Source: Solibacillus sp. FSL R7-0682
GTDB taxonomy: Bacteria > Bacillota > Bacilli > Bacillales_A > Planococcaceae
Assembly (NCBI RefSeq): GCF_038005985.1
Contig: NZ_JBBOUI010000001.1
Location: forward strand, 2,624,001-2,688,000
Reading direction: 5' to 3'
Length of the DNA: 64,000 nt
Below, one piece after another: positions 1 to 64,000 of the stretch. How positions within the stretch are numbered: the first letter of the stretch is position 1; each line of letters starts with the position of its first letter. The notes under the pieces were generated by a model. It was not told where the DNA came from, ran no database searches, and saw only the letters and a list, made by a program, of their open reading frames with translations. The position numbers and the translations under genes were made by a program.

Positions 1-81
1 ACCGATTTCAATAATATATTGTTTACCACGAATAAGTGCGGCTTCCACATCAACCGTAATATATGTTTTTGTTCTTTCCAA
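1..81 (-). CDS. N-terminus of a possible DEDD-type exonuclease (cut by window edge)
   Basis: Only the first 27 codons lie in the window, starting at a TTG at 81. An AGAAGGTG ribosome binding site lies six bases upstream. The peptide contains TYITVDVEAALIRGKQYIIE, which resembles the first motif (VDxET followed by an I-x-E/Q-I-G strand) of DEDDh 3'-5' exonucleases such as DnaQ or KapD-type proteins. An in-frame GTG at 90 is possible but overlaps the ribosome binding site. With so little sequence the family call is tentative; that a gene runs off the left edge is more secure. Confidence 0.4.
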   Translation of the reverse strand, partial: MERTKTYITVDVEAALIRGKQYIIEIG

Positions 82-377
82 AATTTTCACCTTCTATTTA
101 AATTACGCACTGGATATTTCTTTGCATTTACCCTAAAAATGCAAATTTTCTCAATATCAATAACCTTATCTTATTGTATATGAAAATAGTACGTATGACA
201 CGAGAATGTTTGTAAAAAAGGAGCATGCCTTATAATCAATTAAAATTTTTACATGACGAGATACAAATTGTTCCATTTACATTATATGATCAAGATTATT
301 AGAAGATTTGTTTTTACTTTTTCTAATTTTGCGATACCATTAGAATGAAGCAATTATGAATGGAGGAATAATTCCAT

Positions 378-1199
378 ATGACGAGTAAAACTCTTCAAAA
401 AGACACGATGCGCGTCTTAAAAGAAACAAGTCGTACATTTTATATTCCAATTACCTTTTTAGATAAAGAATTAAAATTAACTGTAGCCGCTGCCTATTTA
501 GCAATGCGTGCCATTGATGAAATCGAAGACCACGAAGATGTATCGAATGAAACAAAACATGATGTATTGTTAAAGGTAGCAGATTTATTACTTGCACCTC
601 AATTTGACAATGAAGAGTATGTAAGTGTATTAGCTCCTATCCAAGACAAAATGCCAGAAGTAACATTACGCTTAGCTGATTGGATTGAAGTCTGCCCAGC
701 TGAAGCTCGTGCAATTGTAACGAGTGCTACAAGTGAAATGGCAGGTGGAATGGCGAAATGGGCATTAGCAAATTGGCAAGTTCACACAAGGGAAGATTTG
801 GATGATTATACATATTATGTGGCCGGTTTAGTAGGAGTCATGCTATCCGAACTTTGGGAATGGAGTGCTGGTATCAAAACGGATCGTGAATTAGCAATTG
901 GCTATGGTCGAGGCTTACAAGCTGTCAATATTTTACGCAACGAGCAAGAAGATATGGATGAACGCGGTGTTAGCTTTGTGCCTGATAATTGGAGTCGAAC
1001 AGAGCTATTTGCTTATGCTGAGGAAAACTTAGCGAAGGCAGACTTATATATGCAGGATATTACAAAGCGGTCAATTAAACTGTTTTGCCGCTTACCTCTT
1101 GCATTAGCACACAAAACATTACAAGCGATGCGTGAAGGACGTGAAAAAGTGTCCCGAGCAGAAGTCGAAGCTACCGTTGAAGAAATTCAACAGGATTAA
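378..1199 (+). CDS. Squalene/phytoene synthase family protein
   Basis: A 273-residue protein of the trans-isoprenyl diphosphate head-to-head synthase family, which normally condenses two prenyl diphosphates (squalene, dehydrosqualene or phytoene synthesis). The first Asp-rich motif is intact (DEIED, residues 47-51). The second reads NILRNEQED (NEQED at 188-192) where the family normally has RDxxxD, so its first aspartate is replaced by asparagine. B. subtilis YisP is a relative reported to act as a farnesyl diphosphate phosphatase rather than a true synthase, so this one may also not make squalene. No carotenoid or hopanoid genes are adjacent. The start at 378 is preceded by TGGAGGAATAATTCCAT, a good ribosome binding site. 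Confidence 0.8.
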   Translation: MTSKTLQKDTMRVLKETSRTFYIPITFLDKELKLTVAAAYLAMRAIDEIEDHEDVSNETKHDVLLKVADLLLAPQFDNEEYVSVLAPIQDKMPEVTLRLADWIEVCPAEARAIVTSATSEMAGGMAKWALANWQVHTREDLDDYTYYVAGLVGVMLSELWEWSAGIKTDRELAIGYGRGLQAVNILRNEQEDMDERGVSFVPDNWSRTELFAYAEENLAKADLYMQDITKRSIKLFCRLPLALAHKTLQAMREGREKVSRAEVEATVEEIQQD

Positions 1200-1203
1200 A
1201 AAA

Positions 1204-1231
1204 GGGGCGCCCTATGTTAAGGGTGCCCTCT
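1204..1231. terminator. Bidirectional intrinsic terminator
   Basis: GGGCGCCCT and AGGGTGCCC pair around a six-base loop and are flanked by A-rich and T-rich tracts. It lies between the convergent prenyl synthase gene and the small membrane protein gene. Confidence 0.8.
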
Positions 1232-1234
1232 TTA

Positions 1235-1588
1235 TCATTTCATAAATAACATAATCGCAATACTAATGACGCCGCATAATACCACATACGTAAACGATAA
1301 GATGTGGCGGCGTTTTTGACGTCTAAACAGGAATTCTAATAAACCACGAATCGCAAATAATAGCATAATAAACGCAAAGAGTAGAGCGTATATTGTCTTT
1401 TGGTCAAAGAAATTCACTGTAACAAACGACAAGAATAATAAGCAAAGTATAACTTCTAAAAACAAATGTAAAAAGCCTATATATTGATCCATAAACTTTT
1501 CATTTTTTTCGATACTAAACTTTTTCCGTAGCTTTAAATCAATTATACCTGCTGCAATAAAACTCACAATGACAATAACGATTAGCAC
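1235..1588 (-). CDS. Small four-helix membrane protein (DUF4181-like)
   Basis: A 117-residue, strongly hydrophobic protein. Membrane segments lie at about 1-18, 35-60, 65-88 and 97-116, with a basic loop FRRQKRRH between the last two. Size and pattern resemble DUF4181 proteins of Bacillales; this is a recollection of the family, not a search result. The start is a GTG at 1588 behind GAAGGGAAGG. It is 15 bases downstream of dsdA and may be co-transcribed with yaiI-dsdA. Function unknown. Confidence 0.6.
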   Translation of the reverse strand: MLIVIVIVSFIAAGIIDLKLRKKFSIEKNEKFMDQYIGFLHLFLEVILCLLFLSFVTVNFFDQKTIYALLFAFIMLLFAIRGLLEFLFRRQKRRHILSFTYVVLCGVISIAIMLFMK

Positions 1589-1603
1589 AAATTGCCTTCC
1601 CTT

Positions 1604-2932
1604 CTAAATCTCTGTCTGCAAATATTGCTGGCGTAATTCCTCTGGCACTAAGTCGCCACCTGTCGACCAAATAATATGTGTTGCATGCTTCATCTTATTT
1701 ATTAGTCCCTTTTGTTCAAGATAACGCGTACCTTGCATCATTAATTCAATCGGACCATATACACCAGCATGGGCAGAAGGTTCCATAAAAATATTTTCCT
1801 GCTCATACATACCTTTTAAGCTTCTAAATAAAAAGCTATCATCCACAGTATAGCATCCACTAAGTATAGATTCCATCAATGTTCCTACAAATCTAGAAGG
1901 ACGCGCAACCGCTAAACCATCCGCTTCTGTTTGATTTGACAAACCGATATCTCCTACACTAATTTTGTCATGAAGTCCTGTCATCATGCCAAGTAACATA
2001 CAAGGAGAGGCAAATGGTTCCCCAAAGAAAATATGGATATGCTCTCCGTAAATTTGTTTTAAACTATATGCCACACCACCTGGGCCACCACCAACTCCAC
2101 ACGGTAAATAAACAAATAATGGGTGCTGTTCATCTACTTTTATTCTAGCAGTCTTTAATTGTTTTTCTAAACGGAGACCTGCTACAGCATAACCTAAAAA
2201 TAAATCGAGTGAGTTTTCATCATCAACAAAATGACACATTTCATCTTGGCTTGCTTCAATTCTACCTTTTTCTACTGCTGCAGTATAATCGGTTTCATGC
2301 TCTATAACTGAAACGCCCTTTTCGCGAAGTAAATCTTTTTTCCATTGCTTTGCCTCTTTTGACATATGCACCGTTACATGAAAGCCTAGCTTAGCACTAA
2401 TAATGCCGATACTTAAACCTAAATTTCCAGTGGAACCTACTGCAATTTTATATTGGCTGAAAAATTCTCGAAATTCATCGCTATGAATTTTTGCGTAGTT
2501 GTCTGTAAGTGAAAGCATTCCTGCATCGATTGCAAGCTTCTCAGCATAACTTAACACTTCATAAATACCGCCACGAGCCTTAATAGAGCCTGCAATTGGT
2601 AGTGAATGATCACATTTTAGCATCAGTTGCCCTGGAATTTCGAAACCTCGACGACCTTCAATTAATTTCTTCATTGCAGGTATTTCTTTTAAGTCCGATT
2701 CAATCAAGCCATTTGAAAACTTAGTAAATGGAAAAGCTTCCATTATATATGAAGAAAAACGATGTAATTTAGCTTCAGCTTCACGAACCATTTCCATAGA
2801 TACTGTGTTTAATGTTTCGTTTTCTTGTGAAATTCGATCGTTTATCCAAAATACATACTCTTCATTTTGTAACTTTTCAACGAGTGGAAAGCTTGTTTTT
2901 AATGCATTAACATCAACTTTTTGTTCAATCAT
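1604..2932 (-). CDS. dsdA: D-serine dehydratase (D-serine ammonia-lyase)
   Basis: A 442-residue fold-type II PLP enzyme that converts D-serine to pyruvate and ammonia in the cytosol. The PLP lysine is K118 in GSIKARGG, the glycine-rich phosphate-binding loop is GVGGGPGG near residue 280, and the substrate loop STGNLGLSIG is present. The length matches DsdA (about 440 residues). Its start overlaps the stop of the UPF0178 gene by four bases, so the two are translationally coupled. No DsdC-type regulator or D-serine transporter is adjacent. D-serine may arise here from cell-wall turnover or host/soil sources (inference). Confidence 0.93.
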   Translation of the reverse strand: MIEQKVDVNALKTSFPLVEKLQNEEYVFWINDRISQENETLNTVSMEMVREAEAKLHRFSSYIMEAFPFTKFSNGLIESDLKEIPAMKKLIEGRRGFEIPGQLMLKCDHSLPIAGSIKARGGIYEVLSYAEKLAIDAGMLSLTDNYAKIHSDEFREFFSQYKIAVGSTGNLGLSIGIISAKLGFHVTVHMSKEAKQWKKDLLREKGVSVIEHETDYTAAVEKGRIEASQDEMCHFVDDENSLDLFLGYAVAGLRLEKQLKTARIKVDEQHPLFVYLPCGVGGGPGGVAYSLKQIYGEHIHIFFGEPFASPCMLLGMMTGLHDKISVGDIGLSNQTEADGLAVARPSRFVGTLMESILSGCYTVDDSFLFRSLKGMYEQENIFMEPSAHAGVYGPIELMMQGTRYLEQKGLINKMKHATHIIWSTGGDLVPEELRQQYLQTEI

Positions 2933-3402
2933 GAATTCGTTCCTCCCTTTGCTAAAATCGCACGTTCACAAATTTGTCGAAATTTCGATTCAAACGCCAA
3001 ATTGTTTTCTTCTGTGCGTTTTTTAGGACCTTTTGTTCGCCCCCCTGCACGTCTTATTTTCGCACTTTCATATCGACTTGCCAACAGCTGATCTATGTTG
3101 TCAGACGTCAGTTCTTTTCCGTTATGATTGACGACAATTCCACCTTTTGCCAAACACATGGCAGCTAAGCCATAGTCCCCGGTTATGACCAAATCTCCCT
3201 TCTTTAATCTACTTAAAAGCTTAAAATCGACTGAATCAGGTCCTTTATCTACAATAATTGTTTTTACATTTTCTCTTTCTACACGATGTGATGTATCGCA
3301 GAATAAGATTGGTGTTATCTCATATTGAGATGAAACAAATAGCGCCAAATCAACAACTGGGCAGGCATCTGCATCAATTAGTAAATGTAAAATATGAATC
3401 AA
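2929..3402 (-). CDS. YaiI/YqxD family protein (UPF0178, DUF188)
   Basis: About 157 residues with the diagnostic N-terminal motif LIDADACPV and conserved downstream blocks (VDKGPDSVDF, GDLVITGDYGLA). These proteins have a PIN-like nuclease fold with clustered aspartates, but their cellular role is not established. The start is unusual. The first in-frame candidate is a TTG at 3402 that almost touches the AAAGGA ribosome binding site, with a TAG stop just upstream. An ATT three codons later has the better spacing, so the exact start is open. It is the first gene of a yaiI-dsdA(-DUF4181) unit. Confidence 0.88.
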   Translation of the reverse strand: MIHILHLLIDADACPVVDLALFVSSQYEITPILFCDTSHRVERENVKTIIVDKGPDSVDFKLLSRLKKGDLVITGDYGLAAMCLAKGGIVVNHNGKELTSDNIDQLLASRYESAKIRRAGGRTKGPKKRTEENNLAFESKFRQICERAILAKGGTNS

Positions 3403-3447
3403 TCCTTTCTAAATATAACCATTTTTTATTATTTTAATATAACATTA

Positions 3448-3461
3448 AGAAAACGCTTTCT
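3448..3461. promoter_or_regulatory. Candidate catabolite-responsive element (cre)
   Basis: AGAAAACGCTTTCT lies between the divergent yaiI-dsdA and gdhA genes. It matches the CcpA cre consensus at the CG centre and most flanking positions and deviates at the two outermost bases. It lies about 100 bases upstream of gdhA and 45 bases upstream of yaiI. Which gene it would control cannot be told from sequence. Confidence 0.4.
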
Positions 3462-3510
3462 CAACCTCACATCAATTTTACAAGGTCATGTTACATAAAA
3501 TGATATTGAA

Positions 3511-3539
3511 TTGTTTGATAATTCATACTAATGTATAAC
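3511..3539 (+). promoter_or_regulatory. Probable sigma-A promoter of gdhA
   Basis: TTGTTT and TATAAC are separated by 17 bases. The predicted start is about 20 bases upstream of the gdhA start codon, close to its GGGGG-type ribosome binding site. Confidence 0.4.
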
Positions 3540-3564
3540 TATTAATTAATTTGGGGGTACACAA

Positions 3565-4929
3565 ATGACAACAGCACTAATTAATAATGCACAACAATAC
3601 GTAGATGGTGTTTTTGCAAAGCTAAAATCAAAGAACGCACACCAACCAGAATTCTTACAAGCGGCGGAAGAAATCTTCCTTTCATTAGTTCCTGTATTTG
3701 AACAAAATCCAGAATATATAAAGCACAATATTTTAGAACGTATCGTTGAACCAGATCGAATTGTTTCATTCCGAGTAGCTTGGCAAGATGATAACAACCA
3801 AGTGCAAGTAAACCGTGGTTATCGTGTCCAGTACAACAATGTCATCGGACCATATAAAGGAGGCTTACGCTTCCACCCATCTGTAAATGAATCTATCATG
3901 AAATTTTTAGCGTTTGAGCAAATTTTTAAAAACGCCTTAACAGGTCAACCAATCGGTGGTGGTAAAGGTGGGTCTGACTTCAATCCAAAAGGGAAATCAG
4001 ATGCTGAAATTATGCGCTTCTGTCAAGCATTTATGACTGAATTATACCGTTATGTTGGTCCAGATGTCGACGTACCAGCAGGTGATATTGGTGTAGGTGC
4101 ACGCGAAGTAGGCTATTTATGGGGACAATACAAACGCATTCGTGGTGCTTATGAAGCTGGTGTTTTAACAGGGAAAAAACCAGGCTATGGCGGTTCATTA
4201 GCTCGTACTGAAGCAACAGGTTATGGTCTAGTATACTTTGTTGGAGAAATGCTACGCGAGGCAAATGATTCACTTTTAAATAAAACAGTTGTCGTTTCAG
4301 GTTCAGGTAACGTGGCAATTTATGCAATCGAAAAAGCACAACATTTCGGAGCAAAAGTAGTAGCCTGCTCTGACTCTTCAGGCTATATTTATGATCCAGA
4401 AGGCATTGATTTAAACTTAGTGAAAGAATTGAAGGAAATTCAAGGCAAACGTATTAAAGAGTACGTATCTTACCGTAAAAATGCCACTTATACGGAAGGG
4501 TGTAACGGTATTTGGACAATTCCATGTGACATTGCTCTACCATGTGCGACGCAAAACGAAATAAACGGCGAACAGGCACGTACTTTAATTGCTAACGGCG
4601 TAAAATTAGTCGCAGAAGGCGCAAACATGCCTTCAGATTTAGAAGCAATTAATGAATTTTTAAACAATGGTGTATTATTTGGTCCTGCTAAAGCTGCAAA
4701 TGCTGGTGGTGTAGCTGTATCAGCACTAGAAATGGCTCAAAACTCTGGACGCAGCTATTGGTCATTTGAAGAAGTTGACGCTAAATTACATGACATTATG
4801 AAGTCAATTTTTGCGGAAAGCTCAGAAGCTGCGAAGAAATACGGTTTTGAAGGTAATTTAGTTGTTGGTTCAAATATTGCCGGTTTCAAAAAAGTTGCGA
4901 ACGGAATGCTTGTTGAAGGCGTTTATTAA
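3565..4929 (+). CDS. gdhA: NADP-specific glutamate dehydrogenase
   Basis: A 454-residue hexameric-type glutamate dehydrogenase that aminates 2-oxoglutarate with ammonia and NADPH. The catalytic lysine region is GGGKGGSDF (K134) and the catalytic aspartate region is PAGDIGVG (D174). The nucleotide-binding GSGNVA motif follows near residue 245. The length (about 450) and the N-terminal block fit the NADP-dependent anabolic class rather than the shorter NAD-type RocG/GudB. The gene is monocistronic, with its own promoter region and a strong terminator downstream. A candidate cre site upstream hints at carbon control (inference). Confidence 0.95.
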   Translation: MTTALINNAQQYVDGVFAKLKSKNAHQPEFLQAAEEIFLSLVPVFEQNPEYIKHNILERIVEPDRIVSFRVAWQDDNNQVQVNRGYRVQYNNVIGPYKGGLRFHPSVNESIMKFLAFEQIFKNALTGQPIGGGKGGSDFNPKGKSDAEIMRFCQAFMTELYRYVGPDVDVPAGDIGVGAREVGYLWGQYKRIRGAYEAGVLTGKKPGYGGSLARTEATGYGLVYFVGEMLREANDSLLNKTVVVSGSGNVAIYAIEKAQHFGAKVVACSDSSGYIYDPEGIDLNLVKELKEIQGKRIKEYVSYRKNATYTEGCNGIWTIPCDIALPCATQNEINGEQARTLIANGVKLVAEGANMPSDLEAINEFLNNGVLFGPAKAANAGGVAVSALEMAQNSGRSYWSFEEVDAKLHDIMKSIFAESSEAAKKYGFEGNLVVGSNIAGFKKVANGMLVEGVY

Positions 4930-4945
4930 ATTTTAATCGTCTAAA

Positions 4946-5013
4946 CGGCCAAAGTTGGCCGAAATGAAATTTAAAGCCATTATTTTTCTCAATGAGAAAA
5001 ATAATGGCTTTTT
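4946..5013 (+). terminator. Terminator of gdhA with an extra small hairpin
   Basis: A 16-base A/T-rich stem (AAAGCCATTATTTTTCTC, 4972-4989, with its complement to 5013) with a four-base loop ends in a T-run. Immediately upstream CGGCCAAAGTTGGCCG (4946-4961) forms a second short hairpin. Confidence 0.85.
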
Positions 5014-5084
5014 GCAATTAATGGAATTGACTTACTATCCAGTCAACATTGCAAATTATGGGGCAGTATTTTTATCTAAGCGAA

Positions 5085-5120
5085 AAGATGTCAAAGAGGT
5101 TATTTCCTCTTCGACATCTT
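5085..5120 (-). terminator. Terminator of the large subtilase gene
   Basis: On the minus strand AAGATGTCGAAGAGG pairs with CCTCTTTGACATCTT and is followed by TTTT. It lies 11 bases past the stop codon of the protease gene. Confidence 0.8.
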
Positions 5121-5130
5121 GATTCTAATC

Positions 5131-8100
5131 TTATTCGACTATATCTTTGAATGGTGCTTCTTCTATTTCTTCTTTTACTTCTTCTTCAGACTGTCCTGCC
5201 GGTACAGGAAGATTGATAAATAGTTTACCTGCAGCTTTTTGGCGTGTTTCATTACCAAATTCATCGACCACTTTTACTTCAATCACTGCTCCATTCGCAA
5301 TAGTATCTGCAGGGACTGTCCAATAACCAACATAATGTCCGTTGCCCTGTTCCATCATAGGCAGCTCTGTTGCATTGTTCACTTGTCCTACATTCGTTAA
5401 TGGCATATGGATAACAAATGAAGGTTTTAACCCTGTGCTACTATCAAATTCAATTTTAACGCTTCTACCTGTTGCCAAATAAAGATCATTTTCTGGTTTC
5501 AGATTCGTAATTTCTGGAGCAGTGTAATCTGCTGTAACAGTGACTGTTTTTGATTCACTATTACCTGCTTTATCACTAGCCTCTACTACGATTTGGTTTA
5601 TCCCTTCATCTAGAAGTACCCGTTTAGAGTATTTACCATTCGAAACTGTTGCATCTTGCCCATTAACACGAACGAACTCTAGATTTTCGTCTGTAATTGT
5701 TCCTTGAACCGTTACAGTTTCACGATTTGTTTTTTCTCCGTCAACTGGCGTATCAATTGTTAGTTCTGGTTTAACCGTGTCTAGTATAACTGTGACAGGC
5801 TCAGATTGCCCTGTTACTCGGCCATCCAGTACAGAAACTGCTACTAATTCATTTGCCCCTTCTGTTAATTCAGTTTGTATAGAAAATTTGCCATCCTCGC
5901 CAACCACGCCTGAGCCAGCATCTTTTCCATTTTGTTTTAACTCAATTGTAGTTGTAGGTGAAGCAGTTCCTTCAACAGTAAACTGTGGAGCATTTGTTAC
6001 TAGCCCAACCTCTGGCGAAGTAATAACTGGGCCAACTACTTCATAACTAACACGAGCACGAATCATATAATTTCCTTCTGCGGCTGGAGAAGGTGACCAT
6101 GCTCCCGACACTCCTTGATAACTTCTTCCTGCGTTTACTCCGTTTTCGTCTGTTGCAAGTCCAGGTGAATTAGGATTTGCTACAGTTTGGCGATAAACCA
6201 TGTAGAAGTCGCCATTTACTGTAATATTGTGTTCTGTAAGATCCACTACAGTCCAGTCACCGTTACGAAGGGCTGTTGCATCAATAGGACCAGCTAGTTT
6301 ATTCCCAGGTGCACCATCTGCTCCTTTAGCATCCCATACCTCTACAGCAAACGCCGTACCACCTGGCACTGGCCATTCTGTATCCCAGAAACGGAAAACT
6401 CCATCTGTAACAATTCCATTCTCTTTGCCTTCTGGAAGTGACATTTTTACAGCCCAAGCATTCCCTGCTGCATTAAACGCGCGTGCGTTTTCTGCTGTTC
6501 CATCATCATATCCGATTTCTCCACCTGGATATGTGTAGAAAGGTTCTAAGGCAATATTTTGTGTTGTTGCATCCGAACCGATTGTGATTGAAATTTCTTG
6601 GCTATGGTAGCCACGAGCAATTATTTTTAATGTGTAGTCTCCCTCGTAAGCAGTTAGAGAGTAATTACCAGTAGCATCTGTTACAACTGGTGCCACATTT
6701 GCATCTTCTACAAGGATAATTGTTGCTCCTTCAATTCCCTCTCCCGTCGATTGATCAGTAATTACACCACTTACCATATTTTCTGCCAATTCCATTAATG
6801 TAAAGTTAGCAGTTGAAGTACCGTCTGCTTCAATAGTTACAGATCTTACTTCTGACTCAAATCCATAAGATTCTGCTTTCGCTGTAAATGTACCTGCGCT
6901 ATGCATAAGTGAATACGTCCCATCTGCCGGGTTCGAATAAACCGAACGCCCAGATTCTAAGACACTTACTTGAGCACCTAATGGTAGGAGTGTTGGATTA
7001 ACTATTGTATCAACTACCGGAGGTGCTTCTTTAGCATTCATGACAGGTCTAATCGTTTTAGGGTCAATTGCTTCTTTGAAAGACTTTTTGTCTGTTTCTT
7101 TATTATTACCATTGTTTCCTTTGTTTCCACTATTACCTGCTTTATTTCCATTATTTCCTTTTGATACTTTTCCTGTTTGAGAAGTGTCCGCTAAAACAAC
7201 ATCATCTAAATACCAACCATTTTTCACAACACTACTATCTGAAAAAGCATTAAAGCCAATGTATACACGTTGCCCTGCATATGCTGACAAGTCAACCTCT
7301 GCGTCTATCCAACCGCCAGATGTGCCTTGGATCATTAAAAGTTGCGTCCACTCAACTTGATCTGTCGAAATAAATACATGACCATAATCCCAGGCTCTTC
7401 CAGATGAAGATTGTTCGAACTCATGCCATTGTTTAAATTGCAAGAAAGAGTTTCCTTCTGGTAAATCTACTGGAGGCATAACGAGTGTAGCATTCATAGA
7501 ATTCTCATATGTTCCATCTAAATTAGTAGCGTATACCTTTTCTCCAGAAGCTGCGCCTTCAGGACCAACTGTTGGAATACCCCATTCCCAGCTATTTTTC
7601 TCTCCAAAAGAAGTCCAACCAATAGGTGTAGCTTCAAAATCTTCTGAATAACCGATTGTTATCCCTGGATTTACTTGAATCATATATTCTCCACTAACTA
7701 CTTCATTGTTACCAAAGTCATTTATTGTCCATTTATACGTAAATGTTTCCCCTGAAATAAATTCTCCAGGTACTACTACAGTATATTCTCCATCAGTATA
7801 GTCTCCAGATGTACGCCCAGCTTCAATTGATTGCCATACACCATCTGCATCTTTATAGTTTAAGTTAACAGATGAAACACTGATATTATCTGTAACTGAG
7901 ATTGTTAGAGGTAAAGCCATTCCTTCATACGTCTCACGTGGAGCAGTATGTTCAAATACCGGAGCCTCTGTATCGTCACCTTGTTGTGAAATCTGTCCTT
8001 TCAATGTTCCAAGTCCTGTAATAATGGAACCTACTGCCTCATATGCATCAACTAATCCATAACCATATCCATGATTCGGAACCGTTGTATACACCGAATC

Positions 8101-9564
8101 TGTTAAAGGGTTCGCTGTATTAAGCAAAATCTCTTCCATCTCATTCACAGTTAAGTTAGCGTTCACTTGTCTAAGCAACGCTGCTACACCTGATACTGCT
8201 GGACCTGCCATCGATGTACCATTCCATCCACCTTCATAAGTTCCACCAGGTACAGATGAACGAATATTCACACCTGGAGCGGAGATATCCGGCTTAATTT
8301 CCGAATAAGGAGAAGGTCCGCGTAACGAGAAATTCGCTACGACATTATTAATATCCGTCGCGCCTGTTGCAAAAGATTCTGGATAGTTAGCAGGTGATGC
8401 TACAGACCCCGGACCACCAGGATTTGTAAAAGTTGTATTCCCCGCAGAAAATTCAGGGAAAATTTCTGCTGCACGCCAATTAATGACAACATCACGATAC
8501 CATTCATCAAGTCCTGGTCCACCACCCCATGAGTTATTCACTACATCTGGTGCCATATCCACTCGCGTATTACCTGCTGCATCTGTTGGAGCTAAAATCC
8601 ATTGTGCTGCTTCGAGTAAGTCCGCGTCTGTTCCCCCATTTGCTGTAAATGCCTTAACAGCAATATATTTTGCTCCAGGAGCTACACCTACTTGGTTCGC
8701 GCCATTAGGTTCACTACCAACCATTGTTCCCGTAACATGTGTTCCATGCCCTTGGTCATCATATGGTGTAGCCCGTCCCGCTGTTGCATCAAACCAGTTA
8801 TAGTCATGAGAAACTGCTCCACTGGCCTTATTGTAACCACGGTATTTCTCCTTTAAAGCTGGATGATCCCATTGCACACCTGTATCAATACTTGCTACAA
8901 CTGTTCCAGCTCCATCAATGCCCATCTCCCATACTTCTGGAGCTTTTACACGCTCCACATTCCATTCAACATTTGAAGTTTCTGCCTTTGGAGTGACTGC
9001 ATTCTTTGTTTTTGTAGTAAATAATTGGCGGGTTTCATTTGGTAATATTTTCTCTACCTCTGGGAATGTGGCCAATTTTTCAGCAACTTCCTGAGTTGCA
9101 GTAACGGACATTCCGTTTACAATATAATACGATTCAATATCCTTCGCATTACCCTTTGCAACTTCTTGCTCGAGAAATTCTGTGACGTTTTGCTGAGACT
9201 CTAAAGAAGTGGACTTCAGTTCTGATACAACTGCAGAACGCTGGATAAGCTTAGTATTATGAGAAGACAAATTAGCCTTTTCAGCACTCTTCCTTGCTTC
9301 TTGAGCTACTGCTAAGGAGTCCGATTTCTCCTTAAATTTTATTAGAAATGTAGTTTTATCATCGTCCTTAAAACTTTGCAGTAAACGACTGCTCAGCTTG
9401 TCCTTAGCAGAAATTGAAATAGAATTAGAACTTGAATCCCTTAACGATTGGTGAATTTTGTTTGTTGTTTCTGCACTAACAACGTTTGGTGCAACGAGCG
9501 AAAACGTCATAAATAGACTAGCAACAACACTAAAAACTTTAGTTTGATTTTTTGTCTTCCTCAA
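5131..9564 (-). CDS. bpr: Secreted S8 subtilase, bacillopeptidase F type
   Basis: About 1477 residues, near the size of B. subtilis Bpr (1433). A Sec signal peptide (basic start, hydrophobic 11-30, cleavage near VVSA-ET) is followed by an I9-like propeptide (about 70-185). The S8 catalytic domain follows, with the triad D229 (SIDTGV), H275 (GHGTHV) and S453 (GTSMAGP); numbering is from the upstream ATG. The C-terminal half holds an MAM/jelly-roll-like region (about 640-800), a Gly/Asn/Lys linker, carboxypeptidase-regulatory-like repeats and Ig-like segments. No LPxTG anchor is seen, so release is likely. The ATG at 9570 sits one base from AAGGAGG; the TTG at 9564 has better spacing and is used here. 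The end shows an acidic tail. An extracellular role in protein degradation fits. Confidence 0.9.
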   Translation of the reverse strand: MRKTKNQTKVFSVVASLFMTFSLVAPNVVSAETTNKIHQSLRDSSSNSISISAKDKLSSRLLQSFKDDDKTTFLIKFKEKSDSLAVAQEARKSAEKANLSSHNTKLIQRSAVVSELKSTSLESQQNVTEFLEQEVAKGNAKDIESYYIVNGMSVTATQEVAEKLATFPEVEKILPNETRQLFTTKTKNAVTPKAETSNVEWNVERVKAPEVWEMGIDGAGTVVASIDTGVQWDHPALKEKYRGYNKASGAVSHDYNWFDATAGRATPYDDQGHGTHVTGTMVGSEPNGANQVGVAPGAKYIAVKAFTANGGTDADLLEAAQWILAPTDAAGNTRVDMAPDVVNNSWGGGPGLDEWYRDVVINWRAAEIFPEFSAGNTTFTNPGGPGSVASPANYPESFATGATDINNVVANFSLRGPSPYSEIKPDISAPGVNIRSSVPGGTYEGGWNGTSMAGPAVSGVAALLRQVNANLTVNEMEEILLNTANPLTDSVYTTVPNHGYGYGLVDAYEAVGSIITGLGTLKGQISQQGDDTEAPVFEHTAPRETYEGMALPLTISVTDNISVSSVNLNYKDADGVWQSIEAGRTSGDYTDGEYTVVVPGEFISGETFTYKWTINDFGNNEVVSGEYMIQVNPGITIGYSEDFEATPIGWTSFGEKNSWEWGIPTVGPEGAASGEKVYATNLDGTYENSMNATLVMPPVDLPEGNSFLQFKQWHEFEQSSSGRAWDYGHVFISTDQVEWTQLLMIQGTSGGWIDAEVDLSAYAGQRVYIGFNAFSDSSVVKNGWYLDDVVLADTSQTGKVSKGNNGNKAGNSGNKGNNGNNKETDKKSFKEAIDPKTIRPVMNAKEAPPVVDTIVNPTLLPLGAQVSVLESGRSVYSNPADGTYSLMHSAGTFTAKAESYGFESEVRSVTIEADGTSTANFTLMELAENMVSGVITDQSTGEGIEGATIILVEDANVAPVVTDATGNYSLTAYEGDYTLKIIARGYHSQEISITIGSDATTQNIALEPFYTYPGGEIGYDDGTAENARAFNAAGNAWAVKMSLPEGKENGIVTDGVFRFWDTEWPVPGGTAFAVEVWDAKGADGAPGNKLAGPIDATALRNGDWTVVDLTEHNITVNGDFYMVYRQTVANPNSPGLATDENGVNAGRSYQGVSGAWSPSPAAEGNYMIRARVSYEVVGPVITSPEVGLVTNAPQFTVEGTASPTTTIELKQNGKDAGSGVVGEDGKFSIQTELTEGANELVAVSVLDGRVTGQSEPVTVILDTVKPELTIDTPVDGEKTNRETVTVQGTITDENLEFVRVNGQDATVSNGKYSKRVLLDEGINQIVVEASDKAGNSESKTVTVTADYTAPEITNLKPENDLYLATGRSVKIEFDSSTGLKPSFVIHMPLTNVGQVNNATELPMMEQGNGHYVGYWTVPADTIANGAVIEVKVVDEFGNETRQKAAGKLFINLPVPAGQSEEEVKEEIEEAPFKDIVE

Positions 9565-9570
9565 CTTCAT

Positions 9571-10131
9571 TCCTCCTTATATTTCCTTAAATTTCCACTT
9601 AAAAAAGTCCTCAAAAAAACACCCTTTCCTCCTTCCAAATAAAATTTGGTAAATAGAATCAAAGGTGACAATCTAAATGTCTCTTGGTGTAACTATCACA
9701 TTAAAGCCATTAATATTTAAATACTGTCGAACTCCGTCGACAATTATTTGAATTTTCAAAAATAATAAAAATAAACTATTTTTCACATAGTTTAATAGTA
9801 ATATTAATAAATTTATAAAACAAAAAAACAATACGCAAAAGTGTTGGTAATACAGGAAAATTTAGGTATAATCATTTTTTACTAAATTATAATTATTTTT
9901 ATATTTTTTAAATAAACAAACACTTCTACCTATTTATAAATAAATGTATTAAACAGAAAAGTCCCCAACATTCTAAATTAGGCATTATTAATTACTTGAT
10001 AATCATTAGACATTCTTTAGGTCAGTAATTTTAGCGACCTTTTTATAGGTATTTATTACTTGATCAAATTTTTCAATTGATAATACTTTATTACTGTTAA
10101 TACTCACTTCAATTTTATAGTTAGAACTATA
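9571..10131. other. Gene-free A/T-rich region upstream of the subtilase gene
   Basis: No ORF with a credible ribosome binding site was seen on either strand. A plus-strand promoter-like pair (TTGGTA, 17 bases, TATAAT, about 9844-9872) points toward a weak AGGTC/GACCT hairpin with a T-run near 10019-10045, so a short untranslated transcript is possible but unproven. The minus-strand part must hold the protease promoter, which I could not place. Confidence 0.3.
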
Positions 10132-10210
10132 AGACTCCAGCCGGAACAGCACGATGCCTGAGACTACAGGCTCAAGCCGTGCCCGCGGAAAGCTTACCCT
10201 GAATGGAAAC
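10132..10210 (+). repeat. Degenerate GC-rich interspersed repeat, copy 1
   Basis: A GC-rich island in A/T-rich sequence. It contains GCACG/CGTGC and CCTG/CAGG pairing arms and the word CCCGCGGAAAGC followed by a TGAATGGAAAC tail. Related words (ACTCC, CACGCCC, CGGAAAGC) recur on the minus strand at 18500-18580. It resembles the hairpin-type intergenic repeats common in Bacillales genomes. Confidence 0.55.
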
Positions 10211-10317
10211 CAATTTCACGCGCATTAAAAAATACAATTTTTCTTCGGAGAGAAAAGTTATATTTTTGTTATGTCCTAACCTCATTCATATTGACGAAAT
10301 CGGAACCTTATTTATTA

Positions 10318-10356
10318 AAGATGCAGAAATGTTGATAAAACAACATCTCTGCATTT
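10318..10356 (-). terminator. Hairpin at the end of the ABC-F/ASCH operon
   Basis: GCAGAGATGTTG pairs with CAACATTTCTGC on the minus strand, eight bases past the ASCH stop codon. The T-run is short (ATCTTT), so termination efficiency is uncertain. Confidence 0.6.
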
Positions 10357-10363
10357 CCATTCA

Positions 10364-10804
10364 TTATTTTGGGTACACTTTTTTAAATCGCTCACATACT
10401 GCCTTCATATGTGGTGTAAATGTTAAATCGTACTGTTTAAACAGCTCCGTAAAGAAATTCACATGGGCATCCCACCATTCCTTATAGTTCCCTTCTCCTT
10501 CTGCTATTGCAAAGTTTTCAGGTACTTCATTTAATGGGTAAATTTCAACGGATTCCACTTGAATGATCGCTACTGGCAAATTATCACTATCTAGTATAAT
10601 TGAATATTCTCCGGCATTTGGTAGCGGTTCGTTTTCAACTTTATATAGTTCAAAACTTGAACAAGTTGCCGTCTTTTTTCCCTCTACTACTAATTGGGCT
10701 AACCAATCTATTTTTTCACCAAATTGAAAAGCCTCCTTATACTGAGTATTTTCTAAGTTTGTTTCACTACAAAATTTTTTCCAATAAAGCTCTATGTTGT
10801 TCAT
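10364..10804 (-). CDS. ASCH domain protein
   Basis: A 146-residue protein made almost entirely of an ASCH fold (PUA-like RNA-binding barrel). The characteristic block GKKTATCSSFELY lies at about 43-55, followed by IIQVESVEIYPLNEV and EGEGNYKEWWDAH. Family members bind RNA or have nuclease activity in vitro; the cellular role is unknown. It starts two bases after the ABC-F gene ends, with AAAGGAG in front, so it is the second gene of that operon. Coupling to a ribosome-acting ABC-F ATPase suggests an RNA/translation-related job, which is inference. Confidence 0.85.
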   Translation of the reverse strand: MNNIELYWKKFCSETNLENTQYKEAFQFGEKIDWLAQLVVEGKKTATCSSFELYKVENEPLPNAGEYSIILDSDNLPVAIIQVESVEIYPLNEVPENFAIAEGEGNYKEWWDAHVNFFTELFKQYDLTFTPHMKAVCERFKKVYPK

Positions 10805-10806
10805 GT

Positions 10807-12414
10807 TTAATACTCCTTTTGTTTTTCATATGCCCAGTTATATGGACCGTTATGGACAGTAATACACTGATTTTCAATCCAAGCCACTTTGGAGAAAATC
10901 TTTTGTAAAAAGTATCGATCGTGACTAATTGCTACAATTGTGCCATTAAAGTCTTTTAATGTATCTTCCAATACTTCCCTTGACTCAATATCTAAATGAT
11001 TGGTCGGCTCATCTAATACAAGTACATTACATTGTTCATGCATGAGCTGCGCTAATCGTAAACGCATTTTTTCCCCACCACTTAAATCGTTTATACGTTT
11101 ATATACATCATGACCATAAAATAAAAATTGAGCGAGTACATGACGTGCTTCTGCTTCAACAATGGATATGTGTTCACGAAAAGCATCTATTACACGCATC
11201 TCTTTATTAAATGTATCAAATTGCTGTGATAAATAGCCAACCTTCACATTACTTCCAATACGCACTTTTCCAGATGTAGGTTTAAGCTGGTGCAACATAA
11301 GTTTTAGTAAGGTTGACTTTCCTGTTCCGTTATTCCCTACTATCGCTAGACGATCTTTCCAATGAACAGTTAAGTTCACATCCATGAACAAAATATCGTT
11401 ACCAAAGCCATGATACACTTCAGATAATTCAAATACTTCTTTCCCACTTCGCTCATTAGCTTGAAGCTTTAAATTCATCGCTTTCTCACTTTTTGGACGT
11501 TTTATAAGCTCCATGCGCTCTAACATCTTTTCCATCACTTTTGCTTTACGATACAAATCTGGATTCGGTGGAGAAGCTTCATTTGCCCATTGACGAAGTC
11601 TTTTAATAGACTCTTTAATTTTTTGGATTTTCTTTTGTTGCTCTTTATAAGCCGCAAATTGTTGTTCAATTTTTAATTGTTTATTGTGGATATACGTATC
11701 GTAATTTCCGATACTTTCCCAAATGGCTTCATTCTCAATTTCGTATACTTTCAAAGCGATATGATTTAAAAATTGGCGATCATGGGAAATGACAACAACC
11801 GTGCCTGAATAATAGCTAATATAATTTTCTAACCATTCAATTGCAGCTAAATCTAGATGATTCGTTGGCTCATCTAATAATAAAATCGTTGGTTGCTTCA
11901 AAATGATTTGTGCTAGCATGACTTTCGTTTTTTCACCACCACTTAGTTGATGGAAGGTTTTTTCTAAAAGCGGATGAATACCTAAGCCCATTGCAACACT
12001 AGCAATTTTCTGATCAATTTCATAGCCACCTTGTTCCATAAATTGTTCCTGAAGTTCCCCGTATTGCTGTAAAAGCTTGTCAGATACACTTACCGTCATT
12101 TTCTCTTCAAACTCTTTTAACCGATTATGCATTAAATGTAAGCTTCCAAAAGCTTCATTAAGGACCTCATAAACAGTTTGAACTGGATAATGAGGTATTT
12201 GATGTAAATAGCCAATCTTTACCCCTTTTGCTTTCACAACTTTCCCTGTATCAGGCAGTTCAACTCCTGTAAGCAACTTAAATAAAGTTGTTTTTCCACT
12301 TCCATTTCGTCCAACAATGGCAATTCGATCATTTGCTTTAATTTCTAAATTGATATTGGTGAATATTTCGTTCCCACCGATTGATTTTGATATATTTTCT
12401 AATTTTAATTGCAT
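10807..12414 (-). CDS. ABC-F family ATPase, putative ribosome protection factor
   Basis: A 535-residue protein with two ATPase domains and no membrane segments. Walker A motifs are GRNGSGKTT (about 35-43) and GNNGTGKST (about 347-355). Signature motifs are LSGGEKTKV and LSGGEKMRL, and both Walker B motifs read LDEPTNHLD. The basic linker between the domains (about 225-320) is the P-site tRNA interaction motif of ABC-F proteins. Such proteins either tune translation or protect ribosomes from lincosamide, streptogramin or pleuromutilin drugs. Size and an attenuator-type leader upstream (12415-12660) favour an antibiotic-resistance ABC-F of the VmlR/Lmo0919 kind, but the exact subgroup cannot be set by eye. 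The start ATG follows TGGAGGCGTAGAAT. Confidence 0.88.
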   Translation of the reverse strand: MQLKLENISKSIGGNEIFTNINLEIKANDRIAIVGRNGSGKTTLFKLLTGVELPDTGKVVKAKGVKIGYLHQIPHYPVQTVYEVLNEAFGSLHLMHNRLKEFEEKMTVSVSDKLLQQYGELQEQFMEQGGYEIDQKIASVAMGLGIHPLLEKTFHQLSGGEKTKVMLAQIILKQPTILLLDEPTNHLDLAAIEWLENYISYYSGTVVVISHDRQFLNHIALKVYEIENEAIWESIGNYDTYIHNKQLKIEQQFAAYKEQQKKIQKIKESIKRLRQWANEASPPNPDLYRKAKVMEKMLERMELIKRPKSEKAMNLKLQANERSGKEVFELSEVYHGFGNDILFMDVNLTVHWKDRLAIVGNNGTGKSTLLKLMLHQLKPTSGKVRIGSNVKVGYLSQQFDTFNKEMRVIDAFREHISIVEAEARHVLAQFLFYGHDVYKRINDLSGGEKMRLRLAQLMHEQCNVLVLDEPTNHLDIESREVLEDTLKDFNGTIVAISHDRYFLQKIFSKVAWIENQCITVHNGPYNWAYEKQKEY

Positions 12415-12449
12415 ATTCTACGCCTCCAGTGCGTCGCTGAAAATGCATA

Positions 12450-12482
12450 CAAAAAAGACCACCCATTAACTGAGCAGTCTTT
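12450..12482 (-). terminator. Attenuator terminator in the ABC-F leader
   Basis: On the minus strand AAAGACTGCTC pairs over 11 positions (with G-U pairs) with GGGTGGTCTTT around a seven-base loop. A run of six T follows. It lies between the leader ORF and the ABC-F start codon, so unregulated transcripts would stop before the ATPase gene. Confidence 0.75.
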
Positions 12483-12514
12483 CACTATTATGTGAAAAGA
12501 ATGAAGTTAATCAG

Positions 12515-12646
12515 CTACGCATTAATTTTGAAATGTCTAAAAAAGGGCATACCTATCCCGTTAGACGCAAAATCAAAAGTAATGACACGTGCAATATACG
12601 TAGCTGTATCGATATTTACACTTGTCTCCATAGCTAATTTATTCAT
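12515..12646 (-). CDS. 43-residue leader peptide upstream of the ABC-F gene
   Basis: ATG at 12646 follows an excellent ribosome binding site (GGAGGTGAGAAG). The ORF runs 43 codons, MNKLAMETSVNIDTATYIAR and so on to FKINA, and stops at 12515. A short RNA hairpin (GTCTAA...TTAGAC with GGG/CCC inside) lies within its 3' half, and the attenuator terminator follows about 30 bases after the stop. ABC-F resistance genes are known for upstream ORFs whose drug-stalled translation prevents terminator formation; this arrangement fits that model. Whether the peptide itself has a function is unknown. No homolog is recognised. Confidence 0.65.
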   Translation of the reverse strand: MNKLAMETSVNIDTATYIARVITFDFASNGIGMPFFRHFKINA

Positions 12647-12735
12647 TCTTCTCACCTCCGTCCATTGAAATTATTTCAATAGTATCATAATTTGATAAAA
12701 AAGAAAATACTCCCAATAGGAACTTATTGTTTTAA

Positions 12736-13158
12736 TTATCGTACAACTAATACATCACATTTTGCGTTACGTACGACATTTTCAGAAACAGAACCTAATA
12801 AGAAACGTTCCGCACGGTTTAAGCCCGTTGCCCCAACGATCACAAGATCCGATTCAGATAAACTTGTTAAAATCACTTTTGGCGAACCTTCCTCCACTAG
12901 TACTTTAATATTAGTTACACCAGCTTGTTCAGCTTCCTGCTTATATTGATCTAAATGTGCGATAGCTTTTTCCTTTAATTGTTTCGCATATTTCAAATCA
13001 TATGCCTCTACTGAGCCAAATGAATGTGTATCAATTACGCTTACTAAATGCAATGTAGCCCCTGTAAGTTTGGCAATTCGTACACCACGTTCAAAGGCAA
13101 TTTTTGCCTTTTCAGAAAAATCAATTGCAACCACAATATTTTTGTAAGTTTCAACCAT
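12736..13158 (-). CDS. Universal stress protein (UspA family)
   Basis: A 140-residue cytosolic protein with the UspA fold. It begins NIVVAIDFSEKA, has the central SVIDTHSF block and ends with the ATP-binding signature VGATGLNRAERFLLGSVSENV (G-2x-G-9x-G-S type, about 105-128) and CDVLVVR. It probably binds ATP. The start chosen is ATG 13158, eight bases after AAGGAG; an upstream GTG at 13167 lies inside the ribosome binding site. Monocistronic, divergent from the PurC-like gene. Confidence 0.9.
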   Translation of the reverse strand: MVETYKNIVVAIDFSEKAKIAFERGVRIAKLTGATLHLVSVIDTHSFGSVEAYDLKYAKQLKEKAIAHLDQYKQEAEQAGVTNIKVLVEEGSPKVILTSLSESDLVIVGATGLNRAERFLLGSVSENVVRNAKCDVLVVR

Positions 13159-13259
13159 AACAACCACTCCTTCTCATTAGTATTAGTATAACAAAAATAG
13201 ATAATATTTTGAAAACTATTTCTCCCACATAGATGGAAGTTAGACGTCCTTCTTTAAAA

Positions 13260-13305
13260 CACGAACTATTTTTTATACTCAGCACGAAAATATTCGTGAT
13301 ATAAT
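13260..13305 (+). promoter_or_regulatory. Promoter and CACGAA operator of the PurC-like gene
   Basis: TATAAT at 13300-13305 is a good -10 box but has no clear -35. Just upstream lies the inverted repeat CACGAA-AATA-TTCGTG (13283-13298). A further CACGAA at 13260-13265 lies 23 bases before it in the same orientation. The CGAA core and inverted arrangement are reminiscent of PurR boxes, but the spacing does not match the B. subtilis rule exactly. Confidence 0.5.
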
Positions 13306-13336
13306 ATTATCTGAATTTGAATTGGAGGGTTTTTCT

Positions 13337-14023
13337 GTGGAATTAATTTATACTGGTAAAACGAAAAATGTTTTTAAATTAGAAAATGAGCTGTTTTTAT
13401 TAAAATTTAAAGATGATGTAACAGGTGAAAACGGGGTATTTGACCCTGGTGCTAACACAGTTGGTTTAACAATTGACGGCGCTGGGTTAGCTGGTCTTAA
13501 ATTAACAGCCTACTTTTATTCAAAACTAAATGAACGTGGCATTCCTACACACTATGTAGATGCAAACTTTGAGGATGCAACAATGACTGTAAAACCTGCT
13601 ACTGTTTTTGGTAAAGGTTTAGAAGTAATTTGCCGCTTTAAAGCTGTTGGTTCATTTTTACGTAGATATGGAGCTTATGCTACAGAAGGACAAGATTTAA
13701 ATGCCTTCGTAGAAGTGACAATTAAGGATGACGAACGCCAAGATCCCCCAATTTCAGAGGATGCATTAGCTATGTTAAACATTTTAACGCATGAAGAATA
13801 TGCAATTTTAAAAGAGCGTACAATCGAAATTTCAAAATTCGTAGGTGAAGAGTTAGCAAAGAAGGGCTTAACTTTATACGATATTAAATTAGAATTCGGT
13901 CGCGACGCAAAAACAGGCGAAATTTTATTAATCGATGAGATTTCTGGTGGCAATATGCGTGCTTATAAAGGCAATACATACATCGAACCTTTAGAATTAG
14001 AAAAAATTATGTTAGCTGAATAA
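13337..14023 (+). CDS. PurC-like protein (SAICAR synthetase family)
   Basis: A 228-residue protein of the phosphoribosylaminoimidazole-succinocarboxamide synthase family, which ligates aspartate to CAIR in purine synthesis. Both family signatures are recognisable: EVICRFKAVGS (usual ExxxRxxxxGS) and LYDIKLEFG. The following loop reads IDEISGGNMR where typical PurC has DEISPDTCR, so the active-site region has diverged. It stands alone, not in a pur operon, and has its own palindromic operator and terminator. The start is GTG 13337, eight bases after GGAGG. It could be a second PurC, a specialised paralog, or the only copy; the rest of the genome would be needed to tell. Confidence 0.85.
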   Translation: MELIYTGKTKNVFKLENELFLLKFKDDVTGENGVFDPGANTVGLTIDGAGLAGLKLTAYFYSKLNERGIPTHYVDANFEDATMTVKPATVFGKGLEVICRFKAVGSFLRRYGAYATEGQDLNAFVEVTIKDDERQDPPISEDALAMLNILTHEEYAILKERTIEISKFVGEELAKKGLTLYDIKLEFGRDAKTGEILLIDEISGGNMRAYKGNTYIEPLELEKIMLAE

Positions 14024-14045
14024 AGCAGTAAATTATATTTAACTT

Positions 14046-14073
14046 AAAGCATGGGACTCTATTTCCATGCTTT
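14046..14073 (+). terminator. Terminator of the PurC-like gene
   Basis: AAAGCATGG and CCATGCTTT pair around a ten-base loop, followed by a T-run. Confidence 0.85.
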
Positions 14074-14171
14074 TTTTATACCACCTCTTTCCTTTTGATA
14101 CTTAACGTGCTATACTTACTTTCGTACTTCGACGCGTTGAAGCGCGAAATTGATTAAAGGAGTTTTGATTT

Positions 14172-15551
14172 GTGATTATCAAACAGCAGCTAAAACCACA
14201 TCTTTTAGAAGCATTATTCATCATGCTTTTGATTATTTCTATTATTTCTTATTCAATCATTCAGTTAGAAAGTGTGCCCCATATTCCTATTTTAATCTCG
14301 ATTTGTTTACTCATTTTATATGGCGTAATAAAAAAAGTACCATACCAATCGTTGGAAAAAAGTATGGTAAGCTCAGTCTCAACAAGTATTAGTGCCATTT
14401 ATATCTTTTTATTAATCGGCATTTTAATTAGTAGCTGGCTCATCAGTGGAACGATTCCTACTTTACTGTACATTGGATTTTCTATCGTTTCCGCAAGCTT
14501 TTTTTATGCCATTGTCTTTATTATTACAAGTATTATCGGAACTGCAATTGGAAGCTCCTTGACAACAGTAGCTACGGTTGGAGTAGCAATGATTGGGGTG
14601 GCAACTTCTATTGAGGCATCCATTTTCATTACTGCAGGGGCGATTGTTTCCGGGGCATTTTTTGGCGATAAGATGTCACCACTTTCCGATACTACGAATT
14701 TAGCCTCATCAATTGTTGGGATTGATTTATTTACCCACATTAGAAATATGATGTTTACAACTGTGCCAGTGTTTATTTTATCATTGATTGGCTATGCAAT
14801 TCTTTCTCCAAGTAGTGAAACGATCGACGGACAATTAATTACACAGTACAAAGAAACACTAATAGCTACTAATCTCGTGCAATGGTATGCAATCATCCCA
14901 CTCTTCCTATTAATCCTTTGTACTGTATTGAAAGTCCCGAGTATGGCAACATTAGCAATAAGTGCAATGAGCGGAATTATCCTTTCATATTTCCATAGTT
15001 CAATATCTTTACAGCAATTATTTATGATTTTATATGAGGGCTTTACATTAAATACTGGGGTCGAAGCAATCGATTCATTATTGTCCCGCGGCGGTATGAA
15101 TAGTATGCTGTTTACAATCATTTTAATTGTGCTGTCATTATCTATGGGTGGCTTATTGTTTGCTTTGGGGATTATACAAACATTACTGCAATCCATACAA
15201 ACGTTGCTTACATCAATTGGTAAAGTTATTACTGGCTCAGCTTTAACTGCCATTTTTATTAATATTGTTATCGGTGAACAGTATTTATCTCTTTTATTAA
15301 CAGGAGAGGCTTATAAAGAAAAATTCAAAAGTATGAAGCTTCATCCTAAAAATTTGGCACGGGTAATTGAAGATGCAGGTACTGTTATTAATCCACTTGT
15401 TCCTTGGAGTGTTTGTGGGTTATTTATTGCTTCTACACTTGAAGTTAGTGTCATAGATTATTTACCCTTTGCCTTTTTCTGTTTACTAAGCCCAATTATG
15501 ACGATTCTATTTGGATGGTTAAATATTACTATAACAAAAGAAACGCACTAG
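14172..15551 (+). CDS. NhaC-family Na+/H+ antiporter
   Basis: A 459-residue integral membrane protein with about 11-12 hydrophobic segments. It carries the family blocks GDKMSPLSDTTNLA (about 165-178) and EDAGTVINPLVPWS (about 399-412), typical of NhaC/MleN antiporters that exchange Na+ or H+, in MleN coupled to malate/lactate. The substrate cannot be fixed from sequence. The start is GTG 14172 behind AAAGGAG. It is monocistronic; its terminator stem overlaps its own stop codon. Confidence 0.88.
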   Translation: MIIKQQLKPHLLEALFIMLLIISIISYSIIQLESVPHIPILISICLLILYGVIKKVPYQSLEKSMVSSVSTSISAIYIFLLIGILISSWLISGTIPTLLYIGFSIVSASFFYAIVFIITSIIGTAIGSSLTTVATVGVAMIGVATSIEASIFITAGAIVSGAFFGDKMSPLSDTTNLASSIVGIDLFTHIRNMMFTTVPVFILSLIGYAILSPSSETIDGQLITQYKETLIATNLVQWYAIIPLFLLILCTVLKVPSMATLAISAMSGIILSYFHSSISLQQLFMILYEGFTLNTGVEAIDSLLSRGGMNSMLFTIILIVLSLSMGGLLFALGIIQTLLQSIQTLLTSIGKVITGSALTAIFINIVIGEQYLSLLLTGEAYKEKFKSMKLHPKNLARVIEDAGTVINPLVPWSVCGLFIASTLEVSVIDYLPFAFFCLLSPIMTILFGWLNITITKETH

Positions 15552-15569
15552 CTTGTATTGCTAGTGCGT
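15543..15569. terminator. Terminator overlapping the nhaC stop codon
   Basis: ACGCACTAGC pairs with GCTAGTGCGT around a seven-base loop and is followed by TTTATT. The TAG stop lies inside the 5' arm. It could also serve the convergent patatin gene. Confidence 0.75.
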
Positions 15570-15594
15570 TTTATTCAGTCATCCTTATTACCAT

Positions 15595-16449
15595 TTAAAC
15601 TTCTAAAAACGATTTTAGCTCAGACATTTTGCGCTGTGCTTGTTCATAGCCCATTTCGTAATTCGCTCGCATTTGGTCTGTTTTACTTTCGAAACTTTTT
15701 AGAGCATGGTCAGGCTTTAAAATAAATGCCTTTTCCTGCTGTTCAAGCTCCCCTATTTGATGAAGCGTTTTGTTGTACATCTCTGCGCGATTGTTCATTG
15801 CTGCAGCAAGTCTTGGATAGCGTTTTTTAAATAGCTTTGTCATCCATGTACTTGATTTAGATGTTTGCTTTAAGTAGCCTGGCTCTCTTGTCAACACGAG
15901 AATATGCTTATCGAACCCCTTTTCAAGAGCACGATTAATCGGAATAGAATCAGATAACCCACCATCATAGTACGGGGCATTCCCAATCTTTATTTCAGGA
16001 AACAAAATAGGTATAGCACATGTCGCTTGTAAAATATCACACGTTTTTGTCATGTTATGTGCACTTTTATATTCGACTTTTCCTGTATAAGCATTTGTTA
16101 ATCCAAATTCCACTTCACCTGGATATTTATAAAAATGTTCCCAATCAAACAGATCTAATTCATTTGGTACAATATTGTACGCAAAATCTAATCCGAATAA
16201 ACTTTTTTCTCTTAAAAAATTTCGCGCTCCCATATAGCGAGGGTCATTGCGATATGTTGTTAATACACGAATCGTACGCTCAGGCTGATTTGACATATAG
16301 GAAACGGCATTAATTGCACCAGCAGAAATAGCCGCTATGTATGGCATGACAATTTGTTCTTCCATGAAAGCATCTAAAACACCAGCAGTAAATACTGTTC
16401 GGAATGTACCTCCTTCAAGTATTAAACTACAATCCTTCACTTCCTTCAT
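15595..16449 (-). CDS. Patatin-like phospholipase family protein
   Basis: About 284 residues with the patatin Ser-Asp dyad: the nucleophile elbow AISAGA (family GxSxG, here with Ala in the first position) and YYDGGLSD carrying the DGG aspartate. The oxyanion loop reads EGGTFRTVFTAG, a variant of GGGxRG. Bacterial members (RssA/YjjU-like) are presumed cytosolic lipid acyl hydrolases. ATG 16449 is favoured because AAAGAG lies ten bases upstream; a GTG at 16458 is the alternative. Divergent from pepF. Confidence 0.85.
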   Translation of the reverse strand: MKEVKDCSLILEGGTFRTVFTAGVLDAFMEEQIVMPYIAAISAGAINAVSYMSNQPERTIRVLTTYRNDPRYMGARNFLREKSLFGLDFAYNIVPNELDLFDWEHFYKYPGEVEFGLTNAYTGKVEYKSAHNMTKTCDILQATCAIPILFPEIKIGNAPYYDGGLSDSIPINRALEKGFDKHILVLTREPGYLKQTSKSSTWMTKLFKKRYPRLAAAMNNRAEMYNKTLHQIGELEQQEKAFILKPDHALKSFESKTDQMRANYEMGYEQAQRKMSELKSFLEV

Positions 16450-16622
16450 GCTTATCACACTCTTTCGTTTTAAAATATATAAATTATATTATAACTCTTT
16501 CAATTTCATTACGTAATATTCATAAATTATTTTTATATTTTCTGTTCAACAGAATTACTTCCTAAATATTCTGAAATATGTTATCATTTACTTCGAATAT
16601 CGGAATATTAGGAGGTTATGCC

Positions 16623-18428
16623 ATGTCATCTGTAAAACGTAGTGAAGTACCTGTACAAGAAACTTGGAATTTAGAGGATCTATTTCTAACAGAAGAAGCC
16701 TATTTAGCTGCTATAGGAAATTTAAAGCATGCTGTTGAGGATGCTGTTTCAGCTTTAACTGGGAATATTACAAATGCCCAACAAGTAGTAGAAGCCATTG
16801 CTACAACTGAAAAAATTCAAGAGCAATTAGTTCCTATCGGCACTTATGCTAGCCTTTCACACAGTGTCGAACAAACAAATACAGATAATCAAATGCGTTC
16901 TGCGCAGTTTGGTTCCGTTGCCGCAATGATTGCAACAAAATTATCCTTTGTAAAAAGTGACTTACTTGCATTAGACGAGGCCATTTTAGAAGAAGCAAAG
17001 CGATTAAATCCTGACTACGCAAATTACATTGATAAATTACTTATTCAAAAACCATATCAGCTACATCCAGAAGCTGAAAAAGCTTTAGCGTCATTCGGTG
17101 CAACATTCAACGCTCCTTATGAGTTATATAATACGACTAAGCTTGTGGATATGAAATTCCCTGACTTTGAAGTAAATGGCGAAAGTTTCCCGATGAGCTA
17201 TAACTTATTTGAAGGGGACTGGGAGTTAGAAAGTGATGCTGATAAACGCCGCGCTGCATTTGATGCATTCTCAGCGAAATTAAAGGAATACCAGCATACG
17301 ACTGCAAAAGCGTATAACACCCATTTAAAAATTGAAAAAACAGATGCGGATTTAAGAGGATATAACTCGATTTATGATGCATTATTACAACCTCAACAAG
17401 TTGACCGTTCTCTTTATGATCGTCAGATTGACTTAATTATGTCAGAGCTTGCACCACATATGCGCCGCTATGCGAAGCTTTTACAAAAGACACATGAATT
17501 AGATAAAATGACATTTGCAGATTTAAAAATTTCACTCGATCCATCATATGAACCTACAATAACAGTAGAACAATCACGCGCATACATGAAGGATGGCTTA
17601 GCAGTAATGGGCGAAGATTACGGTAAAATGTTGGACCGATCTTTTGACGAGCGATGGATTGACTTTGCACAAAATGCCGGAAAATCTACAGGTGCTTTTT
17701 GTTCGAGCCCATATGGTGTGCACCCATACGTTTTAATTTCTTGGACTAGCCGTATGAATGAAGTGTTCGTATTAGCCCACGAGCTAGGTCATGCAGGCCA
17801 CTTCTATTTAGCAAATGAAGCGCAAAACGTTTATAACGCGCGCCCTTCTTTATACTTTATAGAAGCACCATCGACAATGAATGAAATGTTAATGGCAAAC
17901 CATTTACTAAAAAATTCGACGGATGCCCGCTTTAAACGTTGGGTTATTTCGACAATTATTAGCCGCACATACTACCATAATTTTGTAACGCATTTATTAG
18001 AGGCTGCTTATCAGCGCAAAGTATATGACATTATTGATGCAGGTGGTAATGTCAATGCACCAAAGCTTAATGAATTAAAACGTGAGGTACTAGAGCAATT
18101 CTGGGGAGATACAGTTGAAATTAATGCCGGTGCGGAATTAACGTGGATGCGCCAACCACACTATTATATGGGCTTATATCCATATACGTACTCAGCTGGT
18201 TTAACAATTTCAACGCAAGTTTCCCAGCGCATTCTTAATGGCGACGAAAATGCTGTCGCAGAATGGATTGACGTATTAAAGGCTGGAGGTACTAAAACAC
18301 CAGTTGAATTAGCAAAAATGGCTGGCGTCGATATTACAACTGAAAAGCCTTTACGCGATACAATTGCCTTTATCGGTGACTTAATCGAGCAATTAGAAAA
18401 ATTAACAGAAGAAATCGCATACGTATAG
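16623..18428 (+). CDS. pepF: Oligoendopeptidase F (M3 family)
   Basis: A 601-residue zinc metallopeptidase that cleaves short peptides in the cytosol. The zinc motif HELGHAGH (H386, E387, H390) is clear, and the third ligand lies in the following EAPSTMNEML block. The length matches PepF of the M3B group. The start is ATG 16623 after TTAGGAGGTTATGCC. The 15 codons upstream are a chance in-frame extension. In B. subtilis PepF overproduction inhibits sporulation initiation by degrading signalling peptides; whether that holds here is unknown. Confidence 0.95.
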   Translation: MSSVKRSEVPVQETWNLEDLFLTEEAYLAAIGNLKHAVEDAVSALTGNITNAQQVVEAIATTEKIQEQLVPIGTYASLSHSVEQTNTDNQMRSAQFGSVAAMIATKLSFVKSDLLALDEAILEEAKRLNPDYANYIDKLLIQKPYQLHPEAEKALASFGATFNAPYELYNTTKLVDMKFPDFEVNGESFPMSYNLFEGDWELESDADKRRAAFDAFSAKLKEYQHTTAKAYNTHLKIEKTDADLRGYNSIYDALLQPQQVDRSLYDRQIDLIMSELAPHMRRYAKLLQKTHELDKMTFADLKISLDPSYEPTITVEQSRAYMKDGLAVMGEDYGKMLDRSFDERWIDFAQNAGKSTGAFCSSPYGVHPYVLISWTSRMNEVFVLAHELGHAGHFYLANEAQNVYNARPSLYFIEAPSTMNEMLMANHLLKNSTDARFKRWVISTIISRTYYHNFVTHLLEAAYQRKVYDIIDAGGNVNAPKLNELKREVLEQFWGDTVEINAGAELTWMRQPHYYMGLYPYTYSAGLTISTQVSQRILNGDENAVAEWIDVLKAGGTKTPVELAKMAGVDITTEKPLRDTIAFIGDLIEQLEKLTEEIAYV

Positions 18429-18435
18429 TACAATT

Positions 18436-18648
18436 GAGGCTGGGACAAAATCAAAACATCATTTTTCTCGAGTGAGAAAAATGATGTTTTTTGTAATTGT
18501 TGTGGGGACGCTTTCCGTGGGCGTGGCCTGCAGGCGTCACGCCATTCCCCAGGAGTAGCCCCTCCACTACAACCAATTTATTAAGTATCCAATTTTCAAT
18601 ACTGTATTTTATCGTAAATAGAGAAATTTTCACTTCTGTCCCAGTCTC
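18436..18648. repeat. 213-bp intergenic repeat element with terminal inverted repeats
   Basis: The ends are GAGGCTGGGACA (18436-18447) and TGTCCCAGTCTC (18637-18648), an inverted repeat matching at 11 of 12 positions. Inside are a terminator hairpin and, on the minus strand at about 18500-18580, a GC-rich block (GCGTGACGCCTGCAGGC, CCACGGAAAGCG) related to the repeat at 10132-10210. GAGGCTGGGACA is a recurrent intergenic motif in Firmicutes. No coding potential is evident. A MITE-like or REP-like origin is inferred. Confidence 0.55.
18454..18492. terminator. Terminator after pepF, inside the repeat element
   Basis: AACATCATTTTTCTC pairs with GAGAAAAATGATGTT around a four-base loop, with a T-run on the plus side. 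Confidence 0.8.
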
Positions 18649-18666
18649 TTCTTTTATCTTACCTTT

Positions 18667-19881
18667 TTAAATGGCTAACGTTTGTTGCACGACATCTACT
18701 TGTTGGAATAATTCTGATACACCTGTTTCAATCGCAGCAGATCCAACAGCTTTTGCTACAACACCTGCTACACGCTCATCCATTGAACTCGGTACAATAA
18801 AGTCCTCGTTTAATTCTTCATCAGTAACTAGTGAAGCAATCGCTTCAACCGCCGCCAATTTCATTGCTTCATTAATATCCGTTGCACGCACGTCTAGTGC
18901 ACCACGGAAAATCCCCGGAAATGCAAGCATATTATTGATTTGGTTTGCATGATCCGAGCGACCAGTCCCAATAATGCGTACACCCCACTTTTTAGCATTT
19001 TCTGGAGTAATTTCTGGGTCAGGATTTGCTAACGCGAAAACAATGGAATCTGAAGCCATTGATTCAATATGTGTTTGCGTTAAAATATTGGCTGCTGAAA
19101 CGCCAATAAACACATCTGCCCCTATTAATGCTTCGTCTAAATTTCCACGTAGCTGATACGGATTTGTTAAATGTGCTACTTGCTCTTTTATTGGGTTCAT
19201 GCCTTCTTTTCGCCCTGTATAAATAATTCCTTTTGTATCACACATAATAACATTCGTATAACCCATTTGAATTAATATACGTAAGATTGCAATTCCAGCA
19301 GCCCCCGCCCCATTAATGACAACTTTCATTTTCCCTACTTCCTTTTTTACTAGTTTATTAGCGTTAATTAAACCTGCTCCTACAACGATTGCCGTACCAT
19401 GCTGATCATCATGGAAAACAGGAATATTACATTCCGCACGTAATCGATCTTCTATTTCAAAGCATCGAGGCGCTGAAATATCTTCTAAGTTAATACCACC
19501 GTATGTAGGTGAAATCGCCTTTACTACTTGTACAATTTCGTCCACATCTTTCGTCGCTAAACAAACCGGAACTGCATCAACATTTGCAAAGCGCTTTAGT
19601 AATAATGCTTTCCCTTCCATTACAGGTAGGGCTGCTTCAGGGCCAATATCGCCTAAACCAAGCACAGCTGTTCCATCTGTTACAATTGCAACTAGATTCC
19701 CTTTCATTGTATAGTCATATACCGTTGATGGATTTTTTTCAATTTCTAAACAAGGTGCCGCTACCCCTGGAGAATAAGCTAAGCTTAAATCGTACTTATC
19801 TTGTACAGGTACTTTAGCACGTATTTCCATTTTCCCACCAAAGTGCTCGTGCATTTCCAATGATTTTTTCATTAAATCCAA
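18667..19881 (-). CDS. Malic enzyme
   Basis: A 404-residue oxidative malate decarboxylase of the short bacterial class (as B. subtilis YtsJ), making pyruvate, CO2 and reduced nicotinamide cofactor. Conserved blocks are DLSLAYSPGVA, YDYTMKGNLVAIVTDGTAVLG, PVFHDDQHGTAI (metal site aspartates) and the Rossmann INGAGAAGIA near residue 190. Cofactor preference (NAD or NADP) is not safely read by eye. The start is TTG 19881, nine bases after AAGGAG. A longer in-frame upstream stretch to 20016 has no ribosome binding site and is rejected. Confidence 0.93.
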   Translation of the reverse strand: MDLMKKSLEMHEHFGGKMEIRAKVPVQDKYDLSLAYSPGVAAPCLEIEKNPSTVYDYTMKGNLVAIVTDGTAVLGLGDIGPEAALPVMEGKALLLKRFANVDAVPVCLATKDVDEIVQVVKAISPTYGGINLEDISAPRCFEIEDRLRAECNIPVFHDDQHGTAIVVGAGLINANKLVKKEVGKMKVVINGAGAAGIAILRILIQMGYTNVIMCDTKGIIYTGRKEGMNPIKEQVAHLTNPYQLRGNLDEALIGADVFIGVSAANILTQTHIESMASDSIVFALANPDPEITPENAKKWGVRIIGTGRSDHANQINNMLAFPGIFRGALDVRATDINEAMKLAAVEAIASLVTDEELNEDFIVPSSMDERVAGVVAKAVGSAAIETGVSELFQQVDVVQQTLAI

Positions 19882-20283
19882 AATAACCCACTCCTTAAAA
19901 TTTTTAGAATTTTCTTTATATTTATGTATGTTATTCATTTCTAATTCGTTTGTCAAGGATAACATTGAAGCAAACGAAAAAACCAATAATAACGATAACA
20001 AACCCTTATATACCAACGTTTTATACCAATAAAAACAAAAAATCCAACATGTGAAAACTTACACAATAAATTATTTTAATATATCACTAAAGGAGAGCGA
20101 TTATTTTATAATGCTAGCTTTATCAGACTAAAGTATGTGATTTTTTACACGAAACATTTTTGTAGTTGTAATATGAAAAATTTCACAAACTTTCATATTA
20201 ACAATAAAATAAATTTTAAAGTACTTTTTTTACCACAAGTACATCCTATATTTGTTAAACTATTACATACTGGAGGGAGCGAT

Positions 20284-21096
20284 ATGACAGAGAAGCAGAA
20301 TAATGAAGAATTAACCGAAGAAGAATTTCTGCAGTTAGTATTAGATGAGCAAGAAAAAGCATTGGCAAAAGCTCGTGAGGAACGCTTAAATCCAACACGT
20401 AATAAGAGAAAAAAGCCAAAGCCTATTATTCGAATTATTGTCTGGTCAATGGCATTCGCATTAATCTTTAATACATTTGCATTAATTATGAATATGTACT
20501 CCATTCCTGCCATTGAATTTTTAAAGGTATCTACCCAACTCTCTAAACAAGATAATATCCAGCAATATAAAAAAGCTGTAGTTACAATTGATACACAATC
20601 GAGTAAAGGGACTGGCTTTACTGTATCAGAAGATGGCTATATTTTAACGAATGAGCATGTCATTGATGACGCTTTATCTATAACAGTTATCTTCCCCGAT
20701 GAAAGCTTATATGAAGCTGAACTAATTAAAGCATATGAAGAGTATGATCTTGCTTTACTAAAAATTGCAGGCGACGACTTGCCTTTTTTAAACTTAGCAT
20801 CTACAAGTAATTACACGGAGCAGGAGCACGTTTACTTTATTGGAAATCCCCTTTATTTTAGCGGGATTGCCAATGAAGGAGAGGTTATTGGACCTACAGA
20901 AGGCTCTTCAATTTCAGGTGAGGTTATAATGATGAATGCTCCTGTCTATCGCGGAAATAGTGGAAGTCCTGTTATTAATGATACCGGAGCTGTAATTGGC
21001 GTTGTTTTCGCCACTGGGAAACGTGATCCTCACGGCAAAGTTGGACTGTTTATTCCAATCGAACGGGTACATGAAAATTTCAAAGAATTTTTATAA
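20284..21096 (+). CDS. Membrane-anchored trypsin-like protease (HtrA-like, no PDZ)
   Basis: A 270-residue protein. An acidic, then basic cytosolic N-terminus (KKPKP at about 45-49) precedes one membrane segment (about 52-72). An extracytoplasmic S1C/S1D-like protease domain follows, with the triad His in TNEHVID, Asp in YDLALLK and Ser in RGNSGSPV. Unlike HtrA/HtrB it ends right after the protease domain and lacks a PDZ domain. A role in envelope protein quality control is likely but inferred. The start is ATG 20284 after TGGAGGGAGCGAT; codons upstream to 20137 lack a ribosome binding site. Confidence 0.88.
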   Translation: MTEKQNNEELTEEEFLQLVLDEQEKALAKAREERLNPTRNKRKKPKPIIRIIVWSMAFALIFNTFALIMNMYSIPAIEFLKVSTQLSKQDNIQQYKKAVVTIDTQSSKGTGFTVSEDGYILTNEHVIDDALSITVIFPDESLYEAELIKAYEEYDLALLKIAGDDLPFLNLASTSNYTEQEHVYFIGNPLYFSGIANEGEVIGPTEGSSISGEVIMMNAPVYRGNSGSPVINDTGAVIGVVFATGKRDPHGKVGLFIPIERVHENFKEFL

Positions 21097-21097
21097 G

Positions 21098-21130
21098 AAG
21101 AGGGAAGGCGAAAATACGCCTTCCCTCTTG
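21098..21130. terminator. Bidirectional terminator
   Basis: AAGAGGGAAGGCG pairs perfectly with CGCCTTCCCTCTT around AAAATA. It sits between the convergent protease and antiporter genes. Confidence 0.85.
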
Positions 21131-21148
21131 ACCTTTTACAAATATAAA

Positions 21149-22288
21149 TTATACAGCTTCTCTCTTTCCAAAAATTAGTTTTAATAGCGGTGGTGTAACG
21201 ATTGTCGTTACGATAATGACAATAATCATTGATGTATAGTAATTAGAAGGGAGTAATCCACTTTCTAATCCCATCGCTGCTAAAATTAGCGCTACTTCTC
21301 CTCTTGAAATCATTCCAGCACCAACGCCCATCGAGGATCTTGTATTAAATCCAGCTACCTTTGCCCCTATGCCCGATCCTACGAATTTCGATAAAATCGC
21401 AACTACTGAAAACAGCAGAATAAATCCAATTTGATTTCCAATCCCGTCGAATGAAACGGCTAATCCAATACTGACGAAGAAGAATGGAACGAAAATACCA
21501 TATGCAATTGGCTCCACCTTATGTTCAATTTCTTTTTTATAATCAGTTTGTGCAATCGCAATTCCGGCAAAAAACGCACCGATAATTCCTGCAATTCCTA
21601 AAACTTCTGCAAAGTATGATAAACCAAAACATATTATCAAACCTGCACTTAAAATTGATTCAGTAACTTTAAATTTCTTAAATATGCGAATAAAGTGTGG
21701 AATAAACCATTTTGCTAATAAAATTAACACAACAAAGAATAAGACTTTTTTACCAATCAACAGCCCAATATTCGTATCAGAACCTGCGAAGAAACTCATG
21801 GCAATTGCGATTAAAATAACTACAACAATATCATCAATTACTGCAGCACCTAATAATGTAGAACCCTCTTTACTATTTAACCAACCTAATTCTCGTAAAG
21901 CTTGGACCGAAATACTTACAGAAGTAGCTGATAATAAAAGTCCAATAAAGATTGATTCACCTGTGGACATACCATAATATTGCGCACCAGCAAATCCCAA
22001 TACAATTGGAAGAATGATTCCACCTAATGCAACATAAATTGCTGCCTTTTTATTTTTATTCATTTCTTGTAGATCTGTTTCAAGACCTGCTAAAAACATT
22101 AGTAGTAAAACCCCAATTTGACTAAAAACGGCTAATAATTCGGTATCGTGTATCCAACCTAATAATGCTGGACCTAAAATAATACCAACAATAATTTTAC
22201 CTAAAACAGAAGGTTGCCCCAATCTTGCAGAAATATGTCCCGCTAATTTAGTAGCAAATAAAACTAGAACTATTTGTAAAATAAACAT
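21149..22288 (-). CDS. CPA2-family cation:proton antiporter (copy 1)
   Basis: A 379-residue membrane protein with about 12 segments and no C-terminal TrkA-N/RCK domain. It has the KefB/NapA-type blocks GQPSVLGKIIVGIILGPALL near the N-terminus, FLAGLETDL, and the paired acidic residues AAVIDDIVV (the ion-binding DD) in the middle. It exchanges K+ or Na+ for H+. A close paralog lies at 60205-61350. The ATG follows AAAGGGG, and the leader carries a conserved terminator-like hairpin shared with that paralog (22312-22355). Confidence 0.9.
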   Translation of the reverse strand: MFILQIVLVLFATKLAGHISARLGQPSVLGKIIVGIILGPALLGWIHDTELLAVFSQIGVLLLMFLAGLETDLQEMNKNKKAAIYVALGGIILPIVLGFAGAQYYGMSTGESIFIGLLLSATSVSISVQALRELGWLNSKEGSTLLGAAVIDDIVVVILIAIAMSFFAGSDTNIGLLIGKKVLFFVVLILLAKWFIPHFIRIFKKFKVTESILSAGLIICFGLSYFAEVLGIAGIIGAFFAGIAIAQTDYKKEIEHKVEPIAYGIFVPFFFVSIGLAVSFDGIGNQIGFILLFSVVAILSKFVGSGIGAKVAGFNTRSSMGVGAGMISRGEVALILAAMGLESGLLPSNYYTSMIIVIIVTTIVTPPLLKLIFGKREAV

Positions 22289-22311
22289 AAATTTCCCCTT
22301 TCAACATAAAA

Positions 22312-22355
22312 AAGACCAGGAGGTGCCGTAGTTGACTACGGCTCCACCTGGTCTT
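22312..22355 (-). ncRNA. Leader hairpin of antiporter copy 1 (candidate cis-regulatory RNA)
   Basis: On the minus strand AAGACCAGG and CCTGGTCTT form the base stem, UGGA/ACCU an internal region, and GCCGUAG/CUACGGC the upper stem under a UCAA loop. A run of six T follows, then the ribosome binding site. The promoter lies only about 25-30 bases upstream of the hairpin, so the hairpin is nearly the whole 5' UTR. The same arrangement with shared internal bases precedes the paralog at 61375-61416. Confidence 0.6.
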
Positions 22356-22381
22356 GCATGTTATTTAATGTTTGTAAGATT

Positions 22382-22410
22382 ATTATACTACATTTTTATT
22401 CTTAATACAA
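22382..22410 (-). promoter_or_regulatory. Sigma-A promoter of antiporter copy 1
   Basis: TTGTAT, 17 bases, TATAAT on the minus strand, a near-consensus promoter placed directly before the leader hairpin. Confidence 0.65.
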
Positions 22411-22451
22411 ATGTATCTTTCTTCCCACTAAAAAGTTAACTATAATCATAA

Positions 22452-22484
22452 AAACGACTTCTCGAAAAAATTCGAGAGCCGTTT
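22452..22484 (-). terminator. Terminator of the DUF47-pit operon
   Basis: AAACGGCTCTCGAA pairs with TTCGAGAAGTCGTTT on the minus strand with a short T-rich loop and TT tail, five bases past the pit stop codon. Confidence 0.8.
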
Positions 22485-22489
22485 AATTA

Positions 22490-23506
22490 TTAAAAGATTA
22501 AGCTGAATAAGAAATAGAATAGTCCAGCCATTACTGCGGAAATTGGTAATGTAATAAACCATGTAATTACGATTTTTCGTGCCATACCCCATTTAACGCC
22601 TTTAACACGTTGAGCAGCACCAACACCCATTATTGCAGATGAGATAACATGTGTTGTTGAAACTGGTAATGCAATAACTGTCGCACCGAAGATAATAGAA
22701 GCTGAAGTTAAGTCTGCAGCTACACCGTTAACAGGGCGAATTTTCATAATTTTTCCACCAACAGTTTTGATGATTTTATAACCACCAACAGAGGTACCTA
22801 GACCCATTGCTAATGCACAGGCAAAACGTACCCAGTCTTGTACTTCATCTGTTGACTGCCAGTTTGCAGCGATTAAAGCCATTGTAATGATACCCATCGC
22901 CTTTTGCGCATCATTTGTACCGTGTGTGAACGACTGTAATGCCGCTGTACCGATTTGTGTCAAACGAAATGCTTTTGTTGTTGTATACAATGGTGAACGC
23001 TGGAAAATAAATTTAAAAATTTTCATAACAATAAAACCAAGAGTTAATGCTAAAATTGGTGAAATAATTAACGCCTGTAAAATTTTAAAGAATCCAGTGT
23101 AGTTTAAAATATCAAAGCCTGCTGACGCTACAGCTGCACCAGCAATCGAACCAATTAATGTATGGGATGAACTTGAAGGAATTCCAAAATACCAAGTTAA
23201 TAGATTCCAAGTAATTGCAGAACTTAATGCTGCTAAAATTACAACTGATCCCGTAACATCCCCTTCAAATGCGTTTAATGAGAATGGGTCAACAATTCCT
23301 GATGCTACAGCCTTCGCAACACCTACGAATGTCATAGCCCCGATAAAGTTCATGACCGCTGCCATCAATACAGCTACACGTGGCTTTAATGCACGTGTTG
23401 ATACAGAAGTTGCAATTGCATTTGCTGTATCGTGGAAGCCGTTAATAAAGTCGAATGCTAACGCAAAGATGACAACGAGTACGGTAATTATTAATAACGT
23501 ATCCAT
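22490..23506 (-). CDS. pit: PiT-family inorganic phosphate transporter
   Basis: A 338-residue membrane protein with about 10 segments. It carries the two PiT signature repeats: FINGFHDTANAIAT near the N-terminus (residues 21-34) and FTHGTNDAQKAMG near residue 195. It imports phosphate as a metal-phosphate/H+ symporter with low affinity. The shorter length (about 340) is that of B. subtilis Pit, and a DUF47 gene 17 bases upstream matches the usual pairing. Confidence 0.94.
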   Translation of the reverse strand: MDTLLIITVLVVIFALAFDFINGFHDTANAIATSVSTRALKPRVAVLMAAVMNFIGAMTFVGVAKAVASGIVDPFSLNAFEGDVTGSVVILAALSSAITWNLLTWYFGIPSSSSHTLIGSIAGAAVASAGFDILNYTGFFKILQALIISPILALTLGFIVMKIFKFIFQRSPLYTTTKAFRLTQIGTAALQSFTHGTNDAQKAMGIITMALIAANWQSTDEVQDWVRFACALAMGLGTSVGGYKIIKTVGGKIMKIRPVNGVAADLTSASIIFGATVIALPVSTTHVISSAIMGVGAAQRVKGVKWGMARKIVITWFITLPISAVMAGLFYFLFSLIF

Positions 23507-23523
23507 AGTTTACTCCCTCGATA

Positions 23524-24144
23524 TTATGCGTTACGCATAATGATTGATTCAATTGTGTTCGCCACATTTTGGCAAAAATCCGCAATTTCTTCTAACTGCT
23601 CATATAAATCTTTAAACATGATTAAGCGGATAGGATCTTTTTCCGTTTGGAATAATTCTGTAATCGACTTACGGAAAATTTCATCGCACTCACGCTCATA
23701 ATCTTTAATTAAAATTGCATGTTGACGCATACCAATTAAGTCTTTTTTATTTAATAACTCCATTGCCTTTACTGCTTCATCTGAAGATTTTGCAATATAA
23801 TCTACAAAGTCACGCATATATTGATTCACTTCTGTAAATGAATACATTTCGAAATGGGCAATTGTATTTTCAATTCCATCTAAAATATCATCCAACTTAA
23901 TTGCTAGAGCTAAAATATCTTCACGTTCAATTGGTGTCATGAATGAATCGTTTAGCTTCACGATTAATTCATGAATAAGCTTGTCCCCTGCTGTTTCATA
24001 AGATTTCATTTTAATTTGAATTTGTTTTAAATCTGCTACGTTTGTAATTGTTGATTCTTTTGCATAATTTGCACCTTGTTGTACATTTTTTGCAATATTT
24101 AATAATCCTTCAAAAAATGGATCTGGTTTTTTTGAGTTGAACAT
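23524..24144 (-). CDS. ykaA: DUF47 (PhoU-like) partner of the phosphate transporter
   Basis: A 206-residue all-helical cytosolic protein of the DUF47/PhoU-like family (FxxxxxNAKxxxxGA start, YETAGDKLIHELIVKLNDSFMTPIEREDI block). It is encoded directly upstream of pit in one operon, as in B. subtilis ykaA-pit. Such proteins are thought to gate or regulate the PiT channel. The start ATG follows AGGGGGA. Confidence 0.9.
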   Translation of the reverse strand: MFNSKKPDPFFEGLLNIAKNVQQGANYAKESTITNVADLKQIQIKMKSYETAGDKLIHELIVKLNDSFMTPIEREDILALAIKLDDILDGIENTIAHFEMYSFTEVNQYMRDFVDYIAKSSDEAVKAMELLNKKDLIGMRQHAILIKDYERECDEIFRKSITELFQTEKDPIRLIMFKDLYEQLEEIADFCQNVANTIESIIMRNA

Positions 24145-24476
24145 GGATGTAAATCCCCCTAAAAATTAAGTTTGTAAATTTAAGCCTAGGTTATCATACC
24201 ACCGACTTTTCAATATCTTCAACATTTAATAAATTTCTTAACAAAACCTTTACAAAGATAATAAAAGTAGTATTTTTTAAAATACAAATTTCAACCGGAA
24301 TTCGAAACGAAATATTCTGAAATTAAATAAAAAACAATAATTTATTGCGAATTTCTTACTTTTTTCGACAAAATCCAACAGAAACCTATGTGACATTATT
24401 AGTATACCCCAATTCAAAAGCTTTCAATTGTAAAGGAATTGTAAAGGTGAATGTATATTTTTTTAACAATAATAAA
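24145..24476. promoter_or_regulatory. Promoter region of ykaA-pit with candidate PhoP half-sites
   Basis: On the minus strand TTGAAG (24217-24222) and TATGAT (24193-24198) are 18 bases apart. Sixteen bases upstream of the -35, read on the plus strand, lie TTAACA and TTTACA spaced by five bases (24238-24254). This is the 11-base period of PhoP box repeats. The rest of this 330-base gap is A/T-rich with no ORF seen. Confidence 0.45.
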
Positions 24477-24512
24477 AGAGATTCTCTTTCAATCAAATAA
24501 AAGAAAATCTCT
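24477..24512. terminator. Intrinsic terminator after the MBL hydrolase gene
   Basis: AGAGATTCTCTTT pairs with AAAGAAAATCTCT (one C/A mismatch) with A/T tracts on both sides, 14 bases past the stop codon of the MBL gene. Confidence 0.7.
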
Positions 24513-24525
24513 AATTTTTTTCTTA

Positions 24526-25335
24526 TTATTTATTTAGTACAGATGAAATAATATGTTGTGAATCCCATTCACCTAATGAAAATCTAGTAATCGGGTAGTT
24601 TCTCGCAAAAATTTGTTGCTTAATTTCTTTAATAGATAACCCTTCCTCACTCATCATTTGTATGCGATCACTAATTTCTAGTAAGTACTCCAACTTCAAT
24701 TTTAGCGCTTGTTTCCCATTTTTCACATATCCAGCATGATTACAAAACAATTCTTCAAAATTGTATGTAAGGACTTTTTCAATGGAGGATATAATTTGTG
24801 GAATACTCTCTTCTTTTAAAACAACTTTTGTTTTTGGCGATACAAATAAATCCCCAGAAAATAATTGACCTGTTGTCTCATTATAAAATGCAAGATGATC
24901 ATTTGTATGTCCAGGTGTTTCAATCACAGTCCATTTCGAAGTTCGAGATGTAAAGTATGCATTAATTGGTTGAGCCGAAAATGCAGGTCGGCTTCCCCAA
25001 AAGAATTTTCGATACAATGGATATTTCGCTTTTTTTGTACATTCTTCTAGTCTTTTTTCACTCATATAAACAGGTAAATTATATTCTTTTTGCAAATACG
25101 AGGCACAGCCCGAATGATCTTCATGGTAATGTGTTAGCATAATTTGATCGACATCCATTTGTTGAAAAAATGGCTTAAATTGCTGCTGGAGTGAAGTCGC
25201 TCCCGTATCAATTAGTACTCCATCCACTTCAAAGCAATGTACATTTAAGTGAATCGCTTGAAATTGAATCGAGCCATTTACCATGCGCACCCCGGATCCT
25301 TCACTTTGTTCGAACTTTTTCTTGAAAATCACCAA
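24526..25335 (-). CDS. MBL-fold metallo-hydrolase
   Basis: A 269-residue beta-lactamase-fold hydrolase. The metal motif is THYHEDHSG (HxHxDH); further ligands lie in ETPGHTNDHLAF and SGDLF, and the C-terminal FCNHAGYVKNG block carries the last histidine. A C-terminal helical extension (about 205-269) is typical of a broad uncharacterised subgroup. The substrate is unknown. The start is TTG 25335, seven bases after AAGGAG. Monocistronic. Confidence 0.88.
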   Translation of the reverse strand: MVIFKKKFEQSEGSGVRMVNGSIQFQAIHLNVHCFEVDGVLIDTGATSLQQQFKPFFQQMDVDQIMLTHYHEDHSGCASYLQKEYNLPVYMSEKRLEECTKKAKYPLYRKFFWGSRPAFSAQPINAYFTSRTSKWTVIETPGHTNDHLAFYNETTGQLFSGDLFVSPKTKVVLKEESIPQIISSIEKVLTYNFEELFCNHAGYVKNGKQALKLKLEYLLEISDRIQMMSEEGLSIKEIKQQIFARNYPITRFSLGEWDSQHIISSVLNK

Positions 25336-25451
25336 TTTTCACTCCTTCAAACGATAAATTTCTATATTTTTACTTTAGCATATCATTTGTAAATTTGCGC
25401 CCAATTTCATACAAACATTATGTAAACATGCTTCTTCAAAATTATAGAAAA

Positions 25452-25488
25452 AGAGCCACTTTGTAAGTTTCACTTACAAAGCAGCTCC
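25452..25488 (-). terminator. Terminator of the dynA-sulfurtransferase operon
   Basis: GAGCTGCTTTGTAAGT pairs with ACTTACAAAGTGGCTC on the minus strand, followed by TTTTT. Confidence 0.85.
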
Positions 25489-25497
25489 TCAAACTAA

Positions 25498-26310
25498 CTA
25501 TAAATTTTCGCCAGTTTCAATTGTATGATGCTGGATCCAATCACTGTATCCACCCATATAAATTTTAATATTTTTATAACCTGCTTCGACAAGGACTGAA
25601 TATACAGGTGTCGCCGTAACACCAGAACCACAGTAAACAACAATCTCATCTTCCTTACTCACCTTTTCAAGCAATGAAGAGGTAATTACAAACCCAGATT
25701 GATCTTTTAACTGCTCCCAATCATAATTTTTCGCAGTTGGAATATGGCCAGCAATTGGGTCAAGTGGTTCAAATTCGCCCTTGTAGCGTCCATTAGCTCG
25801 TGCATCCAATAATGTCGCTTGATGATTACCTTCGACAATATCGAGCACTTCACTTCGCGTCACTAAAATTGAATCATTCCATTTTATATCTAGCTTTGTT
25901 GGAATATAATGAGGGATTTCTGTAGACGTATTAAAGCCTGCAGCCACAAGCGCATCATACCCGCCATTGACGATATACGCATGTTCAAAACCTGCGTATT
26001 TTAACATCCACCAAGCTCTTGTCGCAAAAGGAGATGCACCCTGGTCATAAATATAGATTGCATCATTGTTTTGTAACCCAGCTTGCTCAAACAACTGCTG
26101 TAATTGGTATTTATCAGGCAATGGGTGACGTCCTTCTTTTTTGGTCATATCTGAAAGGTTTTTATCTAAATCCCAATAAATTGCACCTTCAATATGTGAT
26201 TGTACATAAGTTTGCAGTCCTAATTCAGGATTTTGCATATCAAATCGCGTATCAATAAATCGTCCATCACGTTCTAATTTATCGGCTGTAACAAACACTT
26301 GTGCCACCAA
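25498..26310 (-). CDS. Sulfurtransferase (tandem rhodanese)
   Basis: A 270-residue protein with two rhodanese domains. The N-terminal domain (about 8-130) is catalytically silent. The C-terminal domain (about 150-265) carries the active-site cysteine loop CGSGVTA in VVYCGSGVTATPV. The loop pattern CGSGVTA is typical of 3-mercaptopyruvate sulfurtransferases; thiosulfate use is also possible. It starts with GTG behind AAGGAGG, ten bases after dynA ends, so it is the second gene of that operon, although no functional link to dynamin is known. Confidence 0.92.
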   Translation of the reverse strand: MVAQVFVTADKLERDGRFIDTRFDMQNPELGLQTYVQSHIEGAIYWDLDKNLSDMTKKEGRHPLPDKYQLQQLFEQAGLQNNDAIYIYDQGASPFATRAWWMLKYAGFEHAYIVNGGYDALVAAGFNTSTEIPHYIPTKLDIKWNDSILVTRSEVLDIVEGNHQATLLDARANGRYKGEFEPLDPIAGHIPTAKNYDWEQLKDQSGFVITSSLLEKVSKEDEIVVYCGSGVTATPVYSVLVEAGYKNIKIYMGGYSDWIQHHTIETGENL

Positions 26311-26320
26311 AAAAACCTCC

Positions 26321-29300
26321 TTATGCTTTTAATTTCGCATAGATCTCTTTCCAAATTGCTAATCGACTCTCTTCTTGTAATAATAAACGCTCTGTTGCAA
26401 TTTGCTCAATTGCTTGCTCAAGCAAATGTTGTCGCAACCCTTCTGCTTCAATTGAGATAAAGCTTGTTGCCCATTCAATTAATTTTGTTTTTTCATTATT
26501 TAAATACTTTTGGGCATCGGGTTTTGTTAATTGTTCTAGTGCATCACGAAGCTGCATTTTATCATCTTTTTCAAAGAATGATTTAACATTTTTGAAGTGT
26601 GATTTAACGCCTGTATAAGGTGAAGCGTCATTAAATGGACCTGTGTAATCCATTAGCTTAGGCTCAGTTCCCTCATAGGCAATAAATGCAAAGCTTGGGT
26701 TTAGTTCTTTTAATTCACGAGCTTCTTCCTTAAAGCGCTCCTTCATTTTCTTTTCAATAAACTGCGCTAAACGGAAATTCGTTACACGTAATTCTTGTGC
26801 AAAGTCAAAGCTTAATGCTTGCAATACTTCCTTCAACGCCGTTTCTAAAGCAGCTTGTGCTGGCATTTGAGCAAAAGTCGATGGGTTATAGCTTTCACGG
26901 AAGAAGTCTGGATAACGATAATACACACGTTGTAAAACGTAATAGAGTAATTCTTCTAACTCTTGCTTTGTTTCACTTTCAGTCATAGCTGTTTGTGTTG
27001 CTTGGAATTTCCCTCGCACATGCTTCTCTAATTGGGACAACTCGTCTAAACGCTCATCTTTACGCTTTAAGTTTTCTTCGGTTTGGACAATTAAATCATG
27101 CAAACGAGCTTCTGTTTTGTCTACTTCTTCTTGTAACGCCTGTACCGCAATCCCCATAAGCTCATCATTTAAGAAGTGATGGAATGCATCTTCAAATGGC
27201 GCCAAACCAGAGTCATGCTCTTTTTGCTCTTGCTTTTCTTTTAATGCGAGTAGACTTGATACACCGTATAAACGCGGGAAGCGAATCCCAAAGCGTTGTA
27301 ATTCCGAGCGTACATAGCCCTTAACTTCTTCCTCTTCTTCCATTGTCGATGCTAAGTCAATTGCATTTACAACGAAGAACATTTTATCCAATTCAAACGC
27401 ATCTTTCACACGTCCTAATTGAATTAAGAACTCACGGTCTGCCTTCGCAAATGCATGGTTGTAATACGTGATGAAAAGAATCGCATCCGCATTACGAATA
27501 TAATCAAAGGCAACACCTGTATGGCGTGCATTAATCGAATCTGCTCCTGGTGTATCTACTAAAGTTACACCCATTCGAGTTAATGGAGAATCGAAGTAGA
27601 AATCAATATTATCTACGAAGCAAGAACGATTTTCTTGTGCAACAAATTTTTCAAAATCATGGCGTTCTACACGGATTGTTGTGCCTAATTTTGTAATAAA
27701 GGTTTCATAGCCTTCAGAATATGCTCGAATAAAAGATTTATGCACATTCAATCGCTCATCTGTTAACTGAACAGCTAGCCCTTCCTTTGCACGATCAAAT
27801 GCTTCTTGCAATGATTGTACTTGTAAGCCAATTGCTGCATAAGAGCCTTGAATATCTTCTAATAATTGCGCTTCGTTCTTTAAATGGACATCAGCCGTCT
27901 CATGTGGATGCTCTGGTGTAACGGGACGGATTTTATTAATCGCTGCAGTAGTCGGGTTTGGTGAAACGGGTAATACTCGCTCTCCCATTAGCGCATTCGA
28001 AAAGCTGGATTTTCCAGCACTAAACGCACCGAATAATGCAATTGTAAAATCACGTTTCTTTAGCCGTTCCACTTTTTTCGTTAAGAAGCTTGCCACCTCT
28101 TTAAAGCCATGGACATCACTGACAACTTCTGCTGTTTTTAATGCCTTTTGAATAACGTTCTCCGCGCTTAAGCCAGAACCAATCTTATCTACGATTTGTT
28201 CTGTTTGCTCTACAATTATTTCTTCTTTTGGCTGTAACATTGATTCTTCAAATGGTCGTATATCTTTTAATGCTTGTTCATGATCTCGCGTCCATTTTTC
28301 TAAATGAATTTTTGATTCTGCACGTAATTCATTGGATACTTGTGTCATAAGTTTTTGGCTAAATGCTTCAAACTTTTCAATTTGTAAAATATGCTGAATT
28401 GCTTGTACTTTGTCAGACATAGCATTGATTTTTAATTTCACTGGTGCTGAAACTTCTGTTGCAACTTGCTCTAATACGCTCTTTTGCTCTAGTTTCCATG
28501 CATCTGTTTCCTGGATAAAGTAACGCTTCGCCGCCTCAGAAACACGGTTTGCAAAGTTTAATACCGCATCACCTGTAATGACTGTACTTTTTTGCAATTG
28601 CCCCTCTATCACACTAAATGGCATGCCAAACTGCTTCGCATCAATTGCTGCCGCACGCTCATCTGTAAGCGCACCTACATCCTTTAATGCCGTCTTCATA
28701 AGTGCTTTCATATGCCCAGCAATTTGTGAGTTCACTACATGCTTAAACGCTTCAAATACTTCTTCAGTACGTCGTTCACGCTCTTCGACCGTTTTCTTTT
28801 TCGCAGTAAAGAAACCACCTACTTTAAAGTCATCCTGCTGACTTTCTAAATAGGCACGTAATTTTTCGCGTACATCAGATGGCATAATGGCAGCATTCGC
28901 AAGAAGTTCTTTTCGATTTTCATCGAATAATTTATCCCACTGTTCGAACGAGAACAACTCTGTTTGTCGTGTTAATTTTTCATACTGCTCTATAATGTCA
29001 AATCGATTTGTCCAGTCATCCTCTGTTACTAACTCTGCATATGTTTCAAAACGATCTTGCTTTTCTTCTACTAAATAGTTTTCATGCTCATGTTGAAGTT
29101 TTGTTAATGTATTCTCCGCAGTTAAAATCAATTGTTCCTGCCAGTCATTCATAGAATCCATTACAATTTTTTTTACTTTATCAAAGTCATTGTTCGGTAA
29201 ATCTTTGTCGCGTAAAGAAGTAAAGAAAATATCTTTCGGATACACACCCCATGCTGCAAAAGAGTTATGCACGGATTGCTTAAATTCATCAAAGGATAAT

Positions 29301-29932
29301 TCCGCATCACGGTGCTTATCAATTTGATTGACGATTAAATAAACATTCGGATTGTATTTCATTAATTGCTTTGTAAATTGGAAATTCAGTTCTGATTGGA
29401 CATGGTTATAATCCATCGTATAGAACACCATATCTGCAATATGAAGTGCTGACTCAGTACTCATTGCATGGGCATCATCCGTCGAGTCTACACCTGGTGT
29501 ATCCATTACCGTAACGCCAAGAGGAAGACTTGATTTGCTATGTCCAATCTCAATTTGAGATACAAGCTCACCATTCTTACTTAACTCTTTTACTTGTTTT
29601 ATATCAAATCCCGCAGAGAATTTTACTGGTTTTTCATTGTGCATGTAAACGATTGCAAAATCCTCTTCTGATTTATGCACTTTTACGATATTTGCACTTG
29701 TTGGAATTGGACTTGCAGCTAAAATATTCTCACCAGAGAGTGCATTAATCATGCTCGATTTACCAGCGGAGAAATGCCCTGCAAAGCCAATAACAAATTC
29801 CTTTTGTAATAATTTTCTTGCAAATAAATTTAGCTTTTCAACACGTTCTGAATCTTCGTTTTCTTTATAAATTATGTATTGTAAAGCTGATTGCTGTAAT
29901 AGCTGTTGAATTTTTCCATCAAATGAACTCAT
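26321..29932 (-). CDS. dynA: Tandem dynamin-like GTPase DynA
   Basis: A 1203-residue protein made of two fused dynamin-like halves, the architecture of B. subtilis DynA (YpbR, about 1190). The first GTPase has GHFSAGKSS (about 52-60), DTPGVDS and VNQID. The second has GAFSAGKSS (about 630), DTPGADS and VNAID. Long helical stalks follow each GTPase. DynA tethers and fuses membranes and helps cells survive membrane damage and phage. The start chosen is ATG 29932 after AGAGGGGTTATAATT; the 18 codons upstream lack a ribosome binding site. Confidence 0.95.
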   Translation of the reverse strand: MSSFDGKIQQLLQQSALQYIIYKENEDSERVEKLNLFARKLLQKEFVIGFAGHFSAGKSSMINALSGENILAASPIPTSANIVKVHKSEEDFAIVYMHNEKPVKFSAGFDIKQVKELSKNGELVSQIEIGHSKSSLPLGVTVMDTPGVDSTDDAHAMSTESALHIADMVFYTMDYNHVQSELNFQFTKQLMKYNPNVYLIVNQIDKHRDAELSFDEFKQSVHNSFAAWGVYPKDIFFTSLRDKDLPNNDFDKVKKIVMDSMNDWQEQLILTAENTLTKLQHEHENYLVEEKQDRFETYAELVTEDDWTNRFDIIEQYEKLTRQTELFSFEQWDKLFDENRKELLANAAIMPSDVREKLRAYLESQQDDFKVGGFFTAKKKTVEERERRTEEVFEAFKHVVNSQIAGHMKALMKTALKDVGALTDERAAAIDAKQFGMPFSVIEGQLQKSTVITGDAVLNFANRVSEAAKRYFIQETDAWKLEQKSVLEQVATEVSAPVKLKINAMSDKVQAIQHILQIEKFEAFSQKLMTQVSNELRAESKIHLEKWTRDHEQALKDIRPFEESMLQPKEEIIVEQTEQIVDKIGSGLSAENVIQKALKTAEVVSDVHGFKEVASFLTKKVERLKKRDFTIALFGAFSAGKSSFSNALMGERVLPVSPNPTTAAINKIRPVTPEHPHETADVHLKNEAQLLEDIQGSYAAIGLQVQSLQEAFDRAKEGLAVQLTDERLNVHKSFIRAYSEGYETFITKLGTTIRVERHDFEKFVAQENRSCFVDNIDFYFDSPLTRMGVTLVDTPGADSINARHTGVAFDYIRNADAILFITYYNHAFAKADREFLIQLGRVKDAFELDKMFFVVNAIDLASTMEEEEEVKGYVRSELQRFGIRFPRLYGVSSLLALKEKQEQKEHDSGLAPFEDAFHHFLNDELMGIAVQALQEEVDKTEARLHDLIVQTEENLKRKDERLDELSQLEKHVRGKFQATQTAMTESETKQELEELLYYVLQRVYYRYPDFFRESYNPSTFAQMPAQAALETALKEVLQALSFDFAQELRVTNFRLAQFIEKKMKERFKEEARELKELNPSFAFIAYEGTEPKLMDYTGPFNDASPYTGVKSHFKNVKSFFEKDDKMQLRDALEQLTKPDAQKYLNNEKTKLIEWATSFISIEAEGLRQHLLEQAIEQIATERLLLQEESRLAIWKEIYAKLKA

Positions 29933-30123
29933 AATTATAACCCCTCTTAGCCTTAAAATGTTCACAAATCTATAGTACCATGAACGCAACAGAAAAACGG
30001 CTAATATTTCATAAAAATTATTGTTCCAGTCGAGATTTTCTCAAAATTTCAATATAAACAACTAAAAAACTCTCATGAATTTTATATTTAAATAGTAATT
30101 TTTTTAATTTTTTTATAAATAAA

Positions 30124-30170
30124 GCCCCATTTTATACATACCAGCTATATGCTGGCATCTATAATGGAGC
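30124..30170 (-). terminator. Terminator of the rsbQ-PAS/GGDEF unit
   Basis: A long interrupted stem on the minus strand (GCTCCATT...AATGGGGC outside, GATGCCAGC...GCTGGTATG inside) ends in TTTATTT, 21 bases past the ancestral stop codon of the GGDEF gene. Its position supports that gene's original 3' end at 30191. Confidence 0.75.
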
Positions 30171-30190
30171 AATGAATATTCATATTTTAT

Positions 30191-31165
30191 TTATACTTTA
30201 TACAATGTCGCCTGATTTCTACCATTTCTTTTTGATTGGTATAATGCTTCATCTGCATGTTGTAAAATCGTTTCTTCATTCTCTAAATCGTTAAATGTTG
30301 CACAACCGATACTAACTGTTAAGTGATTAATTGTCGGCCAATTATATTGGGCGATAAGCTCATTATATTGTTGTGCAATTCTTAAAGCTTTCTTTTCATT
30401 TGTATTCCCAAGTAATATTGTAAACTCTTACCCACCAAAGCGTGCAACGGTATCAGTTGGGTGAGCATATTCTTTTAATATTATTGCCAAATGTGTAAGG
30501 ACAATATCTCCTACGTGATGACCGTATGTGTCATTCACTTGTTTGAAATGATCAATGTCAATAATTAGTAAAGAAAAGGGTATTTCTTTTAACTTATATT
30601 GCTCCATATGAGCCTCTAATTGCATTTGGAAAAAACGTCTGTTCGCAATACCTGTTAACTTATCCGTATTTGAAATTTCTACGAGTTCATTGTGAATCGC
30701 CAATAATTGAAATTGCTTCTTTTCAATTTCATTATAAATTTGTTGTAATTGTTCAAATGCCCTATTTTTTTCTGCATAAGCATCCTCTAATAAAACTTTT
30801 GTATGACGCAATTCTCGTTCATAATCAATGCGCTTTTTCATTTGAACTAAAGTGATGTCAATGAAGTACTTTCCATTCCCTTCATATCTTTTAGCATTCA
30901 TAATAAACGGAATGCTCTCCCCATCCTTATTGAAGAAATGAATATACAGTTCATCCACCTGCTCATGCATTGTCATACACGGATAAAAATACGAATGAAA
31001 TATTAATTTATTTCCAGGTGGTAATAAATCCTCAATATGTTTCCCCTTTAATTCATCACTATTGTATTGAGTCCATTTGAGAAATGTATCGTTTACTTCC
31101 AAAATTTGATATTCCAGATTAAGCGATATAAACCCACAAGGCATAAAATTTATTCGTGAATCCAT
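30191..31165 (-). pseudogene. PAS-GGDEF diguanylate cyclase interrupted by a stop in the GGDEF motif
   Basis: The first 245 codons give a PAS domain (about 5-110), a coiled-coil linker (about 115-165) and the first half of a GGDEF domain, ending RFGG. The next codon is TAA (30428-30430), and the same frame continues as EFTILLG for 78 more codons (…LTVSIGCATF…ADEALYQSKRNGRNQA…) to a normal stop at 30191. The sequence therefore reads RFGG-stop-EF. A single G-to-T change would turn a GAA (giving the active variant GGEEF) into TAA. As read, no complete cyclase can be made; a truncated PAS protein could be. The gene starts ten bases after rsbQ and belongs to the same unit. Confidence 0.85.
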
Positions 31166-31175
31166 AACTACTCTC

Positions 31176-31976
31176 CTAAACTTGATGTAAATATTGTTTA
31201 ATAATATTTGCTGTTTGTATTGGCTGACTTACATGTGGATAATGTCCCCGAACATCCATAATAACAAGTTTACTATTTTTTATTTGTTTATGTAAGAAAT
31301 GCCCCACTTCAATTGGTACAATACTATCGTTTGAACACTGTAATATTAATGTCGGAATTTCTAGATTTCTTATTGCCTTTCTATAATCACTATAAAAAGT
31401 TACTTCGGCAAATTCACGTCCTACACGAGGATTTGAAGAAGCAAAACTATATTCTAATTTCTTCGTTAGTTGGTGATCACTTTGTTCATCCATTGCGATT
31501 GGTGCCATATAGCTCGCCCAACCAGTAAAGTTCATTTCCATCATTTCTAATAAGCCTTCAATATCTTCTCGTTCAAATCCACCTTTATACTCTCCATCAT
31601 TTAAATAGCAAGGTGATGGACCTACCATAATCATTTTAGAAAAATATTCAGGATACTCAATTGCTGCAATAGCACCAATCATCGAACTGACCGAATGTCC
31701 AATAAAAATTATATTTTCCAAATTCAAATCTTGAATAATATCAATAACATCTTGTGCATAGCCCTTCAAGTCTTTGTATTTCTGCGAGCTATAAGCATTT
31801 AAATCAGACTGACCAGACCCAACATAATCAAATAAAATTATTCGGTAATCTTCTAAAAAATTTGATAAAATATGCTGCCACATTTTTTGATCGCAACCAA
31901 ATCCATGAGCTAACATTACTACTTGCTCTCCTTGACCAATAATGTTGACATGATTTCGCGTACGAATATTAACCAT
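31176..31976 (-). CDS. rsbQ: RsbQ-type alpha/beta hydrolase
   Basis: A 266-residue alpha/beta hydrolase closely resembling B. subtilis RsbQ (269 residues). Shared blocks include GFGCDQ, ILFDYVGSG, the nucleophile elbow GHSVSS, MVGPSPCYLND, the acid in CSNDSIVP and the histidine in RGHYPHVS. RsbQ is thought to supply a small molecule sensed by the PAS domain of its partner RsbP in energy-stress signalling. Here the adjacent partner is a PAS-GGDEF protein instead of the RsbP phosphatase. The start chosen is ATG 31976 after GAGG; an ATG at 31991 is possible. The same D14/KAI2-like family includes plant strigolactone and karrikin receptors. Confidence 0.9.
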   Translation of the reverse strand: MVNIRTRNHVNIIGQGEQVVMLAHGFGCDQKMWQHILSNFLEDYRIILFDYVGSGQSDLNAYSSQKYKDLKGYAQDVIDIIQDLNLENIIFIGHSVSSMIGAIAAIEYPEYFSKMIMVGPSPCYLNDGEYKGGFEREDIEGLLEMMEMNFTGWASYMAPIAMDEQSDHQLTKKLEYSFASSNPRVGREFAEVTFYSDYRKAIRNLEIPTLILQCSNDSIVPIEVGHFLHKQIKNSKLVIMDVRGHYPHVSQPIQTANIIKQYLHQV

Positions 31977-32082
31977 TTTCAATTGCCTCATTTCCAGTTT
32001 TCTTACCCATTATTTTGAATGATAGTGGCAAAAATTGCTACCTCTTTTCTGGAGTTATCGAAATTTGTCCAAAATAAAAAAC

Positions 32083-32107
32083 CGCATATGTTTAATAACA
32101 TCATGCG
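32083..32107 (-). terminator. Terminator of the Fur-box small transcript
   Basis: On the minus strand CGCAT-G-ATGTT pairs with AACAT-ATGCG around ATTA, then GTTTTTTATTTT. It lies about 60 bases past the stop of the 26-codon ORF. Confidence 0.75.
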
Positions 32108-32163
32108 ATTCAATAATAAATTGATATATAAGATAAATTGTATTAATTATTTATTAGGCAAAT

Positions 32164-32244
32164 TTATTTAACAGTATTTTTTAAAACATAATTACCAATT
32201 GCAAAATATGCTATTAAAGTCACACCAACGAATGTATAAAGCAT
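32164..32244 (-). CDS. 26-residue hydrophobic peptide under a Fur box
   Basis: ATG at 32244 follows GAGGGTGGTGTATAG. The peptide MLYTFVGVTLIAYFAIGNYV plus LKNTVK has one membrane segment (about 3-20) and a basic tail, the look of a single-pass membrane microprotein. A near-perfect promoter and a perfect Fur-type operator lie directly upstream and a terminator follows, giving a transcript of roughly 200 bases. B. subtilis has small Fur-controlled proteins (FbpA/B/C) and the Fur-controlled sRNA FsrA, but I see no sequence match to them. The transcript could act as RNA, peptide or both. Confidence 0.6.
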   Translation of the reverse strand: MLYTFVGVTLIAYFAIGNYVLKNTVK

Positions 32245-32266
32245 TCTATACACCACCCTCAGTTAT

Positions 32267-32283
32267 TTGATAATCATTATCAA
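32267..32283. promoter_or_regulatory. Fur box
   Basis: TTGATAATCATTATCAA is a perfect 8-1-8 inverted repeat and contains the B. subtilis Fur consensus TGATAATNATTATCA without mismatch. It covers the predicted transcription start of the minus-strand promoter at 32288-32316, an ideal repressor position. Confidence 0.85.
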
Positions 32284-32287
32284 TTCA

Positions 32288-32316
32288 ATTATATATCTCC
32301 CTCTTTCAAACGTCAA
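32288..32316 (-). promoter_or_regulatory. Strong sigma-A promoter of the Fur-controlled small transcript
   Basis: TTGACG, 17 bases, TATAAT on the minus strand. Confidence 0.75.
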
Positions 32317-32393
32317 CCGCATTATCTTTTTCTATACATCTACTTAAGTCACATGTTAAGATGGAAAAAAAGTTTGGAAAGGGTGAGACATAG

Positions 32394-32855
32394 TTGAGTA
32401 ATTCAAAGCATATACAGACAATTTTAAATGGGACTATCAATTCATTAAAAACGATATTACCGATGAATATAGATGTTTCAACTCCGACAATCGAACCAGA
32501 ACCCTACATACAGAAAGAGATGGGTGTGCTAATTGGACTAGTTGGTGATTTAAAAGGAAGAATCATTATAGATGGCTCCCCTGAAATTTTTAGTGCAGTT
32601 GGTTCAGCGATGTTCGGCATGCCCCTCGAAGGTCCAATGCTAGAATCATTCACAGGTGAATTAGGCAATATGATCGCTGGTAATCTTTGTACATTTGTTG
32701 GACAGGACAACCTCGAACTTGATATTACGCCACCAACTGTAATGGTTGGGAATACTAAGCTTTACGGCTTCCAGCAAGCGTTTAAAATTCCAGCAATTAT
32801 TGAAGGTGCTGGCGACATTTTTATTTTATATACAATTGATAACGAAGAAGAATAG
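32394..32855 (+). CDS. cheX: CheX-type CheY-P phosphatase
   Basis: A 153-residue cytosolic protein of the CheC/CheX/FliY phosphatase family. The catalytic ExxN motif lies in ESFTGELGNMIAGN (about 82-95; E and N spaced by two), present once as expected for CheX. CheX dephosphorylates CheY-P to reset the flagellar switch. The gene stands alone, away from any chemotaxis operon in the window. The start is TTG 32394 behind GGGTGAG. It is monocistronic with its own terminator. Confidence 0.85.
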   Translation: MSNSKHIQTILNGTINSLKTILPMNIDVSTPTIEPEPYIQKEMGVLIGLVGDLKGRIIIDGSPEIFSAVGSAMFGMPLEGPMLESFTGELGNMIAGNLCTFVGQDNLELDITPPTVMVGNTKLYGFQQAFKIPAIIEGAGDIFILYTIDNEEE

Positions 32856-32868
32856 TTACTTTTTGACT

Positions 32869-32890
32869 AACACGCAAATATTTGCGTGTT
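32869..32890 (+). terminator. Terminator of cheX
   Basis: AACACGCAAAT pairs with ATTTGCGTGTT, followed by eight T. Confidence 0.9.
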
Positions 32891-32936
32891 TTTTTTCACA
32901 CTTTTTTCACAAAAACGGTAGTTAATAGTGAAAAAA
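32891..32936. promoter_or_regulatory. TTTTTTCAC repeats upstream of the oxidase operon
   Basis: TTTTTTCACA occurs twice with an 11-base period (about 32891-32911) and GTGAAAAAA follows in inverted orientation (32928-32936). The first copy merges with the cheX terminator T-tract. This is a possible operator for the ba3 oxidase genes starting at 33013; the regulator is unknown. Confidence 0.35.
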
Positions 32937-33012
32937 ATCACATCTTCCATCTTTACGTTCCAATATGATGAGAGCAGGAAGACACTTTAAGCGTTGATAG
33001 GAGGGTGAACAA

Positions 33013-33135
33013 ATGAGCAAACGAAAAAAGGCAGAAGAAAATTTAAAAGGGACCCTATACATGACTTTTGCTTTAGGGGCTATTATTATTGCCATTTGGG
33101 CTTATTGCTTCAATATTTTTATCGAACGTATGTAA
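33013..33135 (+). CDS. ba3-type cytochrome oxidase subunit IIa
   Basis: A 40-residue protein: a basic start (MSKRKKAEENLKG) and one membrane helix (about 15-34) ending in FIERM. This is the size and layout of the small IIa (CbaD-like) subunit of ba3-type oxidases, and it sits right before subunits II and I. AGGAGGGTGAACAA precedes the ATG. It is too short for routine ORF cut-offs and easily missed. Confidence 0.8.
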   Translation: MSKRKKAEENLKGTLYMTFALGAIIIAIWAYCFNIFIERM

Positions 33136-33162
33136 TGAAAGAGAAGGAAAGGAGTTACTTCC

Positions 33163-33660
33163 ATGCACTTACACAAATATGAAAAGTGGTGGCTCGTATT
33201 TGGATGCGGAACATTAGTCGCATTTTTAATTATTTTAGGTATCGGCGCATTCCATAACGGCACTCACCCAAACAATTCGAAGAAAACGATTAATTATGAA
33301 AAAGTGAATGAGATCGCACCATTTAATAATCCGGGTATACATAAAGTAAAAGGAAAAGAATGGGATTATGAAGTAGTTATTGTCGCATCGGCTTTCTACT
33401 ATGATCCTCCAGTAATTGAAGTACCACTTGGTGCAAAAGTGAAATTTATCGCAACAACGAAAGATGTCATTCATGGCTTCCAAGCAGCAGGTACAAATAT
33501 CAACATGATGTTAGAGCCAGGTTATATTTCTGAATATGTGGCAGAAATGAACCAAGCTGGTGAGTATTTAATTGTATGTAATGAGTATTGTGGTACTGGA
33601 CATACTGCAATGCATTCTATGTTAAAGGTGGTGGATGAAAATGCAACAGAAAGTCATTAA
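33163..33660 (+). CDS. ba3-type cytochrome c oxidase subunit II
   Basis: A 165-residue protein with one N-terminal membrane helix (about 10-30) and an extracytoplasmic cupredoxin domain. The CuA site is complete: the HGF histidine near 105, then CNEYCGTGHTAMHSM with two cysteines, a histidine and a methionine. It takes electrons from cytochrome c. The short form with a single helix is typical of ba3 oxidases. It overlaps the start of subunit I by about 20-26 bases. Confidence 0.93.
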   Translation: MHLHKYEKWWLVFGCGTLVAFLIILGIGAFHNGTHPNNSKKTINYEKVNEIAPFNNPGIHKVKGKEWDYEVVIVASAFYYDPPVIEVPLGAKVKFIATTKDVIHGFQAAGTNINMMLEPGYISEYVAEMNQAGEYLIVCNEYCGTGHTAMHSMLKVVDENATESH

Positions 33661-35299
33661 AAATGTAGATACGAAAGACGCGAAGCTTGTAATGGCACAT
33701 ATTTATGTTGCATTTTTCGCATTACTACTTGGTGGGTTAGCCGGTTTACTTCAAGTTTTAGTTCGCTCTGGTGAATTTACTATTCCAGGTGGCATTAAAA
33801 TTGGTTATTATCAAGTGCTAACCGTTCACGGTATACTTCTTGGATTAATTTTAACGACATTTTTTATTTTAGGATTCCAAATTGCAGCAGTAAGTCGAAC
33901 TGCTGGACCATTAACAAATTTACAACGTAAGTTAGGCTGGATTGGTTTTTGGACCATGACTATTGGTACTGCAATGGCTGCTGTCATGGTATTACTTAAT
34001 AAAGCTACAGTACTTTACACTTTTTATGCGCCTTTAAAGGCCCATTGGATTTTCTACTTAGGTTTAACGTTAGTTGTTGTTGGTTCATGGCTATTATGTG
34101 GTACTCAAATTATGAAATACTACCAATGGAAAAAAGAAAATCCAGGGCAAACAACACCGTTATTAACTTTTATGGCATTTGTCAATTCGATACTTTGGAT
34201 TACGTGTTCTCTAGGGGTTGCAGTTGAAGTATTATTCCAACTTTTACCGTGGTCACTAGGATTAATTGCTCGTATAGATGTCTTATTAACGCGTACATTA
34301 TTCTGGTATTTCGGGCATGCATTAGTATATTTCTGGTTATTACCAGCATATATGGCTTGGTATGTCATTGTACCAAAAATTATTGGAGCGAAAATCTTCT
34401 CTGATTCATTAGCACGTTTATCATTTATTTTATTTTTATTATTCTCATTCCCAGTTGGACTTCATCATCAGTTAACAGAACCTGGTATTGATGGCTTCTG
34501 GAAATTCATTCAAGTTACGTTAACATTCTTTGTTATCATTCCTTCGTTAATGACGGCATTTTCCTTGTTTGCGACGTTTGAATTGCGTGGACGAGAGCTC
34601 GGTAGTAAAGGGATTTTAGGTTGGTTCAAAAAGCTTCCATGGGGTGATTCACGTTTCTTATTACCGTTTATCGGAATGGTAGCTTTTATACCTGGGGGTG
34701 CTGGTGGTATCGTCAACGCTTCTTACCAAATGAACCAATTAGTTCATAATACGATTTGGGTAACAGGGCACTTCCATTTAACGGTCGCGACTGCAGTTGT
34801 ATTAACATTTTTTGGGGTAGCTTTCTGGCTAATTCCCCATTTAACTGGTCGTGTCTTAACACCAGCTTTAAATAAACTTGGCATTTATGTGGGCGTTCTG
34901 TGGGCGATTGGTATGGGAATAATGTCCTTATCGATGCACCTTGCAGGGTTATTAGGCGCACCAAGACGCTCTGATTATTCAGAATATGGTGGTGCTACTC
35001 AGGCCATGGATTGGATTCCTTATTCTATCGCACAAGCAGTGGGAGGGACGATTTTATTCGTAGCAATTATAATCATTACGTACATGGTCGTTCAATTAGC
35101 ATTCTTTGCTCCAAAAGGGCATGAAGAATTCCCAGTAGCTGAAGTTGCTCCAGGTGCTCAAAAAACACCGGCTATTTTAGAGAATTTTAAGCTTTGGGGC
35201 GTTATCGTAGTCGCATTAATCATATTTGCCTACACAATCCCTATTATCGAAATCGTAACAAACTCACCACTTGGCTCAACAGGATTTACGCCGTGGTAA
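33635..35299 (+). CDS. ba3-type cytochrome c oxidase subunit I
   Basis: A 554-residue membrane protein of the heme-copper oxidase superfamily, B-type (ba3/b(o/a)3). It has about 13 membrane helices, with haem and CuB histidines in TVHGILLG, FWYFGHALVYFWLLPAYMAWY, GLHHQLTEPG and WVTGHFHLTV. It reduces O2 to water and pumps protons; the B-type is usually a high-affinity oxidase used at low oxygen. The start is ATG 33635 or ATG 33641; the latter has better spacing to AAGGTGG. It ends before a strong terminator, so the operon is IIa-II-I without subunit III. Confidence 0.95.
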   Translation: MKMQQKVIKNVDTKDAKLVMAHIYVAFFALLLGGLAGLLQVLVRSGEFTIPGGIKIGYYQVLTVHGILLGLILTTFFILGFQIAAVSRTAGPLTNLQRKLGWIGFWTMTIGTAMAAVMVLLNKATVLYTFYAPLKAHWIFYLGLTLVVVGSWLLCGTQIMKYYQWKKENPGQTTPLLTFMAFVNSILWITCSLGVAVEVLFQLLPWSLGLIARIDVLLTRTLFWYFGHALVYFWLLPAYMAWYVIVPKIIGAKIFSDSLARLSFILFLLFSFPVGLHHQLTEPGIDGFWKFIQVTLTFFVIIPSLMTAFSLFATFELRGRELGSKGILGWFKKLPWGDSRFLLPFIGMVAFIPGGAGGIVNASYQMNQLVHNTIWVTGHFHLTVATAVVLTFFGVAFWLIPHLTGRVLTPALNKLGIYVGVLWAIGMGIMSLSMHLAGLLGAPRRSDYSEYGGATQAMDWIPYSIAQAVGGTILFVAIIIITYMVVQLAFFAPKGHEEFPVAEVAPGAQKTPAILENFKLWGVIVVALIIFAYTIPIIEIVTNSPLGSTGFTPW

Positions 35300-35344
35300 A
35301 TCATGTAACCCTCCCTTATCATTAATTATATTTCATCAAAAATG

Positions 35345-35371
35345 CCTCTCACCAATTTTTGTGGTGAGAGG
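35345..35371. terminator. Terminator of the ba3 oxidase operon
   Basis: CCTCTCACCA pairs with TGGTGAGAGG and is followed by TTCTTTTT. It also faces the convergent anti-sigma-like gene. Confidence 0.85.
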
Positions 35372-35377
35372 TTCTTT

Positions 35378-36304
35378 TTAAACAAAAATCATAAACAAAA
35401 GTAAATTATAAATGATCGTATTTTTTATGAATCGCGGCCAGTTTACTTTTTTAATTCCATTTAAATCGTCCAAATATTCGTTTACTATAATATTAAGATT
35501 TAGCGTAAAAAAAACAAAACCAATATGATATGAGCCAAAAATCCTTTCCATAAAATACATTTGAATCACAAAAAATATCCCTGTTATTATTCCGACTTTT
35601 TGCGCAGTGATTGACTTTTCTTTCTCCTTCACTTTTCGCTTACGACTCTCTATAATTTCATATATTATAAATAACATTAACCCTATTAGCCCTAAAATTG
35701 AATGCCAGGAAAGCCATTTATCTTGACTCCTCACATCATTATAAACATCCACAATCGCGTTTCCTATATTCCCCTTCTCCAATTGAAAGCTTCGTTGCAA
35801 CTTCATATCTAATACAACAAATGAATAATTCCCTGATAATACTTTAATATAGCGTTTTTCCCCATTTTCGAACTCTAGAAATAAATCATAGGAATCATTA
35901 TAGTCTTTCAAATTCCCCTCAAACGGCTTAGTTTGTGCAGTTTGAAAAAGGCTTTCTAGCTTTTCCAAATACTGAACCTCTGTTGTTGCCGCGCGATTTG
36001 TATAAAAAATTGATGTAATATTATACATCTTTTCTGGTGTATGATTGAGTAGAATTGTCGCTTCCTTTAAATTTCCTAAATCTTTTATTTCGGATCCGGT
36101 TAGCTCATTTATTTCAGTTGGAGCTTTCAACGTTTGAAGAAATACAAAAAATACACAAGTAAATAGAATAAGAACTGTTATGTATCCATATCGATTTTTA
36201 CGTTTTACTTTTTCTAAGCGTGCTGTTATTTCATTTAATTTTTTTGCCTTTGTCTTTTCCGTCAACGGCTTTCTAGCAATCGCTTTAAATTGTTCCTCAT
36301 GCAT
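35378..36304 (-). CDS. Membrane protein, probable ECF anti-sigma factor
   Basis: A 308-residue protein. A short charged cytosolic N-terminus (1-40) precedes a membrane helix (about 42-60), an extracytoplasmic region (about 61-195) and four more helices (about 200-220, 238-255, 262-280, 290-308). The start MHEEQFKAIARKPL, overlapping an upstream ORF that ends like an ECF sigma factor, is the layout of sigma/anti-sigma pairs. Ribosome binding site GGAGGGAGGAGC. The extracytoplasmic domain is not recognised. If the sigma gene is truly truncated, this protein has lost its local partner. Confidence 0.5.
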   Translation of the reverse strand: MHEEQFKAIARKPLTEKTKAKKLNEITARLEKVKRKNRYGYITVLILFTCVFFVFLQTLKAPTEINELTGSEIKDLGNLKEATILLNHTPEKMYNITSIFYTNRAATTEVQYLEKLESLFQTAQTKPFEGNLKDYNDSYDLFLEFENGEKRYIKVLSGNYSFVVLDMKLQRSFQLEKGNIGNAIVDVYNDVRSQDKWLSWHSILGLIGLMLFIIYEIIESRKRKVKEKEKSITAQKVGIITGIFFVIQMYFMERIFGSYHIGFVFFTLNLNIIVNEYLDDLNGIKKVNWPRFIKNTIIYNLLLFMIFV

Positions 36305-36411
36305 GCTCCTCCCTCCAAAAATGATGAATGACTAAGCTTTTTCATCGCGCGCTTTACTGCAATGGCTACCTTCTTTTCGTTCCAGTCTAAAATGTTACTT
36401 GCTTCTGGATT
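36302..36411 (-). pseudogene. 3' remnant of an ECF sigma-factor gene
   Basis: The frame reads EASNILDWNEKKVAIAVKRA MKKL and then FLEGGA, running into the start of the anti-sigma-like gene. This matches the end of sigma region 4 (A-x-IL-x-W-x-E-x-KV-x(4)-RA-x-KKL). Nothing resembling region 2 or the rest of region 4 lies upstream. Instead the frame enters a palindrome (36415-36432) and GC-rich repeat-like sequence. The gene therefore appears deleted from its 5' side. Confidence 0.5.
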
Positions 36412-36414
36412 CGA

Positions 36415-36480
36415 CTTTGCGCTGGCGCAAAGAACTCCTTTCCGAATACGTGACATCCGCCGGAGGCTTAGGGTACGTTT
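36415..36480. repeat. Palindrome and GC-rich element at the sigma remnant junction
   Basis: CTTTGCGCTGGCGCAAAG (36415-36432) has perfect 8-base arms. It is followed by TCCGCCGGA near 36455-36465 and ends by about 36480. The composition contrasts with the A/T-rich surroundings. A REP-like or MITE-like origin is inferred. Confidence 0.4.
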
Positions 36481-36600
36481 TTTATATTGAACTGATTATC
36501 AAGTTAAGGTTTCTATTCTACCGGGAAATTACAAGACTTACTTAAATTATATGATAATGGTAAAATTTGTTTAATTCAAATAGAAAGTGAGATGTAAAAA

Positions 36601-37431
36601 TTGATTTTGGAATTAAATAAAACAGAATTTTATAAATGTAAAGACTTATTACCCGATAAAGGGCATTTAGAAGCGAGAGCTATCATTCACGGAGTAAACC
36701 CAGGCCGTATTTTTGTAGATGACAATAATCACCCGACTACCGGGTTTATTTGGCTAGGGAATAACGATGGGTTTCACTTTATTGGCGATGAAAATAATGA
36801 AGGCTTTAATACGAAATTAGATCATTTTATTGAGGCATTCATTAAACCTGAGGCAAAAAAGGTTGGGTTAACTTGGTTTGAGGCAATAGGAACTCATAAT
36901 AAATGGTACGAAACACTTGAAAAAACGTTTCATCACCGTAAATTAAGTAATTGGAATCAACGGGTTTATACATTAAAAAAAAGCAATTTTAAAGGTAACG
37001 AGGCATTTCCTGATGAACAAGACTATCAGATTGTAAAAATGAGTGAAGCGCTTTTTTATAATATTGATCAAACAATTCAAAACATTGAGTTTTTGCATGC
37101 TAAACTATCAGAATTTTGGTCTTCAACAAGAAGTTTCTTTGATGAAGGGATTGGCTACTGTATCATCCACAAAAATGAAATTGTAAGCGTATGTTTTTCA
37201 GGATTTGTCTTTGAAAACGTTCACTGTATAGATATTGAAACTTTAAAAGAACACCAAGGGAAGAAGTTAGCTCAAAAAGTGGCTTCGACTTATGTGGAAG
37301 ATTGCTTGACTCATAATCTTGTACCCTATTGGGATTGTATGGAGTCTAACAAGCCTTCCATTGCAGTTGCAGAAAACTTAGGGTTTACAAATACTTTTAA
37401 CTATAAAGGATATGAATTTCCAATAGACTAA
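36601..37431 (+). CDS. GNAT family acetyltransferase
   Basis: A 276-residue protein with an N-terminal half of the GNAT_acetyltr_2-like type (HGVNPGRIFVDD, TTGFIWLGNNDGFHFIGD) and a C-terminal GNAT domain. In the latter, HQGKKLAQKV (about 219-228) is the acetyl-CoA pyrophosphate loop and SNKPSIAVAENLGF is the usual motif B. The substrate is unknown. It starts with TTG at 36601 behind a weak ribosome binding site (GTGAGATG). It is a lone plus-strand gene between minus-strand genes, possibly acquired. Confidence 0.82.
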   Translation: MILELNKTEFYKCKDLLPDKGHLEARAIIHGVNPGRIFVDDNNHPTTGFIWLGNNDGFHFIGDENNEGFNTKLDHFIEAFIKPEAKKVGLTWFEAIGTHNKWYETLEKTFHHRKLSNWNQRVYTLKKSNFKGNEAFPDEQDYQIVKMSEALFYNIDQTIQNIEFLHAKLSEFWSSTRSFFDEGIGYCIIHKNEIVSVCFSGFVFENVHCIDIETLKEHQGKKLAQKVASTYVEDCLTHNLVPYWDCMESNKPSIAVAENLGFTNTFNYKGYEFPID

Positions 37432-37480
37432 TTTTCTTAATTGTCTTTTCCACTTTTACGTTCAATTTAGCATTAAAAAA

Positions 37481-37502
37481 CCCGTTCGAAATTTCGAACG
37501 GG
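37481..37502 (-). terminator. Terminator of the YpvA helicase gene
   Basis: CCCGTTCGAAA and TTTCGAACGGG form a near-perfect palindrome; six T follow on the minus strand. Confidence 0.85.
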
Positions 37503-37508
37503 TAATTA

Positions 37509-39410
37509 TTATTGTGGCTCTACGGCTAAAATGTCGATGAAGTTTGGCTTAACCTTTGCTTCTTCTTCATTTAATAAAATATGGATATCACCATGGTCAT
37601 TTGATGTACGAATTAATCGACCCATTCCTTGCTGTAGACGTAGCTGCATAAATGGTAGCTCTACCTCTTCAAATGGATTTTGTGCAAAGGAACGCTTTGC
37701 ATCAAATAATGGATCATGTGGTGGGAATGGTAAATCGAAAATAATGACACGTGTTAAAGCTTCCTCTGGTAAATCTAAACCTTCCCATAGATGATATGAG
37801 CATAAGGTTTTAATATCTCCGTTTTGGAAATCACGTACGATTGCTGATAGCTCACGGTCCCCTTCAAAGGCAACGTTTAGGCGTGTCATTAGACTAAGCT
37901 TTGATTTAAAGCCATTCATAGCTTGCTTTGATTTAAATAGAATTAATGTTTTTTCACCATCTTTTAGTAGCTGCTCTACTTTTACTACCTTTTCATTCTG
38001 TTTTAATTCATGCAAGTAAATTTTCATTACTTCCTCATAATCAAATGGTGATGGCACGCTAAAGCTCTGATATTTTTCAATCCCTAAACTTGATGCGATA
38101 TAGCTAAAGTCCTTTTTCACTGATAATGTTGCAGATGAGAAAACAATTGGCATTTTTTTCGAGAATAAAGTTTCAGATAATACATCTGTTATTAAGCGTG
38201 GCATTATAACTAATGTCTCTTCTCCATCTGTATCCTCTAACCAATCTACCGCATCACCTTGCGCAACAAAAATGCGAATCGCTGCTGCATAGTGCTCTAA
38301 AAATTCTTCCGCCATATTTAATTCATACTCTGGAATCATATAAAGCTCTGACTCGAATACAAACTCTTCTAATAGTTGCTCTACATCAGCAACAACCCGA
38401 TTCCCTAAAGCAATTAATCGCTCTGATTTTTTAATGCGTTTTCGCTCTTCTTCTGACGGTACTACATCTTCACGTAATTGATCAAAAAATAGTTCATGAT
38501 GGTCTTGTAAATGTTCCATTGCATATAGTGTACGCTCACGAACACCATCTACCATTAGACGCTCTAACAACTCAACAATTGTGTAGGCTTGTACTTTATA
38601 TGTTAACGCTTTTTGTGCTGCATATTCTAGTAGATGTCCTTCATCTAATACTATCATCGATACTTCTGGAAGTAATGGTAATTGTCCTTCACGTTCACGA
38701 GATTCCTTCGTCGCTAAATGCTCCATTAAGAAATCCTGTGAACAAATAATTAAGTCTGTAGATTTACGATAATGTGCACGGTGCAATGTTTGTCCACAAC
38801 GGTTGCGTAAATCACAAACAGCACATTGCATAATTGAGTTATAATTCACCTTTTGCCAATCTTCATCGCTCACTGCTGAATAATCCGAACGTTCTCCATA
38901 TGGCTGTACGGCAATCATACTCCCTTGTGCATAGACGCCGTCTGGAATAGAAAAAGCAATATCGTCAATCCACTCTTCTGTTTCCGTCTTTTCTGCCTCT
39001 TCAAAACGCTTTAAACATAAATATTGATCCCGTGATTTTGCTAGACGAACGTCGATTTCTAAACCTAATACATCACGTAATTTATGAATATCGCCGCCCT
39101 CTTTTACAAGCTGATCAATTAATGTTTCATCTGCACATGCGATTAATGCAGGCTTGCCTGTATAGCGTGCATAAGATACAGCCGGTAAAAGGTATGCAAT
39201 TGTTTTACCCGTACCAACACCTGCCTCTGCAAACAAAACATTTTTTTCTTTTAATGCTTGTTCAATTTGATAAGCCATAAATATTTGCTCATCACGGCAT
39301 TCAAAACCTTTTTCTGGTAGTTCGTCATATAAAACGTCACCCATCCAATCGCCAAGCGAATCGAAAAATGACTTTTCTTTTGATAAATCAAATGGTAAAG
39401 ATTTTCTCAA
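37509..39410 (-). CDS. ypvA: XPD/DinG-like iron-sulfur DNA helicase YpvA
   Basis: A 633-residue superfamily 2 helicase. Walker A GVGTGKT is near residue 63, the DEAH-type box is DEGHLLE, and the C-terminal motif is QGMGRLIRT. Between motifs I and II four cysteines (YLCLKRF, then CAVCDLRNRC) form the XPD-type [4Fe-4S] site. It has no exonuclease domain, unlike the second family member DinG at 57089-59869, and matches B. subtilis YpvA in length. It probably acts in DNA repair. The start is TTG 39410, nine bases after GAGGGGG; the earlier in-frame TTG lies in the ribosome binding site. Confidence 0.9.
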   Translation of the reverse strand: MRKSLPFDLSKEKSFFDSLGDWMGDVLYDELPEKGFECRDEQIFMAYQIEQALKEKNVLFAEAGVGTGKTIAYLLPAVSYARYTGKPALIACADETLIDQLVKEGGDIHKLRDVLGLEIDVRLAKSRDQYLCLKRFEEAEKTETEEWIDDIAFSIPDGVYAQGSMIAVQPYGERSDYSAVSDEDWQKVNYNSIMQCAVCDLRNRCGQTLHRAHYRKSTDLIICSQDFLMEHLATKESREREGQLPLLPEVSMIVLDEGHLLEYAAQKALTYKVQAYTIVELLERLMVDGVRERTLYAMEHLQDHHELFFDQLREDVVPSEEERKRIKKSERLIALGNRVVADVEQLLEEFVFESELYMIPEYELNMAEEFLEHYAAAIRIFVAQGDAVDWLEDTDGEETLVIMPRLITDVLSETLFSKKMPIVFSSATLSVKKDFSYIASSLGIEKYQSFSVPSPFDYEEVMKIYLHELKQNEKVVKVEQLLKDGEKTLILFKSKQAMNGFKSKLSLMTRLNVAFEGDRELSAIVRDFQNGDIKTLCSYHLWEGLDLPEEALTRVIIFDLPFPPHDPLFDAKRSFAQNPFEEVELPFMQLRLQQGMGRLIRTSNDHGDIHILLNEEEAKVKPNFIDILAVEPQ

Positions 39411-39433
39411 ATGGATGTTCCCCCTCAAAATGA

Positions 39434-39464
39434 AGCGGAAGGAACTTTAAAGCATCCCTTCCGC
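39434..39464. terminator. Hairpin upstream of ypvA
   Basis: GCGGAAGG and CCTTCCGC pair around a 15-base loop. No clear T-run follows on the minus strand, so this may be a weak attenuator in the ypvA leader or a processing site. Confidence 0.4.
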
Positions 39465-39610
39465 ATTTAATTCTTCTTAAATAACCCTTTTAAAAATAAT
39501 TGACAAATTAGAAATACATTACATTTCCAATCGCTAAAAAATTCCGTACTTATCATTATACTACGTATGTTATAAAAATCCTACTTAGACCAATTATTAA
39601 AGAGAAAAAA

Positions 39611-39635
39611 CTACACTAGATTGGATCTAATGTAG
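39611..39635 (-). terminator. Terminator of ypsC
   Basis: CTACATTAGAT pairs with the complementary ATCTAGTGTAG (one G-U pair) on the minus strand, followed by TTTTTTCTC. Confidence 0.75.
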
Positions 39636-39646
39636 CCATTTCAAAA

Positions 39647-40786
39647 TTATTGATCACGCTTAGATTTTTGACCCCAATATTGATAGAAGTCTGTACGAAT
39701 GAAGCCATTAAATAGTTTGCGTTTTTTCGTTGCTTTTCTTCCGTAATGCACTTCTAAATCTTCCATTGAAGAAAGCATGTAAACTGACCAAGTTGGATAG
39801 TTTTGCATAACTTGTCCAAATTGGCGTAGCATTTTTTCGATTTCTTCAAGTTCACCGATACGCTCACCGTACGGAGGGTTTGTTACAATAACACCATCTG
39901 TTAACTTCGTAGTAAAATCAGTCGCTTGCATTTGCTTAAATGTGATCATATCACCAAAGCCTGCTTCCATTGCATTTTCTTGTGCAATTGAAACCATGCG
40001 ATGATCAATATCCGTTCCGATAATTGTTAATTCTTGATCATAATTAGCTAGTGAATCTGCTTCATCACGTGCTTTGTCCCAAACCACCTGCTTCATCCAA
40101 GGCCATGATTCTGAAATAAACTCACGGTTATAGCCTGGTGCGATATTTTGACCAATCATTGCAGCCTCTAATGCAATTGTGCCTGAACCGCAGAATGGAT
40201 CTACAAATGGACGACTTGGTGACCATTTTGAAATTTTCACTAATGCAGCAGCTAATGTTTCTTTTAACGGTGCTTCCCCTTGGCTCGTACGGTATCCACG
40301 TTTATGTAGACCGACGCCAGACGTATCAATGGTTAATGTTGCCACATCTTTTAAAATCGATATTTCAATTTTAAATGTAGGACCCGATTCATCTAAAAAG
40401 CCAAGACGTTTGTATGCAAGTTTCATGCGCTCCACAATTGCCTTTTTCGTAATTGCTTGGCAATCTGGTACACTAAATAATTTCGATTTGACCGATTTAC
40501 CTGATACCGGGAAAGAAGCATCTACTGGTAAATACTTTTCCCACTGTACTGCTTTTACCCCTTCAAATAATTGATCAAATGTATGTGCTGGAAACTCAGC
40601 AACAACGATTTTAACACGATCCGCTACGCGTAACCAAAGATTCGTACGTGCAATTGCTAGCTCGTCCCCTTCAAAATACACTTTGCCGTTGTCAACACGT
40701 GTTTCATAACCTAATGCGCGCACTTCATCGGCAACAATGGCTTCTAATCCCATTGCAGCTGTTGCGACTAATTGAAATTTTGTCAT
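39647..40786 (-). CDS. ypsC: THUMP-domain 23S rRNA methyltransferase YpsC
   Basis: A 379-residue protein with an N-terminal ferredoxin-like/THUMP region (about 1-155) and a Rossmann methyltransferase domain. SAM-binding DPFCGSGTIALEA is near residue 197 and the catalytic NPPYGERIG near 305 (N-methyltransferase NPPY motif). This is the RlmL N-half/RlmK-like guanine-N2 methyltransferase group. In B. subtilis ypsC lies next to rnpB; here a GGDEF-EAL gene has come between them. It starts six bases after that gene ends, so the two are probably co-transcribed. Confidence 0.93.
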   Translation of the reverse strand: MTKFQLVATAAMGLEAIVADEVRALGYETRVDNGKVYFEGDELAIARTNLWLRVADRVKIVVAEFPAHTFDQLFEGVKAVQWEKYLPVDASFPVSGKSVKSKLFSVPDCQAITKKAIVERMKLAYKRLGFLDESGPTFKIEISILKDVATLTIDTSGVGLHKRGYRTSQGEAPLKETLAAALVKISKWSPSRPFVDPFCGSGTIALEAAMIGQNIAPGYNREFISESWPWMKQVVWDKARDEADSLANYDQELTIIGTDIDHRMVSIAQENAMEAGFGDMITFKQMQATDFTTKLTDGVIVTNPPYGERIGELEEIEKMLRQFGQVMQNYPTWSVYMLSSMEDLEVHYGRKATKKRKLFNGFIRTDFYQYWGQKSKRDQ

Positions 40787-40792
40787 ATGTTG

Positions 40793-42541
40793 TTATATCC
40801 TTCCTTGATGTTCGATTTCCCAAAATTGAATAAACTCTACTAATTCTTCAAGCGGCAATGGCTTACTGTAATAATAGCCTTGAATAACATCACACCCTAG
40901 AGATTTTAGTAGTTCTACTTGTTGTCCATTTTCTACACCTTCTGCAATCACTTTCATTTGTAAGCGATGTGCCATTTGAATAATCGCATCCACAATCGCT
41001 TCTTTTTCTGCTAGCGAACATATTTGCTGAATAAAGCTTCGATCAATTTTTAATGCATCTAAAGGGAAACGCACTAAATAACTTAATGATGAATAGCCTG
41101 TTCCGAAATCATCGATGGATAATTTAAAACCTAACTGTTTTAGCCTTACCAATTTACTCACAGTTTCATTCGCACTATTCATGACTGTACGTTCAGTTAC
41201 TTCAATTTCAAATGCATGAGCTGATGTATTGTTTTTTTCTAAGATGGATTGTATGGATTCTAAGAAGTTTTGTTGTTGGAAATGAATACTTGAAACATTA
41301 ATTGCAATTGGAATTTTTGAGTAACCTTCTCTTAATAATTTATTATACCCTTTACAAGCTAACTCAAAAATTATTTCGCTTAAAGGAATAATCAGTCCTG
41401 TTTCTTCTGCATACTCTATAAATTCTGCTGGTGATACAAAGCCTAATTTTTCATTATTCCAACGAACTAGTGCTTCAACACCTATTATATTTTCAGTTTT
41501 AATACAAATTTTCGGCTGAAATGCTAATGAAAAATCGCGATTTTCAATTGCTTTGCGCAATTCACTATCTAATATTAACAAGCGCTTCGTATCTGTGTTT
41601 AAGTCATCAAAATAAAAAGAAAAACTATTTCGACCATTATCTTTTGAAAATGTCATCGCCTTATCTGCACGATTTAATAACTCTTCAGTCGTCGTACCAT
41701 CTTCAGGATAAATACTAATACCTAAACTCGTTGAAACAAAAATTTCCTGATCATGAATTATAATTGGCTTTTCAATTTCTTGAATAATTTGCTTTGCGAA
41801 CATAGCTGCCTCACGTGGGTGCTGTATATCAGCCAATGTGATAACGAACTCATCTCCACCATAACGTGCTAACAAATCCTTCGTACTTAACAAGCCTTTA
41901 ATACGTTTGGAAACCTCGATTAGAAGCTGATCCCCAATTTCATGTCCAAGCGTGTCATTTACTTGTTTAAATCGATCCAAGTCCATAAAAAATACTGCAT
42001 GCTGTACTGGCTGTATAATGTCAGAAGTTGTTTCAATTAATGTTTTCATTTGCTCTAAATAGGCAAATCGATTACATACTTTTGTTAAAGAATCTTGCAA
42101 TGTTTTCTTTTTTAATTCATTCTCTACAAATTTCCGCTCCGATAAATCAGTAAAAATCCCGCAGTAATTTGTAATCTCGTTCTGTTCATTATGAATCGCA
42201 ATAATCGAAAGCCACTCTGGATATAACTCTCCATTTTTTCGTCGATTCCAAATTTCCCCTTCCCACATATCTTGTTCCTCAAGTATTTGCCACATACCAT
42301 CATAAAATGATTTATCATGCCTACCTGACTGTAAGATTGAAGGGCGATTCCCTACTACGTCTTCTTTATTATAGCCTGTAACAATTTCAAAGGCTGAGTT
42401 AACTGTTATAATTCGCTTTTTTTTATCTGTAATCATAATGCCTTCAGTTATGTTTTCAAATAACTTTTCAATCAGAAAATCTGGATACTGAGACAACGAT
42501 AAATCTTGCATATTAGCTACATTAGACAACGTTTCGTTCAA
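40793..42541 (-). CDS. PAS-GGDEF-EAL cyclic-di-GMP turnover protein
   Basis: A 582-residue cytosolic protein with no membrane segment. A PAS domain (about 20-140) is followed by a GGDEF domain (about 145-305, motif YGGDEF intact) and an EAL domain (about 320-575). The EAL catalytic set is complete by eye: EALVRW, NVSS, EVTER, IDDFGTGYSS, LKIDRSF, AEGVE, QGYYYSKP. It could make and/or degrade cyclic di-GMP. The start is TTG 42541 after AAGGGTGAT. Its place between rnpB and ypsC breaks a conserved gene order, so it is probably an insertion in this lineage. Confidence 0.92.
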   Translation of the reverse strand: MNETLSNVANMQDLSLSQYPDFLIEKLFENITEGIMITDKKKRIITVNSAFEIVTGYNKEDVVGNRPSILQSGRHDKSFYDGMWQILEEQDMWEGEIWNRRKNGELYPEWLSIIAIHNEQNEITNYCGIFTDLSERKFVENELKKKTLQDSLTKVCNRFAYLEQMKTLIETTSDIIQPVQHAVFFMDLDRFKQVNDTLGHEIGDQLLIEVSKRIKGLLSTKDLLARYGGDEFVITLADIQHPREAAMFAKQIIQEIEKPIIIHDQEIFVSTSLGISIYPEDGTTTEELLNRADKAMTFSKDNGRNSFSFYFDDLNTDTKRLLILDSELRKAIENRDFSLAFQPKICIKTENIIGVEALVRWNNEKLGFVSPAEFIEYAEETGLIIPLSEIIFELACKGYNKLLREGYSKIPIAINVSSIHFQQQNFLESIQSILEKNNTSAHAFEIEVTERTVMNSANETVSKLVRLKQLGFKLSIDDFGTGYSSLSYLVRFPLDALKIDRSFIQQICSLAEKEAIVDAIIQMAHRLQMKVIAEGVENGQQVELLKSLGCDVIQGYYYSKPLPLEELVEFIQFWEIEHQGRI

Positions 42542-42702
42542 CGAATATCACCCTTATACTTATTAGAAATTCACCTTTTTTAAAATATTGATTGTTTCTT
42601 ATGTATCAATAAAGGGTTTTCCAATCTTAAGCTAGTTACAGCTTAATACCTTCAATTGTTGCTCCCCTTTTGTATACCCCAACATAATTATTTACTAAGA
42701 AA

Positions 42703-42730
42703 GGCCCTCCACAAAAAATAATGGAGAGCC
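42703..42730. terminator. Terminator of RNase P RNA
   Basis: GGCCCTCCA and TGGAGAGCC pair around AAAAAATAA, with T-rich tracts on both sides. It lies just past the 3' end of rnpB in the minus direction. Confidence 0.8.
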
Positions 42731-42744
42731 CTTTTATGTGTGAA

Positions 42745-43142
42745 AAAAGCATCAATAATCAATAAGCCATGTTTTGTTCCTAAGTACTCAAACAGCTTGC
42801 GCCTCGTACGACTAGGTAGTAATCATCTATCTACGACTAATATAGCCGTCCCTCCATCCGTTCATTTCCTTCAGGAGAGTGCCCCTACCATAATTTGGGT
42901 TTCTCACTCATGGGGTTTACCTCGTTCCACCTTATAACTTTCATTATAAGCTCCGTCACTGTGGCACTTTCAGGAAGTTTCGTCCATATCATAAGACTTA
43001 GGAGTTCCTTCCGCCGTCAAGCTAAAGCTTGCCTTACCTTATTTTTTCAGTAAGCACGAACACTACGCGCATCTCAGCAGCGTGTGAGCATGGACTTTCC
43101 TCTACGATTTAGAAACCGCAGCGATTACTCGAATATTGATGT
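42745..43142 (-). ncRNA. rnpB: RNase P RNA, B-type
   Basis: The minus strand reads GAGTAATCGCTGCGG near the 5' end, AGAGGAAAGTCCATGCTC (conserved CR I), the CACTACG/GTGTTCGTG region, GAAAGTGCCACAGTGACG, GTGGAACGAGGTAAACCCC, and ends GGAACAAAACATGGCTTA. These are the universal and Bacillus-type B landmarks. The length (about 400) matches. It is the catalytic RNA that matures tRNA 5' ends. It is flanked by gpsB as in B. subtilis. Ends are approximate (the 5' end is placed from the promoter). Confidence 0.95.
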
Positions 43143-43148
43143 ACGCTT

Positions 43149-43177
43149 AGTATACTGCACTCTTTGCGAAAAAACAA
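43149..43177 (-). promoter_or_regulatory. Promoter of rnpB
   Basis: TTGTTT, 17 bases, TATACT on the minus strand. The predicted start lies at the mature 5' end of RNase P RNA. Confidence 0.7.
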
Positions 43178-43197
43178 TGTTTCCGCTAATAATCAAA

Positions 43198-43494
43198 CTA
43201 TTCGTATAGTTTGCTACCAAACACATGCTTTTCTAAATTTGAAAGACGTTTTAAAATATCAAAATTTGTCGTATTAGTGTTTGGTTGTGTCGGTGTCACT
43301 TTTCGACTACTGCTACTTAATTCCTGCTTTAAACGTTCATTTTCTTCTTCCAACGCTGCAATTTTTGTCGCAAATGAATCATAGTCTTCACGAATTAAAT
43401 CTAAAAATTGATCCACCTCATCCACATTATAGCCCTTCATGCTTTTTTTAAATTCTTTTTCTAATATATAGTCAGCCGTTAATTTAATATCCAT
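43198..43494 (-). CDS. gpsB: Cell division regulator GpsB
   Basis: A 98-residue DivIVA-family protein, the exact length of B. subtilis GpsB. An N-terminal lipid/partner-binding domain ([20 protein letters not shown]) is followed by a coiled coil (about 35-65) and the conserved C-terminal trimer segment [20 protein letters not shown]. GpsB shuttles PBP1 between septum and side wall; ponA lies 6 kb away in this window. ATG 43494 has the better spacing to GGAAGGA than ATG 43500. Confidence 0.97.
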
Positions 43495-43623
43495 TTTCAT
43501 CGTCCTTCCATAACGTTACTTCTTTGTACATATTATAGCATAGGTCAGACGTTTCGTACGCATTCCTTATCAATCGACAAGAAAAAAACATTCATTTGTG
43601 TCATTGTGTAATGATTATGAAAA

Positions 43624-43662
43624 AAGACTGATAAATGGTTGCTAATCCATCCATTTCAGTCC
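43624..43662 (-). terminator. Terminator of the racemase-like gene
   Basis: GGACTGA-A-ATGG pairs with CCAT-TTA-TCAGTC on the minus strand and is followed by TTTTTT. Confidence 0.7.
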
Positions 43663-43695
43663 GTTTCTCAGTAATTTAAGTAACTACATGTTACT

Positions 43696-44337
43696 TTACT
43701 TAAATATTAAATCATTCATATATGTTTTTATTGCTGTTACTGGGCTTAAAACAACATCCCCTGAAAGCTTACTATATATTTCCGCAATATTTGCCATAGA
43801 AAGTTGAGCGACTACGACTGTATTTTCATACGTATCTAGTTCAAGAAGTGTATTTAGCACCTTTTGGTCATGGGCTAGTTTTTCACCAGCCAAGTACCAA
43901 TCAAACACCTCTGGAATGAAAACCACTTCACTTTCTCTTTCTGGAGAGATATATTTTTTTAATCTGGTCATTGTTCCTTCAATTGTCTGCTTATTAGTAA
44001 ATAAAATTTTTAATGGCAAGTGACTACTCTTTAATTGTTCAAATAATAATTCATCAATTTTCAAAATTGGTATGCTCGTAACAAGCTCCATTTGTTCTAA
44101 TAGCACAATATAATTGGTACAAGTGACCAAAATTAGTGCAGGCTCTTGTTCAATTAACTCCATCATTTTAGTAAATATATAATTTTTTTGTTCAGCTAAT
44201 GATTGCTGCTCTCGAATAATGTGTAGCAAATGCGTGTCGACTACATGACGTACTTCAAAAGGCATTTCATGAAGTGATCGTTCCATTATTTCAATATTTA
44301 ATTCAGAAGCATGTAAACAAATCATTAGGGGGCGCAT
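43696..44337 (-). CDS. Unknown protein, possibly Asp/Glu racemase-like fold
   Basis: A 213-residue cytosolic protein. LILVTCTNYIVLLEQ (about 68-82) looks like the first cysteine motif of Asp/Glu/hydantoin racemases, and the late segment VVVAQLSMANI...LSGDVVLSPVTAI has the position of the second motif but lacks its cysteine. If the relation is real the protein would not be a normal two-cysteine racemase. In B. subtilis the gene upstream of gpsB is ypsA, which this does not resemble. The start ATG 44337 follows AAAGGAG. Function unknown. Confidence 0.45.
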   Translation of the reverse strand: MRPLMICLHASELNIEIMERSLHEMPFEVRHVVDTHLLHIIREQQSLAEQKNYIFTKMMELIEQEPALILVTCTNYIVLLEQMELVTSIPILKIDELLFEQLKSSHLPLKILFTNKQTIEGTMTRLKKYISPERESEVVFIPEVFDWYLAGEKLAHDQKVLNTLLELDTYENTVVVAQLSMANIAEIYSKLSGDVVLSPVTAIKTYMNDLIFK

Positions 44338-44434
44338 GTACTCAGCTCCTTTGCTACTTCTTGTAGTATTATAATATGGAAGGTTTAAGTATGCTTTAAT
44401 TGTTTACACTCAAACAAATTAGGAAAACGTTCCA

Positions 44435-45679
44435 TTATTGCAATTTATTTTGTATACGCACGAGTCGCTTTTTCCAATTTTGGATTTGTTTTTGTTGCTG
44501 CTCCTGTTTCATAAAAACAATGCGTTCAACTAAATTCAACCCTATCTCAGAATATGTGCTTGCCTGTTTATAATCCTTCAATTGATGTTCATAAAGCATC
44601 GCCAATTGTTCATATGCTAGCAACTGCTTTTTTTCTGGAATGGTAGGCAAAGCAGAATGAAAAGCCTCAACAGCTAGATGATATTCTCCATTTCTCTTTA
44701 ATTCAAACGCTAAATAAAAATGGGCAAAACCCGTCTCACGCGAATCAAATTGCTTTGTAACAGCCTTTAATATTTCTTCACTCGTTTGTCGTTTTTTTAA
44801 ATCGCCAAACCATTTTCCGATATTCGTATACGTTGTGGCAGACTCTTCACCGATTGATTGCAAAAGTAAATTAGTTGAATGTACATAAAGCGTAACCAAC
44901 GAAAGTAAATCCCATTCATTGTGCAAAAGCACCTTCATTAACGTTGTGGCATTTCCACTTTTCACTGCATCAAAATAAATAATTGGTGCTAGATGACCTG
45001 GAATATCTCCTTTACGACTGAAACCTAACTTCTCTTGTTCGACCTGGGTTAGCTTCATTTTTGACAAATCATCTTTCCATAAACGTTTTGTACTATGCAG
45101 TAAATCAACTTGACGCTGCGTTTTTAATTTAGGAATATGTTGTTTGTTTAATGTCCAGCGAACTTCTAACTGTGGCCAGTCAAAGCTTTTTCCGTTATAC
45201 GAAACAACGGTTATGAGACGTTGCCATAACTTTGACTCAAATAAAAGTGCAGCTTCATTGGATGGATCTGCTAATACAAATTGAGTTAACACGAATTCTT
45301 CATCTGTCGCCTCTAAAAAGCCTAATAAAAAGATATGCGTGCCTGCTCCTTTTAATCCCGTCGTTTCGGTATCAAAAAATACAATTTTTTCATCATCTGT
45401 TAACGCAAATGGATGGTCGTCGTCTAAGGCACTCCATCGTTGAAGCGCAGTGAATAGTTCACCTAATTTATAGTGACCATGCTCATAATCAAATGAATAA
45501 CGTACTTCACGCTTAAACACAATGCCAAACTCATTTTCGATTAGCTCAAGCCCTGCTTGTTGCCATTGCGCTGTATAGGTCGGACGTTCGGGTTTTACGA
45601 ACTTATGCTTTTCAACATTTTTTTCTGTTTTTCTACCAAGCATTTTTTTCATTTGCAAAATTTTATTTTCATACGACAT
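44435..45679 (-). CDS. mrfB: Exonuclease MrfB (YprB)
   Basis: A 414-residue protein with a DEDDh-type RNase H-like exonuclease domain (FFDTETTGLKGAG near residue 108, SYNGKSFDWPQL near 166) and a C-terminal TPR-like helical half (about 295-410). In B. subtilis MrfB works with the helicase MrfA in a UvrA-independent excision pathway for mitomycin C lesions. The mrfA gene ends four bases before it, so the pair is one operon. Confidence 0.92.
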   Translation of the reverse strand: MSYENKILQMKKMLGRKTEKNVEKHKFVKPERPTYTAQWQQAGLELIENEFGIVFKREVRYSFDYEHGHYKLGELFTALQRWSALDDDHPFALTDDEKIVFFDTETTGLKGAGTHIFLLGFLEATDEEFVLTQFVLADPSNEAALLFESKLWQRLITVVSYNGKSFDWPQLEVRWTLNKQHIPKLKTQRQVDLLHSTKRLWKDDLSKMKLTQVEQEKLGFSRKGDIPGHLAPIIYFDAVKSGNATTLMKVLLHNEWDLLSLVTLYVHSTNLLLQSIGEESATTYTNIGKWFGDLKKRQTSEEILKAVTKQFDSRETGFAHFYLAFELKRNGEYHLAVEAFHSALPTIPEKKQLLAYEQLAMLYEHQLKDYKQASTYSEIGLNLVERIVFMKQEQQQKQIQNWKKRLVRIQNKLQ

Positions 45680-45683
45680 GTTT

Positions 45684-47960
45684 TCACATCATTTCATTGA
45701 CTAAAATATCAAGTATTTTCATAACCTGTTTTTTACTATTGCCTAAACTATCCTGCGCGCCAATACATGAAGGACAGCCATTTTCACACGGACAAGTGAG
45801 TACATGTGACCGTGTCTTCTCAAGAAGTGACAATAAAATATCATACACACGTTCACTTAAGCCAATCCCTCCTGGATAGCTATCGTAAATAAATAGCGTT
45901 GGTTTTTCATTATGAACCGCCTTAACTTGCGGCACAACGGAAACATCCGAACGATCACAGTGAATAAACAATGGAATAAAGCTTCCCATCGCATAGGCCG
46001 CGCCAGTAAGTGCATCTGTTAATTGCTCTTCTGTCCAATTGGGAGGTAAATCAAAGCTCATCCACGTTGCATTTGTATGCATTTCCATCGGTGGAATCGA
46101 AATTGGTCCAGAACCGATATTGTCATGTGTGTGAAAGCGAATTTTTTTGAAAATTGTTGGGATAGCAAGTAAACTTACATCCCCAAAGCTAACAGTAGCA
46201 TTGTTGTAAGTTGCACTTTTATCCTCACTTAATACTTTTAATTCTACCGCTAAGTTCGCATCCGTAAAATAATCTACATCCACTTCGCGTACGAAGGCCT
46301 TTTTTTCCTCCCAGTCAAGCTTCTCTACTTGGAATTGAATTCCTTGATGTAAATAGATTGCCTCTTCATGTAAAAGTGTCATCGCACTATACGTATCCAT
46401 TTCACCAAGCACCTTTGTTTTCGCTGGCGTTGAAATATCAATGATGACGACATTTTCCTGTGCTGCTGAACGTAACGAAACATCATGAGCTGGGAAGCGA
46501 TCACTCATCCAATGCCATTGTGTACTCGTTTGAACGAGTACACCTTCTTCTTGTAGATAGGCTAGCAATTCCTGAATTTCGAATTCTCCGTAGCTATCTG
46601 ACATTGAAAAAGGCAATTCAAAAGCCGCACATTTTAAATGGTCCATTAATATCAGCATATTTTCTGGATTAATACGAGCCTCTTCTGGAGAGCTACCTAA
46701 TAGATAACTTGGGTGTTGTACGATGAATTGATCAAGCGCAGTGGATTGCGCTACATATATTATTAATGCTTCATCTTGACGTCTCCCAGCACGACCTGCT
46801 TGCTGCCAGGCACTCGCAATATTTCCCGGGTAACCTGTCATTATACACGCTTGCAATTGCCCTATATCAACCCCTAATTCTAAAGCATTCGTACTGACAA
46901 CCATTTGAATGGCACCATCACGTAATCCTTTTTCGATTTCACGCCGTTCACTTGGTAAATAGCCGCCTCGATAGCCTTGAATGGAGTCGTCTAAAATTTT
47001 CTTAGACGTTAATGACTTTAAATAGGTAACTAGCATTTCAACACGTACACGAGATTTTGCAAAAATAATCGTTTGAATGCCCGCCTCATAAAGTCGTTTT
47101 GATAAATCGCGCACTTCTAACACTGCACTACGTCGCACCCCAAACGTTGGATGAATAATGGGCGGATTATAAAATATAAATGTTTTTTTGCCGATTGGTG
47201 CACCTGAGCGCGAAATAAGCTCATGTTTCGTATTTGTCAACGTCTCTGCTAACTCTTTCGGGTTTTTGATTGTCGCACTTGTACAAATAATGACTGGATT
47301 ACTCCCATAAAAGGCACAAATTCGTTGTAATCGGCGAATAACATGTGCCACATGTGAACCAAAGACGCCTTTATACGTATGTAGTTCATCAATTACGATG
47401 TACTTTAAATTTTCAAATAGCGAAACCCATTTTGTATGATGCGGTAAAATTCCTGAATGCAGCATATCTGGATTTGTCATCACGATATGCCCGGCCTTTC
47501 GAATTTTTTGGCGGATGCCTGGTGCAGTATCCCCATCATACGTATAACTTAAAATTTCCTCGTTCATTAGCTCGATTAATTCATTTAAATCGACCTTCTG
47601 GTCTTGTGCAAGTGCCTTCGTTGGAAATAAATAAATTGCACGACTTGAAGAATCCTCTAATATTTTTTGTAAAACTGGTAAATGATAACAGTATGACTTC
47701 CCTGAAGCAGTCGGTGTAATCGCTGTAAAACTCTTTCCTTGCTGGGCAAAATCAAAAGCCTCACGTTGATGTGTATAAAGCTTTTCTATCCCTCGTTTAT
47801 GCAATGCTTTTTTTATTGAAGGGTGAAGGACTTCAGGAAACGTTGCATATGCTGCCTCTTTGCCATCAAGTGTATGCCAGCCAACAATATTTTGCTTAAG
47901 CTCTGCATCATATTGCCATTCGTTTAATAGCTGATGAAGTGAACGTTTTTTACTCAGCAT
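45684..47960 (-). CDS. mrfA: DEAD/DEAH-box DNA helicase MrfA (YprA)
   Basis: A 758-residue superfamily 2 helicase. Walker A is TPTASGKS, the DExH box is IDELHTYKG, motif VI is QQAGRAGRR, and the C-terminal zinc-binding MZB domain has four cysteines in CPCENGCPSC. The length fits B. subtilis MrfA (749). It acts with MrfB on DNA crosslink/adduct repair. The start is ATG 47960 behind GAAGGTGA; it overlaps the end of the DUF1798 gene by 11 bases. Confidence 0.94.
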   Translation of the reverse strand: MLSKKRSLHQLLNEWQYDAELKQNIVGWHTLDGKEAAYATFPEVLHPSIKKALHKRGIEKLYTHQREAFDFAQQGKSFTAITPTASGKSYCYHLPVLQKILEDSSSRAIYLFPTKALAQDQKVDLNELIELMNEEILSYTYDGDTAPGIRQKIRKAGHIVMTNPDMLHSGILPHHTKWVSLFENLKYIVIDELHTYKGVFGSHVAHVIRRLQRICAFYGSNPVIICTSATIKNPKELAETLTNTKHELISRSGAPIGKKTFIFYNPPIIHPTFGVRRSAVLEVRDLSKRLYEAGIQTIIFAKSRVRVEMLVTYLKSLTSKKILDDSIQGYRGGYLPSERREIEKGLRDGAIQMVVSTNALELGVDIGQLQACIMTGYPGNIASAWQQAGRAGRRQDEALIIYVAQSTALDQFIVQHPSYLLGSSPEEARINPENMLILMDHLKCAAFELPFSMSDSYGEFEIQELLAYLQEEGVLVQTSTQWHWMSDRFPAHDVSLRSAAQENVVIIDISTPAKTKVLGEMDTYSAMTLLHEEAIYLHQGIQFQVEKLDWEEKKAFVREVDVDYFTDANLAVELKVLSEDKSATYNNATVSFGDVSLLAIPTIFKKIRFHTHDNIGSGPISIPPMEMHTNATWMSFDLPPNWTEEQLTDALTGAAYAMGSFIPLFIHCDRSDVSVVPQVKAVHNEKPTLFIYDSYPGGIGLSERVYDILLSLLEKTRSHVLTCPCENGCPSCIGAQDSLGNSKKQVMKILDILVNEMM

Positions 47961-48318
47961 CCGAATCACCTTCTTCAAGCTTTCTTTTTAAAATAGATAG
48001 CGTATATTGAGCTGATTGTATCGATTGAACAAAACGCTTTTTACTCGTGCCTTTATAAAAGGATTGCACAACAAATTGCTCCATTGCATCAGCTGCATGG
48101 TCAATTTGTTGTGCATACAAATTTTTAGGTCTATTTTTTTGAATCCATAAATTTGCTGTATGTTGCCACGCGTTTATTAATGCATGAATTTTGTCTGCAT
48201 GGGGCTTTACTTCCTCAAAAAAATCTGGATCTTTATCGAGTCGTCGCATCTCTTGGAAGCGATTAAGGGAATTTTGACATTCTTCTATTAATAATTTCGT
48301 ATCGTTCAATAATTGCAT
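47950..48318 (-). CDS. yppE: YppE-like protein (DUF1798)
   Basis: A 122-residue helical cytosolic protein, nearly the length of B. subtilis YppE (123), whose structure is a four-helix bundle of unknown function. It is located in the mrfA-recU neighbourhood as in B. subtilis. ATG 48318 is used because TTGAGGTG lies six bases upstream; an earlier in-frame start at 48342 has none. Confidence 0.8.
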   Translation of the reverse strand: MQLLNDTKLLIEECQNSLNRFQEMRRLDKDPDFFEEVKPHADKIHALINAWQHTANLWIQKNRPKNLYAQQIDHAADAMEQFVVQSFYKGTSKKRFVQSIQSAQYTLSILKRKLEEGDSDAE

Positions 48319-48367
48319 AAATAGCACCTCAAGTAATTTCACATTGTTGCGTTTAGTTTAACAAATT

Positions 48368-48565
48368 CTATTCATTTGTACTACTAATATGCGAACAAGT
48401 ATTCTTTACTTGCAAATGCTTTTCTGCTAAGCTTACTTTTTGATAAGCTCCGAGAACTTGAGAATAATATTCATAAATTAACTTGGATTGCTCAAGCTGT
48501 ACTTGCATCTTTAGTAATTGTTGTGCTACATCAATTTGTTGGACTAACATTGAAATTTTTGACAT
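48368..48565 (-). CDS. Small coiled-coil protein of unknown function
   Basis: 65 residues, Gln/Leu-rich and probably one long helix (IDVAQQLLKMQVQLEQSKLI). A strong AAAGGAGG ribosome binding site precedes ATG 48565. It heads the yppE-mrfA-mrfB direction and lies back-to-back with recU, in the place of small ypp genes in B. subtilis, but I do not recognise the family. Confidence 0.65.
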   Translation of the reverse strand: MSKISMLVQQIDVAQQLLKMQVQLEQSKLIYEYYSQVLGAYQKVSLAEKHLQVKNTCSHISSTNE

Positions 48566-48750
48566 GGACGAAGCCTCCTTTCGCCTATGATACGATAAAA
48601 TGAGCGAACATCCATGTCATTCTTTGAAATTAGTCATTTTACGCTAAAAGTTCTTATAATTCATCAAATATTACTACGTTATTATTATCATAAAGTAAGT
48701 TTATGATAAACTTATTACGTACTTTATTGTATTTAAAGGAAGGTGATTCC

Positions 48751-49398
48751 ATGGTTTTACGGTATCCAAATGGAAAGTTATATAATGCCTCTCCAAAAGC
48801 TGAGACAAAAGAAAAGAAAGACAACAAAAAAAAACGGGAAGTTTCCTATAGTAACCGGGGAAAAAGCTTAGAAGATGACTTAAATGAAACAAATCAGTTT
48901 TATTTACAACGAAATTTGGCAAACATTCACAAGAAACCTGTTCCGATTCAAATCGTCAAAGTAGATTATCCGGTAAGAAGTGCAGCAGTTATTCGAGAAG
49001 CATATTTTCGAACGCCTTCTACAACGGATTATAATGGCGTATGGAATGGTTATTACATTGATTTTGAGGCAAAGGAAACTGATAGTAAAACTTCCTTTCC
49101 ACTAAAAAACATTCATCCCCATCAAATGGAGCATATGAAAGCGGTCGTCAGCATGCGAGGGATTGCCTTTTTCATCATTCGTTTTAGCACATTAAACCGT
49201 AATTTTTTAATGCCCTATCTTAAAATTGAGGAATTTTGGGTATGTATGCAAGACGGTGGAAGAAAATCAATACCATTAGCTATTTTTGAAACCCATGCTT
49301 ATGAAATTAAAGAAGGGTATTTACCACGCCTTGATTATTTAGAGGCAGTGGAAAAGTTTATCGCAAACGATATTGTTTGTGAAAGTGAGGAGAAATAA
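48751..49398 (+). CDS. recU: Holliday junction resolvase RecU
   Basis: A 215-residue endonuclease. Catalytic residues lie in TDYNGVWNGYYIDFEAKET (the D, E-x-K pattern); the basic N-terminal tail (KKDNKKKREVSYSNRGK) is typical. RecU resolves recombination intermediates and modulates RecA. The start is ATG 48751 after GGAAGGTGATTCC; the upstream ATG at 48703 lacks a site. It is followed two bases later by ponA, the conserved recU-ponA pair. Confidence 0.95.
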   Translation: MVLRYPNGKLYNASPKAETKEKKDNKKKREVSYSNRGKSLEDDLNETNQFYLQRNLANIHKKPVPIQIVKVDYPVRSAAVIREAYFRTPSTTDYNGVWNGYYIDFEAKETDSKTSFPLKNIHPHQMEHMKAVVSMRGIAFFIIRFSTLNRNFLMPYLKIEEFWVCMQDGGRKSIPLAIFETHAYEIKEGYLPRLDYLEAVEKFIANDIVCESEEK

Positions 49399-49399
49399 C

Positions 49400-52075
49400 G
49401 TGACTGAAAGAAGAAGAACTCGTGAAGAAATTCAACGCGAGCGTCAACAACAAAAAAAACAATCCAAAAAATCCGGTACACCAGCAGGTAAATGGATAAA
49501 GAGGATTTTATTAACAATTTTATTTCTAGGTGTCCTAGGTTTTGTAGGGGGCGCTGGTCTTTTTGCCTACTATGTAAGTAAAGCACCTGAATTAGATGAA
49601 GAGCTGTTAAAAGATCCGATTTCTTCTGAATTTTATGATGTGAACGGTGAATTATTTGCAACAATCGGGGTCGAATCACGTAAATACGTAAAATATGAGG
49701 ATATCCCTCAACAAATGATCGATGCGATTATTGCCACTGAAGATGCACGATTTTTTGAACACTTTGGTGTAGATTTATGGCGTCTAGGTGGAGCAGTGCT
49801 TGCTAACGTCCGAGATGGCTTTGGTGCACAAGGAGCAAGTACAATTACTCAACAAGTAGTTAAAAACTCCTTCTTTACGAATGAGAAGAAACTTGAACGT
49901 AAAGCACAGGAAGCTTGGCTCGCAATTCAATTAGAGCGTCAATATAGTAAAGAAGAAATTTTTGAAATGTACTTTAATAAAGTTCTAATGTCTGGTCGAA
50001 TCCATGGCTTTGGTACAGCTGCAAAAGAATTTTATGGTAAGGAACTTGACGAATTAACATTGAGTGAAGCCGCTCAATTAGCTGGGATGCCACAAAGTCC
50101 AAACAACTTTAATCCATATAAAAATCCTGAGCGTGCGGAAAAGCGTCGTAATATCGTCCTTTCTTTAATGGTACAACACGACAAAATTTCAGAAGCAAAA
50201 GCAAAAGAAGCGAAAGAAGTTAATATAACAGCAGGTTTAGTACCAGAAGAGCAGCGTGTTGCGAATAGCACGACAAAATACCCTGCCTTTTTAGATGTGG
50301 TCTTATCTGAACTTGAAGAAAATGGCGATGCAGAATTAATTTCTGAGGGGATTAAGGTTTATACAACGCTTGATCCAAAAGCGCAATCAATCGTAGAATC
50401 TGTTATGAATGATGACAGTAACTTCCCAACTGAAAATATTGAAGCAGGTGTAGCAGTAGTCGATACAAAAACAGGTGAATTACGTGCTATAGGTGGTGGA
50501 CGTAATTATACAGGCGAGTTCAATTACAACTTTGCCTATGATAATAAATACCGTTCACCGGGCTCTACGTTAAAGCCTTTAGTTGACTATGCTCCAGCGA
50601 TTGAATATTTAAAATGGTCTACTGGTAAAACAACAGAAGATAAACCAATGACCTATACTGGTTCAAAACAAGTAATCACAAACTGGGATAGTAAATATTT
50701 AGGGACTATGTCAATACGTGAAGCATTATATACTTCACGTAATATCCCTGCGGTAAAGACATTTAAAGAGGTTGGTGCTGACCGCTCGAAAGAATTTTTA
50801 TCAAATATTGGGATTAAAACAGACAACTTAGTAGAATCTGATGCAATTGGTGGTGGACACGTAACTATTTCCCCAATCCAAATGGCCGCTTCATACGCAG
50901 CCTTAGGTAATAACGGGACGTATAATAATGCGCATACTATTTCAAAAATTGTATTCCGTGACGGTAAATCATCAAAATCATATAAAAAAGAATCAAAAAT
51001 TGCGATGAGTGATTATACAGCCTATATGGTAACAGATATTTTACGTGATGTTGTTAGTAATAAACGTAACGCATCAGCACCACGCGCAATGGTTTCAGGC
51101 GTTGATATCGCAGGTAAAACTGGAACAACAAACTATTCTTCCGATGAATTTAGTAAATTCAATTTAAAGAAAAATTCAGTTCCTGATACATGGTTTGCAG
51201 GCTACTCAACAAACTATTCGATCGCGATATGGGGGGGTTACTCTCTACGTAAGGATGCCATTACAACATGGGATGAGCGTTGGATGCCACAATATTTATT
51301 TAAATCAATTATGACAGATTTAAATAAGCACAATCCAGCTGATTCATTTAAACAACCAAGCTCTGTCGTTTCTGCAACGATTGAGATTGGAACAGAACCT
51401 TTAAAATTAGCAAGTGAGCACACACCTTCGAATATGCGTAGAACTGAGCTATTTGTAAAAGGTACTCAGCCAACAGAAGTTTCAGAAGAATATGTACAGA
51501 AAGTAGTAGAACCACCAACTAATTTACAAGCAACATACAATAACGTTGCCCAACTTGCAGATTTAACTTGGTCACATCCTTCGTTAACACAAACGGATAC
51601 GGATGATGACGAAGCAGAACCAGTAACTTTCGAAGTTTCGATGGCTGCAGAAGGTTCATCACCAACAGTAGTAACGACAACTAGTGCAACAGCGGTTCAA
51701 ATTCCGGGTCTCCTACCTGGCACTGCGTATAAATTTACCGTAACAGCAATTTCTGGAGATATACGAAGTGAACCTGCTTCCGTAACACTGTTTGTTGAAG
51801 GTGAAATTACACCACCTGAACCGACCGAGCCAGAGGATCCAAATGATTCAATAGAAGATCCAAACACATCACCACCTGAAAAGCCGGATAATAACGGTGG
51901 AAATAACAATTCAGGGAATGGAAATGGCAACGGGAATGGCAACAATAACGGTAACGGAAATGGCAATGGCAATAATAATGGAGGCGAAACGCCAACCAAT
52001 CCAACCAATCCGTCACAACCATCCGGGCCAGGATCTGGTGAAGAACAACCACCAGATGAATCAAATGACGATTAA
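49400..52075 (+). CDS. ponA: Penicillin-binding protein 1A/1B (class A)
   Basis: An 891-residue bifunctional peptidoglycan synthase. A basic cytosolic start precedes a membrane helix (about 32-57) and a GT51 glycosyltransferase (about 75-250, TEDARFFEHFG and GASTITQQ). The transpeptidase follows, with STLK (S389), SRN and KTGT (K573), then a fibronectin-III-like domain (about 700-790) and a Gly/Asn-rich tail. GTG 49400 follows GAGGAGAAATAAC. The low-complexity tail (51890-51990) is a GNGNGN repeat and resembles that of B. subtilis PonA. Partner GpsB is encoded nearby. Confidence 0.96.
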   Translation: MTERRRTREEIQRERQQQKKQSKKSGTPAGKWIKRILLTILFLGVLGFVGGAGLFAYYVSKAPELDEELLKDPISSEFYDVNGELFATIGVESRKYVKYEDIPQQMIDAIIATEDARFFEHFGVDLWRLGGAVLANVRDGFGAQGASTITQQVVKNSFFTNEKKLERKAQEAWLAIQLERQYSKEEIFEMYFNKVLMSGRIHGFGTAAKEFYGKELDELTLSEAAQLAGMPQSPNNFNPYKNPERAEKRRNIVLSLMVQHDKISEAKAKEAKEVNITAGLVPEEQRVANSTTKYPAFLDVVLSELEENGDAELISEGIKVYTTLDPKAQSIVESVMNDDSNFPTENIEAGVAVVDTKTGELRAIGGGRNYTGEFNYNFAYDNKYRSPGSTLKPLVDYAPAIEYLKWSTGKTTEDKPMTYTGSKQVITNWDSKYLGTMSIREALYTSRNIPAVKTFKEVGADRSKEFLSNIGIKTDNLVESDAIGGGHVTISPIQMAASYAALGNNGTYNNAHTISKIVFRDGKSSKSYKKESKIAMSDYTAYMVTDILRDVVSNKRNASAPRAMVSGVDIAGKTGTTNYSSDEFSKFNLKKNSVPDTWFAGYSTNYSIAIWGGYSLRKDAITTWDERWMPQYLFKSIMTDLNKHNPADSFKQPSSVVSATIEIGTEPLKLASEHTPSNMRRTELFVKGTQPTEVSEEYVQKVVEPPTNLQATYNNVAQLADLTWSHPSLTQTDTDDDEAEPVTFEVSMAAEGSSPTVVTTTSATAVQIPGLLPGTAYKFTVTAISGDIRSEPASVTLFVEGEITPPEPTEPEDPNDSIEDPNTSPPEKPDNNGGNNNSGNGNGNGNGNNNGNGNGNGNNNGGETPTNPTNPSQPSGPGSGEEQPPDESNDD

Positions 52076-52090
52076 TATAAAGAACAAAAA

Positions 52091-52120
52091 AACTCAGCAA
52101 GTAATTGTACTTGCTGAGTT
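52091..52120. terminator. Terminator between ponA and ypoC
   Basis: AACTCAGCAAGTA pairs perfectly with TACTTGCTGAGTT around ATTG, with A and T tracts on both sides. Confidence 0.9.
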
Positions 52121-52149
52121 TTTTATGTTAATACACTGGAAATACATCG

Positions 52150-52497
52150 TTATTTAACTAATCGTAACCGTGCACAACGCTTTTTTGTCTCCTTATAAAG
52201 CTCGTCCAATTGACGATAGCACGCATATTGGGCAGGACGCTTCTTAATAAATTGAAAACGCTCCATCCCATTAATCGGCATTAACTCATAGTGTCCATCT
52301 TTCTCGAACGAGACATTATTCAATGAGCATCCAACGAGAAAATGCTCAAACTGTTCAATTCCCTTTTCCATTAAACCAAAAGCAGAACCATCACGTCGAT
52401 CATGTGCCGCATGAATTTCTTCACTCAAGCTTTCCCACTGTTCATACCAAAGATCAACTGCTTCTTTTGAAATGGCCTCTTTATTAACAACAATCAT
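52150..52497 (-). CDS. ypoC: YpoC-like protein
   Basis: A 115-residue helical cytosolic protein (MIVVNKEAISKEAVDLWYEQ start, basic C-terminus). It overlaps the end of nth by four bases, exactly the place of ypoC between nth and ponA in B. subtilis. Family function unknown. Confidence 0.8.
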   Translation of the reverse strand: MIVVNKEAISKEAVDLWYEQWESLSEEIHAAHDRRDGSAFGLMEKGIEQFEHFLVGCSLNNVSFEKDGHYELMPINGMERFQFIKKRPAQYACYRQLDELYKETKKRCARLRLVK

Positions 52498-53153
52498 GAT
52501 TTCACCAAGCCCTTTTTCAAACGTTTCTGTCCCTCACGACAATCAGCCAATAGCGGACAAGTATGACATCCTGGATTTTGCGCTTTACAATGATAGCGAC
52601 CAAAGAAAATTATTTGATGATGGGCTCGACTCCAACGTTCAATCGGTGTTTTTTTCATGATTGTTTCCTCTACCTCTAACACACTATCTTTCCAGCGACA
52701 AAGTCCTAAACGCTTCGTCACTCGCTCGACATGTGTATCAACTGCCATTGCAGGTATATCAAATGCAACCGATAATACAACATTCGCGGTTTTCCGACCA
52801 ACACCTGGCAAAGTTACAAGTTCATCGCGAGAAGCTGGTACTTCACCGTCATATTCATTAAGTAACCGCGCACATAAAAGCTGAATATTTTTCGCTTTAT
52901 TACGATACAAACCAATCGAACGAATATCGTTTTGAAGCTCTTCTAATGAGACATTTAAATAATCTTGTGGTGTTTTATATTTTTGAAATAATTGTTTCGT
53001 CACTTTATTCACTAATACATCTGTACATTGAGCGGACAACAATGTAGCAATTGTTAGCTCAAATGCATTGTCATGAACTAATTCACAATGAGCATCCGGA
53101 TACATACGATCCATCTCATCTAAAAAATAATTCCACTTGGCCTTTGTTAACAC
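52494..53153 (-). CDS. nth: Endonuclease III
   Basis: A 219-residue DNA glycosylase/AP lyase for oxidised pyrimidines. The helix-hairpin-helix LPGVGRKTANVV carries the catalytic lysine, VDTHVERV the aspartate, and CKAQNPGCHTCPLLADC the [4Fe-4S] site (C-x6-C-x2-C-x5-C). It is the middle gene of dnaD-nth-ypoC. Confidence 0.96.
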   Translation of the reverse strand: MLTKAKWNYFLDEMDRMYPDAHCELVHDNAFELTIATLLSAQCTDVLVNKVTKQLFQKYKTPQDYLNVSLEELQNDIRSIGLYRNKAKNIQLLCARLLNEYDGEVPASRDELVTLPGVGRKTANVVLSVAFDIPAMAVDTHVERVTKRLGLCRWKDSVLEVEETIMKKTPIERWSRAHHQIIFFGRYHCKAQNPGCHTCPLLADCREGQKRLKKGLVKS

Positions 53154-53164
53154 GATTGTCCCCC

Positions 53165-53893
53165 CTATTCTCGTTCTTCAAGCCAGTTGTAAAACGATAC
53201 TTTTTTCTTTTGAAGTTGCTGTTCTTGCTGGGTAAACGTAGTTGGAGTAGGTGTCGTTGTATGTTTTCGATACTCTCTACTATGTTTTTCAATTTGCTGA
53301 GGCGTTTTAATATTTTTCTTCTTCCACTCCATCAGAATTCTATCGATATAGCGAAAGTTTACCTTCCCTGCAAGAACGGCTTCTTTTAACGCCGCTTTAA
53401 TAACTTCTGGTGTTTGCTGATCTACATCTATCCACATACCAATCGTTTCAATTTCAATGGGCGATAATAAACGACCGAACTCTTGCTCAAATAGCTTAAA
53501 AATTGTTACTTCATCAAGCTTTGTTACCGTATCATTAGCTTGTTGCTGCTTTTGTTCCAATAAATCTAATAATCGTTCCCATAACGGTGAAACCGAATAC
53601 TTCTCTGTTATTTTCCCAGCAGTATCTGTACTTTGTGAAATTTCTACAAAACCTTTTTGCATAAGTCGCTGTAAAATTTGTGAAATACTAATCATTTGAA
53701 AATTAGTGCGCATCATTAAATCATTTGGTGTTGGGAAATCGATTCCCTCTTGTTGGAAACTCATTAAATGAAGCAAAATTAATGCTTCATCGTCTTGAAT
53801 ATTCATTTCGTTATAATGCTGAAAAAAATATTGTGGGACAGTAATATTTCGTTGCTCAGTCCAAACGCGGATTCGATTAAATGCTTTTTTCAT
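53165..53893 (-). CDS. dnaD: Primosomal protein DnaD
   Basis: A 242-residue replication initiation/restart protein. The N-terminal winged-helix DDBH1 domain spans about 5-115 and the C-terminal DnaD-like DDBH2 domain about 135-205 (FEQEFGRLLSPIEIETI, FRYIDRILMEWKKKNIKTP). It loads helicase with DnaB and DnaI. It heads the dnaD-nth-ypoC operon. The C-terminal tail (Thr-rich, about 215-235) is variable. Confidence 0.94.
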   Translation of the reverse strand: MKKAFNRIRVWTEQRNITVPQYFFQHYNEMNIQDDEALILLHLMSFQQEGIDFPTPNDLMMRTNFQMISISQILQRLMQKGFVEISQSTDTAGKITEKYSVSPLWERLLDLLEQKQQQANDTVTKLDEVTIFKLFEQEFGRLLSPIEIETIGMWIDVDQQTPEVIKAALKEAVLAGKVNFRYIDRILMEWKKKNIKTPQQIEKHSREYRKHTTTPTPTTFTQQEQQLQKKKVSFYNWLEERE

Positions 53894-53918
53894 GTGTGAA
53901 TCCCCCTTTGTCGTAATA

Positions 53919-53950
53919 GAAAGCGCCCGGTTAAATTGCCGGACGCTTTC
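53919..53950 (+). terminator. Strong hairpin between asnS and dnaD, T-run on the unexpected strand
   Basis: GAAAGCGCCCGG pairs with CCGGACGCTTTC (one mismatch) around an eight-base loop. The seven-T run follows on the plus strand only; in the direction of asnS and dnaD (minus) the hairpin is followed by TATTACG. It is probably the asnS terminator acting without a good T-tract, or a terminator for antisense transcription. Confidence 0.6.
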
Positions 53951-53968
53951 TTTTTTTAGCTTTTTATA

Positions 53969-55264
53969 TTATGGATATAAACGGTTTAATAAACGTGGGA
54001 ATGGAATTGTTTCACGAATGTGCTCAGTTCCTGAAATCCATGCTACAGTACGCTCTAAACCAAGACCGAAGCCTGAGTGAGGTACAGAACCTTGTTTACG
54101 TAATTCTAAGTACCAAGCATAAGCGTCCATTGATAAGTTGTGCTCTTCTAAGCGAGATTTTAACAAATCATAATCATGGATACGCTCAGAACCACCGATA
54201 ATTTCGCCGTAGCCTTCTGGTGCAATTAAGTCTGCACATAATACAACATCATCACGGTCTGGATGAGGTTGCATGTAGAATGGCTTAATACCTACTGGGT
54301 AGCAAGTAATGAATACTGGCTTGTCGTAGTGGTTAGCAATTGCCGTTTCGTGTGGTGCACCGAAGTCATCACCCCACTGAATGTCATCAAAGCCTTGTTC
54401 GTGCAAGAATTTGATTGCATCATCATAAGAGATACGTGGGAATGGTGCTTTAATATTTTCTAATTTAGAAGTGTCACGACCAAGACGCTCTAAATCCATT
54501 TTGCAGTTTTTAAGTACAGATTGAACGATATGCTCAACGTATTGCTCTTGTACTTCTAAGTTTTCATCAAATTCAACGAATGCCATTTCGGGCTCAATCA
54601 TCCAAAACTCGATTAAGTGACGACGTGTTTTAGATTTTTCTGCACGGAATGTTGGACCGAATGAGAATACTTTACCTAATGCCATAGCTGCAGCTTCCAT
54701 GTATAGCTGACCAGATTGAGAAAGGTATGCATCTTCATCAAAATACTTCGTAGCAAATAGCTCAGATGTACCTTCTGGAGCTGAACCTGTTAAAATTGGT
54801 GGATCCATTTTTGTGAAACCGTTATCGTTAAAGAATTCATACGTTGCACGAATAATTTCATTACGAACTTTCATTACCGCATGTTGCTTACGAGAACGTA
54901 ACCATAAGTGACGGTTATCCATCAAGAACTCCGTACCATGCTCTTTTGGTGTGATTGGGAAATCTGTAGCAGCATGGATTACTTCGATACCCGTAACATT
55001 TAACTCTGCACCGAATGTAGAACGCTCGTCCGCCTTTACTTCACCAATAACGTACATTGACGTTTCTTGTGTCATACCTTTTGCTACTGCGAATAATTCT
55101 TCGCCAACTTCTTCTTTCACAACTACACCTTGTGCAAAGCCTGAGCCATCACGTAATTGTAAGAATGCTAATTTACCGCTTGAGCGTTTGTTTGCTAACC
55201 AAGCACCGATTTTGACTGTTTCGCCAATATGCCCAGGCATTTCTTTAATCATAATTTTCTTCAT
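53969..55264 (-). CDS. asnS: Asparaginyl-tRNA synthetase
   Basis: A 431-residue class IIb synthetase (B. subtilis AsnS has 430). An N-terminal OB-fold anticodon-binding domain (about 1-105) precedes the catalytic core with motif 2 [21 protein letters not shown] and motif 3 [10 protein letters not shown]. The start is ATG 55264 after GGAGGATATT. It lies directly downstream of aspB, the conserved order linking aspartate and asparagine metabolism. Confidence 0.96.
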
Positions 55265-55295
55265 AATATCCTCCAAAACTAAGACGCAATAGTCA

Positions 55296-56489
55296 TTAAT
55301 CTTGCCATTTTGATTTTACAAAAGCATCAATTCGACTTACTGCCTCTTCTAATAATTCTAATGATGTTGCATACGATAATCTTACTGTTGCTGGAGCACC
55401 AAAGCCTGAGCCTGGGATTACTGCAACATTCGCTTCCGTTAATAATGCACTTGCAAATTCATCCACTGACTGATAGCCAGTTTTAGCTGCTGCTTCAGAC
55501 ACGTCTGGTAGTAAATAAAACGCACCTTGTGGCTTTAACACCTTCACCCCTGGAATGGCTGCTACTTTCGGAAATATTGCTTCTAGACGAGATTCAAATG
55601 CTTGACGCATCATTTCAACCGCTTCTTGGGAACCATTATACGCCTCTACAGTCGCATATTGTGCTGTCGTTGTAGCATTTGAAGTTGAATGAGAAGCTAA
55701 ATCTGTCATTGCTTTAATAATTTCCGAATCACCAGCAGCATAACCAATACGCCAGCCTGTCATAGAGTGAGATTTAGCAACACCATTTACAACAATTGTA
55801 CGCGCTTTAATTGCATCTGAAAGTTGTGCAATTGAATAATGCTCTACTCCATTGTAAACAAGCTTTTCATAAATTTCATCTGAAACGATTAAAATATCTT
55901 TCTCTTCTACAACTTTTGCAAGTTCAGCTAATTCTTCTTTCGAATAAATCATACCAGAAGGATTAGATGGGGAGTTGATAATAACAGCTTTAGTTTTTTC
56001 TGTAATCGCATCACTTAATTGTTGTGCCGTAATTTTATAGCCTTGCTCAGCCGTACCTTCAACATAAACTGGCACTCCGCCCGCTAACTTCACTTGCTCT
56101 GGATAAGATACCCAATATGGAATCGGGATGATTACTTCATCACCTTCATTTAAAATCACTTGGAACAATGTGTATAGAACATGCTTAGCACCAACACCAA
56201 CTAATATCTCATTTGCTTTGTATGTAAGGTTATTGTCGCGCGCCAATTTATCAATAATGGCTTTCTTTAATACAGGTAAGCCTCCAGCAGGCGTGTATTT
56301 TGTCAAACCTTCATCCATTGATTTTTTTGCTGCTTCTAAAATGTTTTCTGGCGTATTGAAGTCTGGTTCACCAGCTCCTAATCCAATCACGTCAATACCT
56401 TGTTCCTTTAGCTCTTTTGCCTTTGCAGTAATCGCTAAAGTTGAAGATGGTGTTAATGTTTTGACACGGTTTGCTAACAATTGTTTCAT
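55296..56489 (-). CDS. aspB: Aspartate aminotransferase
   Basis: A 397-residue fold-type I PLP aminotransferase (class Ib). The PLP lysine lies in [15 protein letters not shown], the aspartate in SDEIYEKL and the conserved proline motif in NSPSNPSG. It makes aspartate from oxaloacetate and glutamate. ATG 56489 is chosen (eight bases after GAGGAG) over ATG 56495. The ypmB gene ends 14 bases upstream, so ypmB-aspB-asnS form one unit. Confidence 0.95.
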
Positions 56490-56502
56490 GGTCATTTCTC
56501 CT

Positions 56503-56985
56503 CTACAAATTCAATATGCGTTTCCACCATTGCCCGTCTTCAAACATGAGATAGACATAATTGAGACTTCCAGATTCAGTTTTGTAAGTAATTTCCCATA
56601 CCGCACCTGGCTCCTCAAAGCCTAACTTTGTATGAAGAATTTCTTTTGCAGGCGTTTCATTTCGGAAAACATCTAATGCTTGCTCTTCTGTTATTCCGTC
56701 CTGTAAAAATACTTCTTGCATTGAATTCTCTTCTAAACTCATCGGGACGAAGATCGCTTTTTCTTTACCGTATTCGTCTACCCCGAATACAGTAACATAC
56801 GGCTTATTTCCGTTATATACATAGGAATCCGAAACGACGGCAAGCGCCTTCGTTTCGAGTGCAAAAGCCTCTGCTTTTTGTTCCATTTCGTTAAACGGCG
56901 CATCAGCTTTCCAAATAACTAACACTGAAATAACAAGTGACAAAGAGACAATAAAAATAACCGAAAAAATAATCCAGTTTTTCAT
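56503..56985 (-). CDS. ypmB: YpmB-like membrane-anchored protein (DUF5590)
   Basis: A 160-residue protein with one N-terminal membrane helix (about 5-27) and an extracytoplasmic PepSY-like domain (YVYNGNKPYVTVFGVDEYGK, PGAVWEITYK). The length and position before aspB match B. subtilis YpmB (161). Function unknown. The ATG overlaps the TGA of a 25-codon ORF upstream. Confidence 0.88.
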   Translation of the reverse strand: MKNWIIFSVIFIVSLSLVISVLVIWKADAPFNEMEQKAEAFALETKALAVVSDSYVYNGNKPYVTVFGVDEYGKEKAIFVPMSLEENSMQEVFLQDGITEEQALDVFRNETPAKEILHTKLGFEEPGAVWEITYKTESGSLNYVYLMFEDGQWWKRILNL

Positions 56986-57059
56986 GACTGCACCTGGCTA
57001 ATTTTATTATATTGTTGTACAGCAAAATTCTCTGTACGAATGCCGAAATTTTGTTTCAT
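56982..57059 (-). CDS. 25-codon ORF translationally coupled to ypmB
   Basis: ATG 57059 opens MKQNFGIRTENFAVQQYNKI followed by SQVQS, and its TGA overlaps the ypmB ATG by four bases (ATGA). The upstream AGGTTGACAAAT is only a fair ribosome binding site. It occupies the place of ypmA in B. subtilis but does not resemble YpmA. It may serve mainly as a coupling leader. Confidence 0.4.
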   Translation of the reverse strand: MKQNFGIRTENFAVQQYNKISQVQS

Positions 57060-57088
57060 ATTTGTCAACCTGCTTTCCTTCCTCATCG

Positions 57089-59869
57089 TTATTCATTATA
57101 CCAATTTCCTAGCTGTTGTACCATACTATCAAGTGGCAGTTTTTGTACTGAAATTGGCGGTAAAGACTGGATAAATTCATGCCCATAGGATTTCGTTTCA
57201 ATTCGACGATCGAGGACGATGAACACTCCTTTATCATGACTCGAACGAATGAGTCGTCCAAAACCTTGTTTGAAGCGTAAAATTGCTTCTGGTAGAGAAA
57301 GTTCAGTGAAGGCATTTCGACCTTGCTGCTGAATAAACTGGGAACGCGCCTTAAACGTAGGTTCCTCTGGTGATGAGAATGGCAAACGAACGACAATAAC
57401 TGCTGCAAGTCCATCTCCTGGTACATCAACACCCTCCCAAAAACTATTTGTTCCAAACAATACCGAATGATTAAATTTTTGGAATGACTTCAATAAACGC
57501 ATTCGGCTCCCAGGTGTGACACCTTGCGCAAAAATCATATAATCGCTTAATAACTCACTTTCATGGATGAGCTCCACTGTTTTTCGAAGCATCTCTTGAG
57601 AAGTAAAGAGGACAAAGCAACGCCCATTTGTCATACGGACTGTATTTGTTACTGCATGAGCAACTTCTTCGATATAATCCGATTGTGAAACCCCTTGAAT
57701 ATCAGGCATATCCGTGACAACAATTGCTTTTGCTCCGTCATAGTAACTAGCTGGAGCGTGTAATTTTTCGATAGGAATCGATGTATCAATGCCCAATTGG
57801 TTCGTAATAAAACGTTCATTGTTGGGTACAGTTAATGTTCCAGATGTCCAAATAATTGAACTTTTTTCACGGATTGGGTTCATTAACTTGGCAATTGTTT
57901 GCGTGACATCAATAGGCTTTTTAAATAATTGAATACTTCCTGGCACACTACGCCGATCAAGTTCTAGCCAGCATGAATAATGCTCATCTTTTTCAAGGAA
58001 AACTTCATCCCATTCCGCTAACTTCATCGTATATTCTCGTACCCAATAACGCCATTGATCGATTAAATATTGATGTTCTGGTGCTAGTTCTTCTACCCCT
58101 GATGTAAATTGCTGTGTAATATGATGGGCTTCATCAATCCATTGCTGTACGACATTTGACACTTTACTAAAAACATCCATTGGTAAATTTAGTTGTGAAA
58201 TAAATATCGCGAATTTTTGCCCTTGCTTCGGTTCATTTTTTTCAGCTACTTTAACATGCTGATAGAGCGTTGCAATAGCATGGTCAAAAGCTTGCACCAT
58301 CTGTATAAAACGCTTCTCAATTTGTTGTAGCATTGGCATATTAATCAAATGCTTTTTCAGGGCAGCTCGGCGTAATTGGTAAAATAATTGTTCATCCTCA
58401 TATGTTCCAATTTGCCCAAATAAATACTTCCAATTCATATACGTAAATAATTTTTCATCATGGCTTATTGCCGCTTGTATAAATTGATGTGCCTCATCTA
58501 TAATCCATCCAGCCATAGAATCAAAAATTTGTTCATTACGTACTAAATCACTTAATAGCATTGCGTGATTTGTCACAATGATTTCCGCTTGACGGCTATT
58601 TTGTATCGCCCGAGAGTAAAAATCGTATAAGGGCATCGTCGTTTTCGGCAATGTGGTTTTTCTAATTTTATCCAAGAGTAACTGTCCACCACCAGATACA
58701 TTCAATTCGTTCAAATCCCCTGTTTCTGTTTTCGCAAGCCAAACAAGGGTTTGCAATATTGTAAATGTTTCATCGTAAGAATCATCTGGAGATTTTAGTA
58801 ATTGCTCAAATTTTTCTAAATCAATGTAGTGATTCATTCCTTTTAATAAAGCAATTTTTATCGGCTGCCCTAACGCTTGCTCTAATGTTGGAATTTCATT
58901 TTGTAATAACTGATCTAAAAGATGTGCTGTATATGAACTAACTCCAATCTTTTTACCTGTTTGCTTCGCATAAATAATAGCTGGTACTAAATAACCTAGT
59001 GTTTTCCCAATACCTGTAGATGCTTCTATAACATGTTCTGATTTGGTGTTCAAAGTTTGCCATATGCTATCCATCATTTGAAACTGTTTAGGTCTTTCTT
59101 CAAAATCAACAATGGCCTTTTGAAGAAGCGATAGTTTTTCTTCTGTAGTAGAAGGAAATGTAAGCATTTCTGAATTGATTTTTGGTGTAGGTGCCATTTT
59201 ACGAATGGCGATTTTATTGAAATAGACATGTTCATTTTCATCAAGTGCTTTTGCACGTTTCACGACGAGTACATCAAAAAATAATTGTGCTAAATTCGTT
59301 TTCAATCGGAACGAACGTTTATGAAGCTGCTCTATTGTGAGTAACGGAAGAGATAAGAGTTGTTGCCAACAATGCTTAAGTAAATACGCTGTCGCAAGTG
59401 CATCATCATCCGCTCGATGCGCACTTTCCAATGGGATATTTAAATCATTTGCTAAATCCCCTAATTTATAACTTAAAGACATCGGAAATAATATTTTTGC
59501 TAGCTCTACTGTATCAATTTTTTTCCCATACCATTTTGGTAATCCCGCACGCTTAAATTCTGCCTGTAAAAAGGACAAATCAAAATCAGTATTATGGGCA
59601 ACAAAGACTGCACCTTGTAGCAGTTCAAAAATATACTCAGCATGTGCTTCAAAGGGCATCGCATCCTTTACATCATCATCCGTAATATTCGTTAAATCCT
59701 GTATAAATAACGGAATCGATTTTCCAGGATGGATGAATGTTGTGTATGTTTTAATTATTTGCCAATCTTGCATAAGAACGATCGCAATTTGAATCATGCG
59801 ATCCCCATTTGCTGGAGAGTGTCCAGTTGTTTCAATATCAACGATGGCATATGTCTGACTTTCATTCAT
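57089..59869 (-). CDS. dinG: DnaQ-exonuclease/DinG-helicase fusion protein
   Basis: A 926-residue protein (B. subtilis DinG 931). An N-terminal DEDDh exonuclease (about 5-170: DIETTGHSP, AHNTDFDLSFLQ, SAHRADDDALA) is fused to an XPD-like helicase (Walker A STGIGKT near 288, IIDEAHQF, C-terminal QGFGRLIRS). The iron-sulfur cysteines of enterobacterial DinG are not apparent, as known for Gram-positive members, where the protein acts as a 3'-5' exonuclease. The start ATG 59869 has no strong ribosome binding site visible. Confidence 0.94.
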   Translation of the reverse strand: MNESQTYAIVDIETTGHSPANGDRMIQIAIVLMQDWQIIKTYTTFIHPGKSIPLFIQDLTNITDDDVKDAMPFEAHAEYIFELLQGAVFVAHNTDFDLSFLQAEFKRAGLPKWYGKKIDTVELAKILFPMSLSYKLGDLANDLNIPLESAHRADDDALATAYLLKHCWQQLLSLPLLTIEQLHKRSFRLKTNLAQLFFDVLVVKRAKALDENEHVYFNKIAIRKMAPTPKINSEMLTFPSTTEEKLSLLQKAIVDFEERPKQFQMMDSIWQTLNTKSEHVIEASTGIGKTLGYLVPAIIYAKQTGKKIGVSSYTAHLLDQLLQNEIPTLEQALGQPIKIALLKGMNHYIDLEKFEQLLKSPDDSYDETFTILQTLVWLAKTETGDLNELNVSGGGQLLLDKIRKTTLPKTTMPLYDFYSRAIQNSRQAEIIVTNHAMLLSDLVRNEQIFDSMAGWIIDEAHQFIQAAISHDEKLFTYMNWKYLFGQIGTYEDEQLFYQLRRAALKKHLINMPMLQQIEKRFIQMVQAFDHAIATLYQHVKVAEKNEPKQGQKFAIFISQLNLPMDVFSKVSNVVQQWIDEAHHITQQFTSGVEELAPEHQYLIDQWRYWVREYTMKLAEWDEVFLEKDEHYSCWLELDRRSVPGSIQLFKKPIDVTQTIAKLMNPIREKSSIIWTSGTLTVPNNERFITNQLGIDTSIPIEKLHAPASYYDGAKAIVVTDMPDIQGVSQSDYIEEVAHAVTNTVRMTNGRCFVLFTSQEMLRKTVELIHESELLSDYMIFAQGVTPGSRMRLLKSFQKFNHSVLFGTNSFWEGVDVPGDGLAAVIVVRLPFSSPEEPTFKARSQFIQQQGRNAFTELSLPEAILRFKQGFGRLIRSSHDKGVFIVLDRRIETKSYGHEFIQSLPPISVQKLPLDSMVQQLGNWYNE

Positions 59870-59988
59870 GTATGTTCAACTCACAGTTCAAGTAATATAA
59901 CGGCATTTTATCATAGTCTATTATGAAAGGTCATGTAAATGTACATTGATTCTTGCGTATGTGTCCTATTGCTAGTAAAACAAACAAA

Positions 59989-60020
59989 AAACCTAGAGCT
60001 GCAGTTAAGCCACTCTAGGT
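59989..60020 (-). terminator. Terminator downstream of antiporter copy 2
   Basis: AACCTAGAG pairs with CTCTAGGTT around a 14-base loop; TTTTTTG follows on the minus strand. It lies about 185 bases past the antiporter stop codon. Confidence 0.75.
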
Positions 60021-60037
60021 TAAAATTTTATGTAAGG

Positions 60038-60129
60038 TGTGCAGGGGCTCATCTCCCTGCACAATGCAAAAGTCTCCCAGCAAATCCGTGCTGTTGGTGG
60101 AGGCTTTTGTTGTGAAGTCTAATACTTCA
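60038..60129. other. Three consecutive hairpins in the antiporter 3' region
   Basis: GTGCAGGG/CCCTGCAC (60038-60061), CAAAAGTCTCC/GGAGGCTTTTG with an inner CAGCA/TGCTG (60066-60108), and GTGAAGT/ACTTCAC (60111-60129) follow one another without T-runs. No ORF explains them. They could be a structured 3' UTR, a small RNA, or a decayed mobile element. Confidence 0.5.
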
Positions 60130-60204
60130 CCGAGGTTTTGGCACCTAAATAATAGATTAATTGATTTGACCATAAAATTCAAGTGTAAATCATTATGTTT
60201 AATC

Positions 60205-61350
60205 TTATTTTTGTGTTTGACGGTCTCCAAAAATCCCTTTTAACATTGGTGGCGTCACTAATGTTGTAATGATGATTACGATGACCATCGGGGTATAATC
60301 TTCAGCTGGTAATAATCCGCTCGTTAAGCCCATACCTGCTAAAATTAACGCTACTTCCCCTCGGGAAATCATCCCAGATCCAATGCCGATTGAAGATCTC
60401 CAGTTGAAGCCTGCTAATTTGGCACCAAGACCTGAACCGATTAGCTTTGATAAAATAGCAACGATTGAGAAGATGACTAAAAACCAAATATTTTCTGAAA
60501 TACCAGCAAACGTTACAGATAAACCGATACTCACAAAGAAGAACGGTACAAAAATACCACTCGCAATTGGTTCTACCTTATGCTCAACTGTTTCTTTAAA
60601 TTCGGTACGACCAATGGCAATCCCCATAAAGAATGCACCAATAATTGTTGCAATACCAAAATAATGCTCCCCAATATACGCAAGGGCAAAGCAGGCTACA
60701 AGCGCTCCACTTAATACTGCTTCTGTGACCTTTAGTTTACTGAATGCTTTTAAGAATGGTGGAATAACCCATTTCATAACGACAAATAATAGTACAAAGA
60801 AGAATATTTTCCCTCCGATAAGCGTTGGAATTGACACGTTTTCGCCTACTAAGAAACTCATTGCAATTGCAATTAACACGACAACGATAATATCGTCTAA
60901 TACGGCTGCTCCAAGTAGTACAGACCCTTCTTTACTTTTTAACCAGCCAATTTCATTTAATGTTTGCACAGAAATACTTACAGAAGTAGCTGCTAACGTT
61001 AATCCGATGAAAATCGCCTGTCCTTGTGTTAACCCGAATGTTAGTGCTAGTGGATAACTCATTGCAATCGGTAATAGGACACCGCCTACGGCAACAAGCA
61101 CAGCCCCTTTCATATTGGCATTCAGATCTTCTAAATCTGTTTCTAGACCTGCTAAAAACATAAGTAAAATTACACCGATTTGACTGAATGTTTGCATAAT
61201 TTCATTGTCAGTAATCCAGCCAAGCATTGCAGGACCAATTATAATACCAATTAAAATCTTACCAAGTACAGATGGTTGCCCTAGTCGAACACTAAAATGT
61301 CCAGCTATCTTTGTTGCGAGCAATACAATGACAATCTGAAAAATGAACAT
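60205..61350 (-). CDS. CPA2-family cation:proton antiporter (copy 2)
   Basis: A 381-residue paralog of the protein at 21149-22288, alignable over its whole length (GQPSVLGKILIGIIIGPAML, FLAGLETDL, AAVLDDIIVV, VPFFFVSIGL). It has about 12 membrane segments and no C-terminal regulatory domain. It exchanges K+ or Na+ for H+. The two copies are separated by 38 kb and both follow the same kind of leader hairpin, so regulation is probably shared or parallel. The start ATG follows GGAAAGGGG. Confidence 0.9.
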   Translation of the reverse strand: MFIFQIVIVLLATKIAGHFSVRLGQPSVLGKILIGIIIGPAMLGWITDNEIMQTFSQIGVILLMFLAGLETDLEDLNANMKGAVLVAVGGVLLPIAMSYPLALTFGLTQGQAIFIGLTLAATSVSISVQTLNEIGWLKSKEGSVLLGAAVLDDIIVVVLIAIAMSFLVGENVSIPTLIGGKIFFFVLLFVVMKWVIPPFLKAFSKLKVTEAVLSGALVACFALAYIGEHYFGIATIIGAFFMGIAIGRTEFKETVEHKVEPIASGIFVPFFFVSIGLSVTFAGISENIWFLVIFSIVAILSKLIGSGLGAKLAGFNWRSSIGIGSGMISRGEVALILAGMGLTSGLLPAEDYTPMVIVIIITTLVTPPMLKGIFGDRQTQK

Positions 61351-61374
61351 AAAATTCCCCTTTCCTTATACAAA

Positions 61375-61416
61375 AAGGCATAGTAGTGCCAGAATTGACT
61401 GACTCCACCATGCCTT
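61375..61416 (-). ncRNA. Leader hairpin of antiporter copy 2 (candidate cis-regulatory RNA)
   Basis: AAGGCATGG and CTATGCCTT form the base stem, UGGA/ACUA the internal region, and GUCAG/CUGGC the upper stem under a UCAAUU loop, followed by five T. The words GGTGGAG, AGTCAA and GGCAC are shared with the hairpin at 22312-22355, while the outer stem bases differ and still pair. Confidence 0.6.
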
Positions 61417-61425
61417 ACTTATGTA

Positions 61426-61468
61426 TTAGAATAATAATTATTCTAACTCTAGTCTTTTAAAAACGCAA
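61426..61468 (-). promoter_or_regulatory. Promoter and dyad operator of antiporter copy 2
   Basis: On the minus strand TTGCGT, 17 bases, TAGAAT. A perfect 21-base inverted repeat with a single central base (61426-61446; arms TTAGAATAAT/ATTATTCTAA) covers the -10 box and predicted start. Its composition is like Fur/PerR-family boxes. Confidence 0.5.
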
Positions 61469-61540
61469 CTATTTTCGTTACTTACTAGAGAAATATAGTA
61501 TTATTCAAAGTGTGAAGACGTTATCAATAGATATTTTTAA

Positions 61541-61879
61541 TTAGAAAAAACTAGGTAATATTTCACGCTTATAACGTTCATTTTTTCGTAACCACACATT
61601 TAAAATTTGACGATGGGTTAATAGTTTTCCTCGTGAACAATATCGCTTTTGTGTTTCTTCTAAACTCTCTAACAATATTGCTGTCTCACTTAAACAATGT
61701 TGAGGATTTTCGATAATCTTTAAGGTTGGGCTTATAAAGCGATGTTGTTGAAGCAATGCCAATAATTTTGCGAACAATCGCCCCATTCCAACATAATCTT
61801 CTTCTATTTTTAACTCGATACATTGCCATAATGTTTGCTCAACTTCTCTCTCAACAAACTCAAATGTACGCTGTTCCAT
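61541..61879 (-). CDS. Small cytosolic protein of unknown function
   Basis: 112 residues, mostly helical and charged (FVEREVEQTLWQCIELKIEE start, WLRKNERYKREILPSFF end). GAGGTGAAAGT precedes the ATG, which supports real translation. No family recognised. It lies between lpd and the antiporter, alone on the minus strand. Confidence 0.6.
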   Translation of the reverse strand: MEQRTFEFVEREVEQTLWQCIELKIEEDYVGMGRLFAKLLALLQQHRFISPTLKIIENPQHCLSETAILLESLEETQKRYCSRGKLLTHRQILNVWLRKNERYKREILPSFF

Positions 61880-61966
61880 ACTTTCACCTCATGCAATTAC
61901 AGTTTCCTCATAATTATACTGCAGGTGTTAATGAACTGAAAGAAATTGGGTTTTTGAACAAAAAAA

Positions 61967-61995
61967 CACTATGAAACAAACATTGCCTCATAGTG
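61967..61995 (-). terminator. Terminator of the dihydrolipoyl dehydrogenase gene
   Basis: CACTATGA and TCATAGTG pair around a 13-base loop; seven T follow on the minus strand. Confidence 0.8.
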
Positions 61996-62002
61996 ATATT
62001 TT

Positions 62003-63337
62003 TTAAGCATGAATCGCTTTACCAAAGACAGAACGAGCTGCGTCACCTACATGTTCACTTACTGTAGGATGTGGGAATATTAAGCGGGCTAAATCCTTTA
62101 CCGAGCCACCTAGCACTTTTGCGGCAAGCATCGAGTTAATCATTTCTGTTGCACCATCTCCTACAACACACGCCCCATAAATATCGCCTTCTGGACTTGC
62201 AACAAACTTCATAAAACCTTGTGTGTTGCCTTCTAGCAATGCTTTTGGATTTGTCGGCAAATACATTTTCGTGACAATCGAATCCGCTGGTGCTTCATGC
62301 TCGAGCATACCGAACGTTGCAATTTCAGGATGTGTGTAAACACAGCGTGGAATCTCTTGTTGATTAATTACCTTCGGATGCTTTCCTAAAATATAATCAA
62401 CCGTATGAACTCCTTCAGCACTTGCTGAGTGGGCAAGCTGGAATCCTCCTACTAAATCACCGATTGCAAAAATACCTGGTATGCTTGTTTCATAATGATT
62501 TGTTACTTTAATTAAGCGCCCATCCATTTGCATTTCAAGGGCTTCCGCAATTTCTGTATTTGGGCGTCTCCCAGTGGCAAATAATAAATTTTCAAATGGA
62601 AAATTGCCAATTGACGTTTGAATCTCGTTCGGGTGAATTTCTTCAAATGTGAAATTCGTCACAAGTTCAATTCCTAGATGCTTCATTTTTTCTTTTATAA
62701 TTGGACGAGCATCTGGTTCTTCAGTTTGCAATATATCTTTACTATGATTTAATACCGTCACTTTTGTTCCCATTGGTGCCAACGCAAACGCCATCTCAAT
62801 CGCAATTACACCACCACCGATGATTGTCAGCTGCTTCGGCAGCTCTTGTATGGAGAAAAAAGTATCTGTCGTATAGTAATTCGCCGTTTCAATACCTTTA
62901 AATGGTGGCACGAATGGCCGACTACCTGTTGCTAAAATAACATGATGCGCTGTAAATGCCACGTCGCCAACGATTACTTTTTTTTCGGCTGTCACTGTAG
63001 CTTCTCCGCGAAACATTGTAATTTGGGCGCTTGAAATAAATTGTTCAATATTCATTAATAGCTCTTCTACCACTTGATCTTTTCGCTTCATTAATTTTGG
63101 GAAATCTATGTTAATTGTAGGGACGGTTACTCCCCAATCTGTACCACGACGAATCTCTTGAACAAGTTTGCTATGTTCCAACATGATTTTAGAAGGTATA
63201 CAGCCAACATTGTAGCAAGCTCCCCCAACTTTGTCTCTTTCAACTAACGCCACCTTTAATCCACTTTTTGCAGCATGTATCGCTGCAACATAACCACCAG
63301 GGCCAGCACCAATCACCGCTAAATCAAATTTTTCCAT
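62003..63337 (-). CDS. Dihydrolipoyl dehydrogenase-like flavoprotein
   Basis: A 444-residue pyridine-nucleotide disulfide oxidoreductase. FAD-binding GAGPGGY (8-14), redox disulfide CYNVGC (in GGACYNVGCIPSK), NAD-binding GGGVIAIE near 170, FAD aspartate in AIGDL, and the C-terminal HPTVSE histidine-glutamate pair are all present, which supports true dihydrolipoyl dehydrogenase (E3). It is slightly short (usual about 470) and has no E1/E2 genes beside it, so it is a second or specialised E3. The start is ATG 63337 after GAGGTGG. Confidence 0.9.
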   Translation of the reverse strand: MEKFDLAVIGAGPGGYVAAIHAAKSGLKVALVERDKVGGACYNVGCIPSKIMLEHSKLVQEIRRGTDWGVTVPTINIDFPKLMKRKDQVVEELLMNIEQFISSAQITMFRGEATVTAEKKVIVGDVAFTAHHVILATGSRPFVPPFKGIETANYYTTDTFFSIQELPKQLTIIGGGVIAIEMAFALAPMGTKVTVLNHSKDILQTEEPDARPIIKEKMKHLGIELVTNFTFEEIHPNEIQTSIGNFPFENLLFATGRRPNTEIAEALEMQMDGRLIKVTNHYETSIPGIFAIGDLVGGFQLAHSASAEGVHTVDYILGKHPKVINQQEIPRCVYTHPEIATFGMLEHEAPADSIVTKMYLPTNPKALLEGNTQGFMKFVASPEGDIYGACVVGDGATEMINSMLAAKVLGGSVKDLARLIFPHPTVSEHVGDAARSVFGKAIHA

Positions 63338-63409
63338 TTTTCCCACCTCGTTTTTCACCATATCACCACCCTATATGTAATGCAACTTAGAAATAATTTT
63401 TTAAAAAAA

Positions 63410-63775
63410 TTATAAAACGGCGATCAATACACACACCCAGCCTGCTATAAACAATAAGCCACCAAGGGGTGTAATAGCCCCAAACTTACGAATTCCCAAT
63501 ATTGACAACATGTATAAGCTACCTGAAAACAAAATTATGCCGCCAATAAATAAATAAGTTGCTACTATTAAAGTTTGTATTTCCCCAAGTTGCCCCATTA
63601 ATAAACCGACCAAAAATATAGCTAAGCTATGATACATTTGATAACGTACTCCCGTTTCAAAGGTTAGCTCATATTTTTCTTCGGCAAACTTCCCCTTTAA
63701 AGCATGTGCACCAAATGCGCCGATAATAACAGATAACATTCCTAAAATTGAGCCAATCGCAATAATTGTGTTCAT
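63410..63775 (-). CDS. DUF423 membrane protein (YwdK-like)
   Basis: A 121-residue protein with four membrane helices and the diagnostic start IGAFGAHALKGK plus YQMYHSLAIF. Function unknown in the family. The start ATG follows TGGAGGATGGAAA. It lies 72 bases upstream of lpd, possibly in one transcript. Confidence 0.9.
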   Translation of the reverse strand: MNTIIAIGSILGMLSVIIGAFGAHALKGKFAEEKYELTFETGVRYQMYHSLAIFLVGLLMGQLGEIQTLIVATYLFIGGIILFSGSLYMLSILGIRKFGAITPLGGLLFIAGWVCVLIAVL

Positions 63776-63876
63776 TTTCCATCCTCCATATACGATTTAA
63801 ATTCATACCGTTTCATTATACAAAAAAAGTATTAACAAAAATTACATTTCTTTCGGTTAATTTTGGAAACAAAAAA

Positions 63877-63908
63877 AAACAGCAATTGATTCGCATCAAT
63901 TACTGTTT
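63877..63908 (-). terminator. Terminator of the gene entering from the right edge
   Basis: AAACAG-T-AATTGAT pairs with ATCAATT-G-CTGTTT on the minus strand, followed by a long T-run. Confidence 0.85.
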
Positions 63909-63918
63909 CATAATTACA

Positions 63919-64000
63919 TTATTTTAAAATCTTAATCTTTACTTTTTTTCTTCCCCAATTATAGGCTATTTTTTTCGTTTTAACAAAAATATCAATTTTA
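63919..64000 (-). CDS. C-terminal end of an unidentified protein (cut by window edge)
   Basis: The minus-strand frame reads KIDIFVKTKKIAYNWGRKKV and then KIKILK before a TAA at 63919. A terminator follows 11 bases later, which supports a real gene end. The basic tail is not enough to name a family. Confidence 0.4.
   Translation of the reverse strand, partial: KIDIFVKTKKIAYNWGRKKVKIKILK

Follow-up and report, generated by a model that had tools for sequence, protein, structure and literature searches.

Bacterial sodium sensing is poorly known. As PMC9337991 describes it, selective Na+ sensing coupled to gene regulation had been demonstrated for just one protein, and the Na+-I riboswitch (DUF1646 motif, RF03071) is rare. 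This validated riboswitch has been reported before genes for DUF1646 proteins and for CPA2 antiporters annotated as kefB, and in the tested example it is an ON switch that acts through a terminator (PMC9337991). The Li+-I and Li+-II riboswitches and the Na+-II variant (nhaA-I and nhaA-II motifs) stand before nhaA and nhaD genes (PMC9646797). In the HMP-PP riboswitch (thiS motif) the aptamer is embedded in the terminator; the two states are mutually exclusive and the device is an ON switch (PMC6478431). Here we present a hairpin, placed between a promoter and a Na+/H+ antiporter gene: an RNA control element that is real, common to many bacteria and, it appears, not described before. It probably lets the antiporter gene be read only when the cell must pump sodium out.

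Set beside these systems, the element is best called a new class within a known kind, the ion- or ligand-responsive transcription attenuators. It resembles the Na+-I riboswitch in the Na+ transport genes associated with both, a likeness of shared genes and not of membership, but in Na+-I the aptamer has two stems and precedes an expression platform that is separate from it. With Li+-I, Li+-II and Na+-II it has the association with nhaA and nhaD genes in common, whereas those RNAs, as PMC9646797 describes them, mostly control translation, with terminator forms only in Deltaproteobacteria. As in the HMP-PP riboswitch, the most conserved bases lie inside the terminator hairpin (PMC6478431); the element has its conserved bases within the terminator stem, and this likeness is one of architecture only. 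The HMP-PP riboswitch differs in its sequence, its genes and its ligand, a thiamin precursor, and a pseudoknot aptamer fold can be proposed for it but not for the element; by analogy, it would be the best mechanistic model. LicT/BglG-type sites, too, occupy the leader hairpin of one gene, with a terminator overlapping the site, but the element matches them only weakly and occurs without sugar genes.

Consistent with this, Rfam 15 gave no match at gathering score to the element in the window (the whole 64,000-nucleotide stretch of Solibacillus sp. FSL R7-0682 analysed here) or in 17 element-bearing loci. Over the same window and loci, RF03071, Li+-I, Li+-II and Na+-II likewise had no gathering-score match, and RF03071 had none in the organism's own genome at E 0.001; nor did any Rfam 15 family, one for the HMP-PP (thiS) motif included if Rfam 15 has it, reach its gathering score at the elements. 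The gathering-score matches that do occur are RNase P alone in the window (bacterial class B RNA, RF00011, 322 bits, 42758-43136, minus strand), a tRNA among nine loci that bear the leader and, among eight further loci, a SAM riboswitch and a group II intron that both lie away from the elements. Candidates from a lenient scan fell far under their gathering scores (rli60, 34.8 against 60; sau-5971, 26.1 against 90; microRNA models) and were set aside, as was the LicT/BglG element (20.3 bits against 80). We also found no description of the element in the open-access literature, which is weak evidence of absence as subscription papers and preprints lie outside that search.

The window carries two antiporter genes of the Na_H_Exchanger (PF00999)/CPA2 type on the minus strand: copy 1 (379 aa; 21149-22288, start at 22288) and copy 2 (381 aa; 60205-61350, start at 61350). 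Both leaders are short, with a terminator-like hairpin directly 5' of the ribosome binding site. In the direction of transcription, and all on the minus strand, copy 1 is preceded by a weak -35 box, TTGTAT (22405-22410; three of six consensus bases, unlisted by a simple promoter scan), a -10 box, TATAAT (22382-22387), the 5' leader motif ATTAAATA (22362-22369), which matches the AUURAAUA seen in 102 leaders of other bacteria, a 44-nucleotide hairpin evident from folding and sequence (22312-22355, with a U-run to 22308) and the ribosome binding site (22295-22301). The order of promoter, leader, hairpin with U-run, ribosome binding site and gene is as originally noted, but the leader before the hairpin is about 20 bases and not 25-30, if transcription starts 6-7 bases past the -10 box. 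Before copy 2, also on the minus strand, come the leader motif TTCTAATA (61424-61431), an imperfect match, the hairpin (61375-61416, from folding and sequence) and the ribosome binding site (61357-61363). A stable hairpin followed directly by a U-run, as in an intrinsic terminator, is found in both window copies. The copy 2 hairpin has a folding energy of -24.8 kcal/mol (z -6.55), and the full leaders have folding z-scores of -5.51 (copy 1) and -4.97 (copy 2). Simple scans listed neither the promoter nor the hairpin of copy 1, nor the copy 2 terminator; we read the copy 1 omissions as owing to the weak -35 box and the stem mismatches.

The words GGTGGAG, AGTCAA and GGCAC, which had been proposed as common to the two hairpins, are exactly identical in both leaders; pattern search places the conserved core at 22332-22348 (GGTGGAG ... 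AGTCAA, minus strand) in copy 1 and at 61395-61409 (GGTGGAGTCAGTCAA, minus strand) in copy 2. A gapped pattern of the three words matches the organism's own 4.06 Mb genome at these two sites only (reversed-pattern control, 0) and, among 121 genomes of the family, seven genomes at 10 places in all (reversed control, 0). Loosening the pattern by one mismatch adds nothing (10 sites in the organism's own genome against 6 for the reversed control). The structural roles assigned to two of these words need correction: GGTGGAG is not an internal loop and sits in the lower stem with an A.A mismatch, plus a U.U mismatch in copy 1, and GGCAC is not a 3' flank but the 3' strand of the stem. The gene upstream of copy 1 (23506-22490, minus strand) has its own terminator-like hairpin at 22460-22477, and the copy 1 hairpin is therefore not simply the terminator of that gene.

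When 61 genomes were searched at the protein level, 31 matches exceeded 500 bits: 13 belong to the copy 1 type and 16 to the copy 2 type, and genomes G017 and G010 contribute one each. Loop conservation in orthologous leaders, by which the original prediction was to be judged, was found throughout, the core including the GUCA loop being kept in the leaders of all 31. Among 12 more distant GerN-type matches (300-500 bits), the core is present in five (L030, L032, L034, L036 and L049) and the element went unrecognised in the other seven leaders. We assign the labels GerN-type, NhaP-type and NhaD-type from general knowledge; in Pfam the first two match Na_H_Exchanger and the third CitMHS. Across 29 window-type leaders the loop GTCA and the stem GG.GGAG.C are invariant, and copy 1 types have two additional base pairs between them, with both strands extended. 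The outer helix, originally noted to differ in sequence and still pair, covaries in these leaders: it is 95.6% paired, five pairs have changed on both sides, two-sided cell changes number 31 against 9.6 +- 2.9 in shuffles, and the covariation score is 0.319 against 0.169 +- 0.013. The persistence of the core, the covarying outer stems and the separate upstream terminator together support the proposal that these hairpins are cis-regulatory RNAs that would govern passage through a terminator before antiporter genes. In G108 (L008/L028), the copy 2 type antiporter gene lies farther from its hairpin, by about 200 additional bases.

The five distant leaders with the core pointed to a wider, commoner form of the element. 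To judge by sequence, the window copies are a variant of this wider element, whose general layout is AUURAAUA, about 11 bases, the block GGAGGAGYCUGUCACC, a 3' strand pairing back and a terminal U-run. Within the organism's own family, intermediates link the window form to the usual block GGAGGAGYCTGTCAMY: two genomes of the organism's genus have GGAGGAGTCAGTCAAC, another genus has GGTGGAGTCTGTCAAC, and in G117 the form GGAGGAGCCTGTCACA precedes a GerN-type gene. The family search turned up 35 places, spread over 34 of 151 genomes, where the reversed control had 8; of the 28 loci that were read, L254 and L255 look like chance matches. The AUURAAUA motif was found upstream of the block by an unsupervised search of 102 non-redundant leaders (log-likelihood 103.5 against 35-51 in six shuffled sets), and its sites lie 18 to 22 bases 5' of the block in 72 of them. 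After the block comes either a short loop or a longer apical stem with UANNUAUG, and then the pairing strand and the U-run; 62 of 78 Bacilli places passed a strict script test for hairpin and U-run, and several others show both by eye. In 32 long forms, 92.3% of cells pair and there are 12 two-sided cell changes against 3.9 in shuffles; the two-sided pairs number three, a figure reached in 67 of 500 shuffles. The arms vary as RNA pairs do, G.U included (A1 columns 29/75: GC 16, GU 16).

NhaD-type leaders were also picked by their gene, which avoids the bias of searching with the block itself. Of 80 such leaders, 17 score at least 13 of 16 block matches, and 16 of these have the hairpin, L372 being false; the reverse-complement control reached 13 once and the reversed control at most 12. 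The element went unrecognised in 64 of the 80. In 22 gene-anchored elements (these 16 and six GerN-type), 11 of the 16 block positions are invariant, several of them mostly unpaired, an invariance that is flattered by selection at 13 or more matches; the partner strand drifts through G.U pairs by C/U or A/G switches. We read this asymmetry as suggesting that the 5' strand also has a part in a second state other than the terminator.

Two covariance models describe the parts of this range. The model R2 was made from window-type variants alone, 28 of them; it scores 64.3 bits at 22308-22360 and 66.4 bits at 61372-61421, both copies being among its own sequences. In other groups it finds the element on the correct strand at 19 of 35 loci (the highest scores being 54.3 bits in L256, of the same family, and 40.0 bits in L101), misses it at 16 and gives four further matches elsewhere or on the opposite strand. 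At about 27 bits and below, a match supports homology by position alone, because R2 gives 26.1 bits to an ordinary terminator of the window. That terminator is the stem at 14041-14077, which lacks the block and lies behind the gene preceding an open frame (14172-15551, plus strand) that reads like a putative NhaC-type Na+/H+ antiporter. R1, built from 32 long-form sequences, finds many other elements and not the window copies; its best window match (25441-25515, 23.6 bits, E 0.011) is another terminator-like stem.

The usual block occurs at 78 places in 70 of 348 Bacilli genomes (32 of 135 genera), with six matches for the reversed pattern, and at 42 places in 29 of 150 genomes of the Negativicutes, the class of Pelosinus (reversed control, 0). 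The Clostridia sample is at chance (3 of 148 genomes against 3 control matches), the element being absent or rare there. An antiporter gene follows within 700 bases at 72 of the 78 Bacilli places: GerN-type at 45, NhaD-type at 16, NhaP-type at six and MrpA at five. The six places without one are L070, L083, L116 and L118, which have no convincing hairpin, and L102 and L124. Thirty-three Negativicutes loci were read: 27 stand before NhaD-type, NhaA or GerN-type genes, one before CitMHS_2 and four before other genes, and one is a chance match in coding sequence. A scan of named genomes gave at least 119 stretches, of which many lie in unrelated bacteria and match by chance; among the matches listed, 46 have the hairpin, of which 39 precede GerN-type (23), NhaD-type (11), MrpA (4) or NhaA (1) genes and seven precede none of these. 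At two Heyndrickxia-type loci the gene that follows is a DUF1646 gene (L198 by Pfam, L212 by clustering), and elements also stand before genes for dihydrodipicolinate reductase, a Cache/PAS sensor, a RelA/SpoT-type protein and DUF3953. As with riboswitches, a conserved sequence and structure is thus found before functionally coherent genes in distant taxa. RF03071, for its part, is present in six of 299 Bacilli genomes, in four above cut-off; in two, the gene immediately after it is of GerN type and 41% identical to the Paenibacillus protein, and its other sites precede what we read as putative V-type and P-type ATPase genes. One genome, G209, has both RNAs before different genes, the new element preceding mrpA.

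Whole units, including the 5' motif, also occur in tandem: two units lie 217 bases apart before an NhaD-type gene in L128 (151-400), and in L117, L119 and L224 a second unit, with a compensating base change, lies between a small gene and the NhaD-type gene. The tandem copies in these four loci resemble tandem riboswitches. Several Paenibacillus leaders, L088 among them, have another terminator-like hairpin after the element, one that varies.

The best explanation, which we put at about an even chance, is that Na+/H+ antiporter genes have a cis-acting RNA switch in which the hairpin is the expression platform and also, jointly with the short 5' motif, the sensor. Just past the promoter, the leader runs through AUURAAUA, a short spacer, the 5' strand GG(A/U)GGAG...GUCA, the downstream pairing strand, the U-run and the ribosome binding site. 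With little signal, the hairpin would close and polymerase would stop; with high cytosolic Na+, the nascent 5' strand and the leader motif would take a Na+-bound shape that blocks formation of the terminator, such that the antiporter is made and the device is an ON switch. The ligand would be Na+, presumably bound by the RNA without a protein. The best shared function of the NhaA, NhaD, Mrp, DUF1646 and GerN-type genes is Na+ extrusion. In its full form the proposal is of a new sodium riboswitch class of Bacilli and Negativicutes, with its aptamer folded into the terminator hairpin, which turns on NhaA, NhaD, NhaP, GerN, Mrp and DUF1646 antiporters and is repeated in tandem for a sharper response; we would neither favor this over its negation nor the reverse. 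No competing antiterminator fold could be derived, RNAalifold giving only four weak pairs on 40 short forms. Three other devices were considered and rejected: an upstream open reading frame (there is an AUG in the long-form loop, but by eye stops and indels break any common frame), a two-layer G-quadruplex (by eye, short forms have only three GG runs) and pairing of the loop with a downstream UUGA in copy 1, which is not retained in L012 or L023.

The main rival to an RNA that binds Na+ itself is a protein antiterminator, that is, an RNA-binding regulator that recognises the 5' strand and the GUCA loop and through which Na+ or pH decides whether the terminator forms. That conservation mainly follows the linear sequence of the 5' strand and the loop speaks for it, as does the failure to find an RNA-only antiterminator fold, and the two-base-pair insertion tolerated between the parts (copy 1 against copy 2 type) would suit contact by a two-module protein. 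However, the block is identical in Bacilli and Negativicutes and recurs before unrelated antiporter families, no candidate regulator was found (in the course of an unsystematic search), and the LicT/BglG score noted above lies far below its threshold; we hold this rival to be possible but on balance doubtful. A switch of the same build could instead sense cytosolic pH, K+, Li+ or a small molecule linked to ion stress. Protons are also transported by these antiporter families, and in some of them K+ or Li+ as well. Related-looking genes are under Li+ riboswitch control (PMC9646797). Yet the common denominator of the genes served is best read as Na+, GerN-type genes elsewhere carry the Na+-I riboswitch, and no K+ uptake or pH-only genes are among the classified genes of the genus set, which together make a signal other than Na+ rather unlikely.

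Nor do we give much weight to readings that dispense with an RNA sensor or its protein partner. An unregulated leader terminator or 5' mRNA stabiliser, conserved by descent, would have the ordinary terminator shape seen here, and the ordinary stem at 14041-14077 does reach its 26.1 bits with R2; however, descent cannot account for an identical 16-base block before unrelated gene families, for a fixed 5' strand against a drifting 3' strand, or for the tandem copies, and we judge it very improbable. An inverted repeat right behind a promoter is also where an operator bound by a repressor would usually lie, but arms that change as RNA pairs do, with G.U included, the far greater conservation of one arm and the U-run that then follows leave a DNA operator the least probable of these accounts, close to negligible.

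Should the element respond to Na+, as the sodium-switch reading has it, these classes would use it more commonly than Na+-I for sodium control (70 of 348 Bacilli genomes against 6 of 299 for Na+-I). It would also add a compact terminator-embedded design beside the HMP-PP riboswitch and would give studies of salt and alkali tolerance an approach that can be tested directly.

Several individual loci have features of their own. A small protein is encoded after the element, before or instead of the antiporter, in L117 and L124 (also L119 and L224); in the first two it is weakly like MpsC (PF10057, below cut-off). A Negativicutes element (L306, 1500) precedes the gene for a sensor protein with Cache and PAS domains. 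On contig 16 of G467, a metagenome-assembled genome with four copies, about 1.9 kb separates two elements on opposite strands (L292 and L294), of which one precedes an NhaD-type gene and the other a dihydrodipicolinate reductase gene. Plasmid-borne copies were seen in Niallia (L248), before the gene for a DUF3953 small membrane protein, and in Priestia megaterium (L249), before a GerN-type gene.
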